Assembly: GCF_902833045.1 (NCBI RefSeq)
Contig: NZ_CADFDU010000005.1
Location: forward strand, 62,583 to 126,582
DNA from: Burkholderia sp. BCC0322
GTDB lineage: Bacteria; Pseudomonadota; Gammaproteobacteria; Burkholderiales; Burkholderiaceae
DNA length: 64,000 nt
Direction of reading: 5' to 3'
Below are positions 1 to 64,000 of the stretch, one piece after another. How positions within the stretch are numbered: the stretch's first letter is position 1; each line of letters begins with the position of its first letter. A program made the position numbers and the translations under genes. Below the pieces are notes generated by a model. It made no database searches. It was not told the origin of the DNA and saw only the letters and a program-made list of their open reading frames with translations.

Positions 1-231
1 GCGATCGCGGTCGGCGAAGCGAAGATCGCGACGACCGAGGTGTCGCTGCTCGCGGCGAGCAAGCTGTTCGAGCTCGGTGGCAGCAAGTCGACCCTCGCGA
101 AATACAACTTCGACCGCCACTGGCGCAACGCGCGCGTGCATACGCTGCACGACCCGGTGCGCTGGAAGTATCACGCGATCGGCAACTACTACCTCAACGG
201 CGTGAAGCCCGCGCGCCATTCCTGGAACTGA
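1..231 (+). CDS. C-terminus of an acyl-CoA-dehydrogenase-fold flavoprotein, SfnB-like (partial)
   Basis: The reading frame is open from the first base and ends with TGA at 229-231, so only the last 76 residues are present. The end contains NFDRHWRNARVHTLHDPVRW followed by KYHAIGNYYLNG. This arrangement is typical of the C-terminal helical domain of SfnB/DszC-type FMN-dependent monooxygenases and acyl-CoA dehydrogenases, which act in sulfur acquisition. The N-terminal flavin-binding part lies outside the window, so substrate and exact subfamily cannot be judged. The next gene on the same strand starts 23 bases downstream and may be co-transcribed. Confidence 0.7.
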   Translation, partial: AIAVGEAKIATTEVSLLAASKLFELGGSKSTLAKYNFDRHWRNARVHTLHDPVRWKYHAIGNYYLNGVKPARHSWN

Positions 232-254
232 CCGGCTCCTGACGAGGCTAACCC

Positions 255-1703
255 ATGAGTCATCCAGCAAGCTCCGCGCAGGCACTGCCCGTGCGGAATG
301 CCGTACCCCAGGCAGGCGGCCTGCGGCGCAACTACCTGAGCCTGCCCGAACTGATCGCGCAGTCGATCGGCCTCGTCGGCGTGTCGGGCGGGATCGGCGT
401 GCTGATTCCCGCCGTATTCGCGACGGCCGGCAACGGCACGTGGCTGGCCTACCTGTTCGCGATCGTCGCGCTGCTGTTTGCGTCGTGGAGCATCTCGGTG
501 TTCGCGCGCGATTCGGCGTCGCCGGGCGCGTTGTATGCGTACGTGTCGGCCGGCATCGGGCCGGTCTGGGGCGCGATCTGCGGCTGGTCGTTGCTGATTG
601 CCTATGCGGTGGCCGCCGCGGGCATCCTGCAGGGGACGATCAACACGTTTCTGGTGCTGGGCCGCGAGACCGGGCTGCTCGGCAGTGCGACGCCGCTCGG
701 CGCGGTGCTCGGGCTGACGGTCGTCACCGCGTTCGCCGCGTGGTACATCGCGTTTCGCGACATCCGGCTGTCCACGCGCTTCACGCTGTTCGTCGAACTC
801 GCGACGCTGCTGCTGATTGCCGTCGTCGTGATCGGGACGATCGCGTTCGGCGGGCATCCGGTCGATCGCGCGCAACTGACGCTCGAAGGCGTGAAGCCGA
901 CGCAGCTTCAGCTCGGGATGGTGCTCGCGTTCTTCAGCTTCACGGGGTTCGAGAGTGCGACCGTGCTCGGTGCGGAAGCGCGCGACCCGTTCCGCGCGAT
1001 TCCGCGCGCGGTGCTGATCAGTGTCGTCGGGCCGGCGATCCTGTTCGTGATCGGCGCCTACGGGATGGTGAGCGCGTTTCACGGGCAGACGCCGCCGCTC
1101 GATCAGGTCGACGGCCCGCTCGCGGTGCTCGCGCATCGGCTCGGGGCCGGCTGGGTCGGTGTGCTGATCGACGCGGGCGTGGCGCTGAGTTTCTTCGCGG
1201 CGTTCTTCTCGTCGATCAATGCGGCGGCGCGGATCGTCTATACGTTCGGGCGGCAGGGCGTGCTGCATGCGTCGACCGGGCAAGCGCACGAGCGGAACGC
1301 GACGCCGCACGTCGCAGTGGCGCTGATTGCGGTGCTGGCGCTGGCCACTGCGCTGGTGTTCACCGCGCGCGGCACCGCACTGCTCGATTCATATGGCTAT
1401 CTCAGCTCGATCGCGACGTATGGCTGGCTGCTTGCGTACGTGCTGGTGGCGATCGGCGCGCCGCTTTATCTGCGCCGGCAGCACCGGCTGCGCGCGCGGC
1501 ACGTGGCGATCAGTGTCGTCGCGGTCGTGCTGCTCGCGATTCCGCTGGCCGGCAGCGTGTATCCGGTGCCGGCGGGCGTCTATGCGTGGCTGCCATATGT
1601 GTTCGTCGTGCTGCTGGCGATCGGGCTCGGGTGGTTTCTGGTGCTGCGCGTCCGGTTTCCGGAGCGCTTGCGCGAGCTCGAGGCTGAGTTGCTGACGAAG
1701 TGA
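255..1703 (+). CDS. APC-family amino acid/polyamine permease
   Basis: The 482-residue protein is hydrophobic throughout, with about 12 to 14 membrane segments. The first membrane segment carries SIGLVGVSGGIGVLIPAVF, the glycine-rich unwound helix that binds substrate in APC transporters. A second signature, FFSFTGFESATVLGAEARDP, corresponds to the conserved helix 6 region with the FExxxxLGxEA pattern. Its place directly after an SfnB-like gene suggests uptake of an organic nitrogen or sulfur compound, but the substrate is not readable from sequence. The length is normal for the family and the C-terminus ends in a charged cytoplasmic tail. The gene converges on the LysE gene. Confidence 0.85.
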   Translation: MSHPASSAQALPVRNAVPQAGGLRRNYLSLPELIAQSIGLVGVSGGIGVLIPAVFATAGNGTWLAYLFAIVALLFASWSISVFARDSASPGALYAYVSAGIGPVWGAICGWSLLIAYAVAAAGILQGTINTFLVLGRETGLLGSATPLGAVLGLTVVTAFAAWYIAFRDIRLSTRFTLFVELATLLLIAVVVIGTIAFGGHPVDRAQLTLEGVKPTQLQLGMVLAFFSFTGFESATVLGAEARDPFRAIPRAVLISVVGPAILFVIGAYGMVSAFHGQTPPLDQVDGPLAVLAHRLGAGWVGVLIDAGVALSFFAAFFSSINAAARIVYTFGRQGVLHASTGQAHERNATPHVAVALIAVLALATALVFTARGTALLDSYGYLSSIATYGWLLAYVLVAIGAPLYLRRQHRLRARHVAISVVAVVLLAIPLAGSVYPVPAGVYAWLPYVFVVLLAIGLGWFLVLRVRFPERLRELEAELLTK

Positions 1704-1775
1704 CCGAGCCGCGCCGACGCAGGCGTTCTTGCGTGACGGCGGGCCGATTCCGCTTCAGCGGCTCGCTCGCGGCCG

Positions 1776-2423
1776 TTACGCCACCCCGGCCATCCTCGAC
1801 GCATCGACCAGCATCTGCACGCCGAGCCCGCCGAGAATGAGCCCCATCGCCCAGCGCTGCGCGAGCAGCAGCGTCGGGCGTCCGAGCAGGAATTTCGCGA
1901 TGCGGCTCGAACCGATCGCCACCAGCCCGTTCGCGCAAGCGAATGCGGTGATCAGCAGCGAACCGAGAAACAGCGATTGCCCGAGCACGCTGCCGTTCCG
2001 GTAGTCGATGAACTGCGGCAGCAACGAGATGAACAGCATCGCGAGCTTCGGGTTCAGCACGCTGGTCGTCGCACCCATCGCGAGCAACCGGAGCGGCCGC
2101 TCGCTGGGCAACGCCTGCACCTCGAACGGCGAGCGGCCACCGGGCCTGACGGCCTGCCACGCGAGATACAGCAGGTATGCGGCACCGATCACGGCCAGCC
2201 CGCTGCCCGCATAGGGCACGCTCATGAACAGCGTCGTGATGCCGAACGCCGCGCCGAACATGTAGAACAGGTAGCCGATCATCACGCCGCCGAGTGAAAT
2301 GAGCCCCGCCGTGCGACCTTGCGCGATCGAGCGCGACATCACGTAGACCATGTTCGGCCCGGGCGTGACCGCGAGCATGCCGCCGATGACGAGAAATCCG
2401 TAGAGCGATCCGGACGTATGCAT
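1776..2423 (-). CDS. LysE/RhtB-family amino acid exporter
   Basis: A polytopic inner-membrane protein of about 215 residues. The N-terminus has the family signature PGPNMVYVMSRSIAQGRTAG (first helix and loop), followed by GGVMIGYLFYMFGAAFG and the mid-protein TTSVLNPKLAMLFISLLPQF, which matches the conserved NPK motif of LysE/RhtB exporters. I place the start at the ATG at 2423, because it sits just before the first membrane segment and has an AGGA-type ribosome site; the frame is open 14 codons further upstream. It is divergent from a LysR gene at 2534, the usual arrangement for an exporter and its regulator. The exported amino acid is unknown. Confidence 0.85.
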   Translation of the reverse strand: MHTSGSLYGFLVIGGMLAVTPGPNMVYVMSRSIAQGRTAGLISLGGVMIGYLFYMFGAAFGITTLFMSVPYAGSGLAVIGAAYLLYLAWQAVRPGGRSPFEVQALPSERPLRLLAMGATTSVLNPKLAMLFISLLPQFIDYRNGSVLGQSLFLGSLLITAFACANGLVAIGSSRIAKFLLGRPTLLLAQRWAMGLILGGLGVQMLVDASRMAGVA

Positions 2424-2499
2424 GTCTGATGATTCCTGCAACGAGTGAGGGCTGACGAGATGCATTGTCCGGCCGTGGAGGAGAACAGTAAAACGGGAT

Positions 2500-2522
2500 A
2501 AACTGAATCGATTAATCAGTTT
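2500..2522. promoter_or_regulatory. Inverted repeat between lysE-like and lysR genes
   Basis: Perfect 7-base arms AAACTGA and TCAGTTT are separated by nine bases in an AT-rich spacer between two divergent genes. It ends 11 bases before the LysR start codon at 2534. Position and symmetry fit a LysR-type binding site that controls both genes, which is inference. Confidence 0.45.
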
Positions 2523-2533
2523 TTCTGAATTCG

Positions 2534-3385
2534 ATGAAAAAGCTCGACCTCGATGTGCTCGCGATGGTGGTGGCCGTCGCCGAATCCGGATCGTTCGCGC
2601 AGGGCGCGCAGGCCGTGCACCGGTCGCCGTCGGCGGTGAGCATGCAGATCAAGGCGCTGGAAGACGCGCTCGGCAAGCCGCTCTTCATCCGCGACACGCG
2701 CAACGTGACGCCGACCGACGACGGCACGATGCTCGCCGAATACGGTCGCCGGATGCTGGCGATGCGCGACGAGGCATGGGCGTCGGTCGTGCGCCCGGAA
2801 ATCCGCGGCCGCGTGACGATCGGCGTGCCCGACGACTACATTTCGTCGCTGCTGCCGCAGGTGCTCGGCAAGTTCGCCGCGATGCATCCGCGCGTGGAAG
2901 TGCGCGTGATCGGCCAGCCGAGCAGCGCGCTCGTGCCGATGCTGAAGGACAACACGGTCGATCTCGCATGCCTCACGCGGATCAAGGGCGTGACCGGCGA
3001 GCTGATCCGGCTCGAACCGCTCGTCTGGGTCGGGTCGCCGAAGCGCAACGTGTGGGAAGAGCGGCCGCTGCCGGTGGCCTTCTTCACGCACGGCGGCAGC
3101 ATGGCGCGCGATCACGCGGTCAAGGCGCTGAACCGGCGGAAGATCCCGTACCGGATGTCGTACGAAAGCCCGAGCCACCTTGGCCTGCTCAGCATGGTGG
3201 AGGCCGGGCTGGCGGTCGCGCCGCTCGCGCGCTGCTGCATTCCCGATCATCTCGTGCAGCTGTCGGAAAGCCACGGGCTGCCGTCGCTCGGCGAACTCGA
3301 GGTCGTGCTCGCGCGCAGCGCGCAGTCCGCGCGCCCGCCGTGCGACTACCTGGCCGAGCAGATTCTCGGCGAATGGCGCACCTGA
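2534..3385 (+). CDS. LysR-family transcriptional regulator
   Basis: A 283-residue regulator with an N-terminal winged helix-turn-helix (residues about 3-62, including SGSFAQGAQAVHRSPSAVSM and ALGKPLFIRDTRNVTPTDDG) and a periplasmic-binding-protein-like effector domain from about residue 90. The length is slightly short for LysR proteins (usually about 300). It is divergent from the LysE-type exporter gene at 1776-2423, with a palindrome in the shared spacer, so it most likely activates that exporter in response to its substrate. The inducer cannot be deduced. Confidence 0.9.
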   Translation: MKKLDLDVLAMVVAVAESGSFAQGAQAVHRSPSAVSMQIKALEDALGKPLFIRDTRNVTPTDDGTMLAEYGRRMLAMRDEAWASVVRPEIRGRVTIGVPDDYISSLLPQVLGKFAAMHPRVEVRVIGQPSSALVPMLKDNTVDLACLTRIKGVTGELIRLEPLVWVGSPKRNVWEERPLPVAFFTHGGSMARDHAVKALNRRKIPYRMSYESPSHLGLLSMVEAGLAVAPLARCCIPDHLVQLSESHGLPSLGELEVVLARSAQSARPPCDYLAEQILGEWRT

Positions 3386-3407
3386 GCGGGCCGCCGGCGG
3401 TCGCGGT

Positions 3408-4304
3408 TCAGCACGACTTCAGCAGCCATTCGCGGAACGCGACGAGCGACGGCAGCGTCTCGTTCCCCGGCGGGTAGATCAGGTAGTAGCTGCGCTGGCT
3501 GGTGATCGCGTCGCCGATCGACACGAGCTCGTTGCGGCTCAGCTCGTCTTCCACCAGCACCTTCGGCACCAGCCCGATCCCCATCCCGGCCCGCACGGCC
3601 TGGATCAGGTGCGACGTGAGCTCGAAGCTCGGGCCGATGCGCATCTGCCGATGGTCGAGCCGATAGTGCGAAAACCATTCCGACCACGCCTGCTGGTTGC
3701 TCGTCACACCGAGCAGCGTCTGCTTCGCGGCCCATGCCGGCGTGCGTGCGCCGGCCTTGCGGCGGCTTGCGCTGCCCGCGTCCGGCGGCGCGATCGCGAT
3801 CAGGAACTCGTTGTACAGCCGGTGCGCGCGCAGGCCCGGCCAGTCGCCCGCGCCGACGGTAATGGCCGCATCGAGGTCGTCGTTGAGAAAATCGACGCCG
3901 CCGATCCGCGAATGAAGGTGCACGGTCACGCCCGGATGCGCGGCGTAGAAATCGTGCAGGTGCGGCAGCAGCCATTTCGAGCCGAATGTGGGCAGCGTCG
4001 CGAGCCGCAGCGTGCCGGCGCCCGCCTGGTGCGACATCGCCTGCAGCGTCGCGCCGCGGATGCGCCCGAGTGCACCGCTCAGCTCGGTGAAGTAGCGGCG
4101 CCCCACCTCGGTCAGCTTGACCGAGCGCCCCTCACGCCGGAACAGCGGCACGCCGAGCTGATCCTCGAGGGTCTGAACCTGCCGGCTGATCGCGCTCTGG
4201 CTCAGCGACAGCTCCTCGGCCGCGCGCGTATAGCTTTCGTGCCGCGCGGCGGCCTCGAACACGAGCAGCAGTGACATCGACGGGGTGAGGCGACGGTAAT
4301 TCAT
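3408..4304 (-). CDS. LysR-family regulator, GcvA-like
   Basis: About 298 residues beginning MNYRRLTPSMSLLLVFEAAA, a start typical of the GcvA/AmpR branch of LysR regulators. The helix-turn-helix (ELSLSQSAISRQVQTLEDQL) is followed by LFRREGRSVKLTEVGRRYF, and the effector domain contains ATLPTFGSKWLLPHL and HLHSRIGGVDF. I start it at the ATG at 4304; the open frame extends 19 codons further, but that part lacks family similarity. It is divergent from the YdiJ-type dehydrogenase gene at 4458 with about 150 bases between them, so it probably regulates that gene. The tail is convergent with the preceding LysR gene. Confidence 0.9.
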   Translation of the reverse strand: MNYRRLTPSMSLLLVFEAAARHESYTRAAEELSLSQSAISRQVQTLEDQLGVPLFRREGRSVKLTEVGRRYFTELSGALGRIRGATLQAMSHQAGAGTLRLATLPTFGSKWLLPHLHDFYAAHPGVTVHLHSRIGGVDFLNDDLDAAITVGAGDWPGLRAHRLYNEFLIAIAPPDAGSASRRKAGARTPAWAAKQTLLGVTSNQQAWSEWFSHYRLDHRQMRIGPSFELTSHLIQAVRAGMGIGLVPKVLVEDELSRNELVSIGDAITSQRSYYLIYPPGNETLPSLVAFREWLLKSC

Positions 4305-4457
4305 GAGTTTTATGCAATATTCGCCGGAGCAGAATTCGTTTGTTTCTCGCGAAATATCCAAAGATACTGGAATTCCCGGTCGCGTGGAAACTTGCTAAAA
4401 AATCATGTTTCGGCTGCGCGAGCCGGCCGGTTCCACCCACACTGCCGCCTTTAGCCC

Positions 4458-7400
4458 ATGTCGATCGTCTCGTTGCCCCGTCTCGCCAGCGCGCCCGCGC
4501 GTGCATACCGTGACTTTCTCGCCGCGCTGCAGGCTGCCGGATTCGCCGGGGAAATCCACGCGGACCATGCGAACCGGACGGTGCAGGCCACCGACAACTC
4601 GATCTACCAGCGCCTGCCGCAAGCGGTGGTCTGCCCCGCGCATACGGACGACGTCCGGCTGCTGGCGCGGCTGCTCGCGCAGCCCGCGCATCGCGACGTC
4701 GCGGTGGCCGCGCGCGGCGGCGGCACGGGCACCAACGGGCAATCGCTGACCGACGGCGTGGTCGTCGACCTGTCGCGCAACATGAACCGGATCCTCGAAA
4801 TCGACGTCGAGCGGCGCTGGGTGCGCGTGCAGGCCGGCGTCGTCAAGGATCAGCTCAATGCGGCACTGAAGCCGCACGGGCTGTTTTTCGCGCCGGAGCT
4901 GTCGACGTCGAACCGCGCGACCGTCGGCGGGATGATCAACACCGATGCGAGCGGGCAGGGCAGCTGCACGTACGGCAAGACGCGCGATCACGTGCTCGAG
5001 CTCGATTTCGTGCTGATGGGCGGCGAACAGTTGCACAGCGACGCGCTCGCGGACGACGAGCTGGAGCGCCGCTGCGCGCGGCAGGACCGCATCGGCAAGG
5101 TCTACCGCACCGCGCGGCGCATCAGCGACGACAAGGCGGCGCTGATCGACGCGAAGTTTCCGAAGCTCAATCGCTGCCTGACCGGCTATGACCTCGCGCA
5201 CCTGCGCGAACCCGATGGCCGCTTCAACCTGAACAGCGTGCTGTGTGGCGCCGAAGGCTCGCTCGGCTTCGTCGTCGAGGCGAAGCTCAACGTGCTGCCG
5301 ATCCCGAAGGTGTCGGTGCTGGTCAACGTACGCTACGCGGGCTTCATGGATGCGCTGCGCGACGCGCGCGCGCTGCTCGCGCACCAGCCGCTGTCGGTCG
5401 AGACGGTCGACTCGAAGGTGCTGCTGCTGGCGATGAAGGACTTCGTGTGGAGCAGCGTGGCCGAGTATTTCCCGCAGGACGACGCTCGGCCGACGCTCGG
5501 CATCAACCTGATCGAATTCAGCGGCGACGACGCGGATGACGTCGATGCGCGCGTGCGCGCGTTCGTCGACCATCTGCGCACCGATACGAGCGTCGAGCGC
5601 CTGGGCCACACGCTCGCGGCCGGCGACGACGCGGTGAAGCGCGTGTATGCGATGCGCAAGCGCGCGGTCGGCCTGCTCGGCAACGTGCAGGGCGAGGCGC
5701 GCCCGCAGCCGTTCGTCGAGGACACCGCGGTGCCGCCCGAAAACCTTCCCGCGTACATCGCCGAATTCCGCGCACTGCTCGACGGCCACGGGCTGCAATA
5801 CGGGATGTTCGGGCACGTCGACGCGGGCGTGCTGCACGTGCGGCCGGCGCTCGACATGAAGGACCCGAAGCAGGCGGCGCTGGTGCGGCCCGTGTCGGAT
5901 GCGGTGGCGGCGCTCACGCAACGCCACGGCGGCCTGTTGTGGGGCGAGCACGGCAAGGGCGTGCGCTCCGAATATGCGCCGGCGTTTTTCGGCGAGCTGT
6001 ATCCGTCGCTGCAGCAACTGAAGGCCGCGTTCGATCCGCACAACCAGTTCAACCCGGGCAAGATCGCGACGCCGCCGGACCCCACGATGCGGCTGCTGAA
6101 GATCGACGAAGTGCCGACGCGCGGCGACCACGACCGGCAGATCGACGAGCGTGTGTGGCAGCGCTACGGCACCGCGATGCACTGCAACGGCAACGGTGCG
6201 TGCTACAACTTCGACCCGGACGATGCGATGTGCCCGTCGTGGAAGGCGACGCGCGAACGCGTGCAATCGCCGAAGGGGCGTGCGTCGCTGATGCGCGAAT
6301 GGTTGCGCCTGCAAGGGCAGGCCGGCGTCGACGTCGTCGCGGCGGCGCGTGCGCGGCAGCCGTTCCTGAGCAGCCTTGCCGCGCGCTGGCGCAACAGCCG
6401 CGCGGCGCGCAACGGCGAAGCCGATTTCTCGCACGAGGTGTACGACGCGATGGCCGGGTGCCTCGCGTGCAAGTCGTGCGCGGGGCAGTGCCCGGTGAAG
6501 GTGAACGTGCCGGAGTTTCGCTCGCGCTTTCTCGAGCTGTATCACCAGCGCTACCTGCGGCCGCTGCGCGACTACCTGATCGGTTCGCTCGAATTCACGA
6601 TGCCGTGGATGGCGCGGGTGCCCGCGCTGTACAACGGGCTGATGCGGGCGGGATGGGTGCGCGCGGTGCTGGAGCGGCACGTCGGCATGGTCGACAGCCC
6701 GCTGCTGAGCCGCTTCGATCTCGCTGCCGTGATCCGTCGATGGCGCGTGAAACCGGCCGACCCGCAGGCGCTCGCCGCGCTGAGCGACGCGCAGCGCGCA
6801 TGCAGCGTCGTTATCGTGCAGGACACGTTCACGCGCTATTTCGATACCGAGCAACTGGCAACGCTGATCGAGCTGGCGGCGCGCATCGGCTTTCAAGTGT
6901 GGCTCGCGCCGCTCGCGCCGAACGGCAAGGCGCTGCACGTGCAGGGCTTTCTGCGCGCCTTTGAGCGCGCGGCGATCCGCAATGCGACGCAGCTGGCCGC
7001 GCTGGCGCGCTCGGGCGTCGCGCTGGTCGGCCTCGATCCGGCGATGACGCTCACGTATCGGCAGGAATACCTGAAGGTGACCGGGCTCACCGATGTGCCG
7101 AAGGTCGCGCTGCCGCAGGAATGGCTGCTGCAGGCACTGCCGGAAGTCGATACGGGAGCGGGCGCTGGCGGCGTGCCCACGGCGTACCGGTTGCTGCCGC
7201 ACTGCACCGAGAAGACCAATGCGCCCGACAGCGGCAAGCAATGGGCGCAGGTGTTCGCGCGACGCGGGCTGCGTTTGCAGGTCCAGGCGGCCGGGTGCTG
7301 CGGGATGTCGGGCACCTACGGGCACGAGGCGCGCAATCTCGCGACGTCGAAGACGATCTATTCGCAGTCCTGGGCGGCGCACGTGGACGGGCCGGAGGAC

Positions 7401-7517
7401 GAAGGCGAGGCGCTGGCGACCGGCTATTCGTGCCGCAGCCAGGTGAAGCGGATGTCGTCGAAGCAGGTGCGCCACCCGTTGCAGGCGCTGCTCGATCACT
7501 TGCGGGCGGCGGGGTGA
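4458..7517 (+). CDS. ydiJ: FAD-linked dehydrogenase/Fe-S protein of the YdiJ family
   Basis: This 1019-residue single-chain enzyme has the same architecture and almost the same length as E. coli YdiJ, reported as a D-2-hydroxyglutarate dehydrogenase. The N-terminal third is a PCMH-type FAD-binding domain (AARGGGTGTNGQSL, then SNRATVGGMINTDASGQGSC). The FAD-oxidase C domain follows, with FGHVDAGVLHVRP and ending FNPGKIATPPDP. A ferredoxin-like segment around residues 668-680 (CLACKSCAGQCP) would hold a 4Fe-4S cluster. The C-terminal part has CCG-type cysteine motifs (HCTEKTNAP, AAGCCGMSGTYGHE). Electrons from a D-2-hydroxyacid would pass from FAD through the clusters to a respiratory acceptor. 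The divergent LysR at 3408-4304 is the likely regulator. The exact substrate is inferred from family only. Confidence 0.88.
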   Translation: MSIVSLPRLASAPARAYRDFLAALQAAGFAGEIHADHANRTVQATDNSIYQRLPQAVVCPAHTDDVRLLARLLAQPAHRDVAVAARGGGTGTNGQSLTDGVVVDLSRNMNRILEIDVERRWVRVQAGVVKDQLNAALKPHGLFFAPELSTSNRATVGGMINTDASGQGSCTYGKTRDHVLELDFVLMGGEQLHSDALADDELERRCARQDRIGKVYRTARRISDDKAALIDAKFPKLNRCLTGYDLAHLREPDGRFNLNSVLCGAEGSLGFVVEAKLNVLPIPKVSVLVNVRYAGFMDALRDARALLAHQPLSVETVDSKVLLLAMKDFVWSSVAEYFPQDDARPTLGINLIEFSGDDADDVDARVRAFVDHLRTDTSVERLGHTLAAGDDAVKRVYAMRKRAVGLLGNVQGEARPQPFVEDTAVPPENLPAYIAEFRALLDGHGLQYGMFGHVDAGVLHVRPALDMKDPKQAALVRPVSDAVAALTQRHGGLLWGEHGKGVRSEYAPAFFGELYPSLQQLKAAFDPHNQFNPGKIATPPDPTMRLLKIDEVPTRGDHDRQIDERVWQRYGTAMHCNGNGACYNFDPDDAMCPSWKATRERVQSPKGRASLMREWLRLQGQAGVDVVAAARARQPFLSSLAARWRNSRAARNGEADFSHEVYDAMAGCLACKSCAGQCPVKVNVPEFRSRFLELYHQRYLRPLRDYLIGSLEFTMPWMARVPALYNGLMRAGWVRAVLERHVGMVDSPLLSRFDLAAVIRRWRVKPADPQALAALSDAQRACSVVIVQDTFTRYFDTEQLATLIELAARIGFQVWLAPLAPNGKALHVQGFLRAFERAAIRNATQLAALARSGVALVGLDPAMTLTYRQEYLKVTGLTDVPKVALPQEWLLQALPEVDTGAGAGGVPTAYRLLPHCTEKTNAPDSGKQWAQVFARRGLRLQVQAAGCCGMSGTYGHEARNLATSKTIYSQSWAAHVDGPEDEGEALATGYSCRSQVKRMSSKQVRHPLQALLDHLRAAG

Positions 7518-7610
7518 CGATCGGGCGTGGCGTTTCGCGTGGCCCGCGAGATGGCTTTCGTTTCAGCGTCGAGCGGTAGGCACTGTGCCGCTGTCGACGC
7601 ACGCCTGTGC

Positions 7611-7913
7611 TCAGGCGTCGGCTTTGGCCGTCTTGCTGGAATGCGGCTTGTCTGCCGCGGGAAACGTGCCGCCGCCGCGCGGCCGTTTCGGATCGATCCG
7701 CATCTGCCGGATCACGCGCCGGAAATCGATCTCGTGCGCGGCCATCGTGCCGATCAGTGTCGCGATGACCGCGAGGTGGGACGGGACCGTGCCCTTGCTC
7801 GAATAGTTCGTGATCGAGCTTTCGTTCATCCGGATCAGGCGGGCGAACTCGCGCGCCGTCAGCTGTGCCTTCTTCAACTCCTGTTGGAATTCCGCATACG
7901 CCATTGCACACAT
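7611..7913 (-). CDS. Small helix-turn-helix DNA-binding protein
   Basis: A 100-residue protein with a compact XRE/Cro-like fold: AQLTAREFARLIRMNESSIT followed by NYSSKGTVPSHLAVIATLIG. The C-terminal 30 residues are basic and low-complexity. The ATG at 7913 is preceded by GGAG at a suitable distance; an alternative ATG lies three codons in. Upstream on the same strand is the LIV-type binding-protein gene, which ends at 8001. No toxin partner is visible next to it, so it may simply be a small regulator. Confidence 0.7.
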   Translation of the reverse strand: MCAMAYAEFQQELKKAQLTAREFARLIRMNESSITNYSSKGTVPSHLAVIATLIGTMAAHEIDFRRVIRQMRIDPKRPRGGGTFPAADKPHSSKTAKADA

Positions 7914-8000
7914 GATGCTTTGTCTCCGTGAATCAGAAATCGGCCCGCGCGGCGCCGGCGCCGACGGGTGGCGTTCCCGTCGTGCCGGCGCGGCGGCGGG

Positions 8001-9155
8001 TTACATCTTCACCTGGTCGAGGAAGGTCTTCTTGCCGCTCTTGTAGCCGTAGATCGAGATGATCCCGTGCGTCAGATCGCCCTTCGAATCGAACGTCGTC
8101 GTGCCGATCACGCCTTCGTACTTCGTCGCCGGCATCGCCGCGAGGATCTTCGCGGGATCGGTCGAGTTCGCGCGCTTCATCGCGTCGACCGCGATGTAGA
8201 CCGCGTCATACGCGAACGGCGCATCGAACTTGATGCCCTGGTTGAAGCGCTTCTGGTACTTCGCGAGGAAGTTCGCGCCGCCCGGCATCTTCTCGAGCGC
8301 AGCGCCGGCCTGCGAGCACAGCACGTTGTCGGCCGCCGGGCCGGCCAGTTCGGCCAGCGAGTCGGTGCACACGCCGTCGCCGGACAGGATCTTCGCGCGC
8401 AGGCCGAGCTGCTTCGCCTGCTTCGCGAGCGGGCCGCCGGTGGCGTCCATGCCGCCGTACATGATCGCGTCCGGGTTCTCGCCCTTGACCTTCGTCAGAA
8501 TCGCGCGGAAGTCGACCGCCTTGTCGTTGGTCGCGTCGTGCGACAGGACCTTCAGGCCGAGCGCTTTCGCCTTCTTCTCGAACTCGTTCGCGAGGCCCTG
8601 GCCGTACGCGGTCGAATCGTCGATCACCGCCACGCTCTTCACGCCCTTCGACTGCGCGTAGCTCGCGAGCGCCGGGCCTTGCTGCGCGTCGGTCGCGACG
8701 ACGCGGTAGGTCGTCTTGAAGCCTTGCTGCGTGTAGGTCGGGTTCGTGGCCGACGGCGAGATCTGCACGATGCCCGCGTCGCTGTAGATCTTCGACGCCG
8801 GGATCGACGTGCCCGAGTTCAGGTGGCCGATGACGGCGACGACCTTGTCGTCGACCAGCTTCTGCGCGACCTGCGTGGCCTGGCGCGGGTCGGCCGCGTC
8901 ATCCTGCGCATCGAGTTGCAGCGTGATCTTCTTGCCGCCGATCGTGAGACCCTTCGCATTGATTTCCTCGACCGCGAGGCGCGCGCCGTTCTCGTTGTCC
9001 TTGCCGAGGTGCGAGATGCCGCCCGTCGTCGGTTCGACGCTGCCGATCTTGACGACCTGGTCGGCCATCGCGGTCGACGCGGCCGCGAACGCGGCGGCAG
9101 CCAGTGCGACGGTGATCAGGGGTTTGCAGCGCATGCCGACAGTGCTTCGTTCCAT
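8001..9155 (-). CDS. Periplasmic branched-chain amino acid binding protein, LivJ/LivK type
   Basis: 384 residues with a clear Sec signal peptide (CKPLITVALAAAAFAAASTAMA then DQVVKIG). The mature part follows the type I periplasmic binding fold: VKIGSVEPTTGGISHLGKDN at the start, VIGHLNSGTSIPASKIYSDA around the ligand pocket and QISPSATNPTYTQQGFKTTY in the hinge region. It would bind leucine, isoleucine, valine or a similar amino acid and hand it to a LIV ABC permease. No permease or ATPase gene accompanies it here, so the partner must be elsewhere. A strong GGAGAAGG ribosome site precedes the ATG at 9155. Confidence 0.88.
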   Translation of the reverse strand: MERSTVGMRCKPLITVALAAAAFAAASTAMADQVVKIGSVEPTTGGISHLGKDNENGARLAVEEINAKGLTIGGKKITLQLDAQDDAADPRQATQVAQKLVDDKVVAVIGHLNSGTSIPASKIYSDAGIVQISPSATNPTYTQQGFKTTYRVVATDAQQGPALASYAQSKGVKSVAVIDDSTAYGQGLANEFEKKAKALGLKVLSHDATNDKAVDFRAILTKVKGENPDAIMYGGMDATGGPLAKQAKQLGLRAKILSGDGVCTDSLAELAGPAADNVLCSQAGAALEKMPGGANFLAKYQKRFNQGIKFDAPFAYDAVYIAVDAMKRANSTDPAKILAAMPATKYEGVIGTTTFDSKGDLTHGIISIYGYKSGKKTFLDQVKM

Positions 9156-9795
9156 CTGCCTTCTCCGATTTGAATGTCTTTCTATTGACGTCTCGACCAG
9201 CCGACGGCGAGGTCGGGGCGATCGGACGAGTCTCCATAGCCATCATGGGCTTCACTTGCATCGCGTCCGGCCGCTCGACGGGCCGCCCGGGTGAGCGGGC
9301 AAATCGGGGCCGGATACGGTGCAATTCGTATGAATATATATGAAGCCGATTTTGCGCGCTGCAGCGAATCGCGTAGCGGCGCGGGTGCAGCACGTCCGGC
9401 GCCCGGCATTCGAAGGCGCCGGATGCCGGAAATCGTGCGCCGCGGCAGGCCGAAGGCTGCGATTCGCTGTCGACGGCCTTACGGGCCGTATCCATTATTC
9501 GGCCGGTGGCCGGGACGAAGCCATGGACACTGATGTGCGGTCAATCCGGAACTGTTCGGTCGATTTGTCTGCACAGTTTGGGCGATGTCGATTGCGCATC
9601 CGGTTGCGGGGCCATGCTTCATCGGCATCGACGTGCGCTTTGATGCAACTAACGGTCAAATTCGGCAGCATCGGCGAACTGGCGCCGATCGACAGCCCAT
9701 GCGACGCATTCGGCTTCGCAGATGTAGGGGGTCATCCTGGCCGGCCCGCTTGCGGATCGCCGGGGCGATCGGGCCGGCCCGGTGCGGCGTCGAGC
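9156..9795. other. 640-base intergenic stretch upstream of the LIV binding-protein gene
   Basis: No convincing gene. The part nearest 9300-9360 contains an AT-rich run (TATGAATATATATGAAGCC) that stands out from the GC-rich surroundings and is a plausible promoter zone for the minus-strand binding-protein gene. The longer reading frames crossing 9340-9790 have no recognisable family, and their codon use is out of phase with the local GC bias. Confidence 0.4.
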
Positions 9796-10695
9796 CTACG
9801 AACGTCCGCGCAACGCCACGAAGATCACGCCGGCAATCGCCAGCAGGCCGCCGCACACCGTCTCGATGCCGGGCCGCTCGCCCGTCAGTGCCATCGACAG
9901 GACCGTCGCGACCGCAGGCGTCAGATAGAGGAAGTTGGCGGCGCGCGCCGCGCCGAAGTAGCCGAGTGCGAACGTCCACGTCGCGTAACCCAGCGCGGCG
10001 GGGAAGATGCCGAGCGTCAGCACGGCCAGCGTCGTGTCGCGCGACCCGCTGCCCAGCGCCGCGAGTGCGCCCGGCAGCCACGGCGTGAGCAGCAGCGCGC
10101 CGGCCAGCAGCGTGTACGCGGTGCAGGCCAGCGCGCCGTATACCGGAATCAGCCGCCGCTGCAGCACGAAATAGCTGGCCGAGCACAGGGCCGCGCCGAG
10201 AATCAGCGTGCTGCCCGCGCCGAGGACGAGGCCGCCCGGTTGCCCGCGCGCGATCACCGCGATGCCGGCGAGGCTGACCAGCGAGCCGAGCCAGCCCCAG
10301 CGATTGAAGCGCTCGCCGAGAAACACGGCGGCCAGCAGTGCCGTGAAGATCGGCAGCGTGTTCACGATGAAGCTCGCCGCGCCGGCCGAGACCGTTTGCT
10401 CGCCGGTATTGAGCAGCGCGTTGTAGAGCGCGATGCCGAGAAAGCCGCACAGCAGGAAGCGCAGTGCGTCGCCCCGTGTCGGCACGCGTGGCCGCCGCGC
10501 AATCAGCCACGCGACGATCAGCACGGCCGCGGTGGTGAAGCGCGCCGCCGCGAGCTGCAGCGGAGTCAGGCCATGCAGGCCGATCCGGATGAACGGGAAG
10601 GCGGACGCCCACGAAACGATCGTGAAGGCAACCGCGCCGGCCGCGATCAGCGGCTGTCGCGCAGGGCGCGACGATGGTGTGGAGAGTGTGTTCAT
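9796..10695 (-). CDS. DMT-superfamily EamA transporter
   Basis: 299 residues with about ten membrane helices in two homologous halves, as expected for EamA/RhaT-type exporters. The first half holds SWASAFPFIRIGLHGLTPLQ, the conserved W-SAFP-R-GL motif; the second half begins around LILGAALCSASYFVLQRRLI. Exporters of this family move amino acids or other metabolites out of the cell. It is divergent from the LysR gene at 10753 with only 57 bases between start codons, so the LysR protein most likely controls it. Substrate unknown. Confidence 0.85.
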   Translation of the reverse strand: MNTLSTPSSRPARQPLIAAGAVAFTIVSWASAFPFIRIGLHGLTPLQLAAARFTTAAVLIVAWLIARRPRVPTRGDALRFLLCGFLGIALYNALLNTGEQTVSAGAASFIVNTLPIFTALLAAVFLGERFNRWGWLGSLVSLAGIAVIARGQPGGLVLGAGSTLILGAALCSASYFVLQRRLIPVYGALACTAYTLLAGALLLTPWLPGALAALGSGSRDTTLAVLTLGIFPAALGYATWTFALGYFGAARAANFLYLTPAVATVLSMALTGERPGIETVCGGLLAIAGVIFVALRGRS

Positions 10696-10752
10696 GCGGC
10701 AATGATGCGATGTGGCAAGATGCTAAGCTAGCGCACAGATCAGCACGCAGAT

Positions 10753-11739
10753 ATGACCATGATTCACAGCTCGAGCCGGCGGACGGCCAGCGCTTCAACC
10801 CGCGCGAAGCGCGCGCCGGCAGTGTCGCCCGCCGCGGCGCCGGCGCCGGGTTCGCGGCCGCCGCTCGCGAGCCTGGAGACGGTGTGCACGGTCGCGCGCG
10901 AGGGCTCGTTCCTGGCTGCCGCCGATGTCTCCGGCGTGACGCACGGCGCGATCAGCCGGCGGGTGGCCGCTGTCGAAAACTGGCTCGGGCTGAAGTTGTT
11001 CGAACGTCATGCGCGCGGCGTGCGCCTGACGCCGGACGGTCAGCGCTTCGTCGGCCGGATCGAACAGGCATTCGCGATCATCGACAGTGCGGCCGATCAG
11101 TGGCGCTCGCCGCGTACGCCGCGACTGGTCAGGATGAGCGTGGTGCCGGCCTTCGCGCAGCTCTGGCTGTTCGAGCGCCAGCATGCGCTCGAGAGCGAGG
11201 CGCCCGCATTGCGGATCGAACTCGGCATTGATCTTCGCAACGTGGATATCGCCGGCGGCGAGGCGGACCTGTCGGTCCGGTACGGGCGCGGCAACTGGCG
11301 TCAGCTCGAGACCCGCGCGTTCATGCCGGAGCGGCTCTATCCGGTCGCGCATCCGCGGCTCGCCGCACAACTGGCCAAGGCGCGCCGCCGGCGCGGCGAT
11401 GCCGCGTTGCTCGACCTGCCGTTGCTGCACGATTCCGATGTGACCGGCTGGCGCACGTGGTTCGATGCATTGGGCGTGCCGTTCAAGCCGCGCGCGCAGG
11501 ATCGCCGCTTCGAGGATTACAACCTCGTGCTGGCCGCGGCCGAGGCCGGACTCGGCGTGGCGCTGGCGCGGGTACCGCTCGCCGACGCCTATCTCAAGCG
11601 CAGCGAACTCGTGCGCGTGAGCCGGCACGAGGTCGATTCGGTGCTCAGGTATTACTTCGTGCACGCGAAGGGGGAAAATCGGCCTGAGGTGCTGGCGTTG
11701 ATGGAGCGGATGCGAGCGGCGGTGGGGGCAGGCGGCTAG
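10753..11739 (+). CDS. LysR-family transcriptional regulator
   Basis: 328 residues. An unusually long Ala/Pro/Arg-rich N-terminal tail of about 35 residues precedes the helix-turn-helix (REGSFLAAADVSGVTHGAIS, then NWLGLKLFERHARGVRLTPD). The effector domain contains MSVVPAFAQLWLFERQHALE and AEAGLGVALARVPLADAYLK, like the GcvA group. The start might be internal if the tail is not translated, but the only early methionines are at the very beginning. It is divergent from the EamA exporter gene at 9796-10695, its probable target. Confidence 0.87.
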   Translation: MTMIHSSSRRTASASTRAKRAPAVSPAAAPAPGSRPPLASLETVCTVAREGSFLAAADVSGVTHGAISRRVAAVENWLGLKLFERHARGVRLTPDGQRFVGRIEQAFAIIDSAADQWRSPRTPRLVRMSVVPAFAQLWLFERQHALESEAPALRIELGIDLRNVDIAGGEADLSVRYGRGNWRQLETRAFMPERLYPVAHPRLAAQLAKARRRRGDAALLDLPLLHDSDVTGWRTWFDALGVPFKPRAQDRRFEDYNLVLAAAEAGLGVALARVPLADAYLKRSELVRVSRHEVDSVLRYYFVHAKGENRPEVLALMERMRAAVGAGG

Positions 11740-11776
11740 CCGGCGTGCCGCCGTGAGACCGGCCACGGTACGCCGG
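11740..11776 (+). terminator. Stem-loop after the lysR gene
   Basis: Arms CCGGCGT (11740-11746) and ACGCCGG (11770-11776) enclose a second pairing CCGTG/CACGG. It begins right at the stop codon of the LysR gene but lacks a clear T-tract, so termination is only a guess. Confidence 0.35.
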
Positions 11777-11922
11777 TGGGCGCGAAGAAAGCGTTGTGCG
11801 ATACGGGGCACTAGGCTCGGGCCGCCGGATAGACGACAATGCGACCGCGAATAACGATGAGGTGGAGCGATGAACGAGATTCGAAAATACATGCATCCGT
11901 GCGGATGCAAGCGAGGTCAACA

Positions 11923-12591
11923 ATGAACAAGCCAGACAAGTCGTCGAAAGCGCGTGCCGCGCTCGACCAGCTGTTTTCGGGCATGGCGCCCGCGGATTCG
12001 ACGCGCGCGTCGCGTCCGGGCAATCCGTTCGAAGCGAGCGCAGACGACGCATCCGCCGGCACGGGCGGCCGCGGTGGGATCGAAGTCACGCTGTCGACCC
12101 GGATCCAGTTGCGCGGCTATCCGAATGCGAACGCATTCATGAAGCGCATGGCCGAAGCCTGGGGGCTGGAGTGGGGGATGTACGACAGCGTCAAGGCCAT
12201 CGCGACGCTGCCCGCCGGATGGCGAGCGCGCCGGCTTCCGGAAGTCACGCAGATCGTCGACGGGCACGACGTGCTGCGCGCGGAGAGCAGCCTGCAGGGC
12301 GGCGAGATGTCGTATCTGAAAGTGCATCCGCGCTATTACATCGACGCACGCAAGGGGCTTGGCTGGGGCAAGTCGTCGAAGGCGTCCGACGATCCGGATC
12401 TCGACGGCCCCGACTGGAACTGCTTCGTGATCGATCGCGAAAAAGCCATCGAAGTGCACGAATTGACCACCTCGTCGCTGAAAGCCGACATGGACAACGC
12501 GCGGGCGACGTTGGTGAAATGGCTGGACGAGAACTATCCGAATCATCGCGATCCTTTCGCGTACTGGACGGATTGCGAAGGGGCGTCGTAA
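11923..12591 (+). CDS. Hypothetical protein, conserved-looking
   Basis: 222 residues from the ATG at 11923, which has a GAGG-type ribosome site; the frame is open for 28 more codons upstream without any sign of a protein. The first 45 residues are polar and low-complexity. The body is well folded in appearance: VTLSTRIQLRGYPNANAFMK, GLEWGMYDSVKAIATLPAGW and DGPDWNCFVIDREKAIEVHE. No membrane segment or signal peptide is seen. I do not recognise the family. It could be a cytoplasmic accessory protein of an immunity-protein type, but no toxin gene lies nearby. Confidence 0.6.
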   Translation: MNKPDKSSKARAALDQLFSGMAPADSTRASRPGNPFEASADDASAGTGGRGGIEVTLSTRIQLRGYPNANAFMKRMAEAWGLEWGMYDSVKAIATLPAGWRARRLPEVTQIVDGHDVLRAESSLQGGEMSYLKVHPRYYIDARKGLGWGKSSKASDDPDLDGPDWNCFVIDREKAIEVHELTTSSLKADMDNARATLVKWLDENYPNHRDPFAYWTDCEGAS

Positions 12592-12685
12592 TTTTGCGTG
12601 GTGGCCCGGTTCGGTGTCGCGGGCACACGCCGCGCGACCGGCGCCGTAGCGGGCGGCGCGCAGGCCGCTTCGAGGCATCGGCCGG

Positions 12686-13186
12686 TTGCGACGGGAGCGC
12701 CAATTGAAACGAGCCGGTTTCGTCCCGGTGCTCTGGGCAGCGTTCGGTGCGGCGTTCGGTTCGACGGTCGTCGAGCTGCTGCTCTGGCCGATCGTCGGCG
12801 ACGACGCCATCGCGAACCTGTTGCGCGACACACGCCTCACGGCGGCGATCGTGATGGGGCGCGGCGTGCTCGGCGCATCGGCCGGCTTCGATCCGCGGGT
12901 CATGGCGGCCGCGACCCTCGTGCACCTGGTGTTGTCGCTGGCCTACGCGGCCGTGCTGGCGAAGGTGATTCGCAACCTGTCGCTTGCGGCCGCGCTACTC
13001 GCGGGCGGCGCGTTCGGCCTCATCCTGTACGGCGTCAACCTGTATGCCTTGACCGCGATCTTCCCGTGGTTCATCCCGGTTCGTGGCGCGATCACGCTCG
13101 TGGCCCATCTGGTATTCGGGATCACTGGAGCGGTCGTTTACCGCCTCGCCACGCGCCAGGCCCGATGCCAACCGCGGCAACGATAG
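12686..13186 (+). CDS. Small integral membrane protein, function unknown
   Basis: 166 residues with four predicted membrane segments: FVPVLWAAFGAAFGSTVVEL, MAAATLVHLVLSLAYAAVLA, LAAALLAGGAFGLILYGVNL and GAITLVAHLVFGITGAVVYR. The frame begins with TTG at 12686; a second TTG at 12704 gives nearly the same protein. No enzyme motif is visible. The layout resembles small DUF-type inner-membrane proteins of Burkholderia. It is followed by a glycine/histidine-rich remnant on the same strand. Confidence 0.6.
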   Translation: MRRERQLKRAGFVPVLWAAFGAAFGSTVVELLLWPIVGDDAIANLLRDTRLTAAIVMGRGVLGASAGFDPRVMAAATLVHLVLSLAYAAVLAKVIRNLSLAAALLAGGAFGLILYGVNLYALTAIFPWFIPVRGAITLVAHLVFGITGAVVYRLATRQARCQPRQR

Positions 13187-13213
13187 TCGCCGGTTGCCCG
13201 TGTCGATCGTTAG

Positions 13214-13396
13214 CACCATTTCCACCACTTCGATCGCGTCGTCCACTTCAACGGGATGGACCATCGCCGCTTCGGCGTGCCGATCGGCGGCGGCTTTCAC
13301 CATGGTGCGCTCCCTGCCGGCACCGCCGGCCACGGATTCGGCGGCATGCATCCGTTCGGCGGGGTGAGCGGATTCGGTGGAACGCGCCGACATTAG
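13214..13396 (+). pseudogene. Glycine/histidine-rich peptide remnant
   Basis: A stop codon at 13211-13213 is followed in frame by 60 codons reading HHFHHFDRVVHFNGMDHRRF, then a run rich in Gly, Phe and His ending GGVSGFGGTRRH. The composition looks like the mature part of a small secreted Gly/His-rich Burkholderia protein whose signal-peptide end is missing. An internal ATG at 13256 would still give a 46-residue product. Without a ribosome site or signal sequence I read it as a decayed gene end. Confidence 0.35.
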
Positions 13397-13433
13397 GCGG
13401 TGTTCTCGCACAGATCCGCGGCCAGTGCATCTG

Positions 13434-14078
13434 CTAATCGAGCCGCCCGCGCAAGTCGTCGAACGGAATCATCACGTGCGTGCGATAGGCGGGCCGCGCT
13501 TTCAGCCGTTCGTACCATGCCTGTACGTGCGGGAGGTCCGGTCGTGCGATGTCGAGTTCGAAGTAGCGATACAGGTGCGTGCCGGCCGCAATGTCGGCGA
13601 GCGTAAGCGCGTCGCCCGCGAGAAACGGTTGCCCGGCCAGCGCTGCATCGAGCGCCTGGAAGTGCTGCGCGCACGCCGCGATGCTTTGCTCGACGCGCGC
13701 GGTGTCGCGCTGCTCGGGCGGCGTCCGGAAGTAGCCCCGGAATACGCCGTTCAGGAACGTCGGCTGCAGCGTGGATTGCGACCAGTCCATCCAGCGGTCG
13801 GCGCGTGACTGTTCGGCCGGGTCGTCGCGCCAGAAGCCGGGGCGTCCGTAACGCGCGGCGAGGTAGCGCAGGATGCTGTGCGATTCCCAGACGACCGTGC
13901 CACCGTCGTCGATCAAGGGCACGCGCCCGTGCGGGTTCATCGCGAGAAAGGCGGGTGTGTCGAGCACGCCGAACTGCCCGCCGGCCGGCACGTGCCGATG
14001 CGCGAGCGCGAGCTCGTCGACGAGCCACATCACCTTCTGGACGTTGAATGCATTGCGGCGCCCCCATACGGTCAGCAT
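13434..14078 (-). CDS. Glutathione S-transferase family protein
   Basis: 214 residues with an N-terminal thioredoxin-like domain (LTVWGRRNAFNVQKVMWLVD; MNPHGRVPLIDDGGTVVWES, giving the cis-Pro and the ES glutathione-binding turn) and an all-helical C-terminal domain (FLAGDALTLADIAAGTHLYR, the N-capping box). I choose the ATG at 14078 because GGAGG lies five bases before it; the ATG four codons upstream overlaps that ribosome site. The Arg-Arg-Asn-Ala-Phe stretch after the first strand places the catalytic residue in the Ser/Asn class of bacterial GSTs. Substrate unknown. Confidence 0.88.
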   Translation of the reverse strand: MLTVWGRRNAFNVQKVMWLVDELALAHRHVPAGGQFGVLDTPAFLAMNPHGRVPLIDDGGTVVWESHSILRYLAARYGRPGFWRDDPAEQSRADRWMDWSQSTLQPTFLNGVFRGYFRTPPEQRDTARVEQSIAACAQHFQALDAALAGQPFLAGDALTLADIAAGTHLYRYFELDIARPDLPHVQAWYERLKARPAYRTHVMIPFDDLRGRLD

Positions 14079-14189
14079 GCCGGCCTCCATGTATCGTGCG
14101 GAACGGGATCGCGACAGTGTAAACGCCGCAGGCGCGCACCGCGGTGCGCGCCTGCCGGCCGTCGTCGTTGTCGCCGCGCGGCGACGCGA

Positions 14190-15362
14190 TCAGAACTTGT
14201 GGCGAATCCCGACGATCGCGAGCTCCTGCGTATCGGTGCCGGAGTTCACGCCGTACGAGCCGACCGATGCGGCGGCCTTCACGACCGCGCCGTTCGCGTT
14301 GAGCGTGTTGCCGCTCGCCTTCTGGTAGCCGAACAGCGCATACAGGTCGGTGCGTTTCGACAGCGCGTAGTCCGCGCCGAGGTTGACCTGGTTGTAGTGC
14401 GCGGAACTCGGCCCCGTCAGCGACGTGTAGTTGTAGCCGACGCCCGCGCGCAGCGCCGGCGAGAACTGCCAGTTGAAGAACGCCGAGCCGTTGTTGAACT
14501 TCGCGTTCTGGCTGAATGCCGACAGCGTGTCGGCGCCGTACTGCGTATTCGAATACGCAAGGCCGAAGGTGGCAGGCCCGGCGACGTACTGGCCGGCCAC
14601 GCGCACGATCTGGATCGACTTCGCGCTCGAGAAGCCCTGGTTGATCACGGTGTTGAACAGCGTGTCCGAGCTGCTCGACCACGTACGCACGCCGTTCGCG
14701 ACGCTGGAACCGCCGTTCGCGTAGAAGAAGCCGGCGCCGAGCGACAGCGGGCCGTTCGCGTAGCTTGCGCCGAAGCTGTACGTGCGGCCGCTGCCGGTGG
14801 CGCCCGCGACGCCGCCGAAACCGTACAGGCCTTCGAACTGGAAGCCGGAGATCAGCGGGCTCGTGTACTTCACCGAGTTGCTGACGCGCAGGCTGTTGTC
14901 GTAGTTGTCGAGGTCGCCCGGCGTCGCGAACACGCCGCCGAAGTAGTTGTCTTGCGTGAGGCCCTGCACGAGATCGACGACCGGATCGTACTGGCGGCCG
15001 AGCGTCACGGTGCCGTACGTGCTGCTCGCGAGGCCGACGACGGCCTTGCGGCCGAATTCGCGACTGCCCTGGCCGAGCGCGCCCGTGCCGATGTTGAAGC
15101 CGTTCTCGAGCTGGAACAGCGCGGCCAGGCCGCCGCCGAGATCCTCGGTGCCGCGCAGCCCCCAGCGGCTACCCGACAGGTTGCCGCTGCTGAACTTGAC
15201 GAGACTCGACGCGTTGCTGCCGTTCGCGTTCTGCGCGTTGTGCACGTAGGCGATGCCCGCATCGGCGATACCGTACAGCGTGACGCTGCTTTGCGCGTGC
15301 GCGCCGGCGGCATGGAGCGCGGCCGGCAGTGCGAGCAGTGCGAATGAACGGATCTGTTTCAT
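14190..15362 (-). CDS. General porin, OmpC/Omp38-like
   Basis: 390 residues with a signal peptide (SFALLALPAALHAAGAHAQS) and the typical mature start SSVTLYGIADAGIAYVHNAQ. It shows porin_4 hallmarks: SRWGLRGTEDLGGGLAALFQ, VGLASSTYGTVTLGRQYDPV and a C-terminal phenylalanine (AIVGIRHKF), the signal for outer-membrane insertion. It would form a 16-stranded trimeric channel for small hydrophilic solutes. The open frame continues more than 350 codons beyond the true ATG at 15362, which is an artefact of high GC. Upstream lies a LuxR-type regulator gene on the same strand. Confidence 0.93.
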   Translation of the reverse strand: MKQIRSFALLALPAALHAAGAHAQSSVTLYGIADAGIAYVHNAQNANGSNASSLVKFSSGNLSGSRWGLRGTEDLGGGLAALFQLENGFNIGTGALGQGSREFGRKAVVGLASSTYGTVTLGRQYDPVVDLVQGLTQDNYFGGVFATPGDLDNYDNSLRVSNSVKYTSPLISGFQFEGLYGFGGVAGATGSGRTYSFGASYANGPLSLGAGFFYANGGSSVANGVRTWSSSSDTLFNTVINQGFSSAKSIQIVRVAGQYVAGPATFGLAYSNTQYGADTLSAFSQNAKFNNGSAFFNWQFSPALRAGVGYNYTSLTGPSSAHYNQVNLGADYALSKRTDLYALFGYQKASGNTLNANGAVVKAAASVGSYGVNSGTDTQELAIVGIRHKF

Positions 15363-15514
15363 TGTTGGATTCCCCCGTTGGTCGATTGGTCTGACGAGTC
15401 GGTGAACGATACGGACAGCGCATCGTCGAGGGAACCAATAAATAGTCGGATCGTTATGAGGCAGTGCGGGGATGGATGCGCGCGCAACCGGTTGACGGCC
15501 GGTGCACAGGGGCG

Positions 15515-16348
15515 CTATGCGTCGTGCCGCCGCGACGCGTTTCTCAGCACGAGCGTCATCAGCTGCCGGCGCGAGTCGACGCCGAGCTTCGCGAACGCGC
15601 GCTTCGCGTATGTGTCGACCGTGGACGTCTTGAGCCCCATCGCTTGCGCGATGGCGGCCGACGTCATGCCCTGGATGAACGACGCGCATACGTGCATTTC
15701 GCGCGCGGTCAAGCGTTCCTGCCATTCCGGCAGCCATTGCGCAACGAGGTCGAGGTCGAACTCGTCGCGTGGCGCGTCGTCCGCCGGGATCGCGCCGAGC
15801 AGGCGCTTGTGCGCGGACGCCAGCGGCAGCACGACCTGGGAAAGTTGCTTCAACAGGCTCAGCTCCTTCAGCGAAAACGGCGGCAACCGCCGCGAGCGCG
15901 CGATCGAGATCGAGTAACGCGTGCCGCCCGTCACGCCTGCGATCACGCATTCGTCGTGAATGTCGCCGGCATCGAAGAACAGATGACGCAGCTCGCTCGT
16001 CACGCGCTGCGCGGACACCTGCAGCAACTGCACATCGTTTTCGGTTTCGATCGCCGCGTAGGTTGCATCGTCGCTCGCGTAGCTGCGGTAGTAGTGGCGC
16101 ATGACCTGCGCAACCAGCTCGGGCTCGCGGCCGAAGCTGCCGATCCAGCCGATGCTGCGGCGGCTCGACGATGCACTGCGCTCGTAGTCGAGATGCACGG
16201 CGTCGAAGTCGACGTAGCGCACGAGGGTGTCGTAGACGGCGCGCATGAACTGCGGCGTCCCGACGACTTGCGCGATGTCGCCGAGCGTTTCGGTCACGAA
16301 CGCGACGTGGCTCAGCGGGAGATCGGGGGCGGGAAGCGCAGCGCTCAT
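15515..16348 (-). CDS. LuxR-family transcriptional regulator
   Basis: 277 residues. The C-terminal 65 residues form a LuxR/GerE helix-turn-helix: ERLTAREMHVCASFIQGMTS, then AAIAQAMGLKTSTVDTYAKR, ending AFAKLGVDSRRQLMTLV. The N-terminal 200 residues are an uncharacterised sensor part without the acyl-homoserine-lactone-binding signature. It is divergent from potF (start 16590); regulators of this type commonly sit next to polyamine uptake genes in Burkholderia. The shared 240-base spacer contains a GTCCC/GGGAC palindrome. It probably controls the polyamine region, possibly in response to putrescine; that is inference. Confidence 0.82.
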   Translation of the reverse strand: MSAALPAPDLPLSHVAFVTETLGDIAQVVGTPQFMRAVYDTLVRYVDFDAVHLDYERSASSSRRSIGWIGSFGREPELVAQVMRHYYRSYASDDATYAAIETENDVQLLQVSAQRVTSELRHLFFDAGDIHDECVIAGVTGGTRYSISIARSRRLPPFSLKELSLLKQLSQVVLPLASAHKRLLGAIPADDAPRDEFDLDLVAQWLPEWQERLTAREMHVCASFIQGMTSAAIAQAMGLKTSTVDTYAKRAFAKLGVDSRRQLMTLVLRNASRRHDA

Positions 16349-16452
16349 GGCGTGGAGTTTCGAGGATGTCAGGTGGCGCTACAGGTATCACGAATATTTT
16401 CGACTGCCTACGCGGGAATCTACCCAAACGGCCCCGAACGACGTTGCCGTTT

Positions 16453-16469
16453 GTCCCGGTTTTCGGGAC
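16453..16469. promoter_or_regulatory. Palindrome between the luxR-type gene and potF
   Basis: GTCCCGGTTTTCGGGAC, six-base arms GTCCCG/CGGGAC around five bases, lies between the divergent regulator gene and potF, about 120 bases before the potF ATG. TACATT at about 16492-16497 could be a -10 element for potF. Symmetry and place fit a LuxR-type operator. Confidence 0.45.
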
Positions 16470-16589
16470 TGACGGTGCGGGCCGCGATCTCTACATTGCC
16501 CCTTGTGCCGAACACCGCTTGACGGCGTTGACGCGAGTCCGGACCCGGACCGGGCGCAACGGCCGATCCCCATCACAAGGAGACTCCCC

Positions 16590-17711
16590 ATGCGTATCCG
16601 TATCCGTCGCCACCCGGCCTTGCGTGCCGCGTGCGTCGCTTCAGCCGGGCTGGCCCTCGCGGCCAGCCTGTCCGCCCATGCCGGCGAGGCCAACCTGAAC
16701 GTGTACAACTGGTCGGAGTACATCGCGAAGGACACCGTGCCCACCTTCGAGAAGCAGTCGGGCATCAAGGTGCGCTACGACAGCTACGACAGCGACGATA
16801 CGCTGCAGACGAAGCTGCTCGCGGGGAGCTCGGGCTACGACATCGTCGTGCCGACGTCGAACTACCTCGCGCAGCAGATCCAGGCCGGCGTGTACCAGAA
16901 GCTCGACAAGTCGAAGCTGCCGAATCTCGCGAACCTCGACCCGGTGCTGATGAAGATGGTTGCGAAGGCCGACCCAGGCAACCAGTACGGCGTACCGTGG
17001 GCGTGGGGCACGACGGGGATCGGCTACAACGTCGAGGCGGTCAGGAAGCGGCTCGGCGACACCGCGCCGACCGACAGCTGGGCGCTGCTGTTCGACCCGG
17101 CGAACGCGGCGAAGCTGAAAGGCTGCGGCATCTCGCTGCTCGATGCGCCGGACGCCGCGTTCGCGGCGGCGCTGCAATACCTGGGCAAGGATCCCGAGAG
17201 CAAGAACCCGGCCGACTATCAGGCGGCCTACGAGGTGCTGAAGAAGATCCGCCCGTACGTCACGCAGTTCAGCTCGGCCGGCTATGCGGACGACCTGGCG
17301 AACAACGATGTCTGCGTCGTGCTGGGCTGGTCGGGCGACGTCGGCATCGCGCGGCGGCGCACGCTGGACGCGAAGCGCGCGTACGAGGTCCGCTACGTGA
17401 ATCCGAAGGAAGGCGGCCTGCTGTGGTTCGACGTGATGGCGATCCCGAAGGATGCGCCGCATCCGGAAGCCGCGCTGAAGTGGATCAACTACATCGAGGA
17501 CCCGAAGACCAACGCGGCGATCACGAACGAGATCTTCTACCCGAGCGCCAACAAGGCCGCGCGCCCGTTCGTGACGCCGGCGATCGTGCAGGACCCGAGC
17601 ATCTACCTGTCCGATGCGACGATCGCGAAAGCGTCGCTCGCGATGCCGCGCAGCGCCGACATCGCGCGGATGCAGAACCGTCTGTGGTTGCAGCTGAAGT
17701 CGGGCGGTTGA
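16590..17711 (+). CDS. potF: Putrescine-type ABC transporter substrate-binding protein PotF
   Basis: 373 residues with a Sec signal peptide (ACVASAGLALAASLSAHA) and mature start GEANLNVYNWSEYIAKDTVP, the hallmark of PotF/PotD. Further motifs are KVRYDSYDSDDTLQTKLLAG, GYDIVVPTSNYLAQQIQAGV, and GVPWAWGTTGIGYNVEAV. The ATG at 16590 has AAGGAG nine bases upstream. In intact operons potF is followed by potG (ATPase), potH and potI (permeases). Here only the first codons of potG and the last three quarters of potI remain, so the binding protein has lost its own transporter. It might be an orphan or serve another Pot system. Confidence 0.92.
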   Translation: MRIRIRRHPALRAACVASAGLALAASLSAHAGEANLNVYNWSEYIAKDTVPTFEKQSGIKVRYDSYDSDDTLQTKLLAGSSGYDIVVPTSNYLAQQIQAGVYQKLDKSKLPNLANLDPVLMKMVAKADPGNQYGVPWAWGTTGIGYNVEAVRKRLGDTAPTDSWALLFDPANAAKLKGCGISLLDAPDAAFAAALQYLGKDPESKNPADYQAAYEVLKKIRPYVTQFSSAGYADDLANNDVCVVLGWSGDVGIARRRTLDAKRAYEVRYVNPKEGGLLWFDVMAIPKDAPHPEAALKWINYIEDPKTNAAITNEIFYPSANKAARPFVTPAIVQDPSIYLSDATIAKASLAMPRSADIARMQNRLWLQLKSGG

Positions 17712-17722
17712 GGGAACCGACG

Positions 17723-17760
17723 ATGATCCCTACGCTCCCTGCCGCCTCGGTTGCGGCCGG
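17723..17760 (+). pseudogene. potG: 5' end of potG, deleted after about a dozen codons
   Basis: Eleven bases after the potF stop, an ATG starts MIPTLPAASVAAG, which looks like the beginning of a PotG ATP-binding subunit by position. The frame then continues only as a shadow of the potI reading frame, without Walker motifs. The join to potI lies in a GCGGCCG-rich stretch (17753-17776), consistent with a deletion between short repeats. The identity as potG rests on operon position, since 13 residues cannot be assigned alone. Confidence 0.4.
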
Positions 17761-18533
17761 CACCCGCCGCGGCCGCATGGTTGTCGCTGAAGATCGCGCT
17801 GCTGACGGCGACCGCGTCGGTCGCGATCGGCACCTGGGCCGGCTTCGTGCTCGCCCGCATGGGGCGCTTCCGCGGCTTCACGCTGTATGCGGCGATGATC
17901 AACGCGCCGCTGGTGATTCCGGAAGTGATCCAGGGCATCTCGCTGCTGCTGCTGTTCGTCGCGATGCAGCAGGCCTTCGGCTGGCCGGCCGGGCGCGGCT
18001 GGCTGACGATCTGGATCGGCCACGTGATGCTGTGCCTGTCGTTCGTCGCGGTGATCGTGCAGTCGCGCGTGAAAGCGCTCGACCGCTCGATCGAGGAAGC
18101 CGCGCTCGACCTCGGCGCGCGGCCGTGGAAGGTGTTCTTCGTGATCACGCTGCCGCTGATCGCGCAGGCGCTGGTGTCCGGCTGGCTGCTCGCGTTCACC
18201 GTGTCGATCGACGACGTGATCCTGTCGGCGTTCCTGTCGGGTCCCGGCTCGACGACGCTGCCGCTCGTCGTGTTTTCCCGCGTGCGGATGGGGCTCAACC
18301 CGGAGATGAATGCGCTCGCCACGGTGTTCATCACGGCGGTGACGATCGGCGTCGTCGTCGTGAACCGCGCCATGCTGGCCCGCGAGCGTCGGCAGGCGCG
18401 CGACACGCGGATGTGGCACGCGGCACCCGCGCCCGGGGTATCCGGCACCCCAGCGGCGCCGTCCGCCATGCCGCCTGCGCGCCGGCCGGCCGCGCCGCCG
18501 CTGCACGACCGCATCCCGCATCCCACGAAGTGA
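17727..18533 (+). pseudogene. potI: N-terminally truncated putrescine permease PotI
   Basis: The frame encodes the membrane part of PotI from its second helix onward (AAWLSLKIALLTATASVAIG). It retains the inner-membrane ABC loop EEAALDLGARPWKVFFVITLP and the end SGPGSTTLPLVVFSRVRMGL. Compared with E. coli PotI (281 residues), roughly the first 60 residues, including the first membrane helix and periplasmic loop, are missing. There is no ATG; only TTG or CTG codons could start it, without a ribosome site. The C-terminal 50 residues are Ala/Pro-rich. With potG and potH absent as well, this is a deletion relic and not a working permease. It might still be translated by read-through from potF. 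Confidence 0.75.
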
Positions 18534-18554
18534 CGAACGACCAGGAGACATGCC

Positions 18555-20117
18555 ATGAAAAAGAAGATGCTCTGTGCGCTGATCGCCGGAGCGCTGCCGG
18601 GGCTGGCCGCGGCGAATTCGAGCGCCGACCAGATCCGGGCGCTGCAGCAGCAGGTCGCGGCGCTGCAACGGCAGATGAGCGCGCTGCAATCGCAGCTCGG
18701 CACGAAGCCTTCGGCCGCGCCGGTGGCGTCGGCCGCGGCGACCGGCGCGGCGGCTGATCCGTCGGCGCCCGGCTATGGGCAGGCGCCCGCCGTGCTGACC
18801 AATGACGACGTGTCGGAAATCCGGCAGCAGGTCGCGAACCAGCAACTGAAGGTCGATTCGCTGACGGATGCCGCGCGCACGGGCCCGATCGCGGGGCTGT
18901 CGGTGACCGGCTATCTCGACCCGACTTACATCTACAACCGCGGTGCCGGCACGTCGTCGTTCCAGTTCGCGAACCACGAGAACGCGTACACCTACTACAA
19001 CAGCACGTTCGGCGATGTGTTCCTCGACATCAAGAAGACGTTCGGCGTCGGTCCGACCGCACCGTCCGCGGAAATCACGCTGATGCCGAATCGTGGCGCG
19101 GGCCTGTCGATGATGACGGGCAGCGGCGCGAGCGGGCTCGACATCATCAACACGGCGGTCGTCACGGTGCCGCTGTCGGGGACGACGGCATTCGTCGGCG
19201 GGCTCGTGACGGGCTTCGGCGGCTACGAATACCAGCAGTCGAGCCAGATGCTCACGCTCACGCACAACCTGCTGTACGACTTCTCCGATCCGGGCTCGTC
19301 GATCGGTGCGGGCGTCAACTACCAGAGCGCGGACGGACACTGGGCGTGGAAGTTCTTCGTCGGCAACGAGCAGTTCCGCAGCGCGGGCGCGGTCACGCAG
19401 ACCGGCGTCAATGCGCTCGGCGACCCGATCACGACGAGCAACAAGGTGCCGACCTTCACCGCGCGCGTCGATTACCTGCGCGGCAGCGCGCTCGACGTCG
19501 GCGGCTCGATCAGCATCGGCCGGCAGACACTGCCGAGCGCGGTCGATCCGGCAACCGGCAATGTGCGCTACGGCGTGGGCGGCAACGCGCCGGGCGCGTA
19601 CGGCGCGTTCTTCTTCGGCGAAGCCGATGCGACCTATACGCTCGCGGATGCGCAGTACAACGCCGAGTTCGATTACGGCCAGCAGCAGCACGGCGCGTTC
19701 AACGGCGGGCTTGCGCAGTGGTTCGGGCTGTCGCTGCTCGCGCACCGCAAGTTCAACGCGCCAGTGGTCGGCCGCATGGGCGCGACGCTGCGCTACGACC
19801 TGCTCGTGAACCGGAAGAACGGCGGCGGCGGTTCGTCGATCGGCCTGAACGCCAAAGGGATGGATCCGTACAACGGCTTCGGCATCGATGCGGACTGCCT
19901 CGCCATGTCGAAGGCGAATGGCGGCGTCGGCTTCGAGTGCAAGGGCGCGACGCGGCAGGCCGCCGCGTTCGACCTGCTGTTCTACCCGACCCAGCAAGTG
20001 ACGGTGAAGGTCGAATACCGGCACGACTGGGCGAGCAACAAGGTCTTCCTGCGTCACGACGGGTCGTACACGAAGTCGAACGACCTGCTCGCCACCCAAC
20101 TCATCTACGCGTTCTGA
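18555..20117 (+). CDS. DUF3138-type outer-membrane protein with N-terminal coiled coil
   Basis: 520 residues with a signal peptide (MLCALIAGALPGLAAANSS), a coiled coil of heptads (residues about 22-50, DQIRALQQQVAALQRQMSAL), an Ala/Pro linker, then a long beta-rich domain that ends in a C-terminal aromatic residue (LATQLIYAF). This matches the DUF3138 family of Burkholderiales. The coiled coil plus barrel layout resembles carboxylate- or phosphate-selective porins such as OprP, with trimer-anchoring coiled coils. It lies inside the polyamine region, 21 bases after potI, and may be the outer-membrane channel for the same substrate. A GGAGA ribosome site precedes the ATG. Confidence 0.8.
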   Translation: MKKKMLCALIAGALPGLAAANSSADQIRALQQQVAALQRQMSALQSQLGTKPSAAPVASAAATGAAADPSAPGYGQAPAVLTNDDVSEIRQQVANQQLKVDSLTDAARTGPIAGLSVTGYLDPTYIYNRGAGTSSFQFANHENAYTYYNSTFGDVFLDIKKTFGVGPTAPSAEITLMPNRGAGLSMMTGSGASGLDIINTAVVTVPLSGTTAFVGGLVTGFGGYEYQQSSQMLTLTHNLLYDFSDPGSSIGAGVNYQSADGHWAWKFFVGNEQFRSAGAVTQTGVNALGDPITTSNKVPTFTARVDYLRGSALDVGGSISIGRQTLPSAVDPATGNVRYGVGGNAPGAYGAFFFGEADATYTLADAQYNAEFDYGQQQHGAFNGGLAQWFGLSLLAHRKFNAPVVGRMGATLRYDLLVNRKNGGGGSSIGLNAKGMDPYNGFGIDADCLAMSKANGGVGFECKGATRQAAAFDLLFYPTQQVTVKVEYRHDWASNKVFLRHDGSYTKSNDLLATQLIYAF

Positions 20118-20143
20118 CGCGGCGCCGTTCGCGAGTCTTGCAC

Positions 20144-21436
20144 ATGCTCAAGTTCCAAAACCAGCAACATGTTCAGTCCTACTATGCAGCAACGGCCAAC
20201 AACCGTGCGCGGCATCCGTCGCTCGACGGGGCCGCGACGGCCGACGTCTGCGTGATCGGCGGCGGGCTGACGGGCCTGTCCGCGGCGCTCGAGCTTGCCG
20301 AGCGCGGCCATTCGGTCGTGCTCGTCGAAGCGTCGAAGATCGGCTGGGGCGCGAGCGGCCGCAACGGCGGCCAGCTGATCGCCGGGTACGCGTGCGATAT
20401 CGATACGTTCTCGGCCTACCTGCCGGAAGACGACGTGCGGCGCGTATGGGCGATGGGGCTGGAGTCGGTCGAGATCGTCCGGCAGCGGGTCGAGCGGTAC
20501 GGCATCGATTGCGACCTGACCTCCGGTTACCTGACCGCCGCGAACAAGCCGCGCCATCTCGATGCACTGCGCGCGTGGAGAGAGACCGCGGCGCGCCGCT
20601 TCGGCTATCGCGGCTACGCATTCGTCGAGCGCGCCGACATGCATCGCTTCGTCGCGTCGGACCGATACGTCGGCGGCCTCCGTGACGAAGGCAGCGGTCA
20701 CCTGCATCCGCTGAACTACACGCTCGGCCTTGCGCGGGCTGCGCGCGAAGCCGGCGTGACGATCCACGAGGACACGCCCGCGCTCGCGCTCGATCGCGCC
20801 GCGCCGCATCACCGCGTCACGTGCGCACGCGGACACGTCGATGCCCGTCATGTCGTGCTGGCCTGCAACGCGTACCTGGGGCAGCTTGCGCCGGCGCTCG
20901 CGCGCAAGATCATTCCGGTCGCGACCTACCTGATCGCGACGGAGCCGCTCGGCGATGCGCGTGCGGCCGAGACGATGCCGGCCGATGCGGCGATCTGCGA
21001 CACCCGTTCGGCGCTCGACTATTTCCGTCTGACGCGCGACCGCCGGCTGCTGTGGGGCGGCAAGGCGAGCAGCTCGACGAACACGCCGCGCGACCTCGCG
21101 GCCGCGATGCGACGCGACATGCTGAAGACGTTCCCGCAGCTCGCCGACGTGCGGATCGACTACGCGTGGGGCGGGCTGATCGACGCGACGATGAATCGCG
21201 CGCCGCATTTCGGCCGGCTCGAGCCGACCGTGTATTTCGCGCAGGGCTTTTCCGGGCACGGCGTCAACGTGACGGGCCTGGCGGGGCGGCTGATCGCGGA
21301 AGCAATCGATGCGCAGGCCGCGCGCTTCGACCTGTTCGGCCGGATTCGCCATCGCGACTTTCCGGGCGGGCGCGCGCTGCGCACGCCGATGCTGGCGCTT
21401 GCGATGACCTGGCACCGGATGATGGACCTGCTCTGA
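20144..21436 (+). CDS. puuB: FAD-dependent amine oxidase, gamma-glutamylputrescine oxidase-like
   Basis: 430 residues of the D-amino-acid-oxidase/PuuB family. The FAD-binding Rossmann motif is VIGGGLTGLSAALELAERGH (about residues 37-56), followed by the PuuB signature GWGASGRNGGQLIAGYACD. The C-terminus has YFAQGFSGHGVNVTGLAGRL, which closes the flavin site. PuuB oxidises gamma-glutamylputrescine to the aldehyde, releasing ammonia and peroxide; the aldehyde dehydrogenase at 23376 would take the next step. The start is the ATG at 20144; longer upstream reading in frame is shadow. No gamma-glutamylputrescine synthetase gene (puuA) is in the window, so the true substrate could be a different amine. 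Confidence 0.85.
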   Translation: MLKFQNQQHVQSYYAATANNRARHPSLDGAATADVCVIGGGLTGLSAALELAERGHSVVLVEASKIGWGASGRNGGQLIAGYACDIDTFSAYLPEDDVRRVWAMGLESVEIVRQRVERYGIDCDLTSGYLTAANKPRHLDALRAWRETAARRFGYRGYAFVERADMHRFVASDRYVGGLRDEGSGHLHPLNYTLGLARAAREAGVTIHEDTPALALDRAAPHHRVTCARGHVDARHVVLACNAYLGQLAPALARKIIPVATYLIATEPLGDARAAETMPADAAICDTRSALDYFRLTRDRRLLWGGKASSSTNTPRDLAAAMRRDMLKTFPQLADVRIDYAWGGLIDATMNRAPHFGRLEPTVYFAQGFSGHGVNVTGLAGRLIAEAIDAQAARFDLFGRIRHRDFPGGRALRTPMLALAMTWHRMMDLL

Positions 21437-21506
21437 CCCGCGCGGGCGGCTCGCCCGTCCGCGCGGCACCGCAACGTTTCGAATCACTCACGCCCTGGAG
21501 GCACTC

Positions 21507-21887
21507 ATGACCAACATCACGAATCTCGTCGACCTGATGCGGGCGCCGGCGAAGCTCACGCAGAGCCGCGTGCCGAGCGGGCTGCTGCTCGACGGCAATC
21601 CGCTGCAGACGCTGTCGCATCATTACATCAGCCCGTGCGGGCAGTTCAGTTGCGGGATCTGGGCCTGCACGCCCGGCCGCTGGACGATCGAGTACGACGA
21701 GTCGGAGTATTGCGAGATGCTGAGCGGCGTCGCGATCGTGCGCGATGCGGACGGCCGTGAGCGCGTGCTGCGTGCGGGCGACCGGTTCGTGATTCCGCCT
21801 GGCTTTCGCGGCACGTGGGAAGTCGTCGAAGCGTGCCGCAAGATCTATGCGTCGCACGCGCCGCAGGCCGGACAGCCGGGCGCGTGA
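21507..21887 (+). CDS. Cupin-fold protein of the EutQ/DUF861 type
   Basis: 126 residues forming a single double-stranded beta-helix. The core reads GIWACTPGRWTIEYDESEYC, CEMLSGVAIVRDADGRERVL and AGDRFVIPPGFRGTWEVVEA, like the DUF861 cupins often found next to polyamine and ethanolamine oxidation genes. Metal-binding histidines of classical cupins are mostly absent, as usual in DUF861. It sits between the PuuB-like oxidase and the amidase on the same strand, so it is probably an accessory or small-molecule-sensing protein of this pathway. Confidence 0.8.
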   Translation: MTNITNLVDLMRAPAKLTQSRVPSGLLLDGNPLQTLSHHYISPCGQFSCGIWACTPGRWTIEYDESEYCEMLSGVAIVRDADGRERVLRAGDRFVIPPGFRGTWEVVEACRKIYASHAPQAGQPGA

Positions 21888-21934
21888 CGCGCGGCCGGTT
21901 CAGGACAACCATCGAGATCAACGAGGAGCAACCC

Positions 21935-23350
21935 ATGACCCGGGAATTGTGGCGTCTCAGCGCGGCCGAGATGGCCGAGTGTGTCGCGCGTCGCGACGTG
22001 TCGGCCACCGAACTCACGCGCAGCTGCCTGCGGCGGCTCGAAGCAGTGAACCCGATGATCAACGCGATCGTCGACGTGATGGCCGACAGCGCGTTGCAGG
22101 CCGCGTCCGATGCCGATGCCGCGATCGCGCGCGGCGCACCGCTCGGCCCGTTGCACGGCGTGCCGGTGACCGTGAAGATCAACGTCGACACGGCCGGCTG
22201 CGCGACGACCAACGGCGTGCGCGCGTTTACGGACCTGATCGCGCACGAGGACAGCCCGGTGACCGCGAACCTGCGCAAGGCCGGCGCGATCGTGATCGGA
22301 CGTAGCAATGCGCCGGCGTTTTCTTACCGCTGGTTCACCGACAACGACCTGCACGGCCGCACGTCGAATCCGTGGAATCCGTCGCTGACGCCGGGCGGTT
22401 CCAGCGGCGGCGCGGCCGCGGCCGTGGCCGCCGGCATCGGCGCGATCGCGCACGGCAACGACCTGGGCGGCTCGATCCGCTATCCGGCCTACGCGTGCGG
22501 CGTCGCCGGGCTGCGGCCCAGCACCGGGCGCGTGCCGGCGTACAACCCGACACAGTCGAAGGACCGCACGCTCGCGGTGCAGCTCGCGTCCGTGCAGGGG
22601 CCGCTCGCGCGCACGGTCGGCGATCTGCGGCTCGCGCTCGACGCGATGACGGCAGGCGACGCACGCGACGCATGGTGGATGCCGGTCGCGCCGATTGCGC
22701 GCGCCGCCGCGTTTCCCGCGCGCGTGGCCGTGTGCCCGGCGCTGCCGGGCGTGCCGTCCGATCCGGTGGTGGTCGATGCGATTCGGCAGGCTGCGCGCTG
22801 GCTCGAGGAAGCAGGCTGCATCGTCGAGGAAGCGGAGCCGCCGCGGATCGCCGAAGCGTGCGAACTGTGGCTGGACCTGGTGACCAACGAGGCGCGCAGC
22901 GGCCTCGGCGACGTCATCATGCAGCACGGCGATGCGGCGATCCGTACCGCGTTCGCGAGCCAGCGCCGTCTCGCGACGCCGCTGGACCTCGAGGGCTACA
23001 TGAGCGGCCTCGCGCGCCGCACCGCGCTGCTGCGCGACTGGCAGCAGTTCCTCGTGCGCTATCCGCTGCTGCTGATGCCGGTGTCGTGCGCACCGCCGTT
23101 CGCGATCGACGCCGATCAGCACGGCGATGACGCGATGCGCGCGATCGTGGACCGGCAGGGGCCGCTGCTCGCGACCGCGCTGCTCGGGTTGCCGGGGCTG
23201 TCGGTGCCGACCGGCATCCGCGATGGCGTGCCGACCGGCGTGCAGCTCGTCGCCGGACGCTTCCAGGAAGCGCTGTGTCTCGCCGCGGGCGAAGCGATCG
23301 AGGCACGCGCGGGTATCTTCACGCCGATCGATCCGGTCACGGGGGCGTGA
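21935..23350 (+). CDS. Amidase of the amidase-signature family
   Basis: 471 residues. The Ser-cisSer-Lys triad is readable: Lys in GVPVTVKINVDTAGCATTN, the cis-Ser in TPGGSSGGAAAAVAAGIGAI, and the nucleophile Ser in GNDLGGSIRYPAYACGVAG. The enzyme would hydrolyse a carboxamide. Inside this polyamine region it may take the place of PuuD, removing glutamate or another acyl group from an intermediate, which is inference. The start ATG at 21935 has an ACGAGGAG ribosome site. It is 47 bases after the cupin and 25 bases before the dehydrogenase, so all four genes look like one operon. Confidence 0.88.
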   Translation: MTRELWRLSAAEMAECVARRDVSATELTRSCLRRLEAVNPMINAIVDVMADSALQAASDADAAIARGAPLGPLHGVPVTVKINVDTAGCATTNGVRAFTDLIAHEDSPVTANLRKAGAIVIGRSNAPAFSYRWFTDNDLHGRTSNPWNPSLTPGGSSGGAAAAVAAGIGAIAHGNDLGGSIRYPAYACGVAGLRPSTGRVPAYNPTQSKDRTLAVQLASVQGPLARTVGDLRLALDAMTAGDARDAWWMPVAPIARAAAFPARVAVCPALPGVPSDPVVVDAIRQAARWLEEAGCIVEEAEPPRIAEACELWLDLVTNEARSGLGDVIMQHGDAAIRTAFASQRRLATPLDLEGYMSGLARRTALLRDWQQFLVRYPLLLMPVSCAPPFAIDADQHGDDAMRAIVDRQGPLLATALLGLPGLSVPTGIRDGVPTGVQLVAGRFQEALCLAAGEAIEARAGIFTPIDPVTGA

Positions 23351-23375
23351 TGCACGACTTTTCACGAGGAAACGC

Positions 23376-24866
23376 ATGAATCAACCGACATTCGAAGACT
23401 GGCAAGCTCGCGCGGCGGAGCTGCGGGTCGAAGGCCGCGCGTTCATCGACGGCGACGTGTGCCACGCGCAAAGCGGTGAGACCTTCGCGTGCGTGAGCCC
23501 GATCGATGGCCACGTGCTCGCGCACGTGGCCGATTGCGGCGCCGACGACGTCGACCTCGCGGTGGCGGCCGCGCGCCGCGCGTTCGACGCGCGGAGCTGG
23601 GCCGGCATGAATCCGCGCGCCCGCAAGGCGGTGCTGCAGCGCTGGGCCGCGCTGATGCGAGCGCATCTCGACGAACTCGCGCTGCTCGAGACGCTCGACA
23701 CCGGCAAGCCGATCGCCGATACCACGGCGATCGACGTGCCGGCCGCCGCGCATTGCGTCGACTGGTATGCGGAGGCGATCGACAAGGTCGGCGGCGAAGT
23801 CGCGCCGGTCGACCATCATCTGGTCGGGCTGGTCACGCGCGAGCCGATCGGCGTCGTCGCGGCCGTGGTGCCGTGGAATTTCCCGCTGCTGATGGCCGCG
23901 TGGAAATTCGCGCCGGCGCTCGCGGCCGGCAACAGCGTCGTGCTCAAGCCGTCGGAGAAATCGCCGCTTACGGCGATCCGTGTTGCGCAACTCGCGTGCG
24001 AAGCCGGCCTGCCGCCCGGCGTGTTCAGCGTCGTGCCGGGCGGCGCGGAGCCGGGCAGGGCGCTCGCGCTGCATCGCGATGTCGACTGCATTGCGTTCAC
24101 GGGGTCGGCGCACACGGGGCAGCAGATCATGGCGTGCGCCGCGCGATCGAACCTGAAGCGCGTGTGGCTCGAGCTCGGCGGCAAGTCGCCGAACATCGTG
24201 CTGCGCGATTGCCAGGATCTCGACCGCGCCGCGCAGGCGGCTGCCGACGCGATCTTCTTCAACATGGGCGAAGTGTGCACGGCCGGCTCTCGCCTGCTCG
24301 TGCATCGCGACATCAAGGATGCATTCGTCGCGAAGCTGGTTGACGCGTCGCGACGTTACGCGCCCGGGCATCCGCTCGATCCGTCGGTGACGATGGGGGC
24401 GATCGTCGATCGCATGCAGCTCGATCGCGTGATGGGGTATATCGGCGCCGGGCGCGACGAGGGCAAGCTCGTCACGGGCGGCGCGCGCGTGCGCGAGGAG
24501 ACGGGCGGGTTCTATGTCGAACCGACGGTGTTCGAGGTGAAACCCGGTGCGAGGATCGCACGCGAGGAGATTTTCGGGCCGGTGCTGTCGGTGATCGTGT
24601 TCGACGATGTCGACGAGGCCGTGCGGATCGCCAACGATACCGAGTACGGGTTGGCCGCGGCCGTATGGTCGGCCGATCTCTCGACCGCGCATGCCGTTGC
24701 GCGGCGGCTGCGCGCGGGCACCGTGTGGGTCAACTGCTATGGCGACGGCAGCGACGACATGAACTTCCCGTTCGGCGGTTACAAGCGCTCGGGTAATGGT
24801 CGAGACAAGTCGCTGCATGCGCTCGACAAGTACACCGAGCTGAAGTCGACGGTCGTGCGCTTGTAG
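23376..24866 (+). CDS. puuC: Aldehyde dehydrogenase, PuuC-like
   Basis: 496 residues with all class signatures of NAD-dependent aldehyde dehydrogenases: PWNFPLLMAAWKFAPALAAG, catalytic Glu266 in LELGGKSPN and nucleophile Cys301 in FNMGEVCTAGSRL. It ends with FGGYKRSGNGRDKSLHALDK, the oligomerisation and substrate-entry region. E. coli PuuC oxidises gamma-glutamyl-gamma-aminobutyraldehyde to the acid; the same role follows from the PuuB-like oxidase upstream. It is the last gene of the apparent operon and is followed by a stem-loop facing the convergent DUF4262 gene. Confidence 0.88.
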   Translation: MNQPTFEDWQARAAELRVEGRAFIDGDVCHAQSGETFACVSPIDGHVLAHVADCGADDVDLAVAAARRAFDARSWAGMNPRARKAVLQRWAALMRAHLDELALLETLDTGKPIADTTAIDVPAAAHCVDWYAEAIDKVGGEVAPVDHHLVGLVTREPIGVVAAVVPWNFPLLMAAWKFAPALAAGNSVVLKPSEKSPLTAIRVAQLACEAGLPPGVFSVVPGGAEPGRALALHRDVDCIAFTGSAHTGQQIMACAARSNLKRVWLELGGKSPNIVLRDCQDLDRAAQAAADAIFFNMGEVCTAGSRLLVHRDIKDAFVAKLVDASRRYAPGHPLDPSVTMGAIVDRMQLDRVMGYIGAGRDEGKLVTGGARVREETGGFYVEPTVFEVKPGARIAREEIFGPVLSVIVFDDVDEAVRIANDTEYGLAAAVWSADLSTAHAVARRLRAGTVWVNCYGDGSDDMNFPFGGYKRSGNGRDKSLHALDKYTELKSTVVRL

Positions 24867-24875
24867 CCTGGGACC

Positions 24876-24902
24876 GCGCGGCACGCTGGCGGCGTGTCGC
24901 GC
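24876..24902 (+). terminator. Stem-loop between convergent genes
   Basis: An 11-base-pair stem (arms GCGCGGCACGC and GCGTGTCGCGC, one G-U pair) with a five-base loop begins 10 bases after the aldehyde dehydrogenase stop and before the end of the convergent DUF4262 gene. No long T-tract is seen, so it may act in both directions or only weakly. Confidence 0.45.
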
Positions 24903-24917
24903 GATCCGGCGCGGGGA

Positions 24918-25430
24918 TCATTGTCGACCGTCGCCCGATACGTACAGCCGCGGCTGCGCCGCATTCAACGCGTCGTCTGCTTCCGGCTGCCACGGAAAGA
25001 TCCCGTTGCGGTCCGGCCACAGCAGCTGGACGCACGGGAAGTCGTCGTTGCCGTAGAACCAGCGATTCCAGCCGAGATGGGCTTCATAGTGGGTTTTCTC
25101 GACCGGCATGAGGCGCGCGTTCGCGTTGCCGTAGACGGATGCGGTGACTTCGCCGACCGGCGGCGGCGTGCCGGCCGCGACCATCCGGTAGACGTCCCAC
25201 AGCACGTCGTGGACGATGCGCGCCGGCAGCGAGAACACGATGATTTCCGGAAAACCGTGGTTGACCCACAGTCCGGTCGTGAACGAGAACCCTGGATCGT
25301 CCCCTTCGGCGAACACTTCCGTGCGGAACCAACCGTGCTGGCGAATCTGGTTCACGAATCGCTGCTCGGCTTCCTCGAGCACCGAATCGGGCGCGTCGAG
25401 CGCAGTGGCGATATCCGGTCGCGTGGTCAT
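24918..25430 (-). CDS. DUF4262 domain protein
   Basis: 170 residues, soluble and without signal peptide. The pattern FVNQIRQHGWFRTEVFAEGD followed by PGFSFTTGLWVNHGFPEIIV matches DUF4262, a family of small bacterial proteins without known activity. The C-terminus has several tryptophans (HLGWNRWFYGNDDFPCVQLL; WPDRNGIFPWQPEADD), common in immunity or stress-associated proteins. The ATG at 25430 has AAGGAG upstream. It lies on the same strand as the ABC exporter gene but starts about 130 bases beyond that gene's end, with no obvious functional link. Confidence 0.78.
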   Translation of the reverse strand: MTTRPDIATALDAPDSVLEEAEQRFVNQIRQHGWFRTEVFAEGDDPGFSFTTGLWVNHGFPEIIVFSLPARIVHDVLWDVYRMVAAGTPPPVGEVTASVYGNANARLMPVEKTHYEAHLGWNRWFYGNDDFPCVQLLWPDRNGIFPWQPEADDALNAAQPRLYVSGDGRQ

Positions 25431-25558
25431 GACGGCTCCTTGGATCTGCGTCGTGCGACTGGACGCCGGGCGATGGCGTCCGGCCGGCCGGCGGGAAAGC
25501 GGTCGCGGCCGGGTTCGCCGCCGATCGCTGCGCCGCCATGTTGCCACAGCGGTTTCGC

Positions 25559-27412
25559 CTACTGCTCCGCGCCTTCCGCGTCCGCCGTTTCACCGAGGAA
25601 CCCGCCGCTCTGGTGCGCCCACAGCGCCGCATAGATGCCGCCCGCCTGCAGCAACTGCTGATGGGTGCCTTCCTCGACGATGCGCCCTTCGTCGAGCACG
25701 ATCAGCCGGTCCATCGCCGCGATCGTCGACAGCCGGTGCGCGATCGCGATCACCGTCTTGCCGCTCATCAGGTCGTCGAGGCTGCGCTGGATCGCCACTT
25801 CGACCTCGGAATCGAGCGCGCTGGTTGCCTCGTCGAGCACGAGGATCGGCGCGTCCTTGAGCATCACGCGCGCGATCGCGACGCGTTGCCGCTGGCCGCC
25901 CGACAGCTTCACGCCGCGCTCGCCGACCTCGACGTCGTAGCCGCTGCGGCCGTGGCGGTCGCGCAGCCGGTCGATGAACTCGGACGCTTCCGCGCGCACG
26001 GCCGCGTCGCGCATCTCGCGCTCGGTCGCGTCGGGGCGCCCGTAAAGCAGGTTTTCGCGCATCGTCCGGTGCAGCAGCGACGTATCCTGCGTGACCATCC
26101 CGATCGCGCCGCGCAGGCTGTCCTGCGTCACGTGCGCGATATCCTGCCCGTCGATCCGGATCGTGCCGCCGCCCACGTCGTAGAAGCGCAGCAGCAGGTT
26201 CACGAGCGTCGACTTGCCGGCGCCCGAGCGGCCGATCAGGCCGATCCGCTCGCCGGGCCGGATCGTCAGGTTCAACCCGTCGAATACGGCGCGGTCGTTG
26301 TCCTCGTGCGCGAACTGCACGTTGTCGAACACGATTTCGCCGCGCCGCACCGCGAGCGGCTTCGCATCGGGCGCGTCGACCACGCTGTGCACTTTCGTCA
26401 GCGTGTTGATGCCGTCCTGGATCGTGCCGACGTTCTCGAACAGCTCGGTCATCTCCCACATGATCCAGTGCGAATAGCTCGACAGGCGCAGCGCCATCGC
26501 GATCACCGCCGCGACGACGCCCGCGCTTGCCTCGCCGTGCATCCATAGAGACAGCGCGAGGCCGGTCGAGCCCACCAGCAGCAGCGTCGACAGCAGGTGA
26601 TTGACGACCTCGAACGCGCTGACGAGCCGCATCTGCGCGTCGCCGGTCGCCTTGAACGCTTCCATCGCGCGGCGCGCGTGGTCGGCTTCGCGCCGCGTGT
26701 GCGAGAACAGCTTCACGGTCGTGATGTTCGAATACGCGTCGGTGATGCGGCCCGTCATCAGCGCGCGCGCATCGGCCTGGCGGCTGCCGACGGCGCCGAG
26801 GCGCGGCACGAAATACGCGCACGCCAGGCCGTAGCCGAGCGCCCACAGCACGAGCGGGATCATCAGCCGCCAGTCGAAGCTCGCCGCGAGCGCGAGGATG
26901 CCGATCAGGTACGCGGTGACGCCGATCACGACGTCGACCGACATGAACAGCGCATCGCGCACCGCGAGCGCGGTCTGCATGATCTTGGTCGTCACGCGGC
27001 CCGCGAACTCGTTCGCGTAGAACGACAGGCTCTGGTTGAGCATCAGCCGGTGAAACAGCCAGCGCAGCCGCATCGGGAAGTTGATCGCGAGCACCTGGTG
27101 CTTGACCATCGTATGCAGCGCGATCAGCAGCGCACTGCCGGCGAGGATCGCGGCGAACCCGGCGAGCGTGCCGAAGTGCCGTCCGCCGAAATCGGCCGGC
27201 GTCGCGGCCGCGAGCCAGTCGACCACGCGGCCCATCATCGCGAACAGCGCCGCTTCGTACGCGGCCAGCGCGGCCGACGTCAGCGCGATCAGCAGGATCC
27301 AGCCGCGCGCGCCTTTCGTGCACGCCCAGACGAACGAGAAGAAACCCCGCGGCGGCGTGACGGGATCTTCGAGCGGGAAAGTCGGCAGGCGCCGTTCAAA
27401 CCACGAAAACAT
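25559..27412 (-). CDS. ABC exporter, fused permease and ATPase (MsbA-like half transporter)
   Basis: 617 residues. The N-terminal half is a type 1 ABC-exporter membrane domain with about six helices (WILLIALTSAALAAYEAALF; SFYANEFAGRVTTKIMQTAL). The C-terminal nucleotide-binding domain has Walker A GLIGRSGAGKSTLVNLLLRF, the Q-loop MVTQDTSLLHRTMRENLLYG, signature VKLSGGQRQRVAIARVMLKD, Walker B ILVLDEATSALD and the switch histidine in IAIAHRLSTIAAMDRL. It works as a dimer exporting lipids, drugs or peptides; the substrate is not visible. The ATG at 27412 has a GGAGAGG ribosome site. The open frame extends upstream into a relic of another gene, not part of this protein. Confidence 0.92.
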   Translation of the reverse strand: MFSWFERRLPTFPLEDPVTPPRGFFSFVWACTKGARGWILLIALTSAALAAYEAALFAMMGRVVDWLAAATPADFGGRHFGTLAGFAAILAGSALLIALHTMVKHQVLAINFPMRLRWLFHRLMLNQSLSFYANEFAGRVTTKIMQTALAVRDALFMSVDVVIGVTAYLIGILALAASFDWRLMIPLVLWALGYGLACAYFVPRLGAVGSRQADARALMTGRITDAYSNITTVKLFSHTRREADHARRAMEAFKATGDAQMRLVSAFEVVNHLLSTLLLVGSTGLALSLWMHGEASAGVVAAVIAMALRLSSYSHWIMWEMTELFENVGTIQDGINTLTKVHSVVDAPDAKPLAVRRGEIVFDNVQFAHEDNDRAVFDGLNLTIRPGERIGLIGRSGAGKSTLVNLLLRFYDVGGGTIRIDGQDIAHVTQDSLRGAIGMVTQDTSLLHRTMRENLLYGRPDATEREMRDAAVRAEASEFIDRLRDRHGRSGYDVEVGERGVKLSGGQRQRVAIARVMLKDAPILVLDEATSALDSEVEVAIQRSLDDLMSGKTVIAIAHRLSTIAAMDRLIVLDEGRIVEEGTHQQLLQAGGIYAALWAHQSGGFLGETADAEGAEQ

Positions 27413-27599
27413 TGAAACCTCTCCTTGATGCGTCCACGCCGACCGGCGCGGCTCGATGTCGGGGCGGTGGCGCGGCTCGGCCGGAACGTCCGTCCGGCCG
27501 AGGATCGCGTCGTTGTCGCGCCGCTCGGCGGCCAGTGTCGCATCGATTCGATCCGGTTGCAGGCCGGTTGCCTGGAACCGCTGTCGCGTGCGGCAAGTG

Positions 27600-27715
27600 C
27601 GTTGCCGGCGCCGGCTGAAAGCGGCGCCGACGATCATCGAGAGCGCGGGCCGTACCGCATCCGCGACGCGCGGAATCACCCAGCCGCCATGCGAGAAGCC
27701 GGGCAGGCCGATCTT
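27600..27715 (-). pseudogene. Alpha/beta-hydrolase fragment
   Basis: On the minus strand, in frame with the downstream ABC exporter gene, residues KIGLPGFSHGGWVIPRVADA and the following VRPALSMIVGAAFSRR form a nucleophile elbow (G-F-S-H-G) and the next strand of an alpha/beta hydrolase. Nothing resembling the N-terminal half precedes it: sequence to the right of 27716 belongs to a TetR relic on the other strand. The C-terminal half fades into unrelated codons. It is the surviving middle of a deleted gene. Confidence 0.45.
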
Positions 27716-27716
27716 G

Positions 27717-27974
27717 CGCGCGCGCGTGATCGTGGCGAACGAGGCGCAGGTGAAGGAGCGGACGGTCGCGCTGATCAAGCACAGCGTCGCGCAAGGGAAG
27801 ATCGATCGCAGCCTGAAGCCCGATCTCGTCGCGACCTGGCTGCTCGCGCTCGCGGAAGGCGCGGTCGGGCGCGTCGTATTCGAGCCGGCGTTCAAGCCGC
27901 GCGCGCCGGGCGATGCTGCGGACGATCATTCAGCGGAGGTTGAAGCCGCAGCAGGCATCGCGATGCCGGTTTGA
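27717..27974 (+). pseudogene. TetR-family regulator, C-terminal fragment
   Basis: The plus-strand frame from 27717 to the stop at 27972-27974 reads VIVANEAQVKERTVALIKHS, VAQGKIDRSLKPDLVATWLL, ALAEGAVGRVVFEPAFKP. It fits the helical ligand-binding end of a TetR protein. The DNA-binding N-terminus is absent; the preceding codons come from the antisense side of a hydrolase fragment. Together with that fragment it marks a deletion across a former divergent hydrolase/tetR pair. Confidence 0.5.
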
Positions 27975-28097
27975 CGCACGCCGGGCTCAGGCGCTATTCG
28001 AACCGGGCGCGCGCATTGGGCGGCCACTGGCCGGCAGGGGCGGGGAAATGCGGGCGGGTCGCCGGGCGTGGCACGGATCGCGCCCTTGAAAAATCCC

Positions 28098-28126
28098 TTG
28101 ACTATCTATCTATGAGTAGATAAAGT
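28098..28126 (+). promoter_or_regulatory. Promoter with embedded operator upstream of tetR
   Basis: TTGACT (28098-28103) and TAAAGT (28121-28126) are spaced by 17 bases. The spacer is filled by TATCTATCTATGAGTAGATA (28103-28122), which contains the palindrome TATCTA-TGAG-TAGATA. The same 20 bases recur before the ohr-like gene at 28821-28840. Repressor bound here would block the polymerase, so the TetR protein probably represses its own gene. Confidence 0.7.
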
Positions 28127-28133
28127 TCGATCC

Positions 28134-28700
28134 ATGGAAACGAAACCGACCGTCCGCGAACAGATTCTCGACCACGCGATCACGCTGATGATGCTGCGCG
28201 GCTACAACGGCTTCAGCTATCGGGACCTGTCCGACCTGGTGGGCGTGAAGACGTCGAGCATCCATTACTACTTCCCGTCGAAGGATGACCTCGTGCTGGA
28301 AGCGGTAGCGGCTTATAGCGACGACGTCCTCTCGGCGATGCGGGCGATCGATGCGGGGTTGCCGGCCGACGTGAAGCTGAGCCTCTATACGAAGATGTTC
28401 GGCCGCACGCTCGGCGACGGCAACATGATCTGCCTGTGCGGGATGCTGGCGGCCGATATCGAATCGTTGCCGGAAAACGTGCGGCAGGCCGTGCAGGCGT
28501 TTTTCAAGGCCAACGAGAGCTGGCTCGCGGCGTTGCTCGCGCAGGGCGCGAAGGAGGGCACACTGCAGTTCAGCGGCAAGCCCGAAACAGCGGCGCGCAC
28601 GTTGTATGCGGCGTTCCAGGGCAGCGTGCTGGCCAGTCGGCTGTTTCACACGCGGGCGCGTCTCGAGGATGTCGAGGCGGTCTGGAAAACGCGGTCCTGA
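28134..28700 (+). CDS. TetR-family transcriptional repressor
   Basis: 188 residues. The N-terminal helix-turn-helix is standard: REQILDHAITLMMLRGYNGF, SYRDLSDLVGVKTSSIHYYF, then PSKDDLVLEAV. The ligand-binding domain contains two cysteines close together (MICLCGMLAADIESLP), a possible redox-sensing pair given the neighbouring peroxide gene. The start codon is only 12 bases after the operator, and GATCC rather than a strong ribosome site precedes it. Downstream follow an Ohr/OsmC protein and an esterase with the same operator in front, so the three genes form a small regulon. Confidence 0.87.
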   Translation: METKPTVREQILDHAITLMMLRGYNGFSYRDLSDLVGVKTSSIHYYFPSKDDLVLEAVAAYSDDVLSAMRAIDAGLPADVKLSLYTKMFGRTLGDGNMICLCGMLAADIESLPENVRQAVQAFFKANESWLAALLAQGAKEGTLQFSGKPETAARTLYAAFQGSVLASRLFHTRARLEDVEAVWKTRS

Positions 28701-28749
28701 TGGACGGCGCAAGCAGTCGGGCGGTTCGCCGCCTTTTGTTGGGATTGGG

Positions 28750-28769
28750 TATCTATCTGGTGATAGATA
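28750..28769. promoter_or_regulatory. Second TATCTATC palindrome
   Basis: A perfect inverted repeat with eight-base arms, TATCTATC and GATAGATA around TGGT, lies 50 bases after tetR and about 50 bases before the operator of the ohr-like gene. It shares the TATCTA core and is probably an auxiliary TetR site. Confidence 0.6.
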
Positions 28770-28812
28770 GATGGATAGTATGGGCAGGCGAATCAAGCGC
28801 CTGCATTTTTTG

Positions 28813-28848
28813 GGGATGTTTATCTATCTATGAGTAGATAAACATCCC
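28813..28848. promoter_or_regulatory. Long palindrome carrying the operator before ohr
   Basis: Two perfect 14-base arms, GGGATGTTTATCTA and TAGATAAACATCCC, surround eight bases (TCTATGAG). The centre repeats exactly the 20-base TATCTA operator found before tetR. It ends 45 bases before the ohr start codon at 28894. It is well placed for a repressor site; as RNA it would form a strong hairpin, so it might also end tetR transcripts. Confidence 0.7.
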
Positions 28849-28893
28849 GGATTGGAAGGTTGTTTCACTCACTGATTGAAAAAGGAGTCTGTC

Positions 28894-29319
28894 ATGTCGA
28901 TCGAAAAAGTGCTGTACCGCGCCCATGCAAAAGCCACCGGCGGCCGTGACGGCCGTGCGACGGTGCCCGAAAGCGGCCTCGACCTGAAGCTGACCACGCC
29001 GCGCGAGCTCGGCGGCGCGGGCGGCGCAGGCGCGAACCCCGAGCAATTGTTCGCCGCCGGCTACAGCGCGTGCTTCATCGGTGCGATGAAGTTCGTCGCA
29101 GCGCGCGACAAGATCGCGATGCCCGCGGATGCCGCGATCGAAGGCAGCGTCGGCATCGGCGCCCTCCCGAACGGCTTCGGTATCGAAGTCGAATTGAAGA
29201 TCTCGCTGCCGGGCCTCGATCGCGAGGTCGCGCGGACGCTGATCGATCGCGCACACGTCGTGTGCCCGTACTCGAACGCGACGCGCGGCAACATCGACGT
29301 CACGCTCACGCTCGTCTGA
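28894..29319 (+). CDS. Ohr/OsmC-family organic hydroperoxide resistance protein
   Basis: 141 residues with the two catalytic cysteines of the family, Cys60 in [15 protein letters not shown] and Cys124 in [14 protein letters not shown], and the Arg-containing N-terminal motif [18 protein letters not shown]. Members are thiol peroxidases that reduce organic hydroperoxides using lipoylated proteins. The ATG at 28894 has AAGGAG seven bases upstream; an earlier in-frame ATG at 28876 has none. The operator palindromes upstream indicate control by the adjacent TetR protein and not by a MarR-type OhrR. Confidence 0.9.
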
Positions 29320-29384
29320 TCCTACGCATTACGAAACATCAACCGTCACATCGTCATTCACCGATTGAGCCAAGGAGTTACATC

Positions 29385-30425
29385 ATGAAGATCGTCAAGC
29401 CGCTGCTGATCGCTGCCGCCGTCGCTGCCGCGCTGTCCGCCACGACCACCGCGTTCGCTGCGGGCGCCGGCGCGGAAGCCGTCCGGCCTGATGCGACGAC
29501 GAGCGCGTTTCTCGCCGCGCTGAACGGCCAGAAGGGCCCGGGCCTCGAAACGCTGAGCCCGGCGAAGGCGCGCCAGGTGCTGGTCGATGCGCAGAACGGC
29601 GCGAAGGTCGACCTGTCGGGCATCGACGTGTCGAACCGCACGATCGAACAGGACGGCTTGTCCGTGCCGGTCACGATCGTCCGCCCGCAGGGCGCGACGG
29701 GTACGCTGCCGGTGTTCATGTTCATTCACGGCGGCGGCTGGGTGCTCGGCGATTTCCCGACGCACGAACGCCTCGTGCGCGACCTCGTCGTGCAATCGGG
29801 CGCCGTTGCGGTGTTCGTGAACTACACGCCGTCGCCGGAAGCGCATTACCCGGTGGCGATCAACCAGGCGTATGCGGCGACGAAGTGGGTGGCCGCGCAC
29901 GGTGCGGAGATCGGCGTGGACGGCAGCCGCCTCGCGGTGGTCGGCAACAGCGTCGGCGGGAACATGGCGGCCGTGGTGGCGCTGATGGCCAAGGACAAGG
30001 GCGGCCCCGCGATCCGCTTCCAGGGGCTGATGTGGCCGGTGACGGACCACAACTTCAACACGGGGTCGTACAACGCGTATCAGCAAGGGCACTTCCTGAC
30101 GCGGCCGATGATGAAGTGGTTCTGGGACGCCTATACGAAGAACGAAGCGCAACGCAACGAGATCTACGCGTCGCCGCTGCGCGCGAGCACCGCGCAGTTG
30201 AAGGGCCTGCCGCCCGCGCTGATCCAGGTCGCCCAGTTCGACGTGCTGCGTGACGAAGGCGAAGCGTACGGCCGCAAGCTCGACGCGGCCGGCGTCGACG
30301 CGACGACCACGCGCTACGACGGCACCATCCACGATTTCGGCCTGCTGAACGCGCTGGCCACGGATGCGCCGACGAAGGCCGCGACGAAGGCGATGGCCAA
30401 CGAGATCGCGACGCGGTTGAAGTAA
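29385..30425 (+). CDS. Secreted alpha/beta-hydrolase, hormone-sensitive-lipase type
   Basis: 346 residues with a signal peptide (LIAAAVAAALSATTTAFAAG). The HSL-family oxyanion motif HGGG lies at about residue 115 (FIHGGGWVLGDF), nucleophile Ser189 in GNSVGGN, aspartate about 286 in QFDVLRDEGEAYGRKL and His316 in TIHDFGLL. All catalytic residues are present, so it should be an active esterase or lipase for short acyl esters, probably periplasmic. It follows the ohr-like gene by 65 bases with an AAGGAG ribosome site, suggesting one transcript under the TetR regulator. Such pairs of Ohr and esterase under a TetR regulator suggest detoxification of lipid-derived compounds. Confidence 0.9.
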   Translation: MKIVKPLLIAAAVAAALSATTTAFAAGAGAEAVRPDATTSAFLAALNGQKGPGLETLSPAKARQVLVDAQNGAKVDLSGIDVSNRTIEQDGLSVPVTIVRPQGATGTLPVFMFIHGGGWVLGDFPTHERLVRDLVVQSGAVAVFVNYTPSPEAHYPVAINQAYAATKWVAAHGAEIGVDGSRLAVVGNSVGGNMAAVVALMAKDKGGPAIRFQGLMWPVTDHNFNTGSYNAYQQGHFLTRPMMKWFWDAYTKNEAQRNEIYASPLRASTAQLKGLPPALIQVAQFDVLRDEGEAYGRKLDAAGVDATTTRYDGTIHDFGLLNALATDAPTKAATKAMANEIATRLK

Positions 30426-30478
30426 GCGATGGCCCGCACGCGCGCCGCGCTTGAGGCGGTGCGCGTGCGAAGACTCGG

Positions 30479-30502
30479 CGGCGGGCACGTGCCCGCCGTT
30501 TT
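30479..30502 (+). terminator. Terminator after the esterase gene
   Basis: CGGCGGGCAC and GTGCCCGCCG form a perfect 20-base palindrome (30479-30498) followed by TTTT. It lies about 55 bases after the esterase stop codon. Confidence 0.65.
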
Positions 30503-30759
30503 CGCATGCGGCCGGCGAGCCGATGGGTTGGCGCGACGCTGCGCGCCGTCGACTATCCCGCTTTGGCCCGGCGCGGTTGTCCGGGTGCCCGCGCGTGCAG
30601 CGGGCGTACCGTCGTGCGACGACGCAGCCGCACGCGGCGATGTTCGATCGCGCGTGAAGTTGGTACGATCGCCCGTATCGTTCACGCCGGCGCCGCAAGC
30701 CGCCGGCCATCGGTCGCGCGGCCGCCCGGCAGCGCGGCTCCGTTCGGGAGAAGCGGCTC
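30503..30759. other. Leader region upstream of the lrgA-like gene
   Basis: No gene is supported in these 257 bases. GTTGGTACGATCGC at about 30659 and CGTATCGTTCACG just after it are the only AT-containing patches and may hold the promoter of the LrgAB-type operon. Confidence 0.3.
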
Positions 30760-31131
30760 ATGCTGCAGGCGTTCGCGGTCTTGCTGACCTTCCAGTGTCT
30801 CGGGGAAGGCGTGTCCTACCTGTTCGGCCTGCCGGTGCCCGGCCCCGTGATCGGCATGCTGCTGCTGTTCGGCTTCGTGATGCTGCGCCCTCAGGTGGCC
30901 GACGCGATCGAACCGACCGCGCTCGAGCTGCTGCGCCACCTGTCGCTGCTGTTCGTGCCGGCCGGCGTCGGCATCATGGTGTCGGCCGATCGCGTGCGCG
31001 GCGATGCGGTCGCGGTCGTCGTCGCGCTGGCCGTCAGCACCACGCTCGCGATCGCCGTGACCGCGCTCGTCACGCGCGCGCTGCTGCGCCGCCAGCGGCG
31101 CGCGGGCGGTGCGGCGGAGGGCACGCGTTGA
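30760..31131 (+). CDS. CidA/LrgA-family membrane protein
   Basis: 123 residues with four membrane helices. The family motif GVSYLFGLPVPGPVIGMLLL appears near the N-terminus, then LLRHLSLLFVPAGVGIMVSA in the third helix. LrgA/CidA proteins are holin-like and pair with LrgB/CidB in programmed lysis and export of small carboxylates such as pyruvate or glycolate. The stop codon overlaps the TTG start of the next gene by four bases (TTGA), so the two are translationally coupled. Confidence 0.88.
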   Translation: MLQAFAVLLTFQCLGEGVSYLFGLPVPGPVIGMLLLFGFVMLRPQVADAIEPTALELLRHLSLLFVPAGVGIMVSADRVRGDAVAVVVALAVSTTLAIAVTALVTRALLRRQRRAGGAAEGTR

Positions 31132-31862
31132 CGGCCTTCCCGAAACTCGGCGCGATCTGGGTCTATCTCGCCGCGACCCCGTTGCTGGGCCTGACCATCA
31201 CGCTGATCGCCTATCTGCTCGCGCAGGCCGTCTATGCGCGGGCGCGCTTCAACCCGCTCGCGAACCCGGTGCTGATCGCGGTCGCGCTGATCGTCGTGCT
31301 GCTGACGATCACCCATACGCCGTATCCGACGTATTTCGAAGGCGCGCAGTTCGTCCACTTCCTGCTCGGCCCCGCGACCGTCGCGCTCGCGCTGCCGCTG
31401 TACCGCCAGTGGTCGAAGCTGCGCCGCGCCGCGGTGCCGCTGCTGGTCGGCCTGCTCGCGGGCTCGCTGACCGCGATCGTGTCGGCGGTCGGCATCGCGG
31501 CGCTGTTCGGCGCGTCGCACCAGACGATCGCGTCGCTCGCGCCGAAGTCGGCGACGACGCCGATCGCGATGGCCGTCGCCGCCGAAATCGGCGGGATTCC
31601 GTCGCTCACCGCGGTGCTCGTGATCTCGACCGGGATCTTCGGGGCCGTGTGCGCGCGCGGGATCCTCAACGTACTGCGCGTCGACGAACCGGCCGTGCGC
31701 GGGTTCGCGCTCGGCGTCGCGTCGCACGGGATCGGCACCGCGCGCGCGTTCCAGGTCAGCGAGGAGGCCGGCGCGTTCGCCGGGCTCGGGATGGGGTTGA
31801 ACGGCGTGCTGACGGCCTTCGTCGTGCCGATCCTACTGCCGGTGCTGTCGCGCTGGGTCTGA
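31128..31862 (+). CDS. CidB/LrgB-family membrane protein
   Basis: 244 residues, about seven membrane helices. The conserved centre reads SLAPKSATTPIAMAVAAEIG, followed by GGIPSLTAVLVISTGIFGAV and FALGVASHGIGTARAFQVSE, which are the LrgB signatures. It forms the second half of the holin/antiholin-like pair. Translation starts at TTG within the overlap with the lrgA-like gene; the long open frame extending upstream is only a shadow of that gene. No LytSR-type two-component system lies nearby. Confidence 0.88.
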   Translation: MTAFPKLGAIWVYLAATPLLGLTITLIAYLLAQAVYARARFNPLANPVLIAVALIVVLLTITHTPYPTYFEGAQFVHFLLGPATVALALPLYRQWSKLRRAAVPLLVGLLAGSLTAIVSAVGIAALFGASHQTIASLAPKSATTPIAMAVAAEIGGIPSLTAVLVISTGIFGAVCARGILNVLRVDEPAVRGFALGVASHGIGTARAFQVSEEAGAFAGLGMGLNGVLTAFVVPILLPVLSRWV

Positions 31863-32099
31863 GCGCCGGCCGGGCCGCGCCGGGTTATCGGTTTCCCTGA
31901 TGGCGCGCGCGGGACGCCGGAACGGCGGCGCATGCGGTGCGCATGTATCGTGGCCGTTATCGGGAGAATTCAGGAACGCACAGGGACAAGTGCATACTGT
32001 TCGGCTAACGTTGCATCGGCGCCGTTGTCGCAAGCGGTCGAGTGCGCGCCGGTGTCCGACCCACAACCAACAATCGACAATCGACAAGGAGATCCGGCC

Positions 32100-32405
32100 A
32101 TGAAGAAGGCTCGCGTGGTTTCGGTGGCAGTGGTAGTAACGGCGTCGTTCGGTCTGCTGTTGACCGCCGCGCCGGCGGCATACGCGCAGGATCCGGCGTC
32201 CGCGCCGACGCAGAAGCAGATCGACAAGGCGCAGAAGAAGGCGGCCCGCAAGGCCGCCCGGGCGAAGCATGCGTCGGACCTGAAGGCGATCGGCACGGGC
32301 AGCGGCTACCGGCTGACCAACGACCAGAGCAACTATCCGCAGAACGCCGTCTCGAAGGCGCCCGCGACGAAGGCGGCGCCGGCCGCCCCGGCGTCGGGCC
32401 AGTAA
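32100..32405 (+). CDS. Small secreted Ala/Lys-rich protein
   Basis: 101 residues with a signal peptide (ARVVSVAVVVTASFGLLLTA ending AYAQ). The mature part is highly basic and low-complexity (KQIDKAQKKAARKAARAKHA), then a short motif SGYRLTNDQSNYPQNA and an Ala/Pro tail. Burkholderia genomes hold many such small periplasmic proteins without known activity. The ATG at 32100 follows AAGGAG. It converges on the WrbA gene with a strong hairpin between them. Confidence 0.7.
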   Translation: MKKARVVSVAVVVTASFGLLLTAAPAAYAQDPASAPTQKQIDKAQKKAARKAARAKHASDLKAIGTGSGYRLTNDQSNYPQNAVSKAPATKAAPAAPASGQ

Positions 32406-32424
32406 CGGCCGGAGCCGGTATCCG

Positions 32425-32461
32425 GCACGAACGGCGCCGGATCGACCGGCGCCGTTCGTGC
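32425..32461. terminator. Bidirectional stem-loop between convergent genes
   Basis: A perfect 16-base-pair stem, arms GCACGAACGGCGCCGG and CCGGCGCCGTTCGTGC around ATCGA, sits between the small secreted-protein gene and the minus-strand wrbA. No T-tract on either side. The position fits a shared terminator. Confidence 0.55.
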
Positions 32462-32487
32462 GGGTGCGGGGCCGCGAGGCCGCCGGG

Positions 32488-33090
32488 TTACGACGCGAGC
32501 TTGCTCGCGAGTTCCGCGACGTGCTTGCCCTGGTAGCGCGCGATGTCGAGCTCGTTCGCGCTCGGCTGGCGGCTGCCGTCAGCGCCGGCGAGCGTGGTGG
32601 CGCCGTACGGCGTGCCGCCGGTGATTTCGTTCATGTTGACGAGGCCGCTGCATGCGTACGGCACGCCCACGATCACCATCCCGTGGTGCAGCAGCGTCGT
32701 GTGGAACGACGTGATCGTCGTTTCCTGGCCGCCGTGCTGCGTGCCGGTCGACGCGAACACGCTGCCGATCTTGCCGACGAGCGCGCCCTTCATCCACAGG
32801 CCGCCGGTCTGGTCGAGGAACGTGCGCATCTGGCCGGCCATGTTGCCGAAGCGGGTCGGCGTGCCGAAGATGATCGCATCGTAGTCGGCGAGTTCGTCCA
32901 CCGTCGCGACCGGTGCCGCCTGGTCGACCTTCACGCCGATCGCGCGGGCCTGGTCGACGGGAATCGTTTCCGGCACGCGCTTGAGCGTGACCTCGACGCC
33001 CGCCACCGATCGTGCACCTTCCGCGATGTGCTGCGCCATCGTTTCGACGTGCCCGTAGGACGAGTAGTAAAGAACGAGTACCTTGGCCAT
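32488..33090 (-). CDS. wrbA: NAD(P)H:quinone oxidoreductase WrbA
   Basis: 200 residues, the family's normal length. The FMN-binding flavodoxin-like signature is [20 protein letters not shown] at the start; [20 protein letters not shown] and the loop [20 protein letters not shown] complete the flavin site. WrbA reduces quinones by two electrons and protects against redox cycling. It lies 62 bases after a pirin gene on the same strand, with a terminator hairpin between them, so it probably has its own promoter as well. Confidence 0.93.
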
Positions 33091-33106
33091 GTTGCGAATC
33101 TCCGAT

Positions 33107-33134
33107 TAAAAGGGCCCCGCGTTCAGCGGGGCCC
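33107..33134 (-). terminator. Rho-independent terminator after the pirin gene
   Basis: On the minus strand, GGGCCCCGC and GCGGGGCCC form a nine-base-pair stem around a five-base loop, followed by CTTTTAA. It lies between the pirin stop (33152) and the WrbA start (33090). Confidence 0.75.
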
Positions 33135-33151
33135 GGTTTCCCGAACGGGCT

Positions 33152-33877
33152 TCATGCCCACTCGGCCGTGACTTCGACCGGACGCAGGTCGAACGCCAGT
33201 ACTTCGGCATCCTTCCCGTCGGCGAACGTCAGCGCCTGTTCGTCGCGGATGCGCACGCCGTCGCCTTCGCCGAGCGTCACACCGTTGACCGTCACGCTGC
33301 CGCGTGCCACGTGCACGTAAGCAAAGCGGTTCGGCGCCAGTTCCAGCGTCGCGCGTTCATCACCGTCGAACAGGCCCGCGTAGATCCGCGTGTCCTGCCG
33401 GATCTTCAGCGAACCGGCCTCGCCGGTCGGCGATACGACCAGCGCGAGCTTGCCGCGCTTGTCGTCGGCCGTGACGTTCGTCTGCTGATAGCGCGGCTCG
33501 GCGCCCTTTTCGGACGGACCGACCCAGATCTGCAGGAAGTGGACCGGCAGTTCCGGCGAGTGGTTGAACTCGCTGTGGCGCACGCCGGTGCCGGCGCTCA
33601 TCAACTGCACGTCGCCCGGCACGATCACCGAGCCGGTGCCCATCGAATCCTTGTGCTCCAGCGCGCCGTCGAGCACGTACGACAGGATCTCCATGTCGCG
33701 GTGCGGGTGCGTGCCGAAGCCGCGGCCCGGGGCGACGCGGTCGTCGTTGATCACCAGCAGGTCGGAGAAGCCGACTTGCTTCGGATCGTAGTAATTCGCG
33801 AACGAAAACGAATGACGGGAGCTGAGCCAGCCATGCTCCGCACGGCCACGTTGGTTTGCTGCACGGATTTCGATCAT
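33152..33877 (-). CDS. Pirin-family protein (YhaK-like)
   Basis: 241 residues with two cupin domains. The N-terminal domain has the metal-binding pattern GFGTHPHRDMEILSYVLDGA and GVRHSEFNHSPELPVHFLQI, with His and Glu ligands as in pirins and YhaK. Some pirins have quercetinase activity, while YhaK is linked to oxidative stress. The divergent LysR gene at 34006 and WrbA downstream support a quinone or redox-stress role. The ATG has a GAGGAAC ribosome site. Confidence 0.88.
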   Translation of the reverse strand: MIEIRAANQRGRAEHGWLSSRHSFSFANYYDPKQVGFSDLLVINDDRVAPGRGFGTHPHRDMEILSYVLDGALEHKDSMGTGSVIVPGDVQLMSAGTGVRHSEFNHSPELPVHFLQIWVGPSEKGAEPRYQQTNVTADDKRGKLALVVSPTGEAGSLKIRQDTRIYAGLFDGDERATLELAPNRFAYVHVARGSVTVNGVTLGEGDGVRIRDEQALTFADGKDAEVLAFDLRPVEVTAEWA

Positions 33878-33943
33878 GATTTTTGTTCCTCAAGACGCCG
33901 GACCTCGGAAGTGGGCCCGGCCGTTCGTTGAGATGCATCTTAG

Positions 33944-33981
33944 GTCAATCGATTTGACAAATAAATCACCGTAGAGATAAT
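33944..33981 (+). promoter_or_regulatory. LysR box and promoter of the lysR gene
   Basis: GTCAA-TCGAT-TTGAC (33944-33958) is an inverted repeat between the divergent pirin and lysR genes. Its right half is part of TTGACA (33954-33959), which with GATAAT (33976-33981) and a 16-base spacer makes a near-consensus promoter reading toward lysR. Binding of LysR here would repress its own promoter and could activate pirin. Confidence 0.6.
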
Positions 33982-34005
33982 GACTGTCGCTATGGAGTGG
34001 ACAAT

Positions 34006-34923
34006 ATGGAACTCAACGATCTGAGGATCTTCGTCGCGACGGTCGATGCGGGCAGCTTCACGGCGGCGGCCGACCAGCTGATGCTGTCCAAGCAGTTCGT
34101 CAGCCGGCGCACGATGGCGCTGGAGGCGTCGCTCGGCGTGCGGCTGTTGCACCGGAACACGCGCAACCTCGCGGTGACCGAATCGGGGCAGGAGTTTTAT
34201 GTGCGCGCGCAGCGGATCCTCGCGGAGATCGCCGACGCCGAGCAGGCGATGTCGGTGCGCAGCACCGAACTGCACGGGTCGCTGAAAATCAGCGCGCCGC
34301 TGTCGTTCGGGATCACGCACGTGTCGCCGCTGATCGCCGAATTCCTGTCCGCGCATCCGGCCGTGCGGCTGAATCTCGACCTGACCGACCGGCGCGTCGA
34401 CCTGATCGGCGAGGGCTTCGACCTCGTGCTGCGGATCGGCTCGCTCGAGGATTCGACGTTGATCGCGCGCCCGCTCGGCGCGTGGCGGATGGTCGCGTGC
34501 GCGAGCCCTGCCTACCTGAAGCGGCACGGCACGCCGCGGACGCCGGCCGATCTCGCCGGCCATACCTGCGTGCTGTACGGGCGCGAGCGGCGCATCGGCT
34601 GGGAATTCCGTGTCGACGGCGTGGCGCGGACGTTCGACGTGCAGGGGCCGCTCGTCGCGAACAACGGCGAAGTGGTGCGCGACGCGGCGATCGCGGGGCT
34701 CGGCATCGCGCTGCTGCCGGATTTCATCGTCGGCGGGGCGCTCGACAGCGGCGCGCTCGTGCCGGTGCTCGATGCGTATGCGCCGTCGCCGATCACGCTC
34801 AATGCGGTGTTTCCGCAGCATCGGGAAGGGTTCGTCACGCTGCGCACGTTCATCGGGTTTCTCGCGGAACGGCTCGGCGAGGCTGCGCCGGCGGCGAAGG
34901 GCGGGGCCGGGCGGGCGCGTTAA
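34006..34923 (+). CDS. LysR-family transcriptional regulator
   Basis: 305 residues starting MELNDLRIFVATVDAGSFTA at the ATG at 34006, which has GGAG in front. A GTG three codons upstream is the alternative. The helix-turn-helix segment (AADQLMLSKQFVSRRTMALE) and the effector domain (SLKISAPLSFGITHVSPLIA, DLVLRIGSLEDSTLIARPLG) match the CrgA/DsdC-like branch that often controls redox enzymes. Divergent orientation to pirin and wrbA suggests it senses quinone or electrophile stress and drives these two genes. Confidence 0.9.
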   Translation: MELNDLRIFVATVDAGSFTAAADQLMLSKQFVSRRTMALEASLGVRLLHRNTRNLAVTESGQEFYVRAQRILAEIADAEQAMSVRSTELHGSLKISAPLSFGITHVSPLIAEFLSAHPAVRLNLDLTDRRVDLIGEGFDLVLRIGSLEDSTLIARPLGAWRMVACASPAYLKRHGTPRTPADLAGHTCVLYGRERRIGWEFRVDGVARTFDVQGPLVANNGEVVRDAAIAGLGIALLPDFIVGGALDSGALVPVLDAYAPSPITLNAVFPQHREGFVTLRTFIGFLAERLGEAAPAAKGGAGRAR

Positions 34924-34951
34924 CGGACGGGGTTGCGGGGAATGCGGGCGC

Positions 34952-34978
34952 TATTCTCCGCATAATTTGCGGAGAATA
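34952..34978. promoter_or_regulatory. Palindrome 1 upstream of the fic gene
   Basis: Arms TATTCTCCGCA and TGCGGAGAATA, 11 bases each, flank five bases (TAATT). The centre is 53 bases before the centre of a second palindrome with the same CTCCGC/GCGGAG core at the fic start codon. This is most likely a binding site for the winged-helix domain of the Fic protein itself. Confidence 0.65.
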
Positions 34979-35004
34979 TTGAGTCATGCGGGGAATCGGT
35001 GGGA

Positions 35005-35031
35005 TAATCTCCGCATCATGAGCGGAGATTA
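35005..35031. promoter_or_regulatory. Palindrome 2 spanning the fic start codon
   Basis: Arms TAATCTCCGC and GCGGAGATTA, ten bases each, surround ATCATGA, whose ATG (35018-35020) is the fic start codon. The core matches palindrome 1. A protein bound here, or an mRNA hairpin formed by it, would hide the start codon. Confidence 0.65.
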
Positions 35032-36139
35032 CACCTACATCTGGGAGTCGGCCGACTGGCCTGCATGGCGCTTCGACCTCCCCGCACTGGCGACGCCGCT
35101 TGCCGACGTCAGCCGTGCGCAAGGCATGCTGGCCGGGCGGCTGGCGGATGTCGGCCTGGCGTTGCGCGACGAGGCCAGCCTGGCCGCGCTGACGGAGGAC
35201 GTCGTCAAGACCAGCGCGATCGAGGGCGAAAGCCTGAACGTGGCATCGGTCCGGTCGTCGATCGCTCGCCGGCTCGGGGTCGATATCGGCGCACTGGCGC
35301 CGGTCGATCGTCACGTCGAGGGCGTGGTCGACATGGTGCTGGACGCGACGGCCCATGCGGCGGCGCCGGTCACGGACGCCCGTCTGTTCGGATGGCATGC
35401 AGCACTGTTCCCGACCGGCTACTCGGGGATGTCGCGAATCACGGTCGGCGGCTGGCGCACGGATGCCACCGGGCCGATGCAGGTCGTGTCCGGTCCGATC
35501 GGCCGGCAGCGCGTGCATTTCGAGGCGCCGCCCGCCGCGCGCGTCGCCGGCGAAGTCGCGCGTTTTCTCGCATGGCTCAATGCCGCGCCGGCCGAGCCCT
35601 TGCTGATCCGCGCCGGCCTGGCGCACCTGTGGTTCGTCACGCTCCATCCGTTCGACGACGGCAACGGCCGGATTGCGCGTGCGCTCGGGGATCTGGTCCT
35701 CGCGCGCGCCGACCGCAGTCCGCAGCGCTTCTATAGCCTGTCGGCGCAAATCCAGCGCGAGCGCAACGCGTACTACGACGTGCTGGAGCGGACGCAGCGC
35801 GGTTCGCTCGACGTCACGGAATGGCTCGCCTGGTTCCTGACCGCGCTCGGCAGGGCCATCGATCACGCGCACGTGACACTCGACGCGGTGCTGGTCAAGG
35901 CGCGCTTCTGGCAGCGCTGTGCGGGCTTCGCGATGAACGAACGCCAGGTGAAGGTCATGAATCGGCTGCTCGACGGCTTCGAGGGGAAGCTGACGACCAC
36001 CAAGTGGGCAGCGCTTGCGAAGTGCTCGCAAGACACCGCGCTGCGGGACATCACCGAACTCGTCGAGCACGGCGTGCTGCGCCGCTCTTCGTCCGGCGGC
36101 CGGAGCACGAGTTACGAGCTGATGGCGGTCGACGGCTGA
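35018..36139 (+). CDS. Fic-domain protein with C-terminal winged-helix domain
   Basis: 373 residues. The N-terminal part (about residues 5-90, beginning YIWESADWPAWRFDLPAL) is a DUF4172-type segment that contains the inhibitory motif T65-SAI-E69-G70. The Fic core carries an intact active site, H210-PFDDGNGRIA-R221, so the enzyme should transfer AMP or a related group to a target hydroxyl, restrained by the inhibitory helix (class II arrangement). Residues from about 305 on (NRLLDGFEGKLTTTKWAALA, KCSQDTALRDITELVEHGVL) form a DeoR/MarR-like winged helix that probably binds the two palindromes at its own promoter. It is a single gene without a separate antitoxin. Its target is unknown. Confidence 0.9.
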   Translation: MSGDYTYIWESADWPAWRFDLPALATPLADVSRAQGMLAGRLADVGLALRDEASLAALTEDVVKTSAIEGESLNVASVRSSIARRLGVDIGALAPVDRHVEGVVDMVLDATAHAAAPVTDARLFGWHAALFPTGYSGMSRITVGGWRTDATGPMQVVSGPIGRQRVHFEAPPAARVAGEVARFLAWLNAAPAEPLLIRAGLAHLWFVTLHPFDDGNGRIARALGDLVLARADRSPQRFYSLSAQIQRERNAYYDVLERTQRGSLDVTEWLAWFLTALGRAIDHAHVTLDAVLVKARFWQRCAGFAMNERQVKVMNRLLDGFEGKLTTTKWAALAKCSQDTALRDITELVEHGVLRRSSSGGRSTSYELMAVDG

Positions 36140-36516
36140 TGCCGGCCGGGTTTGCGCGTTCGCACCGGGCGATCGGACACGACGCGATGCCGGCGTTCGC
36201 GCGTGTCACCGTCGCCGCGCCGGGCGTGCTCGACAAGGCGTGGCTGAAGGCGTTGCCGCGCACGATTCTGCGTGCGAAGGGCATCGTGCGCGTGGCCGAT
36301 GTGCACGGTACGGTCGCTGCGCGCGTCTGTCAGGCCGCCGCGCGGCGCATCCGGTTCTCGTCGATGGAAGACGAAGGGCTGGCCGCGCACGAAGGAGACG
36401 GCGTGAGGGTGTTCATCGGGTTCATCGATGCCGCCGTGCAAGCCGCATCGCGTGACGGCATCGTGCGACGCAGCGTGGCAGCCTCGATGGTTGCGCCTGC
36501 ATCGAACGTCGATTGA
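36139..36516 (+). CDS. Orphan CobW C-terminal domain protein or remnant
   Basis: 125 residues whose start codon shares a base with the fic stop (TGATG). The segment AWLKALPRTILRAKGIVRVA, followed by ARVCQAAARRIRFSS and VRVFIGF, matches the C-terminal domain of CobW/ZNG-type metallochaperone GTPases. The whole GTPase domain (Walker A, CxCC metal site) is missing. It could be a remnant of a deleted cobW-like gene now attached to the fic gene or a small stand-alone domain. No ribosome site other than the fic end is visible. Confidence 0.5.
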   Translation: MPAGFARSHRAIGHDAMPAFARVTVAAPGVLDKAWLKALPRTILRAKGIVRVADVHGTVAARVCQAAARRIRFSSMEDEGLAAHEGDGVRVFIGFIDAAVQAASRDGIVRRSVAASMVAPASNVD

Positions 36517-36713
36517 TCGACGTCGCGCATTCGGGTTAGGCTTCGGCGAGCAACGGCATGCGCCACGTGCCGGGCCGGGCGTTTTTACCTCGAATGCCGC
36601 GTGCAGGTAGCTTCTACAGGCGCGCGATCCAGCGACGATCCAAGCCGATGACCATCCCGAATCGATCGAATGCGCACGGGCAAGCCGCGATTCCCGCACG
36701 TAATGCATCACAC

Positions 36714-37718
36714 ATGCATCTGCGATCCATCGCGTCCGCCGCGTGGCTGACACTGCTGCCGCTCGCCGCGCATGCGGCCGGCTTTGACTGCGCGAAAGCC
36801 GCTTCGCCAACCGAGAAGGCCATTTGCGCGGATGCCGCGCTGTCGAAGCTCGACGGCGACCTCACGGCGGCGTGGAAGCAGGCGCTCGCAAAAGGCGGCG
36901 ATACGGCCGCGCTGAAGGCCGCGCAGTTGAAGTGGCTCAAGCAGCGCGACCGGTGCGACGCCGACGCATCGTGCCTGGGCGATCGCTACCGCGAACGGCT
37001 CGCGAGCCTGAACGGCAAGCCGCTGGCTGCCGACCGCTGGCAGCAGACGTGGTACATGACGAGCGACAACCCGTCGTTCGGCGGCGTGCTGACGTTCACC
37101 GGCACGCCGCCGCGCCTGCATTTCGAACTGGGCGGCAACAACGGTGCGAATACGGGCGGGCTCGACGGCGACATCGTGCTGCACGGCGACAGCGGCACCT
37201 ACCGCAAGGACAGGTGCCGGCTCGATTTCGAACGGAAGGGCGCGCGCATCGGCGTCACGCAACACGGCGCGGATGTCGATTGCGGTGCCGGCTCGGGCGT
37301 GTTCTACGGCGGCGAGTATGTGACCGCGGCGCAGTTCCAGGCCAAGCCGGCGGCCGACCTGCTGAGCCTCAAGGTCGTTGACGACGCGACGCAGAACGCG
37401 GCCGCGCACACACTGCTCGGCGCCGATTACCAGACGCTCGTCGACATCGTCAATTACAGCGTCGACGAGAAGGATCTCGACGGGCTGAACGCGCACGTGG
37501 CGTCGTACTGGGTGCGCGGCATCGCGACGACGAACGCGGCGATCGTGATGCGCCGCGGTAACGATCTGTGGATCGGGGTGCTCGTGTTCGACGCGCAGAG
37601 CAACGTCCGGATGCGCTATTACACGAACGTGCCGGCGTGGAAGAAGCGCGTGCCGAAGACCATCCTGGCGTGGCATGACCATCTCGACAAGACGTTGCCG
37701 GTCGACGTGATGCAGTGA
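36714..37718 (+). CDS. Secreted protein with LprI-like N-terminal domain
   Basis: 334 residues with a signal peptide (SIASAAWLTLLPLAAHAAGF). The mature N-terminus FDCAKAASPTEKAICADAAL, SKLDGDLTAAWKQAL, and LKWLKQRDRCDADASCLGDR is the LprI/DUF1311 domain, four cysteines included, known from a mycobacterial lysozyme inhibitor. The remaining 230 residues form an unfamiliar beta-rich domain (TWYMTSDNPSFGGVLTFTGT) with a stretch about an exposed YYTNVPAWKKRVPKTILAW at the end. Likely periplasmic; whether it inhibits lysozyme cannot be judged. I prefer the ATG at 36714, which immediately precedes the signal peptide. Confidence 0.75.
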   Translation: MHLRSIASAAWLTLLPLAAHAAGFDCAKAASPTEKAICADAALSKLDGDLTAAWKQALAKGGDTAALKAAQLKWLKQRDRCDADASCLGDRYRERLASLNGKPLAADRWQQTWYMTSDNPSFGGVLTFTGTPPRLHFELGGNNGANTGGLDGDIVLHGDSGTYRKDRCRLDFERKGARIGVTQHGADVDCGAGSGVFYGGEYVTAAQFQAKPAADLLSLKVVDDATQNAAAHTLLGADYQTLVDIVNYSVDEKDLDGLNAHVASYWVRGIATTNAAIVMRRGNDLWIGVLVFDAQSNVRMRYYTNVPAWKKRVPKTILAWHDHLDKTLPVDVMQ

Positions 37719-37755
37719 CGGGCGGGCCGGGCGGCCGAAGCCGCCCGGCGCCTCT

Positions 37756-38841
37756 TCATTTCCTTCGCGCTGCGCGCGCGTGCGCGGGCGCCGCAGCCGA
37801 TTCCCGCGCGCGCAACTCCGGCTGCACCGCATGACCGGGCCCCGTTGCGCCGTTCTCGAGCGCGTCGAGCAAGGCCTGAGCGGCCTGGCGCCCGATCGCG
37901 TCGGTGTCGACCCACATCGTCGTCAGCGGCGGCTGGATCTCGCGCGCGAGCGCGATGTCGTCGAACCCGGTGATCGACAATTGCGCGGGCACGTCGATGC
38001 CGAGCGCCTGCGCCTCGAGCAACGCGCCCAGCGCGAGCGCATCGTTGCCGCAGATCACGGCCGTCGGCCGCGTCGCCGCGTCGCTGCCGGCGATCGCGCG
38101 CAGGCTCGCCCGCCCGAACGCGATCGTGGCCGCGCCTTCGTGCTGATGGACCGGGCGTACCGCGAGCCCGCGCGCGGCCAGCGTGTCGTGAATGCCGCGC
38201 AGGCGGGCCTGCACGCGATCGTTGTCCGCCGACGGCTGCATGATGATCGCGAAATCCCGGTGGCCGAGGTCGAGCAGGTGGGTGGTGAGCCGCGCGAACG
38301 CCGCGCGGTTGTCGAAGCCGATACAGCAGTGCGGGCTGTCGTCGCGATACGCATAAGTGACGACGTACGGCACGCGGTGCATCGCAAGCAGTTCGAACAG
38401 TTCCGGCGGATACGCTTCGCCGACCAGCGACACGGCTTCCACGCCGCGCGACAGCATCGCGCGCACCTGGGCCAGCGCCTGCGCGGGATCGTAGTTCGAG
38501 CAGCCGAGGAACAGCGTGATGCCGTGCTCGGCCATGACCGTCTGCATGCCCGCGACCTGCGATGCGAACACCTGGTCGTCGAGCGTCGGAATGATCGCGC
38601 CGGTGATGTGGGTGCGGGTGGACGCGAGCGCACGCCCCGCCGCGTTCGGAATCCAGTTCAGCGTGCGCGCCGCGTCGCGCACGCGCTGCTGCACGTCGGC
38701 CGACACCTTGCCGGGATCGTTGTACACGCGCGAGACGGTCGCGGTCGACACGCCGGCCAGTTTCGCGACATCGCCGAGCACCGAGCGGCCGCTGCCGCGG
38801 CGCGCGCGGGGCGCGCCGCCGCGGGACGGTGGCGCGCTCAT
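37756..38841 (-). CDS. LacI-family transcriptional repressor
   Basis: 361 residues. The N-terminal helix-turn-helix is SVLGDVAKLAGVSTATVSRV with the hinge region RALASTRTHITGAIIPTL; the sugar-binding domain contains RGVEAVSLVGEAYPPELFEL and TAVICGNDALALGALLEAQA. It is divergent from a ribokinase gene, with LacI-type operators in the 240-base spacer. It most likely represses the ribokinase, MFS transporter and aldolase genes until their sugar or nucleoside-derived substrate is present. Confidence 0.92.
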   Translation of the reverse strand: MSAPPSRGGAPRARRGSGRSVLGDVAKLAGVSTATVSRVYNDPGKVSADVQQRVRDAARTLNWIPNAAGRALASTRTHITGAIIPTLDDQVFASQVAGMQTVMAEHGITLFLGCSNYDPAQALAQVRAMLSRGVEAVSLVGEAYPPELFELLAMHRVPYVVTYAYRDDSPHCCIGFDNRAAFARLTTHLLDLGHRDFAIIMQPSADNDRVQARLRGIHDTLAARGLAVRPVHQHEGAATIAFGRASLRAIAGSDAATRPTAVICGNDALALGALLEAQALGIDVPAQLSITGFDDIALAREIQPPLTTMWVDTDAIGRQAAQALLDALENGATGPGHAVQPELRARESAAAPAHARAARRK

Positions 38842-38951
38842 CGGCCGGCTCCCGGCGTGGCCGCGGTGGCGGCGCTACGCGTTGTCAAATGCGTCATTGT
38901 TTACCCTCGATTCATGGCAGCGCCGCTTGCATTCTCGCTCGACCCTGTGAG

Positions 38952-38968
38952 AATGTAAGCGCTATCTT
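38952..38968. promoter_or_regulatory. LacI-type half operator
   Basis: AATGTAAGCGCTATCTT has the AATGTAAGC left half of the full operator at 39060 and the GCGC-type centre of LacI operators. It lies 111 bases before the lacI-type start codon, so it may serve autoregulation. Confidence 0.5.
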
Positions 38969-39059
38969 GACGTGCTTCCCTATTATCTCAGACCTAGATT
39001 CTATCCAGATCGTGAAATTTTCATCGACGACGGCCGTTCCGGCCATTTTGTCCGTCAAA

Positions 39060-39077
39060 AATGTAAGCGGTTACATT
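39060..39077. promoter_or_regulatory. LacI-type operator at the ribokinase start
   Basis: AATGTAAGCGGTTACATT, an 18-base near-perfect palindrome (one mismatched pair), ends five bases before the ribokinase ATG. Repressor bound there would cover the ribosome-site region and block transcription from the promoter just upstream. Confidence 0.75.
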
Positions 39078-39082
39078 CGGAA

Positions 39083-40009
39083 ATGAGCTACACCTATCCA
39101 CCTCGCATCGCCGTCTGCGGCAGCGTGAACATCGACCTCGTCACGCGCGCGCCGCGCCTGCCGGTGCCGGGCGAGACGCTGCTCGGCACGGATTTCCAGA
39201 CCGTTTACGGCGGCAAGGGGGCGAACCAGGCGGTCGCGGCCGCGCGCCTGGGCGCGTCGGTCGCGATGATCGGCTGCGTCGGCGACGACGCGTTCGGTGC
39301 GCGCCTCTACGACGCGCTGGCGGCAGAGGGCATCGACGTGACGCATCTCGGCCGGATCGGCGGTACGGCGACCGGGGTGGCCACGATCACGGTCGATGAG
39401 GGCGGCGCGAACAGCATCGTTGTCGTGCCCGGGGCGAATGCGCGTCTCGATGCCGACCGGATCGACGCGGCGCGCGAAGCGATCGCCGGGGCCGCGATGC
39501 TGGTGTGCCAGCTCGAAGTGCCGGCGACGACGGTCGCGCGTGCCATTGCCTGTGCTTCCGCGCATCACACGCCGGTGCTGCTCAATCCCGCGCCTGCCCA
39601 GCCGCTGTTCGACGCGCTGCTGGCACGGGTCGACTACCTCGTCGTCAACGAAACCGAAGCCGAGTCGCTGACCGGCGTTGCCGTCGGCGACGACGCGTCC
39701 GCCGTGCGTGCCGCCGATGCGCTGTGCGCGAAGGGCGTGGGCAACGTGCTGGTCACGCTTGGCGCGCGCGGCGTGTGCTGGCGCGGCGGGGCGGGCAACG
39801 GTCGCCTGCGGGCGATGTCGGTGGTCGCCGTCGATACGACCGCGGCCGGCGACACCTTCGTCGGCGGGTTCGCGGCCGCCCGCGCGGGCGGCGCATCGAT
39901 GATCGACGCGATCGGCTTCGGCCAGCGCGCCGCCGCGATCAGCGTGACGCGCTACGGCGCACAGACCTCGATCCCGACGCGTGACGAAGTGGCGCGCCTG
40001 GAGACCTGA
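39083..40009 (+). CDS. rbsK: Ribokinase, PfkB family
   Basis: 308 residues. The N-terminal PfkB signature VYGGKGANQAVAAARLGASV and VAMIGCVGDDAFGARLYDAL, and the C-terminal ATP and catalytic motif VVAVDTTAAGDTFVGGFAAA, identify it; the aspartate of AAGD is the base that activates the hydroxyl. The preceding residue is Ala in place of the usual Gly in GAGD. It would phosphorylate ribose or a related pentose or deoxysugar at C5. It is first in a three-gene operon controlled by the divergent LacI-type repressor. The ATG at 39083 lies almost on the operator, with a weak ribosome site. Confidence 0.9.
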   Translation: MSYTYPPRIAVCGSVNIDLVTRAPRLPVPGETLLGTDFQTVYGGKGANQAVAAARLGASVAMIGCVGDDAFGARLYDALAAEGIDVTHLGRIGGTATGVATITVDEGGANSIVVVPGANARLDADRIDAAREAIAGAAMLVCQLEVPATTVARAIACASAHHTPVLLNPAPAQPLFDALLARVDYLVVNETEAESLTGVAVGDDASAVRAADALCAKGVGNVLVTLGARGVCWRGGAGNGRLRAMSVVAVDTTAAGDTFVGGFAAARAGGASMIDAIGFGQRAAAISVTRYGAQTSIPTRDEVARLET

Positions 40010-40069
40010 ATTCCGCATGAGACGGACAGGCCGGAACCGGCCGATACCAGTGACATGGAGACAACCGCA

Positions 40070-41389
40070 ATGAACGAAACCCCGACCGTTCCGCCCGCAC
40101 CGCCACGTATCCGGCGCGGACAACGCATCGCGCTCGCGCTGTTGATGGCGAGCGGCATCGTCAACTACCTCGATCGCGGCACGCTGGCCGTCGCAAGCTC
40201 GGCGATCCGCGGCGATCTTGGCCTGTCGCTCTCACAGATGGGGCTGCTGCTGTCGGCCTTCTCGTGGAGCTATGCGCTGTGCCAGTTCCCGGTCGGCGGG
40301 CTGGTCGACCGCATCGGGCCGCGCCGGCTGCTCGGGATCGGCTTGATCGTGTGGTCGTTCGCGCAGGCGGCGGGCGGCATCGTGTCGACGTTCGGCTGGT
40401 TCATCGTCGCGCGCATCGTGCTCGGCATCGGCGAGGCGCCGCAGTTCCCGTCGGCCGCGCGGGTGGTGAGCAACTGGTTTCCGCTGCGCGCGCGCGGCAC
40501 GCCGACCGGGATCTTCAACGCCGCGTCGCCGCTCGGTACCGCGCTCGCGCCGTTGCTGCTGTCGATCCTCGTCGCGTCGTTCGACTGGCGCTGGGCGTTC
40601 ATCGCGACGGGCGCAGCCGGTCTCGTCGTCGCCGTCGCCTGGTTCGCGCTGTACCGCGATCCGGTGCGCGCGCAACTGACTGCGACCGAGCGCAATTATC
40701 TCGACGCCGATGCGCAAAGCGCGGTCGCGGCGCCGAAGCTGACGTTCGCCGAATGGCGCGGCCTGTTCTCGCACGGCACGACCTGGGGGATGCTGATCGG
40801 CTATTTCGGTTCCGTGTACCTGAACTGGGTGTACCTGACCTGGCTGCCGGGCTACCTGACGATGGAGCGGCACATGAGCCTGATCCGCACCGGCTTTGCC
40901 GCGTCGGTGCCGTTCCTGTGCGGATTCGTCGGCTCGCTGCTGGCCGGCTGGTTGTCGGATCTGGTCACGCGCCGCAGCCGTTCGCCCGTCGTGAGCCGGC
41001 GCAATGCGGTGGTGGTCGCGATGCTCGGGATGGTCGCGTTCACGATTCCCGCCGCGCTCGTGCAGAGCAACACGGTTGCGCTCGCGTGCATTTCGGTCGT
41101 GATCTTTCTCGCCAACGCGGCGTCGGCCTGCTCGTGGGCGCTCGCGACGGCGGCCGCGCCGCCGAGCCGTATCGCGTCGCTCGGCGCGATCCAGAATTTC
41201 GGCGGCTTCGTCGGCGGCGCGCTCGCGCCGATCCTGACGGGCATCATTGCGCAGAAGTGGTCGTTCGTGCCGGCGCTGCTGGCGGCCGCGGCGATCGCGT
41301 TCGCGGGCGCGATGGCGTACCTGCTGCTGGTGCGCAAGCCGATTCCCGAGCAGGCCGCGAACGCGGCGCCCGGGCCGTTGCCGGCCTGA
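40070..41389 (+). CDS. MFS transporter, anion:cation symporter family
   Basis: 439 residues with 12 membrane helices. The opening helix SGIVNYLDRGTLAVASSAIR, the loop GGLVDRIGPRRLLGIGLIVW and RIVLGIGEAPQFPSAARVVS are typical of the ACS/GudP branch, which imports hexuronates, aldarates or similar sugar acids. I choose the ATG at 40070 because GGAG lies 10 bases before it; the in-frame ATG at 40055 overlaps that site. The gene sits between ribokinase and a DapA-family aldolase, so it should import the substrate of that pathway. Confidence 0.87.
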   Translation: MNETPTVPPAPPRIRRGQRIALALLMASGIVNYLDRGTLAVASSAIRGDLGLSLSQMGLLLSAFSWSYALCQFPVGGLVDRIGPRRLLGIGLIVWSFAQAAGGIVSTFGWFIVARIVLGIGEAPQFPSAARVVSNWFPLRARGTPTGIFNAASPLGTALAPLLLSILVASFDWRWAFIATGAAGLVVAVAWFALYRDPVRAQLTATERNYLDADAQSAVAAPKLTFAEWRGLFSHGTTWGMLIGYFGSVYLNWVYLTWLPGYLTMERHMSLIRTGFAASVPFLCGFVGSLLAGWLSDLVTRRSRSPVVSRRNAVVVAMLGMVAFTIPAALVQSNTVALACISVVIFLANAASACSWALATAAAPPSRIASLGAIQNFGGFVGGALAPILTGIIAQKWSFVPALLAAAAIAFAGAMAYLLLVRKPIPEQAANAAPGPLPA

Positions 41390-41433
41390 GCACGCGGTAT
41401 GCGCCCCGCATTCACTGAAGCAAGGAGAAACAG

Positions 41434-42378
41434 ATGCAACACCCGCAGCAATCGAACGTGACCATCGAGGGCATCGTCCCGGTGATGCTGACGCCGTTCG
41501 ACGATGCCGGCGCGATCGACTACGCCGGGCTCGAGCGGCTCATCGAATGGTATCTGGCACACGGCGCCGATGCGTTGTTCGCGGTCGCGCAGTCGAGCGA
41601 GATGCAGTTCCTGAGTCTGGCCGAACGCGCGGAACTCGCGCGCTTCGTGGTCGATCGGGTGGCCGGGCGCGTGCCCGTCGTCGCGTCCGGGCACATCAGC
41701 GACGATCTCGACGCGCAGGCCGAGGAGCTGTGCGCGGCGGCCGAATCGGGCGCGCAGGGCGTCGTGCTCGTGACCAACCGGCTGGATCCGCAGCGCAAGG
41801 GCAGCGCCGCGTTGCTCGACCATCTTCACCGGCTGCTCGCGCGATTGCCGTCGGATCTGCCGCTCGGGCTGTACGAGTGTCCTGCGCCTTACCGGCGGCT
41901 GCTGTCGGATGACGAACTGCGCGCGTGCATCGACACGGGCCGCTTCGTGATGCTCAAGGACGTGAGCTGCGACCTGGAGACGGTGAAGCGGCGGGTCGCG
42001 CTCGCCGAGGGCTCGCCGCTGAAGATCCTCAACGCGAACGCCGCGATTGCCTGGGACGCGATGAAGGCGGGTTCCGCCGGCTTCAACGGCGTATTCACCA
42101 ACTTCCATCCGGATCTGTACCGGTGGTTGCGCACGCAAGGGGATACGAATCCGGCGCTGGCCGACGAGCTCTCGACGTTCCTCGTCGTTTCTGCGGTGTC
42201 GGAGGCGCTGGGGTATCCGGCGCTCGCGAAGCTCTATCACCAGCGGATCGGCACCTTCGCGTCGATCCGTTGCCGCGCGATCGACTACGACGTGCGTGAA
42301 CGGTTCTGGGCGCTCGATGCGGTGCTCGACAAGATCGTGGCCGGGACCGAGCATTTCCGTCGACGGATCGCTGCGTAA
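41434..42378 (+). CDS. Dihydrodipicolinate-synthase-family aldolase/lyase
   Basis: 314 residues with a (beta/alpha)8 barrel. The Schiff-base lysine is Lys175 in RFVMLKDVSCD, the assisting tyrosine Tyr147 in LGLYECPAPYRRLLSD, and the family start is GIVPVMLTPFDDAGAIDYAG. The usual GTTGE-type Ser/Thr motif reads AVAQSSEMQFLSLAERAELA, which argues for a sugar-acid aldolase or dehydratase and not lysine biosynthesis. It closes the operon with ribokinase and the MFS transporter, presumably splitting a 2-keto-3-deoxy acid. An AAGGAG ribosome site precedes the ATG. Confidence 0.85.
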   Translation: MQHPQQSNVTIEGIVPVMLTPFDDAGAIDYAGLERLIEWYLAHGADALFAVAQSSEMQFLSLAERAELARFVVDRVAGRVPVVASGHISDDLDAQAEELCAAAESGAQGVVLVTNRLDPQRKGSAALLDHLHRLLARLPSDLPLGLYECPAPYRRLLSDDELRACIDTGRFVMLKDVSCDLETVKRRVALAEGSPLKILNANAAIAWDAMKAGSAGFNGVFTNFHPDLYRWLRTQGDTNPALADELSTFLVVSAVSEALGYPALAKLYHQRIGTFASIRCRAIDYDVRERFWALDAVLDKIVAGTEHFRRRIAA

Positions 42379-42530
42379 TCGGGCACGCGGCGCGCCGTTC
42401 GAGGTTTGCCGTGCGCGGTGGGGCGGCGTGCTGGACGGGCCGCCGCCTTCGCGCCGGTTCGTCGGGGCGCGCGTGGTGGCGGCGCACGACGCTACCTTCA
42501 CTCGTCCCATCGCACGATCGAGCCGCGGGC

Positions 42531-42649
42531 AAGCCCCAAGCTCCAAGCTCCAAGCTCCAAGCTCCAAGCTCCAAGCTCCAAGCTCCAAGCTCCAAGCTCC
42601 AAGCCCCAAGCCCCAAGCCCCAAGCCCCAAGCCCCAAGCCCCAAGCCCC
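42531..42649. repeat. Tandem heptamer repeat with two variant blocks
   Basis: Seventeen head-to-tail 7-base units. The order is one AAGCCCC, nine AAGCTCC, then seven AAGCCCC units, without interruptions, over 119 bases. It lies between the aldolase gene and the DoxX gene and follows no recognisable coding sequence; antisense frames give artificial Leu-Gly-Ala-Trp/Ser repeats. A variable-number repeat is likely. Confidence 0.9.
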
Positions 42650-42917
42650 AAGCTTCGCTTGATTGTCCACCTGTATGAGACAGCGAATCTTGTTTTGACG
42701 GATTGATGATTCGTGGGGAGACAGTAGACTGCATCCGTGCTTCGCCAGAACTGATCCGGAGCGCGCCGGGAGCGGCGCGGCCAGACGGATTCTTCGGCGG
42801 CGGGCCAGCCGGCTTGCTGTCCGATCGTGCGAGGAGTGGTTCGTTGCCGACCTGGCGCGCCAACTTGGCGCGTATCGGCACCGGACGCATCAAACCGTCA
42901 ATTCAAGGGTGATTGTT

Positions 42918-43331
42918 ATGCGTTACGTTTCGCTGGAATCGAAGAAGGACGAACTGCTGCTGGCGGCTCGCGTGCTGTTGATGATCCTGTTCGTGCTGTT
43001 CGGCTGGCAGAAGCTGAACGGCTTCTCGGGCACGGTCGCATACATGGCGTCGACGGGGAACCCGGCGCCCGAACTGGCAGCCGCGATCGCGGTCGGGGTC
43101 GAACTGGCCGGCGGCCTGCTGATCGCGATCGGCTTCTATACGCGTCCGCTCGCACTCGTGTTCGCCGCCTATACGCTCGCGACCGCGCTGATCGGCCATC
43201 GCTACTGGGCGCTGCAGGGGATGGAGCAATACATGGCGATGATCAACTTCTACAAGAACGTGAGCATCATCGGCGGGTTGCTGTTGCTCGCGCTGACCGG
43301 GCCGGGGCGGTATTCGCTCGACCGGAAGTAA
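42918..43331 (+). CDS. DoxX-family membrane protein
   Basis: 137 residues with four membrane helices. LLLAARVLLMILFVLFGWQK and NGFSGTVAYMASTGNP match the DoxX N-terminus; ELAGGLLIAIGFYTRPLALV lies in the second helix. DoxX proteins of this kind are linked to quinone or redox metabolism and oxidative stress. The ATG at 42918 is three codons after a GTG and is preferred because of its distance from AAGG. It is followed by a good terminator. Confidence 0.88.
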   Translation: MRYVSLESKKDELLLAARVLLMILFVLFGWQKLNGFSGTVAYMASTGNPAPELAAAIAVGVELAGGLLIAIGFYTRPLALVFAAYTLATALIGHRYWALQGMEQYMAMINFYKNVSIIGGLLLLALTGPGRYSLDRK

Positions 43332-43361
43332 GGCCGGGCGGCGTTGCCTGCCGATGTGACC

Positions 43362-43390
43362 GCCCGGTGCGCGCAAGCGCACCGGGCTTT
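43362..43390 (+). terminator. Rho-independent terminator after doxX
   Basis: GCCCGGTGCGC and GCGCACCGGGC form an 11-base-pair stem around GCAA, followed by TTTGCTTGTT. It lies about 30 bases after the DoxX stop codon. Confidence 0.75.
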
Positions 43391-43633
43391 GCTTGTTGGC
43401 GAGGGGCGCGGTGTGGCCGCGCCGCGGATCGTACTCACGCAGGGGCGGCCGCGCGGCGAGCCGACGTCGCCGGCAGTACCGGCGTCATCCCGGCGCACAT
43501 GACACCCGTCCGTCGAGGCGTTTCCGATCTGCCGCCACGATGTGCCGGCTGCGATACTCGGCTATCCTGCGCACCACGATGGCTCGAATGTCGATCGCGA
43601 CTTCGCGCCCCCACGTCACCCGGATTGCCGCCC

Positions 43634-44599
43634 ATGCCAAACCCGACCCCGTCGACCGTCCTCCCGACCGTCCTGCTCATCGGCGCCGCCGGCCTGCTCG
43701 GCCGCGCGGTTGCCGCGTCCCTGGCCCGCGAATCGTCGTTGAACCTCGTCGCGACCCTCCGGAACCCGCAAAGCGCGGGCGCAAAACGCCTCGCACTGCC
43801 ACCGGAAAACCTCGCCGAACTCGACGTCCTCGACGAGCCGGCCCTCGAACACCTCTTCGCCACCCGCCAACCGGCCGCCGTGATCATCTGCGCGGCCGAA
43901 CGCCGTCCGGACGTCTGCGAACGCGATCCTGCCGGCGCCCGCGCGATCAACGTCACCGCCCCGGCCCGCATCGGTGCGCTTGCCGCGCGCCACGGCGCAT
44001 GGACGCTCGGCATCTCCACCGACTACGTCTTCGACGGCAAGGCTGCCCCGTACCGTGAGGACGCCGCCCCGAATCCGCTGAACATCTACGGCCGCACGAA
44101 GCTGGAAGGCGAGGCGGCGCTACTCGCCGCGTCGCCGCTGTCGTGCGTGCTGCGTCTGCCGCTGCTCTTCGGCCCGATCGTCGACTGGAGCGAATCGGCC
44201 GTCACGAGCCTCGTGCCGGCGATCGTCGCATCCGCTCGGCCGGGCGCCGGCGCGGTCGGCATGGACGCTTGGGCGATCCGTTACCCGACCTATACGCCGG
44301 ATGTCGCGGACGTCATCCGCGACCTGACGCTGCGCCATCTCGCGGGGGCGTCGATCACGGGCCTCCGTCACTGGTCGGGCGAGGAGCCGATGACGAAGTA
44401 CGACATCGCGCAGCGGATCGCGGCCGCGCTCGGCGTCGAAGCCGCGCTCGAGCGAATCGACCAGCCGACCGACGCGACGCCGCGCCCGTACGATTGCCAT
44501 CTGGACGCGTCGCGCGTGCGCGCGGCCGGGATCGATCACGCGACGCCGTTCGATACCGCGCTGCGCGCCGTGCTGCGCGATGCGCCGCAGGTGCTGTAG
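43634..44599 (+). CDS. dTDP-4-dehydrorhamnose-reductase-like SDR
   Basis: 321 residues of the extended short-chain dehydrogenase family. The nucleotide-binding motif is VLLIGAAGLLGRAVAASLAR, the middle signature HGAWTLGISTDYVFDGKAAP is typical for RmlD, and the catalytic pair is in NIYGRTKLEGE (Y-x3-K). It is probably a sugar-nucleotide or similar reductase, but no other rhamnose genes lie nearby, so the substrate remains open. The RmlD-like group also includes proteins related to the MAT2B subunit. The gene ends 30 bases before a 9-base tandem repeat. Confidence 0.82.
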   Translation: MPNPTPSTVLPTVLLIGAAGLLGRAVAASLARESSLNLVATLRNPQSAGAKRLALPPENLAELDVLDEPALEHLFATRQPAAVIICAAERRPDVCERDPAGARAINVTAPARIGALAARHGAWTLGISTDYVFDGKAAPYREDAAPNPLNIYGRTKLEGEAALLAASPLSCVLRLPLLFGPIVDWSESAVTSLVPAIVASARPGAGAVGMDAWAIRYPTYTPDVADVIRDLTLRHLAGASITGLRHWSGEEPMTKYDIAQRIAAALGVEAALERIDQPTDATPRPYDCHLDASRVRAAGIDHATPFDTALRAVLRDAPQVL

Positions 44600-44628
44600 G
44601 AGCCGGGCGCCGCGCGCGGCCCGCGCTG

Positions 44629-44718
44629 CACGAGCCGCACGAGCCGCACGAGCCGCACGAGCCGCACGAGCCACACGAGCCACACGAGCCACACGAGCCA
44701 CACGAGCCATACGAGCCG
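44629..44718. repeat. Tandem nonamer repeat with two variant blocks
   Basis: Ten 9-base units: four CACGAGCCG, five CACGAGCCA and a last TACGAGCCG. As with the heptamer array 2 kb to the left, the variants lie in separate blocks. All frames are open because the unit length is a multiple of three (for example His-Glu-Pro repeats), but there is no gene start or ribosome site. Confidence 0.88.
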
Positions 44719-45070
44719 CATCTGCCCATGTCGGCGGCCGCGCGATGAATGCCGTTCGCGAGCGAGCACCGACCCGCACCTCGTCGCCCACCCAGGAGCC
44801 CAGCCATGCAACTGACTGGGGCGATTGCTGGATCGATGACGCCGTCTGCGGCGGGCGGCCGGTCCGCCGCTATCCGCTCTGCGCGATCTCGCTGAGCCGA
44901 TGTGTCGCGCGCTACGCCGCTACGATTCGCGCACCGGCGCGGGGCTCGGCGACGTGGCGCGCTGCGCGCGCGGCAATCGGCACGCGCTGGGCGGGCGGTT
45001 GCCTTTCGCGGGGGCATATGCAGCGCCCGCCGCCGGTCGCCTGGACGAGCGGCGGAGCGGTCTCGATCGG
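44719..45070. other. No assignable gene
   Basis: Several short frames overlap on both strands, none with a recognisable motif. A plus-strand frame around 44808-44930 has a cysteine-rich stretch (DWGDCWIDDAVCGGRPVRRY) that might be the remnant of a small protein, but the rest of the frame is arginine-rich as expected for a shadow. Confidence 0.3.
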
Positions 45071-45454
45071 TCAGATGTGGCGGGGAGGTTCGCCGTCGTG
45101 CTGTCGCGTGGCTTGAAGCAGCGTCCGGTAGTGGCGCAGCGCGCCGAACAGCGGACACGATGCGACGATCGCATCACGCCGATCCCGAGCGTGAAGAGTA
45201 TGAGGACTGCGAAGCGGTATCGCTGATCGAACAGGAACTGACGCAGGCTTCGGGATTGCGACGAACGCCGTGCACGCTGCTGCACGATCGACGCGTGCCG
45301 ACCGACGCGGCCTTGTGGCGCTGGCTCCGATTGCACAGCCCATTGCCGCTCCCGAGCTCGACCACAGACCCATGCTTTCAGTTGCTGCGCCAACCGCAGC
45401 GCGGGCAGCTATGCCAATTGCGAGCCACGTTCCCGTTTCCTTTCGCTCATACAT
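45071..45454 (-). CDS. Possible glycine-zipper membrane protein, perhaps decayed
   Basis: A 127-residue minus-strand frame. Its first 50 residues (KETGTWLAIGIAARAAVGAA, then TESMGLWSSSGAAMGCAIGA) have the small-residue spacing of glycine-zipper membrane helices and look like the start of a short Burkholderia membrane protein. The remaining 75 residues are less convincing, and another frame has a hydrophobic stretch (RYRFAVLILFTLGIGVMR), so a frameshift is possible. No clear ribosome site. This is a weak call. Confidence 0.28.
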   Translation of the reverse strand: MYERKETGTWLAIGIAARAAVGAATESMGLWSSSGAAMGCAIGASATRPRRSARVDRAAACTAFVAIPKPASVPVRSAIPLRSPHTLHARDRRDAIVASCPLFGALRHYRTLLQATRQHDGEPPRHI

Positions 45455-45914
45455 GGTTACGGTGCCACGTACATTGACATGAGATCAACAGGGCTGCGAA
45501 GCGTGGAGCGCTACAGTGAATCCGGCACCCGTCACGCGACCGCGCGTCCAGCTCCGTCGTGGGCGGCAAACCCCGACCGTCGATGAAACAAGCACGCCTG
45601 ATGCCGCGACGTTACATGACGCTTTCACCATGATCGCCAAGGCGGGCAACGAGATCGCGCACGACAGCGACGATGCGCTCGTCACCCGCATGCCGCCGGG
45701 GCGACAACGGCCCGATAATGCCTGTCCCGTTACGGTAAGCACGGCCTGTTTCATGCGGCCCGGGGTGGAACTGGCAGGGGGGTGATCAGGTAGCGGGCAT
45801 GAAGGTGTCATGATGCGCAGCGCCGACACCGCAGCCCGCGACGGCGCTGGATTCAGAATGTCAATCCAGCTCCAGGCTCTACGTACCGGTAATCGTCGAG
45901 CATTTTAAGGTTGA
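45455..45914. other. No assignable gene
   Basis: A 460-base stretch. The frames at 45485-45829 on either strand show no family resemblance or start signals. Nothing repetitive is seen. Confidence 0.3.
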
Positions 45915-46187
45915 TTAGCGAATGGCAAAGCGGGTCGCCGGCGAGCCATTTGCGCAATTATTGCCGTAGATAAAAAGATTCCGGTTTTCAGAATACGCCT
46001 GGTAAATAATTGAATAAACTTCCTTGGCGCTGAACGAGTAGACGCCGTCGTTAATGGTCACCAGCAGGTTGCCGGTTGGGTCGGTTTCGATCTTGTCGAT
46101 CTTGCCGGCCTTGCAAAGCGCCTGTGCGGACGCGCACGTGGAGGCGAGCATCAGTGCCGAAAACAGCACGGTTGCAATCTTCTTCAT
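45915..46187 (-). CDS. Small secreted protein in an AT-rich patch
   Basis: 90 residues with a clear signal peptide (KKIATVLFSALMLASTCASA). The mature peptide of about 70 residues has two cysteines (ALCKAGKIDKIETDPTGNLL; NNCANGSPATRF) and a beta-rich pattern. The ATG at 46187 has a perfect AAAGGA ribosome site. Codon use is much less GC-biased than in the neighbours, and the upstream 370 bases are AT-rich, so the gene was probably acquired. I do not recognise the family; two cysteines and short length fit a secreted effector, inhibitor or toxin-subunit-like protein. Confidence 0.75.
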   Translation of the reverse strand: MKKIATVLFSALMLASTCASAQALCKAGKIDKIETDPTGNLLVTINDGVYSFSAKEVYSIIYQAYSENRNLFIYGNNCANGSPATRFAIR

Positions 46188-46560
46188 GATTTTCCTTTTG
46201 TATTGAATGAATTGATGCGATATGACGACGTCGGTCAAGTCCGGAAAGACGTGTCGGTCTTTCCGGATTGCTGATTCACAAGTGTCTGGGAATCAACAGT
46301 GGCCTGACAAGGGGGAAACTTTGCGACCAAGCACGAATGAAATAAGTCGTGCTGCGTCTCCGCTTCTCGTTGATTTTTGATTCGCGGTGTTGCGACGCAC
46401 AACGAAGGTTATTTATTTGAATTTGATGGCGCCAATCGTATTAATTTATCGTTAATCGGATTCGATAATTTTGTTTGAATTTGATTTCATTGAATTCTGC
46501 GAACTGTTGTTTTTGTTTTTTGATTATTCCGATATTTAAATAATCGGCGCCGAATATTGA
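46188..46560. other. AT-rich non-coding island
   Basis: The stretch is strikingly AT-rich compared with its surroundings, with runs such as GAATTTGATTTCATTGAATT and TTGTTTTTGTTTTTTGATTA. It has no open frame of note. It holds the promoter for the minus-strand secreted-protein gene and looks like foreign DNA. It is a natural target for H-NS-type silencers, and an H-NS-like gene lies 2.5 kb away. Confidence 0.6.
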
Positions 46561-46826
46561 TTCGATGGTTGATGGTGCGGCGGGTGAAGCGCATGGGTGT
46601 TCATGGGGGGCTCAAGCGTTCGCGCGCGGGACTCGTCCGGTGCGCGCGCTGCGCGGCGCGCATCCTTCGAAGTCGGCCCCGGCCGGGTCGACCCGGCCCG
46701 GAAAGACGCTACACTGCGCGAGTTCCCGAACCTGCGGGGAGCGTCAGGACACCGGGCCCGCGGATGGCAAGCACGTGACGATGCAATTGCCCGCCCCCCC
46801 TGACGCATTCGAACAAGTAGCCCGGT

Positions 46827-46856
46827 TTGACACGCCGCGTTCGCGGCCATTAAAGT
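46827..46856 (+). promoter_or_regulatory. Candidate promoter of the reverse-transcriptase unit
   Basis: TTGACA (46827-46832) and TAAAGT (46851-46856) with an 18-base spacer. Transcription would begin near 46864, giving a leader of about 177 bases before the reverse-transcriptase ATG at 47041. Confidence 0.5.
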
Positions 46857-46863
46857 CGCATCG

Positions 46864-47040
46864 CGGGCCGGTGGGTCAAGCACACGCCCGGAACAGGCAA
46901 CGAATGTTCCAGGACTACGGGGCTACCCCGTGGATCAGATCGACACCCCGATGCGTCGCAAGGAGCGCCGTTGCGCGTTGCGCAACACGACTCCTCGCGG
47001 CACCAGTCACGTTGGCTCATCGTCCCGCCCATCGATTCCC
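46864..47040 (+). ncRNA. Structured leader of the reverse transcriptase, candidate msr-msd RNA
   Basis: Three perfect hairpins occur within 100 bases: GGAACA/TGTTCC (46890-46910), ACGGGG/CCCCGT with loop CTA (46917-46931), and GTTGCGC/GCGCAAC with loop GTT (46970-46986). The last is enclosed by AGGAG/CTCCT (46961-46965 with 46991-46995), extended by CGC/GCG. Such a hairpin series directly upstream of a retron-class reverse transcriptase is where the msr-msd template RNA is expected. The priming guanosine and the a1/a2 end repeats cannot be fixed by eye. Confidence 0.4.
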
Positions 47041-48390
47041 ATGTCCGGCTCCCTGTTCGACACCACCCGCACGATTGCCGAAGCAATGCTGGCCGGTGCG
47101 CCTGAACGCGCCGGCGTCCTGTCCCGGATGGCGGCCGTGCTCGGCAGCGCGCCACCGTGGACGCACGAAGTCGCGGATGCCGCGCTCGCCCGCTTCGGTG
47201 CGCGCTGGGACGACGTCGACATCGGTACGCTGGCGGCGGTCCTCGCCGATGCGCCGGCTTTCGTGCTCGCCTGGTACGGCAGCGATCGGCCGGCCGCGAT
47301 CCGTGTCGTGCGGCGCGCGCCGGTGCAGCGGCCGTTGCCGGCGCCGCTCGCCGGCTGCGACGTGCCGCAATGGGCGACGCCCGGCGATCTTGCCGGCTGG
47401 CTCGGCGTGAGCGCGCCAGCGCTCGACTGGCTGTCCGACCACTGGCGCGTCGACGCGCGCGGCAGCGCCACGCCGCTGCATCACTACACGTACGTGGCGC
47501 ACGACAAGCGCAGCGGCGGCAGCCGTCTCGTCGAAATCCCGAAAGGCCGGCTGCGCGAAGCGCAGCGCCGCATCCTGCACGGGCTGCTCGATCGCATCGC
47601 GCCGCACGGTGCGGTGCACGGTTTTCGCAAGGGGCACGGCATCGTGTCGTTCGCGGCGCCGCATGCGGATCGCGATGTCGTCGTCCGTTTCGATCTGGCG
47701 GATTTCTTCGTATCGATACGCGCCGCGCGCGTGCACGCGCTGTTCGTCACGCTCGGGTATCCGGCCGCAGTCGCGCGGACGCTCACCGGGCTGTGCACCA
47801 ATCGCGTGCCGTCCGCGCGGCTGCTCGCGCCCGACCTGCGCGACCGGTTCGACTGGATCGGCCGCCAGCGCTATCGCGAACGGCATCTGCCGCAAGGGGC
47901 GCCGACGTCCCCGGCCCTCGCGAACCTGAGCGCATTCCGGTTCGACATGCGGCTCGCCGCGCTCGCGCGATCGCTCGGTGCAACCTACACGCGCTATGCC
48001 GACGATCTCGCCTTTTCCGGCGGTGGCGCGCTGGCGCGCGACGTCGAGCGGCTGCAGGTCCGGGTCGCCGCGATCGCGCTCGAGGAGGGCTTTGCGCTGC
48101 AACTGCGCAAGACGCGCGTGATGCGGCGCGGCATGCGGCAACAACTGGCCGGGGTGGTCGTCAATCGTCATCCGAATCTGGCGCGCGACGAGTTCGATCT
48201 CCTGAAGGCCATCCTGACCAACTGCATCCGGAGCGGGCCGGCGTCGCAGAATCGCGATGCGCATCCGGATTTCCGCGCGCATCTCGCCGGGCGCGTCGCG
48301 CATGCGGCCGCGCTGAACGCGGCGCGCGGCGCGAAGCTGCGCGCGCTGTTCGACCGGATCGCGTGGGAAGCCCGCGACATCTGCAGGTAA
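47041..48390 (+). CDS. Retron-class reverse transcriptase
   Basis: 449 residues. The polymerase motifs are in order: Asp218 in VVRFDLADFFVSIRAARV, P284-QGAPTS-P291 before SPALANLSAFRFDMRLAALA, Y319-ADD-L in GATYTRYADDLAFSGG, and LQLRKTRVMRRGMRQQLAGV leading to VVVN. The sequence is closest in pattern to myxobacterial-type retron enzymes. Two hallmark positions differ: the NAxxH motif reads F204-AAPH-208, and VTG reads L369-AG-371. The first 130 residues form an extra helical domain (DLAGWLGVSAPALDWLSDHW at its end). No maturase or endonuclease domain, so not a group II intron. I use the ATG at 47041; the frame is open to 46930 but in unlikely codons. Confidence 0.85.
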   Translation: MSGSLFDTTRTIAEAMLAGAPERAGVLSRMAAVLGSAPPWTHEVADAALARFGARWDDVDIGTLAAVLADAPAFVLAWYGSDRPAAIRVVRRAPVQRPLPAPLAGCDVPQWATPGDLAGWLGVSAPALDWLSDHWRVDARGSATPLHHYTYVAHDKRSGGSRLVEIPKGRLREAQRRILHGLLDRIAPHGAVHGFRKGHGIVSFAAPHADRDVVVRFDLADFFVSIRAARVHALFVTLGYPAAVARTLTGLCTNRVPSARLLAPDLRDRFDWIGRQRYRERHLPQGAPTSPALANLSAFRFDMRLAALARSLGATYTRYADDLAFSGGGALARDVERLQVRVAAIALEEGFALQLRKTRVMRRGMRQQLAGVVVNRHPNLARDEFDLLKAILTNCIRSGPASQNRDAHPDFRAHLAGRVAHAAALNAARGAKLRALFDRIAWEARDICR

Positions 48391-48717
48391 ACGGCCCGGC
48401 CCGCATCGACGCCGGCCGTCGGATTCTGCAACACGGCGCCGAGCACTGCTATCATTCGCGCCATGCCGCGCCCGTGCCAAGTGCGGCGCTGACTTGCCGC
48501 AGCCGCTCGCCGTGCCTTCGTACATGGCGGGCTGCGCATTGCCGGCCCGGTCCTGTCCTGTCATTGATTGACGCGTGACGTCGTTTAATGCGTATTGCGC
48601 AAGCCGTGCCGGCTCAGGCAAACGATTCGTACATTTGACAGCCCCGATCGGCGGAACTTCGTGGTAGGTTCCGCCATCGGAGCTTTTCGAGAAAACATGC
48701 CCAAAGAGGATGAATAC
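48391..48717. other. Leader region of the H-NS-like gene
   Basis: No gene. A hairpin at 48646-48680 (GGCGGAAC with GTTCCGCC, extended by CCGAT/ATCGG with a bulge) is followed by AGCTTTTCGAG. It lies 40 bases before the start of the H-NS-like gene and could be a terminator for upstream transcripts or a 5' leader structure. TTGACA at 48635-48640 is a possible -35. Confidence 0.4.
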
Positions 48718-49047
48718 ATGACCCAGGCCCTGCAGGAACTCGAAGCACAACTTCGGGACCTGAACATCAAATTGTCGGATGCCAAGCAGAAGGAGAAGCA
48801 GGCCGCGCTCGCGGCATTCAAGGAACAGGTCGAGCTTTTGGGAATTTCGCAGCAGGAAGTACTGAGCGCGCTTGGCTATATCGTCCAGCGAAAGCGCAAG
48901 GCACCTGCGAAGTACTACGATCCGACGACCGGCCGCTCATGGTCGGGCCGCGGCCCGCGGCCGAAATGGCTCGAAGGCAAGGATCTCGATACGCTCGCCG
49001 TCGACCGCGGGGCCAAGACCTGGTGGCCCGGAGACGACCAGGGCTGA
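48718..49047 (+). CDS. H-NS/Bv3F-family nucleoid protein
   Basis: 109 residues. The N-terminal half is a coiled coil for oligomerisation (LQELEAQLRDLNIKLSDAKQ), and the C-terminal DNA-binding domain has the family signature YYDPTTGRSWSGRGPRPKWL with the AT-hook-like GRGPRP. The ATG at 48718 has AAAGAGGA seven bases upstream. Such proteins silence AT-rich foreign DNA by binding the minor groove; an AT-rich patch lies at 46.2-46.6 kb. Burkholderia genomes contain several copies, so a local role is only one possibility. Confidence 0.9.
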   Translation: MTQALQELEAQLRDLNIKLSDAKQKEKQAALAAFKEQVELLGISQQEVLSALGYIVQRKRKAPAKYYDPTTGRSWSGRGPRPKWLEGKDLDTLAVDRGAKTWWPGDDQG

Positions 49048-49342
49048 AGCCGGCCGGGCCGCGAGGCCGCCCGGCGCCGTCCGGTTCGCGCAAGCGGGCC
49101 GGCCGGCAACACTGCGCCAGCATGCTGTTTTTCATCCGGTGTCCGGCCTGACCGCGACACTGCCGGCCTCGCCGCCGCCGGATCGCCGTTTTTCCCTCCC
49201 GTTCATCGCCCGCAGATTCCCGCCCGCCGTCCCGCAAGCGGGTGCCGACGCGCGCGCGGGCCATCGCCGGCGGCTGTTCTGCCGGCCCGTCGGGCATGGG
49301 CACAGGCCTTAGAATGTCGCCGGACAATCGTGGCGGGACACC

Positions 49343-50590
49343 ATGGCAGCAAACATGAAACCTTCGTCGCTCGGCGGCCCGTCGGCCCCGCGCGTGGAGC
49401 AGGTCGGCGCGTATGCGTGGAAAGCGCTGGCCGGATCGGCGATCGGCTATGCGATGGACGGCTTCGACCTGCTGATCCTCGGCTTCATGCTGCCGGCGAT
49501 CACGGCGGCGCTGCACCTGACGCCCGGGCAGGGCGGCGCGCTGGTCACGTGGACGCTGATCGGCGCCGTCGCCGGCGGCATCCTGTTCGGTGCGTTGAGC
49601 GACCGTTACGGGCGCGTGCGCGTGCTGACCTGGACAATCCTGCTGTTCGCGATCTTCACCGGGCTGTGCGCGTTCGCGCAGGGTTTCCGGGATCTGCTGG
49701 TGTACCGCACCATCGCGGGCATCGGGCTGGGCGGCGAGTTCGGGATCGGCATGGCGCTCGCGGCGGAAGCGTGGCCGGCCAGCAAGCGCGCACGCGTGTC
49801 GTGCTACGTCGCGCTCGGCTGGCAGGCCGGCGTACTGCTGGCCGCGCTGCTGACGCCGTTCCTGCTGATGCACGTCGGCTGGCGCGGGATGTTCCTGGTC
49901 GGCGTGCTGCCCGCGCTGCTCGCCTGGGCGATGCGCAACAAGCTGCACGAGCCTGAAGCGTTCGTGCGGCGCGCAGCCCAGCCGAAGCCCAACGCATTTC
50001 GCCTGCTGGTCGCGGACGGCCGGACCGCGCGCACGAGCCTCGGCATCGTGATCCTGTGTTCGGTCCAGAACTTCGGCTACTACGGGATCATGATCTGGCT
50101 GCCGACCTTCCTGTCGAAACAGATGGGCTTCTCGCTGACGAAGTCGGGGCTGTGGACGGCGGCGACGGTCGTCGGGATGATGATCGGCGTCTGGGTGTTC
50201 GGGCAGCTGGCCGACCGCATCGGGCGCAAGCCGACGTTCCTGCTGTATCAGCTCGGCTCGGTCGTGACGGTCATCGCGTATGCGCGGCTGTCGGACCCGG
50301 CCGCGATGCTGTGGGCCGGTGCGCTGATGGGCATGTTCGTCAACGGGATGGTCGGCGGCTACGGAACGCTGATGTCGGAAGGCTATCCGACGGCCGCCCG
50401 CGCGACCGCGCAGAACGTGCTGTGGAACATCGGCCGCGCGGTCGGCGGCTTCGGCCCGGTTGCGGTCGGCGCGCTGGCCGCGCACTACTCGTTCCAGACG
50501 GCCATCGCGCTGCTCGCCGGCCTCTACGTGCTCGACATGGTCGCGACGCTGTGCCTGATTCCCGAGCTCAAGGGCGTCGAACTCGAGTGA
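49343..50590 (+). CDS. MFS transporter, aromatic acid/carboxylate type
   Basis: 415 residues with 12 membrane helices. SAIGYAMDGFDLLILGFMLP in the first helix and GGILFGALSDRYGRVRVLTW in the first cytoplasmic loop are typical of the sialic-acid/benzoate branch (D-G-F-D motif). GIGLGGEFGIGMALAAEAWP in the fifth helix also fits. It probably imports an organic acid with protons. It is followed after 44 bases by a LOG-like gene; no catabolic gene gives a clue to the substrate. Confidence 0.87.
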   Translation: MAANMKPSSLGGPSAPRVEQVGAYAWKALAGSAIGYAMDGFDLLILGFMLPAITAALHLTPGQGGALVTWTLIGAVAGGILFGALSDRYGRVRVLTWTILLFAIFTGLCAFAQGFRDLLVYRTIAGIGLGGEFGIGMALAAEAWPASKRARVSCYVALGWQAGVLLAALLTPFLLMHVGWRGMFLVGVLPALLAWAMRNKLHEPEAFVRRAAQPKPNAFRLLVADGRTARTSLGIVILCSVQNFGYYGIMIWLPTFLSKQMGFSLTKSGLWTAATVVGMMIGVWVFGQLADRIGRKPTFLLYQLGSVVTVIAYARLSDPAAMLWAGALMGMFVNGMVGGYGTLMSEGYPTAARATAQNVLWNIGRAVGGFGPVAVGALAAHYSFQTAIALLAGLYVLDMVATLCLIPELKGVELE

Positions 50591-50634
50591 GCGCGGCGAT
50601 CGCGCGCCTCCCCACGATTTCACCGGAAACCACG

Positions 50635-51186
50635 ATGCAGCAGCAGAACAAGACGATCGGCGTGATGGGCTCGGGCAAGGAACCGTGGCTCGCGTTTTCG
50701 GAGCCGCTCGGCGCCTGGCTCGCGCAGGCGGGCTTCAACCTGCTGACGGGCGGCGGGCAGGGCGTGATGCTGGCGGTTGCGCGCGCGTTCGCCGACGTGC
50801 CCGGGCGGGCCGGCCGATCGATCGGCATCCTGCCGACGCAGGCCGATCCGCACGCGGGCTTCGTGCCGCTCGACGGCTATCCGCATCCGTTCGTCGACAT
50901 CCCGATCCTCACGCCGCTGCCGCGCCGCGAGCCGGACGCCGCCCCGGATACGATCAACCGCAACTACGTGAACGTGCTGAGCAGCGACCTGATCGTTGCG
51001 CTGCCGGGCGGGCACGGCACGGCCGAGGAAATTGCGCTCGCGCGGCGCTGGCGCAAGCCGCTCGTCTGCTTCGGGCCGGACGGTGCGTTTCGCGAGCTCG
51101 CGGCGGGGGCCACGTGCACGTCGTCGCTCGACGACGTGATCCGCTTCGTGGAACACGCGTTTTCGACGGAGCAGGCGCTGCGATAG
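50635..51186 (+). CDS. LOG/lysine-decarboxylase-like nucleotide-binding protein
   Basis: 183 residues with a Rossmann-like fold. TIGVMGSGKEPWLAFSEPLG at the start and LLTGGGQGVMLAVARAFADV bind nucleotide; IVALPGGHGTAEEIALARRW holds the PGGxGTxxE motif of LOG-type phosphoribohydrolases. Proteins with this motif release nucleobases from nucleoside monophosphates or bind nucleotides. It is on the same strand as the MFS gene and could share its transcript. The physiological substrate is not clear. Confidence 0.85.
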   Translation: MQQQNKTIGVMGSGKEPWLAFSEPLGAWLAQAGFNLLTGGGQGVMLAVARAFADVPGRAGRSIGILPTQADPHAGFVPLDGYPHPFVDIPILTPLPRREPDAAPDTINRNYVNVLSSDLIVALPGGHGTAEEIALARRWRKPLVCFGPDGAFRELAAGATCTSSLDDVIRFVEHAFSTEQALR

Positions 51187-51451
51187 CGCGTCGAGCAGCG
51201 TCGACGCGTGTGCGCCGCGACGCCCGCGCGGCATGACCGGGCCTGCCGTTGCCGGCTGTCCGGGCGACGAAGCGCGACGAAACACGACGTGCCCGCGTGG
51301 AACGGCAGTATCGGACTGGTCCGATTCAATGAGGCGAGTGCGCACGATACCCTTTGAGTGTCCAGGAACGGCCGGTCGTTGCGCTCGCCGGTTCGTCCGT
51401 CACCTCTGACCCTCCGGCCCGGTTGCGTGCCGGCTCATTCAGGAATCCGCC

Positions 51452-51530
51452 ATGCCCCATACCGTCGAACTTGCCGGCGCGATCATCTTCGGTCTCGCGC
51501 TGCTCCACACTTTCTTCGCGTTGTCGGAGA
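51452..51530 (+). pseudogene. N-terminal fragment of a membrane protein
   Basis: An ATG with an AGGAAT ribosome site begins MPHTVELAGAIIFGLALLHT followed by FFALSE, one membrane helix of the kind that opens putative Na+/H+ antiporters of Burkholderia. After about 26 codons the frame runs into the glycosyltransferase gene out of phase, giving Arg/Ser-rich nonsense. The rest of the protein is missing. The assignment as antiporter is tentative because it rests on one helix. Confidence 0.4.
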
Positions 51531-51537
51531 GCCGGCC

Positions 51538-52263
51538 GTGCGCCCGACCGTCGAGGTCATTTCGCTGCGCCGCGGCGACGCGCGCCGGCATGCGTTCCGC
51601 GCCAACGATCCCCATCTGGATTTCGCGTTCGTCGATGCGATCGACGGGCATGTGCTGTCGGATGACGATCTTGCGGCATCCGGCCTGTTCGCGCCCGGGC
51701 TGCCGTACACGCGCGGCGCGTTCGGCATCGCGATGACCACGCACCGCCTGTGGACCGACATCGCCTCCGGCAGCGAACTCGTGACGATCGCTGAAGACGA
51801 TGCGATCTTCCGGCCGGACTTCCACGACGCCACGCAGCAATTCCTGCGCGACAACCCCGGGCGTCACGATTTCGTCGCGTGGGGCTACAACTTCGATTCG
51901 ATCCTGCGCGGGTCGATCTTCAACAGCCGCACGCCGGTGACGATGCGCTTCGACGAAGCGGCGCTCACCGATGCGATCGGCGATTTCCAGAGCGACCGCG
52001 GCCCGGTGCTCGTGATGAATCTGCTCGAGTTCTACAGGATCTGCGCGTACACGATCTCGCCGGCCGGCGCGCGTTTCCTGCTCGATCGCTGTTTTCCGCT
52101 GCAGCCGGAGGCGCTGTATTCGCACGGACTGGGCCGCATGATGCCGAACTGCGGTATCGACGTCGTGATGAACAAGTTCTACGGCGCGATGTGCAGCGCG
52201 GCCACGTTTCCGCCGCTCGCCGTGACGATGAATGCGCGCGAGACGTCGACGATCCAGGTTTGA
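51538..52263 (+). CDS. Family 25 glycosyltransferase
   Basis: 241 residues beginning RPTVEVISLRRGDARRHAFR, the usual start of GT25 LPS galactosyltransferases. The nucleotide-sugar and metal site is SELVTIAEDDAIFRPDFHDA (EDD), and ISPAGARFLLDR lies in the C-terminal half. It would add a sugar to LPS core or O-antigen. I use the GTG at 51538, preceded by GGAG at eight bases; upstream codons belong to a membrane-protein fragment. Its last 45 bases recur in degraded form at 53.73 kb, and a strong terminator follows. Confidence 0.82.
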   Translation: MRPTVEVISLRRGDARRHAFRANDPHLDFAFVDAIDGHVLSDDDLAASGLFAPGLPYTRGAFGIAMTTHRLWTDIASGSELVTIAEDDAIFRPDFHDATQQFLRDNPGRHDFVAWGYNFDSILRGSIFNSRTPVTMRFDEAALTDAIGDFQSDRGPVLVMNLLEFYRICAYTISPAGARFLLDRCFPLQPEALYSHGLGRMMPNCGIDVVMNKFYGAMCSAATFPPLAVTMNARETSTIQV

Positions 52264-52354
52264 CCGCGCGAAACGACGAACCGGCCGCGCAAGCGGTGAT
52301 TCGGCGATCGGTGTGTGGATCAGGCGCATGGCGGATCGGGCGATCCGGCGGGTG

Positions 52355-52387
52355 AGCCGCTGCCGTTGATCACGGCAGCGGCTTTTT
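52355..52387 (+). terminator. Strong rho-independent terminator after the GT25 gene
   Basis: AGCCGCTGCCGT and ACGGCAGCGGCT make a perfect 12-base-pair stem with loop TGATC, running into TTTTT. It lies about 90 bases after the glycosyltransferase stop. Confidence 0.9.
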
Positions 52388-52694
52388 GCAGATTCAACGC
52401 GAATGACGGAACGCGTTGGCAGACTTCCGACGTTTGGAAAGCAGCGATCGTCTCTTGATCATGCGGAACACGGTAGAGATTCGCTTGACTGATTACAGAA
52501 TCAGCCCGTTCCGATTGGCTGTGACAATCGTCGACGTTAAATGGAAGGGGGCGACGAAGCCGCTTCGTTGGCGACCGTTCGGCCCGGCCGCCTTTATGCT
52601 ATTTCCTTGATAGCACCGACGCCCGACGCTGCCTTAAGCGCGCGCCGGCGCGCTTAAGGCCGCCACCCCCTTCCTTATCGGGCTACACCCGCTG
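52388..52694. other. Intergenic stretch between terminators
   Basis: It contains a 64-codon plus-strand frame (52416-52610) without ribosome site or recognisable motif, which I do not accept as a gene, and a hairpin at 52631-52660 listed separately. The moderate GC content suggests it is not under the same codon pressure as the genes around it. Confidence 0.35.
52631..52660. terminator. Palindromic stem-loop behind the symE unit
   Basis: Perfect 13-base arms GCCTTAAGCGCGC and GCGCGCTTAAGGC around GCCG. It lies about 35 bases beyond the end of the minus-strand two-gene symE unit. No strong T-tract, yet its size suggests a transcription end. Confidence 0.55.
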
Positions 52695-53015
52695 TCAGAC
52701 CGACACCGTGATACCCGCCGGGCCCGATTTCCCCACGGGCCGCACCACGATTTCCACATGCTGGCCAAATGCCGCCAGCATCACCATCAGATGATCCAGC
52801 GTAACGTTCCGGAGCCGCTCGCGCTGCTCGGGCGTGACCGCTGCCCGGGCCATTTCCGCGAGCGCCGCAGCCTCGTCCTCACTCAGGCCGCGCGAGGCGA
52901 TCAATGCGTTGAGTTTCAGCACGAGTGCGGACTTGGCCGCCAGTTCCCCGACGTCGTAGTAGTCGAAATCGGCCGGCACGTTGTCGGTGTCGTGATGCTG
53001 ATTGTCGTGACTCAT
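52695..53015 (-). CDS. Partner protein of the SymE-like gene, HTH-like
   Basis: 106 residues. The N-terminus is His/Asp-rich and acidic; the body is helical (DVGELAAKSALVLKLNALIA, SEDEAAALAEMARAAVTPEQ, NVTLDHLMVMLAAFGQHVEI) and the end VVRPVGKSGPAGITVSV matches the C-terminal strand of XRE-like antitoxin regulators such as HTH_37 proteins. The start ATG overlaps the SymE stop by four bases (ATGA), so translation is coupled. It is probably the antitoxin or regulator of the SymE-like toxin. The family call is moderate. Confidence 0.65.
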   Translation of the reverse strand: MSHDNQHHDTDNVPADFDYYDVGELAAKSALVLKLNALIASRGLSEDEAAALAEMARAAVTPEQRERLRNVTLDHLMVMLAAFGQHVEIVVRPVGKSGPAGITVSV

Positions 53016-53362
53016 TGTGCTTCCCCCGTGATCACCGAGAACTGCCGCTGCCGCCGCTCCGTCGCGGGTTCGACAGCGGGGAATCCATTCTTCCCGACCT
53101 TCCCGACAGGATCGCTGCCCGCGGCGTCGATCGGCGTGATTACCAGCCGCTGGTGCGACACCTCGATCTGCAGGCGCTGCTCGGGCTCGAAGCCCGCTGC
53201 CTCGATCCACCGGCCGGACAGCTTCATCCACAGATGCAGGACAGGCGGCGCCATATCGGTGAGCCTCAGGTGCGGGACGATGCGGCAAGATTGAGACGAT
53301 GTCTGAGTGTTGACGAAACAGTCTTGGAAAATAAATGGTGCGCTATGATTCGCGTCAGCCAT
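53012..53362 (-). CDS. SymE-family toxin
   Basis: 116 residues. The segment APPVLHLWMKLSGRWIEAAG and FEPEQRLQIEVSHQRLVITP is the SymE core, an AbrB-like fold that in E. coli acts as an SOS-induced RNA-targeting toxin controlled by antisense RNA SymR. The N-terminus is about 35 residues longer than the core, and a 30-residue charged tail follows. GGAG stands six to seven bases before the ATG at 53362. It is coupled to the next small gene by an ATGA overlap, which differs from the E. coli type I arrangement. A 24-codon open frame with a strong ribosome site lies just upstream on the same strand. Confidence 0.8.
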   Translation of the reverse strand: MADANHSAPFIFQDCFVNTQTSSQSCRIVPHLRLTDMAPPVLHLWMKLSGRWIEAAGFEPEQRLQIEVSHQRLVITPIDAAGSDPVGKVGKNGFPAVEPATERRQRQFSVITGEAQ

Positions 53363-53411
53363 GGTCAACTCCGTGGTTGAGTTGGTTGTGGTCAGCGGCC
53401 TGCGGGTGCTC

Positions 53412-53486
53412 CTACATCTGCAGGCCGCGCTCGTTTACGCGGTGGATTCCGGTCGTCACTTCGTCACATGCGTGGCGTGGCGACAT
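53412..53486 (-). CDS. 24-codon open frame upstream of symE
   Basis: On the minus strand an AAGGAGG ribosome site stands eight bases before an ATG (53486). The encoded peptide begins MSPRHACDEVTTGIHRVNER and ends four codons later at TAG (53412-53414), 49 bases before the symE start codon. The ribosome site is better than that of symE itself. It may be a leader peptide whose translation influences symE, or the start of a deleted gene. No similarity is recognised. Confidence 0.35.
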   Translation of the reverse strand: MSPRHACDEVTTGIHRVNERGLQM

Positions 53487-53732
53487 GACCTGAACCTCCT
53501 TGCGAAAACGTGCAACCACTGTAGCCAAGTTCGACCGGTTCCGGGTGATGGTTATGTGCGTTTCAGCAGTACTGGCCATCAGGCCGATGTCGCGGATGCT
53601 TGCTGCTCAACGATTTCGCGGCGCTTGCGCTGGCCGGCCGCATCGTCGTTTCATCGCCAATGTGTTGAAAAGCGTGTCGAACGATTGCTTCGATGCACTC
53701 CGTGGCACGCCGCACGAGGATCGTTTTCGCGG

Positions 53733-53780
53733 CTCGCCATGACGATGAATGCACGCGTGACTTCGACGATCCAGGCGTGA
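53733..53780 (+). pseudogene. Tail of a second family 25 glycosyltransferase gene
   Basis: The last 15 codons LAMTMNARVTSTIQA and the bases after the stop (TGACCGCGCGA) closely match the end of the intact GT25 gene (LAVTMNARETSTIQV then TGACCGCGCGA, 52211-52274). No other part of a glycosyltransferase is seen upstream in frame. It is either the end of a deleted tandem paralogue or a small duplication, with the symE module lying between the two copies. Confidence 0.6.
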
Positions 53781-53879
53781 CCGCGCGAGCCGTTCGAGGC
53801 GCCGCGCATCGCGGCAGTCCGGGCGACGGATTTCGGCACCGAAAATCGCGCGTGGGCGGCGTCGCACGGCCGGCGCCGG

Positions 53880-54485
53880 TTGCGGCCGACGCTGATGACG
53901 CTGCTCGTCGGCCTCGTGTTCGGCTCGGTGTGTGTCGCGGCGACGCACATCATCGACATCCGCAAGCGTGCGCCGTCACCGGACACGTTCTACGAGGCGG
54001 CGATCTCGATGATGCCGGAGGCGGGCGTCGCGGCGCCGGTCGCCGCCGTCGTCGCGCCGGAACGCACGCAGCCGGTGGCGAGTCGGCAGGAATCGTTCGC
54101 GATGCAGACGGATAGCCCGGCAGCGCAGAACCCGCAGGAGATCGTCACGACCGTCGTGCCCGCCGCCGCACCGACGCCCACGACCGCACCGAGCCGCAAG
54201 CGCGCCCGCATCGCCCCGGCCCGCCAGCCGGCGACGTCAACCGCATCGGTTGCGCCGGCCGCCACGAATGCCGCCGCGCCGAAGGTGCGTGCGGCCCGCC
54301 ACGACGACGCGGCGCTTGCCGCGGCATCGTCGTCCGGCTCGGCCGCGGCGGTCGGCATGACCGCCGCCGAGTTCACGCGCTGGCTGGCCGCGACGCGCGA
54401 ACCCGCGCGCCAGGCCGCGCAGCTCGCGAGCCCGGCCGACACGGGCGTGGCCTTCACCGACCAACCGCGCCTGATCGAACCCTGA
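53880..54485 (+). CDS. Membrane-anchored Ala/Pro/Thr-rich protein
   Basis: 201 residues from a TTG at 53880, or 196 from the ATG at 53895. The N-terminus is a single signal anchor (LMTLLVGLVFGSVCVAATHI). The rest is a low-complexity Ala/Pro/Thr/Arg-rich tail with a short ordered end (MTAAEFTRWLAATREPARQA). No catalytic motif. It looks like a periplasmic spacer or envelope-associated protein of the kind seen in Burkholderia. No good ribosome site was found, so the true start is uncertain. Confidence 0.5.
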   Translation: MRPTLMTLLVGLVFGSVCVAATHIIDIRKRAPSPDTFYEAAISMMPEAGVAAPVAAVVAPERTQPVASRQESFAMQTDSPAAQNPQEIVTTVVPAAAPTPTTAPSRKRARIAPARQPATSTASVAPAATNAAAPKVRAARHDDAALAAASSSGSAAAVGMTAAEFTRWLAATREPARQAAQLASPADTGVAFTDQPRLIEP

Positions 54486-54518
54486 GGTCCGGGCGTCGCG
54501 CGAACGGCGCGCTGCTGA

Positions 54519-56855
<2,337 letters not shown>

Positions 56856-56859
<4 letters not shown>

Positions 56860-57176
56860 GCGGGCGGCCGCCGCCGGATCAGCGCGACCGGCCCGATCGC
56901 GTCGAGCAGGCCGCGCGGCATGCCGCCGAACGCGCGTCGCGCGGCGCACGCGATCCCGAACCGTCGCTGGGCACGCGGCTGGCGCAGATCGGCGTGCTCG
57001 GCTGGGCGATTCTCGCGCCGACGCTCGCCGGGCTGGCGCTGGGGCGCTGGCTGGACCGGTTGTATGCGACGCGCGTGTTCTTCTCCGCGCCGCTGGTCAT
57101 GATCGGCGCGGCCGCCGGGTTCTGGTTCGCGTGGAAATGGATGCATAACCAACAAGGACACGACCATGACGATTGA
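56856..57176 (+). CDS. atpQ: N-type ATPase accessory membrane protein AtpQ
   Basis: 106 residues; a basic cytoplasmic N-terminus of 45 residues and two membrane helices (QIGVLGWAILAPTLAGLALG; APLVMIGAAAGFWFAWKWMH). It is related to AtpI/Mrp-type small proteins and specific for N-ATPase operons, where it may help c-ring assembly or Mg2+ import. It overlaps atpC by four bases and atpR by eleven. Confidence 0.88.
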
Positions 57177-57483
57177 TGCGTGGCTGGCGCCGCCTGCCGT
57201 CGCCAGCCTGGCCGCCGCGATGCTCGGCGTTGCCGTCGGGCTTGTGCTCGGTGCGTGGCACTTCGGTTCGCTCGCATGGAACGGCCGCCTGTTCGCCGCC
57301 GGCCGCGTGGCTTGCGCGCTCGGACTGCAAGGCGCGCGCATCGCCATCGCGGTCGCCGTGCTGGTGGCGCTGGCCCGGCTCGGCGCCGCCGCCGTCGTGG
57401 CGGGCGCGCTCGGGCTGCTGGTCGCGCGCGCCGTCGCGCTCCGATACGCCGGCGCATTGACGGCACCCCGGAGGCCGCGATGA
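57166..57483 (+). CDS. atpR: N-type ATPase membrane protein AtpR
   Basis: 105 residues with three membrane helices (AVASLAAAMLGVAVGLVLGA; RIAIAVAVLVALARLGAAAV; VAGALGLLVARAVALRY). AtpR is found only in N-ATPase operons. It has been proposed to interact with the c-ring through a polar residue in the membrane; arginines in or near the helices here (QGARIAI, LVARAVALR) fit that idea. The ATG overlaps the end of atpQ. Confidence 0.88.
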   Translation: MTIDAWLAPPAVASLAAAMLGVAVGLVLGAWHFGSLAWNGRLFAAGRVACALGLQGARIAIAVAVLVALARLGAAAVVAGALGLLVARAVALRYAGALTAPRRPR

Positions 57484-58178
57484 GCGCCTCGCCGCTGGCG
57501 ACCGTCCCGCTCTGGACGCTGGGCCCGCTGTCGATTTCGTCGCCCGTGCTGGTCACCTGGGGAATCATGCTGGCGCTGGCCGCGTTCTCGGCGTTCGCGC
57601 GCCGCCGCCTGTCGCTCGAGCCGTCGCGCCTGCAAAGCGTGCTGGAACTGCTGGTCGCCACCGTCGACGCACAGATCGTCGACACGATGCGAGCCGGGGC
57701 CGCCCGCTATCGCGCATTGATCGGCACGATCTTCCTGTTCGTGTTCACCGCGAACGCTTCATCGCTGATCCCGGGTGTCGAGCCGCCCACCGCGCACCTG
57801 GAAACCGACGCGGCGCTCGCGCTGGTCGTCCTCGGCGCGACGGGCTACTACGGCGTGCGCACGCGCGGCTGGAAGAACTATCTCGCCACCTTCGCCGAAC
57901 CGACCTGGGTGATGATCCCGCTCAATCTCGTCGAGCAGCTGACGCGCACGTTCTCGCTGATCGTGCGGCTGTTCGGCAACGTGATGAGCGGCGTGTTCGT
58001 GATCGGCATCGTGCTGTCGCTCGCGGGGTTGATCGTGCCGATCCCGCTGATGGCCCTCGACCTGCTGACCGGCACGGTCCAGGCCTACATCTTCATGGTG
58101 TTGTCGATGGTGTTCATTGGTGCGGCGGCGGCCGATGACGAACCCTCCGTTCACCGCCGCAAGCAGGAGCAGTCATGA
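57480..58178 (+). CDS. atpB: N-type ATPase subunit a AtpB
   Basis: 232 residues, about five to six membrane helices. The essential arginine is in LTRTFSLIVRLFGNVMSGVF, which faces the c-ring carboxylate. TANASSLIPGVEPPTAHLET in the second helix region and VQAYIFMVLSMVFIGAAAAD near the end are standard. It forms the ion half-channels with the c-ring. It overlaps both neighbours by four bases (ATGA). Confidence 0.93.
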   Translation: MSASPLATVPLWTLGPLSISSPVLVTWGIMLALAAFSAFARRRLSLEPSRLQSVLELLVATVDAQIVDTMRAGAARYRALIGTIFLFVFTANASSLIPGVEPPTAHLETDAALALVVLGATGYYGVRTRGWKNYLATFAEPTWVMIPLNLVEQLTRTFSLIVRLFGNVMSGVFVIGIVLSLAGLIVPIPLMALDLLTGTVQAYIFMVLSMVFIGAAAADDEPSVHRRKQEQS

Positions 58179-58423
58179 GCAATCTCGTCGAAATCGTCAG
58201 CATCGCGGCAGCGGCGCTCGCCGTGTCGTTCGGGGCGATCGGGCCCGCGCTGGCCGAAGGCCGCGCGGTCGGCGCGGCCATGGACGCGATTGCCCGCCAG
58301 CCCGATGCGGCGGGCACGGTGTCGCGCACGCTGTTCGTCGGGCTGGCGATGATCGAGACGATGGCGATCTACTGCCTGGTGATCGCGTTGCTGCTGTTGT
58401 TCGCCAACCCGTTCATCAAGTAG
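58175..58423 (+). CDS. atpE: N-type ATPase subunit c AtpE
   Basis: 82 residues forming a helical hairpin with the polar loop ARQPDAAG. The ion-binding carboxylate is Glu61 in VGLAMIETMAIYCLVIALLL, followed by Thr62 and Tyr66. The first helix adds Glu28 (GPALAEGRAVGAAMDAI) where F-type c subunits have Gln or a small residue. This two-carboxylate pattern is typical of N-ATPases and by analogy was taken for Na+ binding, although the B. pseudomallei N-ATPase c17 ring has been reported to be proton-specific. Confidence 0.95.
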   Translation: MSNLVEIVSIAAAALAVSFGAIGPALAEGRAVGAAMDAIARQPDAAGTVSRTLFVGLAMIETMAIYCLVIALLLLFANPFIK

Positions 58424-58435
58424 CGCGAGGCGACG

Positions 58436-59191
58436 ATGCGAATCGACTGGTCCACGCTGATCCTGCAGACCATCAACGTGCTGGTGCTGGTGTGGCTGCT
58501 GTCGCGCTTTCTGTTCAAGCCGGTCAGCGCGATCATCGCGGCGCGCCAGGAAGCGGCGCGCAAGCTGATCGACACCGCGCGCGACGATGCGCGCGCGGCG
58601 AGCGATGCGCGCCAGGCGGCGGAGGCCGAACTCGCCAGGGTAGTGGCCGCGCGCGCCGATGCGTTGAAGGAGGTGGCGGGGCAGGCCGCCGCGGAGAAGG
58701 CATCGCTGCTCGCGCAGGCGCAGGCGGAAGTGGGACAGTTGCGCGACGCGGCGGCTGCCCGGCTGGAGTCGGAACGGCTCGAGCGCACGCGCGACGACGC
58801 CCGCCGCGCGACCCGCCTCGCGCTCGACATCGCGGCGCGGCTGTTCACGCGCCTGCCGGAACCGGCGCGCGTGAGCGGCTTCATCGATGGCCTCGCCGGA
58901 CAAGTCGCGATGCTGCCCGAATCGGTCCGCTCGGAACTGGGCGCGGGCAATACGCCGTTGCAACTTCGCACGCCGCGCGCGCTCGATGCGCAGGAAATCG
59001 CGTCATGCCGGGCCGCGCTTTCCGCCTGCCTGGGCCGGCCGGTCGAACTGGCGGTGCGGATCGACGCGTCGCTGATCGCGGGACTCGAGCTGGACGCGGC
59101 GCACGCGCGGGTGCGCAACAGCCTGAAGCAGGATCTGGAACATATCGAGGCGGTACTGCTGAATGACGATGAAGCCAGCCGATCTTCCTGA
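58436..59191 (+). CDS. atpF: N-type ATPase stator subunit, fused b-delta (AtpF)
   Basis: 251 residues, much longer than a normal b subunit (about 156). One membrane helix ([20 protein letters not shown]) is followed by a long Ala-rich coiled coil ([20 protein letters not shown] and on) to about residue 135. The C-terminal 100 residues contain [20 protein letters not shown] and a final helix, which resembles the end of subunit delta. No separate delta gene exists in the operon, so this fusion must link stator and F1 head. The end overlaps atpA by 29 bases. Confidence 0.9.
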
Positions 59192-60710
59192 ACACGCCGA
59201 CTGGCTCGCACGCCAGCGCGCCGCGCTCGAGGGCGCCGCACTCGCGCCGTCGGCGGAGGCCATCGGGCGGGTCGAACGGCTTGCCGACGGGATCGCATTC
59301 GTGTCCGGCCTGCCCGACGCGATGCTCAACGAGCGTCTGCTCTTCGACAACGGCTCGACCGGCTTCGTGCACACGCTCGATGCCGACCAGATCAGCGTGG
59401 TGCTGCTCGACGCCGATGCGGGGTTGGAGGCGGGCGCGGCGGTGCGCTGCTCGGGCGCCGTGCTGGAGGTGCCGGTCGGCCCGGCCCTGCTCGGCCGGGT
59501 GGTCGATCCGCTCGGCCGGCCGCTCGATCATCCGGGCCCCGTCGGCACGACGATGCGCTCGCCGATCGAACGGCCGGCCCCCGCGATCATCGATCGGGAC
59601 CTGGTGGTCGAACCGCTCGAGACGGGCTTGCTGATCGTCGACGCGCTGTTCACGATCGGCCGCGGGCAGCGCGAACTCATCATCGGCGACCGGGCGGTCG
59701 GCAAGACCGCGCTGGCGATCGATGCGATCGTCAACCAGCGGCATTCGGACGTGATCTGCGTCTACGTGGCGATCGGCCAGCGGGCGAGCGCCGTGCAGCG
59801 GGTGATCGACGCGGTGGCCCGGTACGGCGCGCCGGAGCGTTGCATTTTCGTCGTGGCGCCGGCCGCCGCGGCATCCGGGCTGCAGTGGATCGCACCGTTC
59901 GCCGCTTTCTCGATGGCCGAATATTTTCGCGACCGCGGCCAGCACGCGCTCATCGTGATCGACGACCTGACCAAGCACGCGGCCACGCACCGCGAGCTGG
60001 CGCTGCTGACGCGCGAGCCGCCGGGCCGCGAAGCGTATCCGGGCGACATCTTCTATCTGCATGCCAGGCTGCTCGAACGGGCCGCGAAGCTGTCCGCGAA
60101 GCTCGGCGGCGGTTCGCTCAGCGCGCTGCCGATCGCGGAAACCGATGCCGGCAACCTGGCCGCCTATATCCCCACCAACCTGATCTCGATCACGGACGGC
60201 CAGATCGTGCTGGACGCCGCGCTGTTCGCGTCCAACCAGCGGCCCGCCGTGGACGTCGGCCTCAGTGTCAGCCGGGTGGGCGGCAAGGCGCAGCACCCGG
60301 CGCTGCGCGAGGCGTCCGGGCGCTTGCGGCTCGACTATGCGCAGTTCCTCGAACTCGAGGCGTTCACGCGCTTCGGCGGGTTGACCGATGCGCGCCTGAA
60401 AGGGCAGATCACGCGCGGCGAGCGGATTCGCGCGCTGATCACGCAGCCGCGCTTTCATCCATTGCGAACGATCGATGAAGTCGTGCTGCTGAAAGCGCTC
60501 GCCGACGGCGTGTTCGACGCCGCGCCGCCACGCCTGCTGACGGCGATTCGCGAACAACTGCCGGCCTGGCTCGATGCGCATCAGGCGCCACCGGGCGCCC
60601 TGCTCGACGATCCGGCCGCGCTCGCCGGGCGGGTCCGGATGGTCCGGGAGCAGGTCGAGCGGCTGGCCGCCCAGGCCGGCGCGACGGAATCGGGAGCCGT
60701 GGCGTCATGA
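59163..60710 (+). CDS. atpA: N-type ATPase alpha subunit AtpA
   Basis: 515 residues. The P-loop is G175-DRAVGK-T182 in [40 protein letters not shown] and [20 protein letters not shown] are the classic alpha signatures, and [20 protein letters not shown] carries the conserved glycine/serine turn. It forms the non-catalytic sites of the hexamer. The start at 59163 lies within atpF; an alternative ATG two codons later would change little. The C-terminal helical domain is complete. Confidence 0.95.
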
Positions 60711-61546
60711 GCGACAAGCTGAGCGCCGCGGAGGCGCGCGCCGAGACCGCCCGCCAGCTGCAATCCGTGATTGGCGCGATGCGCGGCGTCGCGGCCGCGC
60801 GTGCGCACGACGCGCAGGCGCGATTGCCGGGTGTGCGCGCGTGTGCCGCGATCATCGGCGCGGCGATCGGCGCCGTCCTGTCGGCGGATCCGACGCGCCC
60901 GGCGGGCGGCACGGCCGGCGCGCCCGCGAAACCGCAGGTGGTTATCGTGCTGTGCAGCGAGCAGGGCTTCGTCGGGGCATACAACGCGCAGATTCTCGAT
61001 CGCGCCCGCCGCTGCGGCGAGGTTGCCCACTATCTGCTGATCGGGTCGCGCGGCGCGGCGCTCGCCGACGCGTGCGGACTGCCGGTTGCGTGGACCACGC
61101 CGATGACTTCGCGCGCGGATGACGTCGTCGCCCTCGCGGGCCGCCTGACCGATGCGCTGTTCGCCCATCTCGCCGCCAGCGGCGCCGAAACCGTGTCGAT
61201 CGTGCACGCGATGCCCGGCTCCGCGAGGCTCGACGTCGTCGAGCATCGGCTGCTGCCGTTCGACTACAGCCGCTTCGACGCCGCGCCGCGCTCGCAGCCG
61301 CCATTGCTGAACCTGCCGCCCGATCGGGTGCTGGCGGAGCTGGCGCAGGCGTATGTATTCGTCGAACTGTGCGAAGCGGCGATGCTGGCGTTCGCGGCGG
61401 AAAACGAAGCGCGCACGCGGGCCATGATCGCCGCGCGCGCCAATATCGAACACAAGCTCGCCGAATTGCTGCAGATCTGCCGGCTCGCGCGCCAAGACGA
61501 AATCACGGCCGACATCCTCGAACTGGCGGCGGGTATCGATCCGTGA
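60707..61546 (+). CDS. atpG: N-type ATPase gamma subunit AtpG
   Basis: 279 residues. The two long helices of the rotor shaft form the ends ([40 protein letters not shown] then [20 protein letters not shown]) and the central Rossmann-like domain contains [20 protein letters not shown]. It is the last gene of the operon, overlapping atpA by four bases. The N-terminal helix differs from housekeeping gamma subunits, as is common in N-ATPases. Confidence 0.92.
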
Positions 61547-61699
61547 CCGGGATGGCCGGTTCCTCCCCGCGTCGGCACGACCTCGTCCGCGCGTCGTCGT
61601 CGGCGACGGCGCCGCTGCGCTCCCGGCCGGTCGTGTGGCCGGCACCGGTTTCGCGAGGCCCGCGCCGGTTGGCGGACAGCGTGCGGCGATGTCCGTCGC

Positions 61700-61713
61700 T
61701 TGACGCACATCAA
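61700..61713. promoter_or_regulatory. FNR/ANR-type box upstream of the HPF-like gene
   Basis: TTGACGCACATCAA is a perfect match to TTGAY-N4-ATCAA. Counting 41.5 bases from its centre gives a start point near 61748 and a leader of about 78 bases before the gene at 61826; AAGATG near the expected -10 place is only moderate. The site suggests induction at low oxygen. Confidence 0.65.
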
Positions 61714-61825
61714 CGAGGCCGGGCCGCCGCCACGGAAGATGGATGCACGGAATCGGGTATGGCGAGCGCCCCACGCTGATGAACCGGCTCTCGCCGTCGA
61801 TCGGCGCGATCAACAGGAGCGGAAC

Positions 61826-62149
61826 ATGGGAATCGGGATGCAGATCGCTTATTTCGGCTTCGCCGGGTCGGCTCAGCTGGAGGCGGAAGCGAGCATCCAG
61901 CTGATGCGTCTCGAGCCGTTCAGTCCGCGACTGGCCGGCTGCCATCTCGCGATCGAGGCCATGGGCGCGTCGACCCGCCAGCCGACGTATGACGTGCGAC
62001 TCGATCTGATCACGCGCAAGGGGGAATTTCGTCCCGTTCCGCATATGACAGGCATGGATCTCATGGACGCGCTGAAGCGGGCATTCGACGTCGCCGAGCG
62101 GCAACTTGCCGGGATCGCCGCTGCTGAAACCCACGAGAACCCGAGCTGA
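61826..62149 (+). CDS. HPF/RaiA-like ribosome-associated protein
   Basis: 107 residues. AEASIQLMRLEPFSPRLAGC, HLAIEAMGASTRQPTYDVRL, DLITRKGEFRPVPHMTGMDL and MDALKRAFDVAERQLAGIAA follow the beta-alpha-beta-beta-beta-alpha pattern of hibernation promoting factors. They bind the decoding centre of the small ribosomal subunit and keep ribosomes inactive in starvation or hypoxia. AGGAG lies seven bases before the ATG. The FNR-type box upstream fits a low-oxygen role. The assignment rests on pattern and length. Confidence 0.7.
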   Translation: MGIGMQIAYFGFAGSAQLEAEASIQLMRLEPFSPRLAGCHLAIEAMGASTRQPTYDVRLDLITRKGEFRPVPHMTGMDLMDALKRAFDVAERQLAGIAAAETHENPS

Positions 62150-62277
62150 CACGTTCCGCGCATCGGACGCCATTCGCCGTGGCCCGACGCATCGGCCCAT
62201 CGGCCCACCGCGGTTCGCCAGGCGTGGGTCGATTCGCCGCGGTGATGGAGGCGGCGCAGTCGGCGCCGGTGGTCCGG

Positions 62278-62652
62278 CTAATCTTCTTCGTCGCCCGTGA
62301 ATATCTCGTGCTCCGGCGTCTCGGCCGTATCGTCGACACACTGCACCCGCCATGCGCCAGGCACTGGCGCCTGCCGGGCATCGCGCAGCCAACGCGCGAT
62401 GCCGGCCTGGCCTTCGAACGGCCCGGACGGTGCGTCGAGATCGAAATCGTCGAGCCAGCACAGCGCGCCGGCGTCGTCGGGACCGGTCATCAGCGTGGCG
62501 CTGCCTTCGCGGACGAGCGTCCCCCACGCGGGCAGGTCCATCCCCGCATGACCTTCGCGCGACCAGCGACGCATGGCCGTGTCGATCCAGAGAATGGCAT
62601 AGGCCGAAGGGTTGTCGCAGGCGAAAGTATCGAGATGCAGGGTGATTCGCAC
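62278..62652 (-). CDS. Hypothetical acidic protein
   Basis: 124 residues from a GTG at 62652 that has GGAG six bases before it. The protein is acidic and soluble, with several tryptophans (AYAILWIDTAMRRWSREGHA; AGALCWLDDFDLDAPSGPFE; IARWLRDARQAPVPGAWRVQ). No known domain is recognised. An FNR-type box on the upstream side at 62936-62949 and a TAGACT element point toward it, suggesting low-oxygen expression with a leader of about 250 bases. Confidence 0.55.
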   Translation of the reverse strand: MRITLHLDTFACDNPSAYAILWIDTAMRRWSREGHAGMDLPAWGTLVREGSATLMTGPDDAGALCWLDDFDLDAPSGPFEGQAGIARWLRDARQAPVPGAWRVQCVDDTAETPEHEIFTGDEED

Positions 62653-62911
62653 GATGGGCTCCGAATCGACGAAGGAGGGCGGCCGCCGGCACCGGCGGCC
62701 GACGCATTTACTGGCTCATGACCCAGCGAATCGCGTATGCGCGTCCTCGGAAGACAGCGGGCCGCCCACGCTCGGCAGGCAGCGGCGTCGCGGTGTCGCC
62801 GCAGTGCGCGCGGCCGCCGAGTCTCGGCTTGGCCGCGAGGATGTCTTAGGCATGCGTGTCATGGGAGCGGTCGTCATCGCGCGGTGCGTTCGGCAAGTCG
62901 TCCGACCCAGT
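62653..62911. other. Leader region between the hypothetical gene and the fnr-like fragment
   Basis: No credible gene. On the minus strand TAGACT lies at about the -10 distance from the FNR-type box at 62936-62949. A short frame beginning MTTAPMTRMPKTSSRPSRDS is without ribosome site and is probably untranslated. Confidence 0.35.
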
Positions 62912-63103
62912 CTATGCGCGGACTCGCGCAGGCGATTGATGCAAGTCAAACGCCGGAACGCGCTCCCCGGCGATCTGGAATCCGGTCACTTGCGCGTGGC
63001 CGTCGCGATGCATGACGATCGTCTTGAACGAGCCGGTGCGGACCGAGTAGAGACGCTGGAACGGATCGTGCGCGCGGAACAGCGGCTCGCCCCGCTTGAC
63101 CGA
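62912..63103 (-). pseudogene. FNR/CRP-family regulator fragment
   Basis: Minus-strand residues SVKRGEPLFRAHDPFQRLYS, VRTGSFKTIVMHRDGHAQVT, GFQIAGERV form the start of the cyclic-nucleotide-binding-like domain of FNR-type regulators. The N-terminal Cys cluster and the C-terminal helix-turn-helix are missing, and the frame stops soon after a change to unrelated codons. It begins five bases after the phosphoketolase stop, on the same strand. It is a leftover of a deleted anr/fnr paralogue. Confidence 0.6.
62936..62949. promoter_or_regulatory. FNR/ANR-type box, minus-strand promoter
   Basis: TTGATGCAAGTCAA (minus strand TTGACTTGCATCAA, a perfect TTGAY-N4-ATCAA). On the minus strand a TAGACT element lies where a -10 is expected for a class II FNR promoter. 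It overlaps the non-homologous end of the fnr-like fragment. Confidence 0.6.
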
Positions 63104-63108
63104 GCGGC

Positions 63109-64000
63109 TCACCGCATCGGGTTCCGGCTGCCCGGCGTCGCCTGCCAGCGCCAGTCGCGGATTTCCGGCAGGTCGTCGCCGTACCGGTCCACATGGCGTC
63201 GATGCTCGACCAGCCTGTCGCGCAGGTACTGCCTGAAATGCGCACCCGCCTGCACCTGTTCGCCCACGTGATCGAGCACGGCCTCGCACAGATGGAAGCG
63301 GTCGACCCGGTTGAGGACCGTCATGTCGAACGGCGTCGTGGTCGTCCCTTCCTCGATGAAACCGTGCACGTGGAAATTCGCGTGATTCGCGCGGCGATAG
63401 GTCAGCCGGTGAATCAGGGCGGGGTAGCTGTGATGCGCGAAGATCACCGGCCGGTTCGTCGTGAACATCGCGTCGAAATCCGCGTCGCTCAACCCGTGCG
63501 GATGGACGTCGGCAGGCTCCAGCGTCATCAGGTCGACGACGTTGACGACCCGGACGCGCAACGCCGGCAGATGGATGCGCAGCAGGTCGACGGCGGCGAG
63601 CGTCTCGAGCGTCGGCACGTCGCCCGCGCAAGCCATCACGACATCCGGTTCACCGTCGCCGTCGTTCCCCGCCCACTCCCAGATGCCCGCGCCGGCGCTG
63701 CAATGCCGGATCGCGGCATCCAGGTCGAGCCATTGCGGCGCCGGTTGCTTGCCGGCGACGATCACGTTGATCCGGTTCCAGGTGCGCAGCGCGTGATCGG
63801 TGACGACCAGCAGCGTGTTCGCGTCCGGCGGCAGGTAGACGCGCACCGTGTCGGCCTTCTTGTTGACCGCGAAATCGATGAAACCCGGATCCTGGTGGCT
63901 GAAGCCGTTGTGGTCCTGCCGCCAGACGTGCGAGGTCAGCAGGTAGTTGAGCGACGGCAGCGGCCGCCGCCAGCGGATTTCCCGGCACGCCTTCAACCAT
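63109..64000 (-). CDS. xfp: Phosphoketolase, C-terminal part (partial)
   Basis: About 297 residues of the C-terminal third are present; the gene continues beyond the window edge. Signatures are [20 protein letters not shown] (transketolase-like pyrimidine domain) and [20 protein letters not shown], and it ends [18 protein letters not shown], close to the usual family terminus. Phosphoketolase splits xylulose-5-phosphate or fructose-6-phosphate with phosphate and thiamine diphosphate to acetyl phosphate. Acetyl phosphate is then used by acetate kinase or phosphotransacetylase, and a relic of the latter lies at 54.6 kb. The C-terminus appears complete. Confidence 0.93.

What the first reader, a model, noticed from the sequence alone, without database searches (positions are those of the whole stretch)
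46827..48390. Retron-class reverse transcriptase with a hairpin-rich leader and own promoter
A 449-residue reverse transcriptase with intact catalytic Asp and YADD, and without maturase parts, is preceded by TTGACA-N18-TAAAGT and a leader of about 177 bases holding three perfect hairpins, one of them inside a longer stem. That is the layout of a retron (template RNA then enzyme). No known retron effector gene follows; the neighbours are a secreted protein in AT-rich DNA and an H-NS-like protein. It may be an undescribed retron type in Burkholderia.
Basis: partly seen in the sequence, partly recalled or inferred. Interest (0 to 1): 0.85.

Follow-up and report, generated by a model that had tools for sequence, protein, structure and literature searches.

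The report
Solo retron with no linked effector
A Burkholderia gene for an enzyme that copies RNA into DNA sits right behind a conserved structured RNA that very probably serves as its template, so this looks like a real retron, but unlike the well-studied ones it has no recognisable toxin or killer gene beside it.

Summary
Window 47041-48390 encodes an intact 449-aa reverse transcriptase (RT). A covariance model from Burkholderia leaders alone finds the same RNA upstream of 8 of 10 RTs from other bacterial families. A second model finds 4 of 5 held-out relatives, one in Actinomycetota, and nothing in 16 loci of other RT groups. 32 of 46 base pairs change on both sides. 23 of 24 RT-positive and 0 of 13 RT-negative Burkholderia genomes carry the RNA. 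The RT matches PADLOC's untyped retron profiles RT_other/RT_outgroup best. No known effector is linked: neighbours differ between sites, and the H-NS-like gene persists where the RT is lost; small recurring neighbours exist in two pairs of relatives. Best reading: a deep-branching retron without linked effector, making an msDNA of about 70 nt; msDNA and function are untested. New variant of a known kind; the two most relevant papers could not be read.

The parts
46827..46856 (+). sigma-70-type promoter TTGACA-N18-TAAAGT of the retron RNA; -10 ends 6 nt before a1
   Evidence: TTGAC(A/G/T) in a similar register to a1 (-10-like box ending 5-8 nt before it) in 9 of 13 family loci examined (which picks the best-scoring pair of boxes)
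46863..47028 (+). retron template RNA (msr-msd); predicted transcript starts at or next to 46863
   Evidence: consensus structure; covariance models R1/R2; pair counts
46863..46879 (+). a1 arm of the 16-bp closing stem
   Evidence: 14 of 16 pairs of this helix have changes on both sides among 13 sequences
46880..46880 (+). predicted branch-point G (2'-OH primer), first base after a1, context AAGC
   Evidence: position directly after a1; AG follows a1 in the relatives read; branching itself not shown
46887..46913 (+). msr hairpin 1 (GGAACA/TGTTCC core)
   Evidence: 6 of 6 core pairs have changes on both sides
46915..46933 (+). msr hairpin 2, GGGG-nnn-CCCC core, the most conserved element of the family
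   Evidence: the four GGGG/CCCC pairs are unchanged in 12 of 12 sequences of alignment A7; L063, not in A7, has a different core
46939..47011 (-). predicted RT-DNA (msDNA): synthesis would start opposite 47011 and run to about 46939 (about 73 nt; the 3' end is a guess within several nt)
   Evidence: inference from a1/a2 and hairpin positions
46958..46998 (+). msd two-part hairpin (outer GCAAGGAG/CTCCTCGC, inner GTTGCGC/GCGCAAC)
   Evidence: three outer pairs interchange GC, AU and CG within Burkholderia, a few cells unpaired; 10 of 14 pairs change on both sides across families
47012..47028 (+). a2 arm of the closing stem
47041..48390 (+). retron reverse transcriptase, 449 aa
   Evidence: dN/dS 0.14-0.37 against 7 of the 22 Burkholderia loci
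47041..47370 (+). N-terminal extension of the RT (about residues 1-110), predicted helical, no Pfam family, faster evolving than the RT domain

Best explanation
This is a functional retron of an untyped, deep-branching group, carried without a recognisable linked effector gene. Shown by sequence: a promoter placed so that the transcript would start at or near a1; an RNA that folds into a1/a2 stem, two msr hairpins and an msd hairpin; RT and RNA co-inherited, co-lost and under selection. Inferred from known retrons: the RT binds its RNA, primes on the 2'-OH of G46880, copies from 47011 to about 46939, host RNase H removes the template, leaving an RNA-linked hairpin DNA of about 70 nt bound to the RT. 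Inferred and least certain: the RT-msDNA complex works without a dedicated neighbouring toxin, acting either through the RT's own fast-evolving N-terminal helical domain or with an unlinked partner, most likely in phage defence (patchy presence and repeated loss resemble a defence gene).
For: Retron RT by profile, by sequence of solved relatives and by tree. Conserved, covarying upstream RNA, found by a Burkholderia-only model beside 8 of 10 distant RTs, by model R2 beside 4 of 5 held-out ones and in 0 of 16 loci of other RT groups, and largely recovered on an unguided alignment, 18 of 26 predicted pairs having at least one change on both sides. RNA-first search: 5 of 200 Burkholderiales genomes hit; four are RT loci already known (three of them in R2's training set), the fifth (G075) has a family RT directly downstream. 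RNA in 23 of 24 RT-positive and 0 of 13 RT-negative Burkholderia genomes; the exception G010 has lost the RT 5' part too. Purifying selection. No neighbour family recurs at more than two of the 15 loci (Pfam at 14 of them; record annotation for L065).
Against: No RNA, msDNA or phenotype data. Alignment A3 is fitted to R1's structure; on the unguided alignment hairpin 1 and part of the closing stem are not predicted and many cells are broken. RT motifs recalled as retron-specific are relaxed here (FAAPH for NAxxH, LAG for VTG). Two of ten distant RT genes carry an in-frame stop (G044, G1046), so decay is common. Some relatives may have a linked partner: in L079 and L080 (one genus) a CxxCxxCC-domain gene starts inside the RT stop codon (ATGA overlap), and L081 and L082 have a nucleotidyltransferase-type gene pair beside the RT.
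Confidence: 0.82

Rival explanations
1. A tripartite retron in which the downstream H-NS-like gene is the effector or partner.
For: The H-NS-like gene follows the RT in the window, and the downstream DNA is shared (single linkage, over 800 aligned bases) by 21 of 22 Burkholderia loci compared.
Against: Five genomes without an intact RT keep the H-NS-like gene and the transporter gene side by side (G003, G018, G023, G028, G031); L071 (G018) still has an RT 3' remnant before it by BLAST and L072 (G003) one by eye. So it is not a toxin held in check by the RT. B. pyrrocinia LWK2 has the retron followed by a carboxypeptidase gene, and L021 by a potassium transporter.
Confidence: 0.03
2. The leader is only a cis-acting regulator (attenuator or protein-binding RNA) of the RT gene, not a reverse-transcription template.
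For: It lies in the 5' untranslated region and is highly structured.
Against: Closing a1/a2 stem, G after a1 and msd-type hairpin before a2 are the retron plan; the element tracks a retron RT over two phyla; no Rfam family matched at E up to 1.
Confidence: 0.05
3. A non-retron RT (group II intron, DRT/Abi or other group).
For: Shares the general RT domain.
Against: Group II maturase 33 bits (cut-off 300), Drt2 36 (cut-off 390), Drt3a 13 (cut-off 200) against 474 and 452 for retron profiles; tree with one group II row.
Confidence: 0.01
4. A decaying or selfish retron with no present function for the host.
For: Absence, remnants and truncations in Burkholderia; in-frame stops in G044 and G1046.
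Against: The window copy is intact; RT-domain dN/dS 0.09-0.28 and compensatory RNA changes show selection on the machinery. Selection could still act on a selfish element, though single copies, mostly at one site in Burkholderia, argue against active spread.
Confidence: 0.1

Closest known systems
PADLOC-DB RT_other (PDLC02949) and RT_outgroup (PDLC03740), retron RTs of no assigned type
   Same: Best matches over most of the protein: RT_other 474 bits, RT_outgroup 452; relatives L048, L050, L051, L061 and L063 rank them in the same order.
   Different: These are protein profiles only; as seen here they give no template RNA, effector or function for this group.
Type XIII retrons (PADLOC RT_XIII)
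   Same: Next-best typed family, 300 bits.
   Different: Control L062 scores RT_XIII 554 over RT_other 311; the window RT the reverse. The genes beside the window RT are H-NS-like, a transporter and a small ORF. R2 has no match in L062 or the XIII-like loci L056-L058 and L069. That type XIII has a SWIM-type partner is recalled.
Myxobacterial retrons Mx162, Sa163, Mx65, Ne144
   Same: From passages of PMC6868368: RTs with an extended N-terminus of unknown function; vertical inheritance for many; branch G in CAGC (Mx162, Sa163) or GAGC (Mx65). That no effector is known for them is recalled.
   Different: Mx162 has a 162-nt msd; here about 70 nt is predicted. Sequence relation could not be tested: no myxobacterial RT was reachable.
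Retrons Ec86, Ec67, Ec78 and other E. coli retrons
   Same: Solved relatives by sequence (Ec86 RT, E 2e-24); same plan of msr-msd RNA and RT.
   Different: Those have an effector gene or fused domain (recalled; Ec67/Eco2 in abstract of PMC12405507); here none is recognised, linked or fused C-terminally.

Membership tests
Retron (genetic element) | RT of the retron group | tested here: met
Retron (genetic element) | msr-msd RNA next to the RT, closed by a1/a2, with msr hairpins then an msd hairpin | tested here: met
Retron (genetic element) | G in an AG(C) context directly after a1 | tested here: met
   AAGC in the window; AG after a1 in the relatives read (AAGC, AAGA, CAGG, TAGC, TAGT, GAGT, GAGC). 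Published contexts TAGC, CAGA, CAGC, GAGC, ACGC (PMC6868368 passage); AAGC itself is not among them
Retron (genetic element) | RT motifs NAxxH and VTG (recalled) | tested here: inconclusive
   FAAPH and LAG in the window; L048 has NAAPH and LTG
Retron (genetic element) | 2'-5' branched msDNA is made | not testable with these tools
   needs RNA/DNA work
Tripartite retron system (defined types) | linked effector gene or RT-fused effector domain | tested here: not met
   no C-terminal fusion; no PADLOC match in the two window neighbours scanned, no effector family among neighbours scanned in Pfam; H-NS-like gene excluded. The N-terminal domain is not excluded as an effector
Type XIII retron | RT_XIII as best profile | tested here: not met
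PADLOC RT_other / RT_outgroup | best profile match, over most of the protein | tested here: met
Myxobacterial Mx162-type retrons | RT clusters with Mx162-type RTs | not testable with these tools
   no such sequence reachable; PDLC02949 at E<=1e-15 matched only Methanosarcina acetivorans among the 14 control genomes
DRT (Drt2, Drt3a) | score over NCBIfam cut-off | tested here: not met
   36.3 of 390; 13.1 of 200
Group II intron RT/maturase | TIGR04416 over cut-off | tested here: not met
   33.1 of 300

The most novel reading that the evidence does not exclude
An ancient retron class, found in Pseudomonadota and Actinomycetota, that works with RT and msDNA alone: the RT's N-terminal helical domain takes the place of the separate toxin, or the msDNA has a housekeeping role. 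In Burkholderia it is kept mainly by descent, so it would be a retron that does not follow the RT-RNA-effector rule.
Probability: 0.33. Interest if true: 0.8.

Novelty: new variant of a known kind. Interest (0 to 1): 0.6.

Why it matters
Retrons are now described as three-part, toxin-antitoxin-like defences. A selected and, in Burkholderia, mostly vertically kept retron with no recognisable linked effector asks what an RT-msDNA complex does by itself or with an unlinked partner, a question that to my knowledge is also open for the first retrons found, those of myxobacteria. The element is compact (about 1.6 kb), has a well-defined RNA and can be tested directly in E. coli; the two-phylum RNA model is also a start for an RNA family and for retron-based DNA production in GC-rich bacteria.

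Tried and rejected
H-NS-like gene as effector: rejected, since it is kept where the RT is lost and absent beside some RTs. Known regulatory RNA: no Rfam match at E up to 1 in 46200-48700. Phage-borne origin: a viral-contig scan gave 221 relatives, of which the best 80 were kept, none of these above 36% identity in its best segment; phage records matched 14 of 50,697, all under 60% identity and none covering 80% of the RT.

A conserved neighbour as effector: of the 15 loci, 14 had one or more neighbouring proteins scanned in Pfam (25 proteins, one of them at L063 outside the 15), not every neighbour; L065 was read from its record. Three neighbours recur, each in one pair of loci: DUF3141 at L087 and L088 (both Burkholderia, same site), a CxxCxxCC-domain gene overlapping the RT stop at L079 and L080 (same genus), and a nucleotidyltransferase at L081 and L082 (different families). 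The MFS genes at the window and L078 were taken as coincidence.

Literature: the retron classification paper (10.1093/nar/gkaa1149, PMC7736814) and the retron census (PMC11911249) are not held, so I cannot exclude that this RNA or a relative is described there. Paper searches. Of papers I saw listings and starts of abstracts, plus found passages of PMC6868368, PMC8867640, PMC8934634, PMC8565338 and PMC12262390; in PMC12548924 my terms, Burkholderia among them, did not occur. None of the listings or passages described a Burkholderia retron of this kind.

Limits of counts: dN/dS was computed for 7 of 22 loci. L019 (cut by a contig end) was left out of leader counts. Alignment A1 holds 32 of 39 leaders found by pattern, 7 identical copies dropped; L039 and L040, missed by the pattern, were read directly and scored by R1. 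In the RT/RNA co-occurrence G009 (RT fragments only) counts as RT-negative and G010 (5'-truncated RT) as RT-positive. R1 missed L053 and L061 at E<=0.01 and also gave four weak reverse-strand matches on Burkholderia leaders; R2 missed L063. Single-sequence folds show, by my reading, closing stem and hairpin 2 in 11 of 11, hairpin 1 not in L037 and the msd hairpin not in the same form in L050. In the tree the group is not shown to be monophyletic: L063 and L064 join the other retrons at 91/92, below the starred level, and the single group II branch is very long. Type II-A and several other retron types are not among its rows.

Full report
What is there. The window holds an intact 449-aa RT at 47041-48390 with RVT_1, D218 and YADD. 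A promoter, TTGACA (46827) - 18 nt - TAAAGT (46851), is followed by a 166-nt element ending 12 nt before the RT start codon. In addition the element is closed by a 16-bp stem, 46863-46879 with 47012-47028. The leader folds at -82.2 kcal/mol, lower than all 200 shuffles.

Conservation in Burkholderia. One genome scan gave 23 loci. In the 22 with upstream sequence, plus the window, conservation begins at the -35 box and runs to just before the RT start codon, while the sequence above the promoter is poorly conserved. With 9 further distinct copies, 32 leaders align at 92% mean identity; three outer msd pairs interchange GC, AU and CG with both sides changed.

Beyond Burkholderia. Protein searches found 7 non-Burkholderia relatives among 399 genomes of the order (45-51% identity, E<=1e-60) and, with one of these as query, 4 more in 369 genomes of the class (E<=1e-50), of which one (L062) is RT_XIII by profile and serves as a control. 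Model R1, built from Burkholderia leaders alone, hits upstream and on the same strand of 8 of the 10 others, E 8e-10 to 9e-4. Thirteen sequences aligned to R1 show 97.7% of cells paired against 78.0% in shuffles and 39-45% when the partner is slid; 32 of 46 pairs have changes on both sides. Model R2, built from those 13, finds L061, L053, L052 and the Dietzia locus L064 (Actinomycetota) but not Tsukamurella L063, and matches none of 16 loci of other RT groups at E up to 1; L063 nevertheless folds into a similar plan upstream of its RT. On an alignment made by sequence alone, RNAalifold gives part of the closing stem, hairpin 2 and the msd hairpin, 18 of 26 pairs having changes on both sides in at least one sequence, though many cells are broken and hairpin 1 is not predicted. 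On 200 genomes of the order R2 hit five: four are RT loci already known, three of which were in its training set, and the fifth, G075, has a family RT directly behind the hit. Promoter-like boxes keep a similar register to a1 in 9 of 13 family loci examined.

RNA and RT belong together. Of the 37 Burkholderia genomes seen by both searches, 24 have the RT and 23 of these have one forward RNA copy; 0 of the 13 others have one (G021 shows in addition a weak reverse-strand overlap). The exception, G010, has lost the RT 5' part and the RNA. Over the 61 Burkholderia genomes searched, 40 have the RNA.

What kind of RT. PADLOC RT_other 474 bits, RT_outgroup 452, RT_XIII 300; NCBIfam Drt2 and group II far below cut-off; the nearest solved structures by sequence are retron RTs, Ec86 first. 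In a 30-row tree the 16 rows of other RT groups form one clade (100/99) that excludes the window RT and its relatives. Eleven of the 16 were PADLOC-scanned and are I-C, III-A, XI or XIII by best profile; one more is annotated as Ec67 family; four were not typed. This fits the name 'outgroup', but the tree is small and the group is not shown to be monophyletic.

No recognised linked effector. The downstream DNA with the H-NS-like gene is shared by 21 of 22 loci, but five genomes without an intact RT keep the H-NS-like and transporter genes side by side; in L071 an RT 3' remnant precedes them by BLAST, in L072 by eye, so there the retron was lost. At other sites the neighbours are a carboxypeptidase, a potassium transporter, an aminotransferase, PriA, a CoA transferase, GTP cyclohydrolase II and PqiA, and others. 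Three neighbour families recur, each in two loci only: DUF3141 (L087, L088, one Burkholderia site), a CxxCxxCC-domain gene whose start overlaps the RT stop (L079, L080, one genus), and a nucleotidyltransferase with a small partner gene (L081, L082). The last two could be partners in those lineages; neither is near the window RT. In Tsukamurella an HAD-hydrolase gene follows the RT closely. A review states that some retrons lack proximal effectors (PMC8867640, passage), so this feature alone is not new.

The RT's N-terminal extension. About 110 residues precede the part shared with other retron RTs; no Pfam family, predicted as five helices at mostly good confidence, dN/dS 0.23-0.69 against 0.09-0.28 for the rest (7 of 22 loci). 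It is the best in-cis candidate for a sensing or effector role; this is inference.

How it would work. By analogy with known retrons (recalled, with branch contexts from PMC6868368): transcript from about 46863; RT binds the folded RNA; G46880 primes; DNA synthesis from 47011 leftwards to about 46939; RNase H trims; the product is a hairpin DNA of about 70 nt on an RNA stub. None of these steps has been observed.

Verdict. A real retron, structurally well supported, of an untyped deep group, with no recognised linked effector. The RT group was already profiled in PADLOC; no Rfam family matched the RNA, and I found no description of it in the papers I could search, but the two most relevant papers were not available.

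Noticed in passing
L079:5106-5399 (minus strand) and L080:6560-6841: In two genomes of one genus a 93-97-aa CxxCxxCC-domain gene (PF03692) starts inside the RT stop codon (ATGA overlap), so it may be translated together with the retron RT.
   Followed up: partly
L081:2609-3798 and L082:6864-7845: A Polbeta-type nucleotidyltransferase gene overlapping a small partner gene lies next to the retron RT in two relatives, in different orientation; looks like an MNT/HEPN-type toxin-antitoxin pair (the HEPN label is my guess; no Pfam hit for the small gene).
   Followed up: partly
L056, L057, L058, L069: XIII-like RTs (L058 by PADLOC; the others by tree) of about 600-700 aa with a C-terminal extension ending in hydrophobic stretches and a long hairpin upstream; a possible single-gene, membrane-linked retron variant.
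   Followed up: no
L071, L072, L043, L042: Stages of retron loss in Burkholderia: RT 3' remnant before the H-NS-like gene (L071; L072 by eye), an internal deletion (G009) and a 5'-truncated RT (G010).
   Followed up: partly
G1070:C42:16148-16318: A divergent Burkholderia copy of the retron RNA (96.6 bits against about 185-214 for the other full copies).
   Followed up: no
L044 (G016): A second, distant RT in a Burkholderia genome that also has this retron; it groups with III-A-like RTs in the tree.
   Followed up: no
window around 44640-44720: Tandem repeat seen in the ORF translations (HEPHEPHEP... in one frame) near the 3' end of the sugar-nucleotide reductase-like gene (that label is mine).
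   Followed up: no
window 44600-46820: AT-rich stretch with a small minus-strand ORF between the reductase-like gene and the retron; parts recur in L001, L003, L005 and L020 among the loci compared.
   Followed up: no
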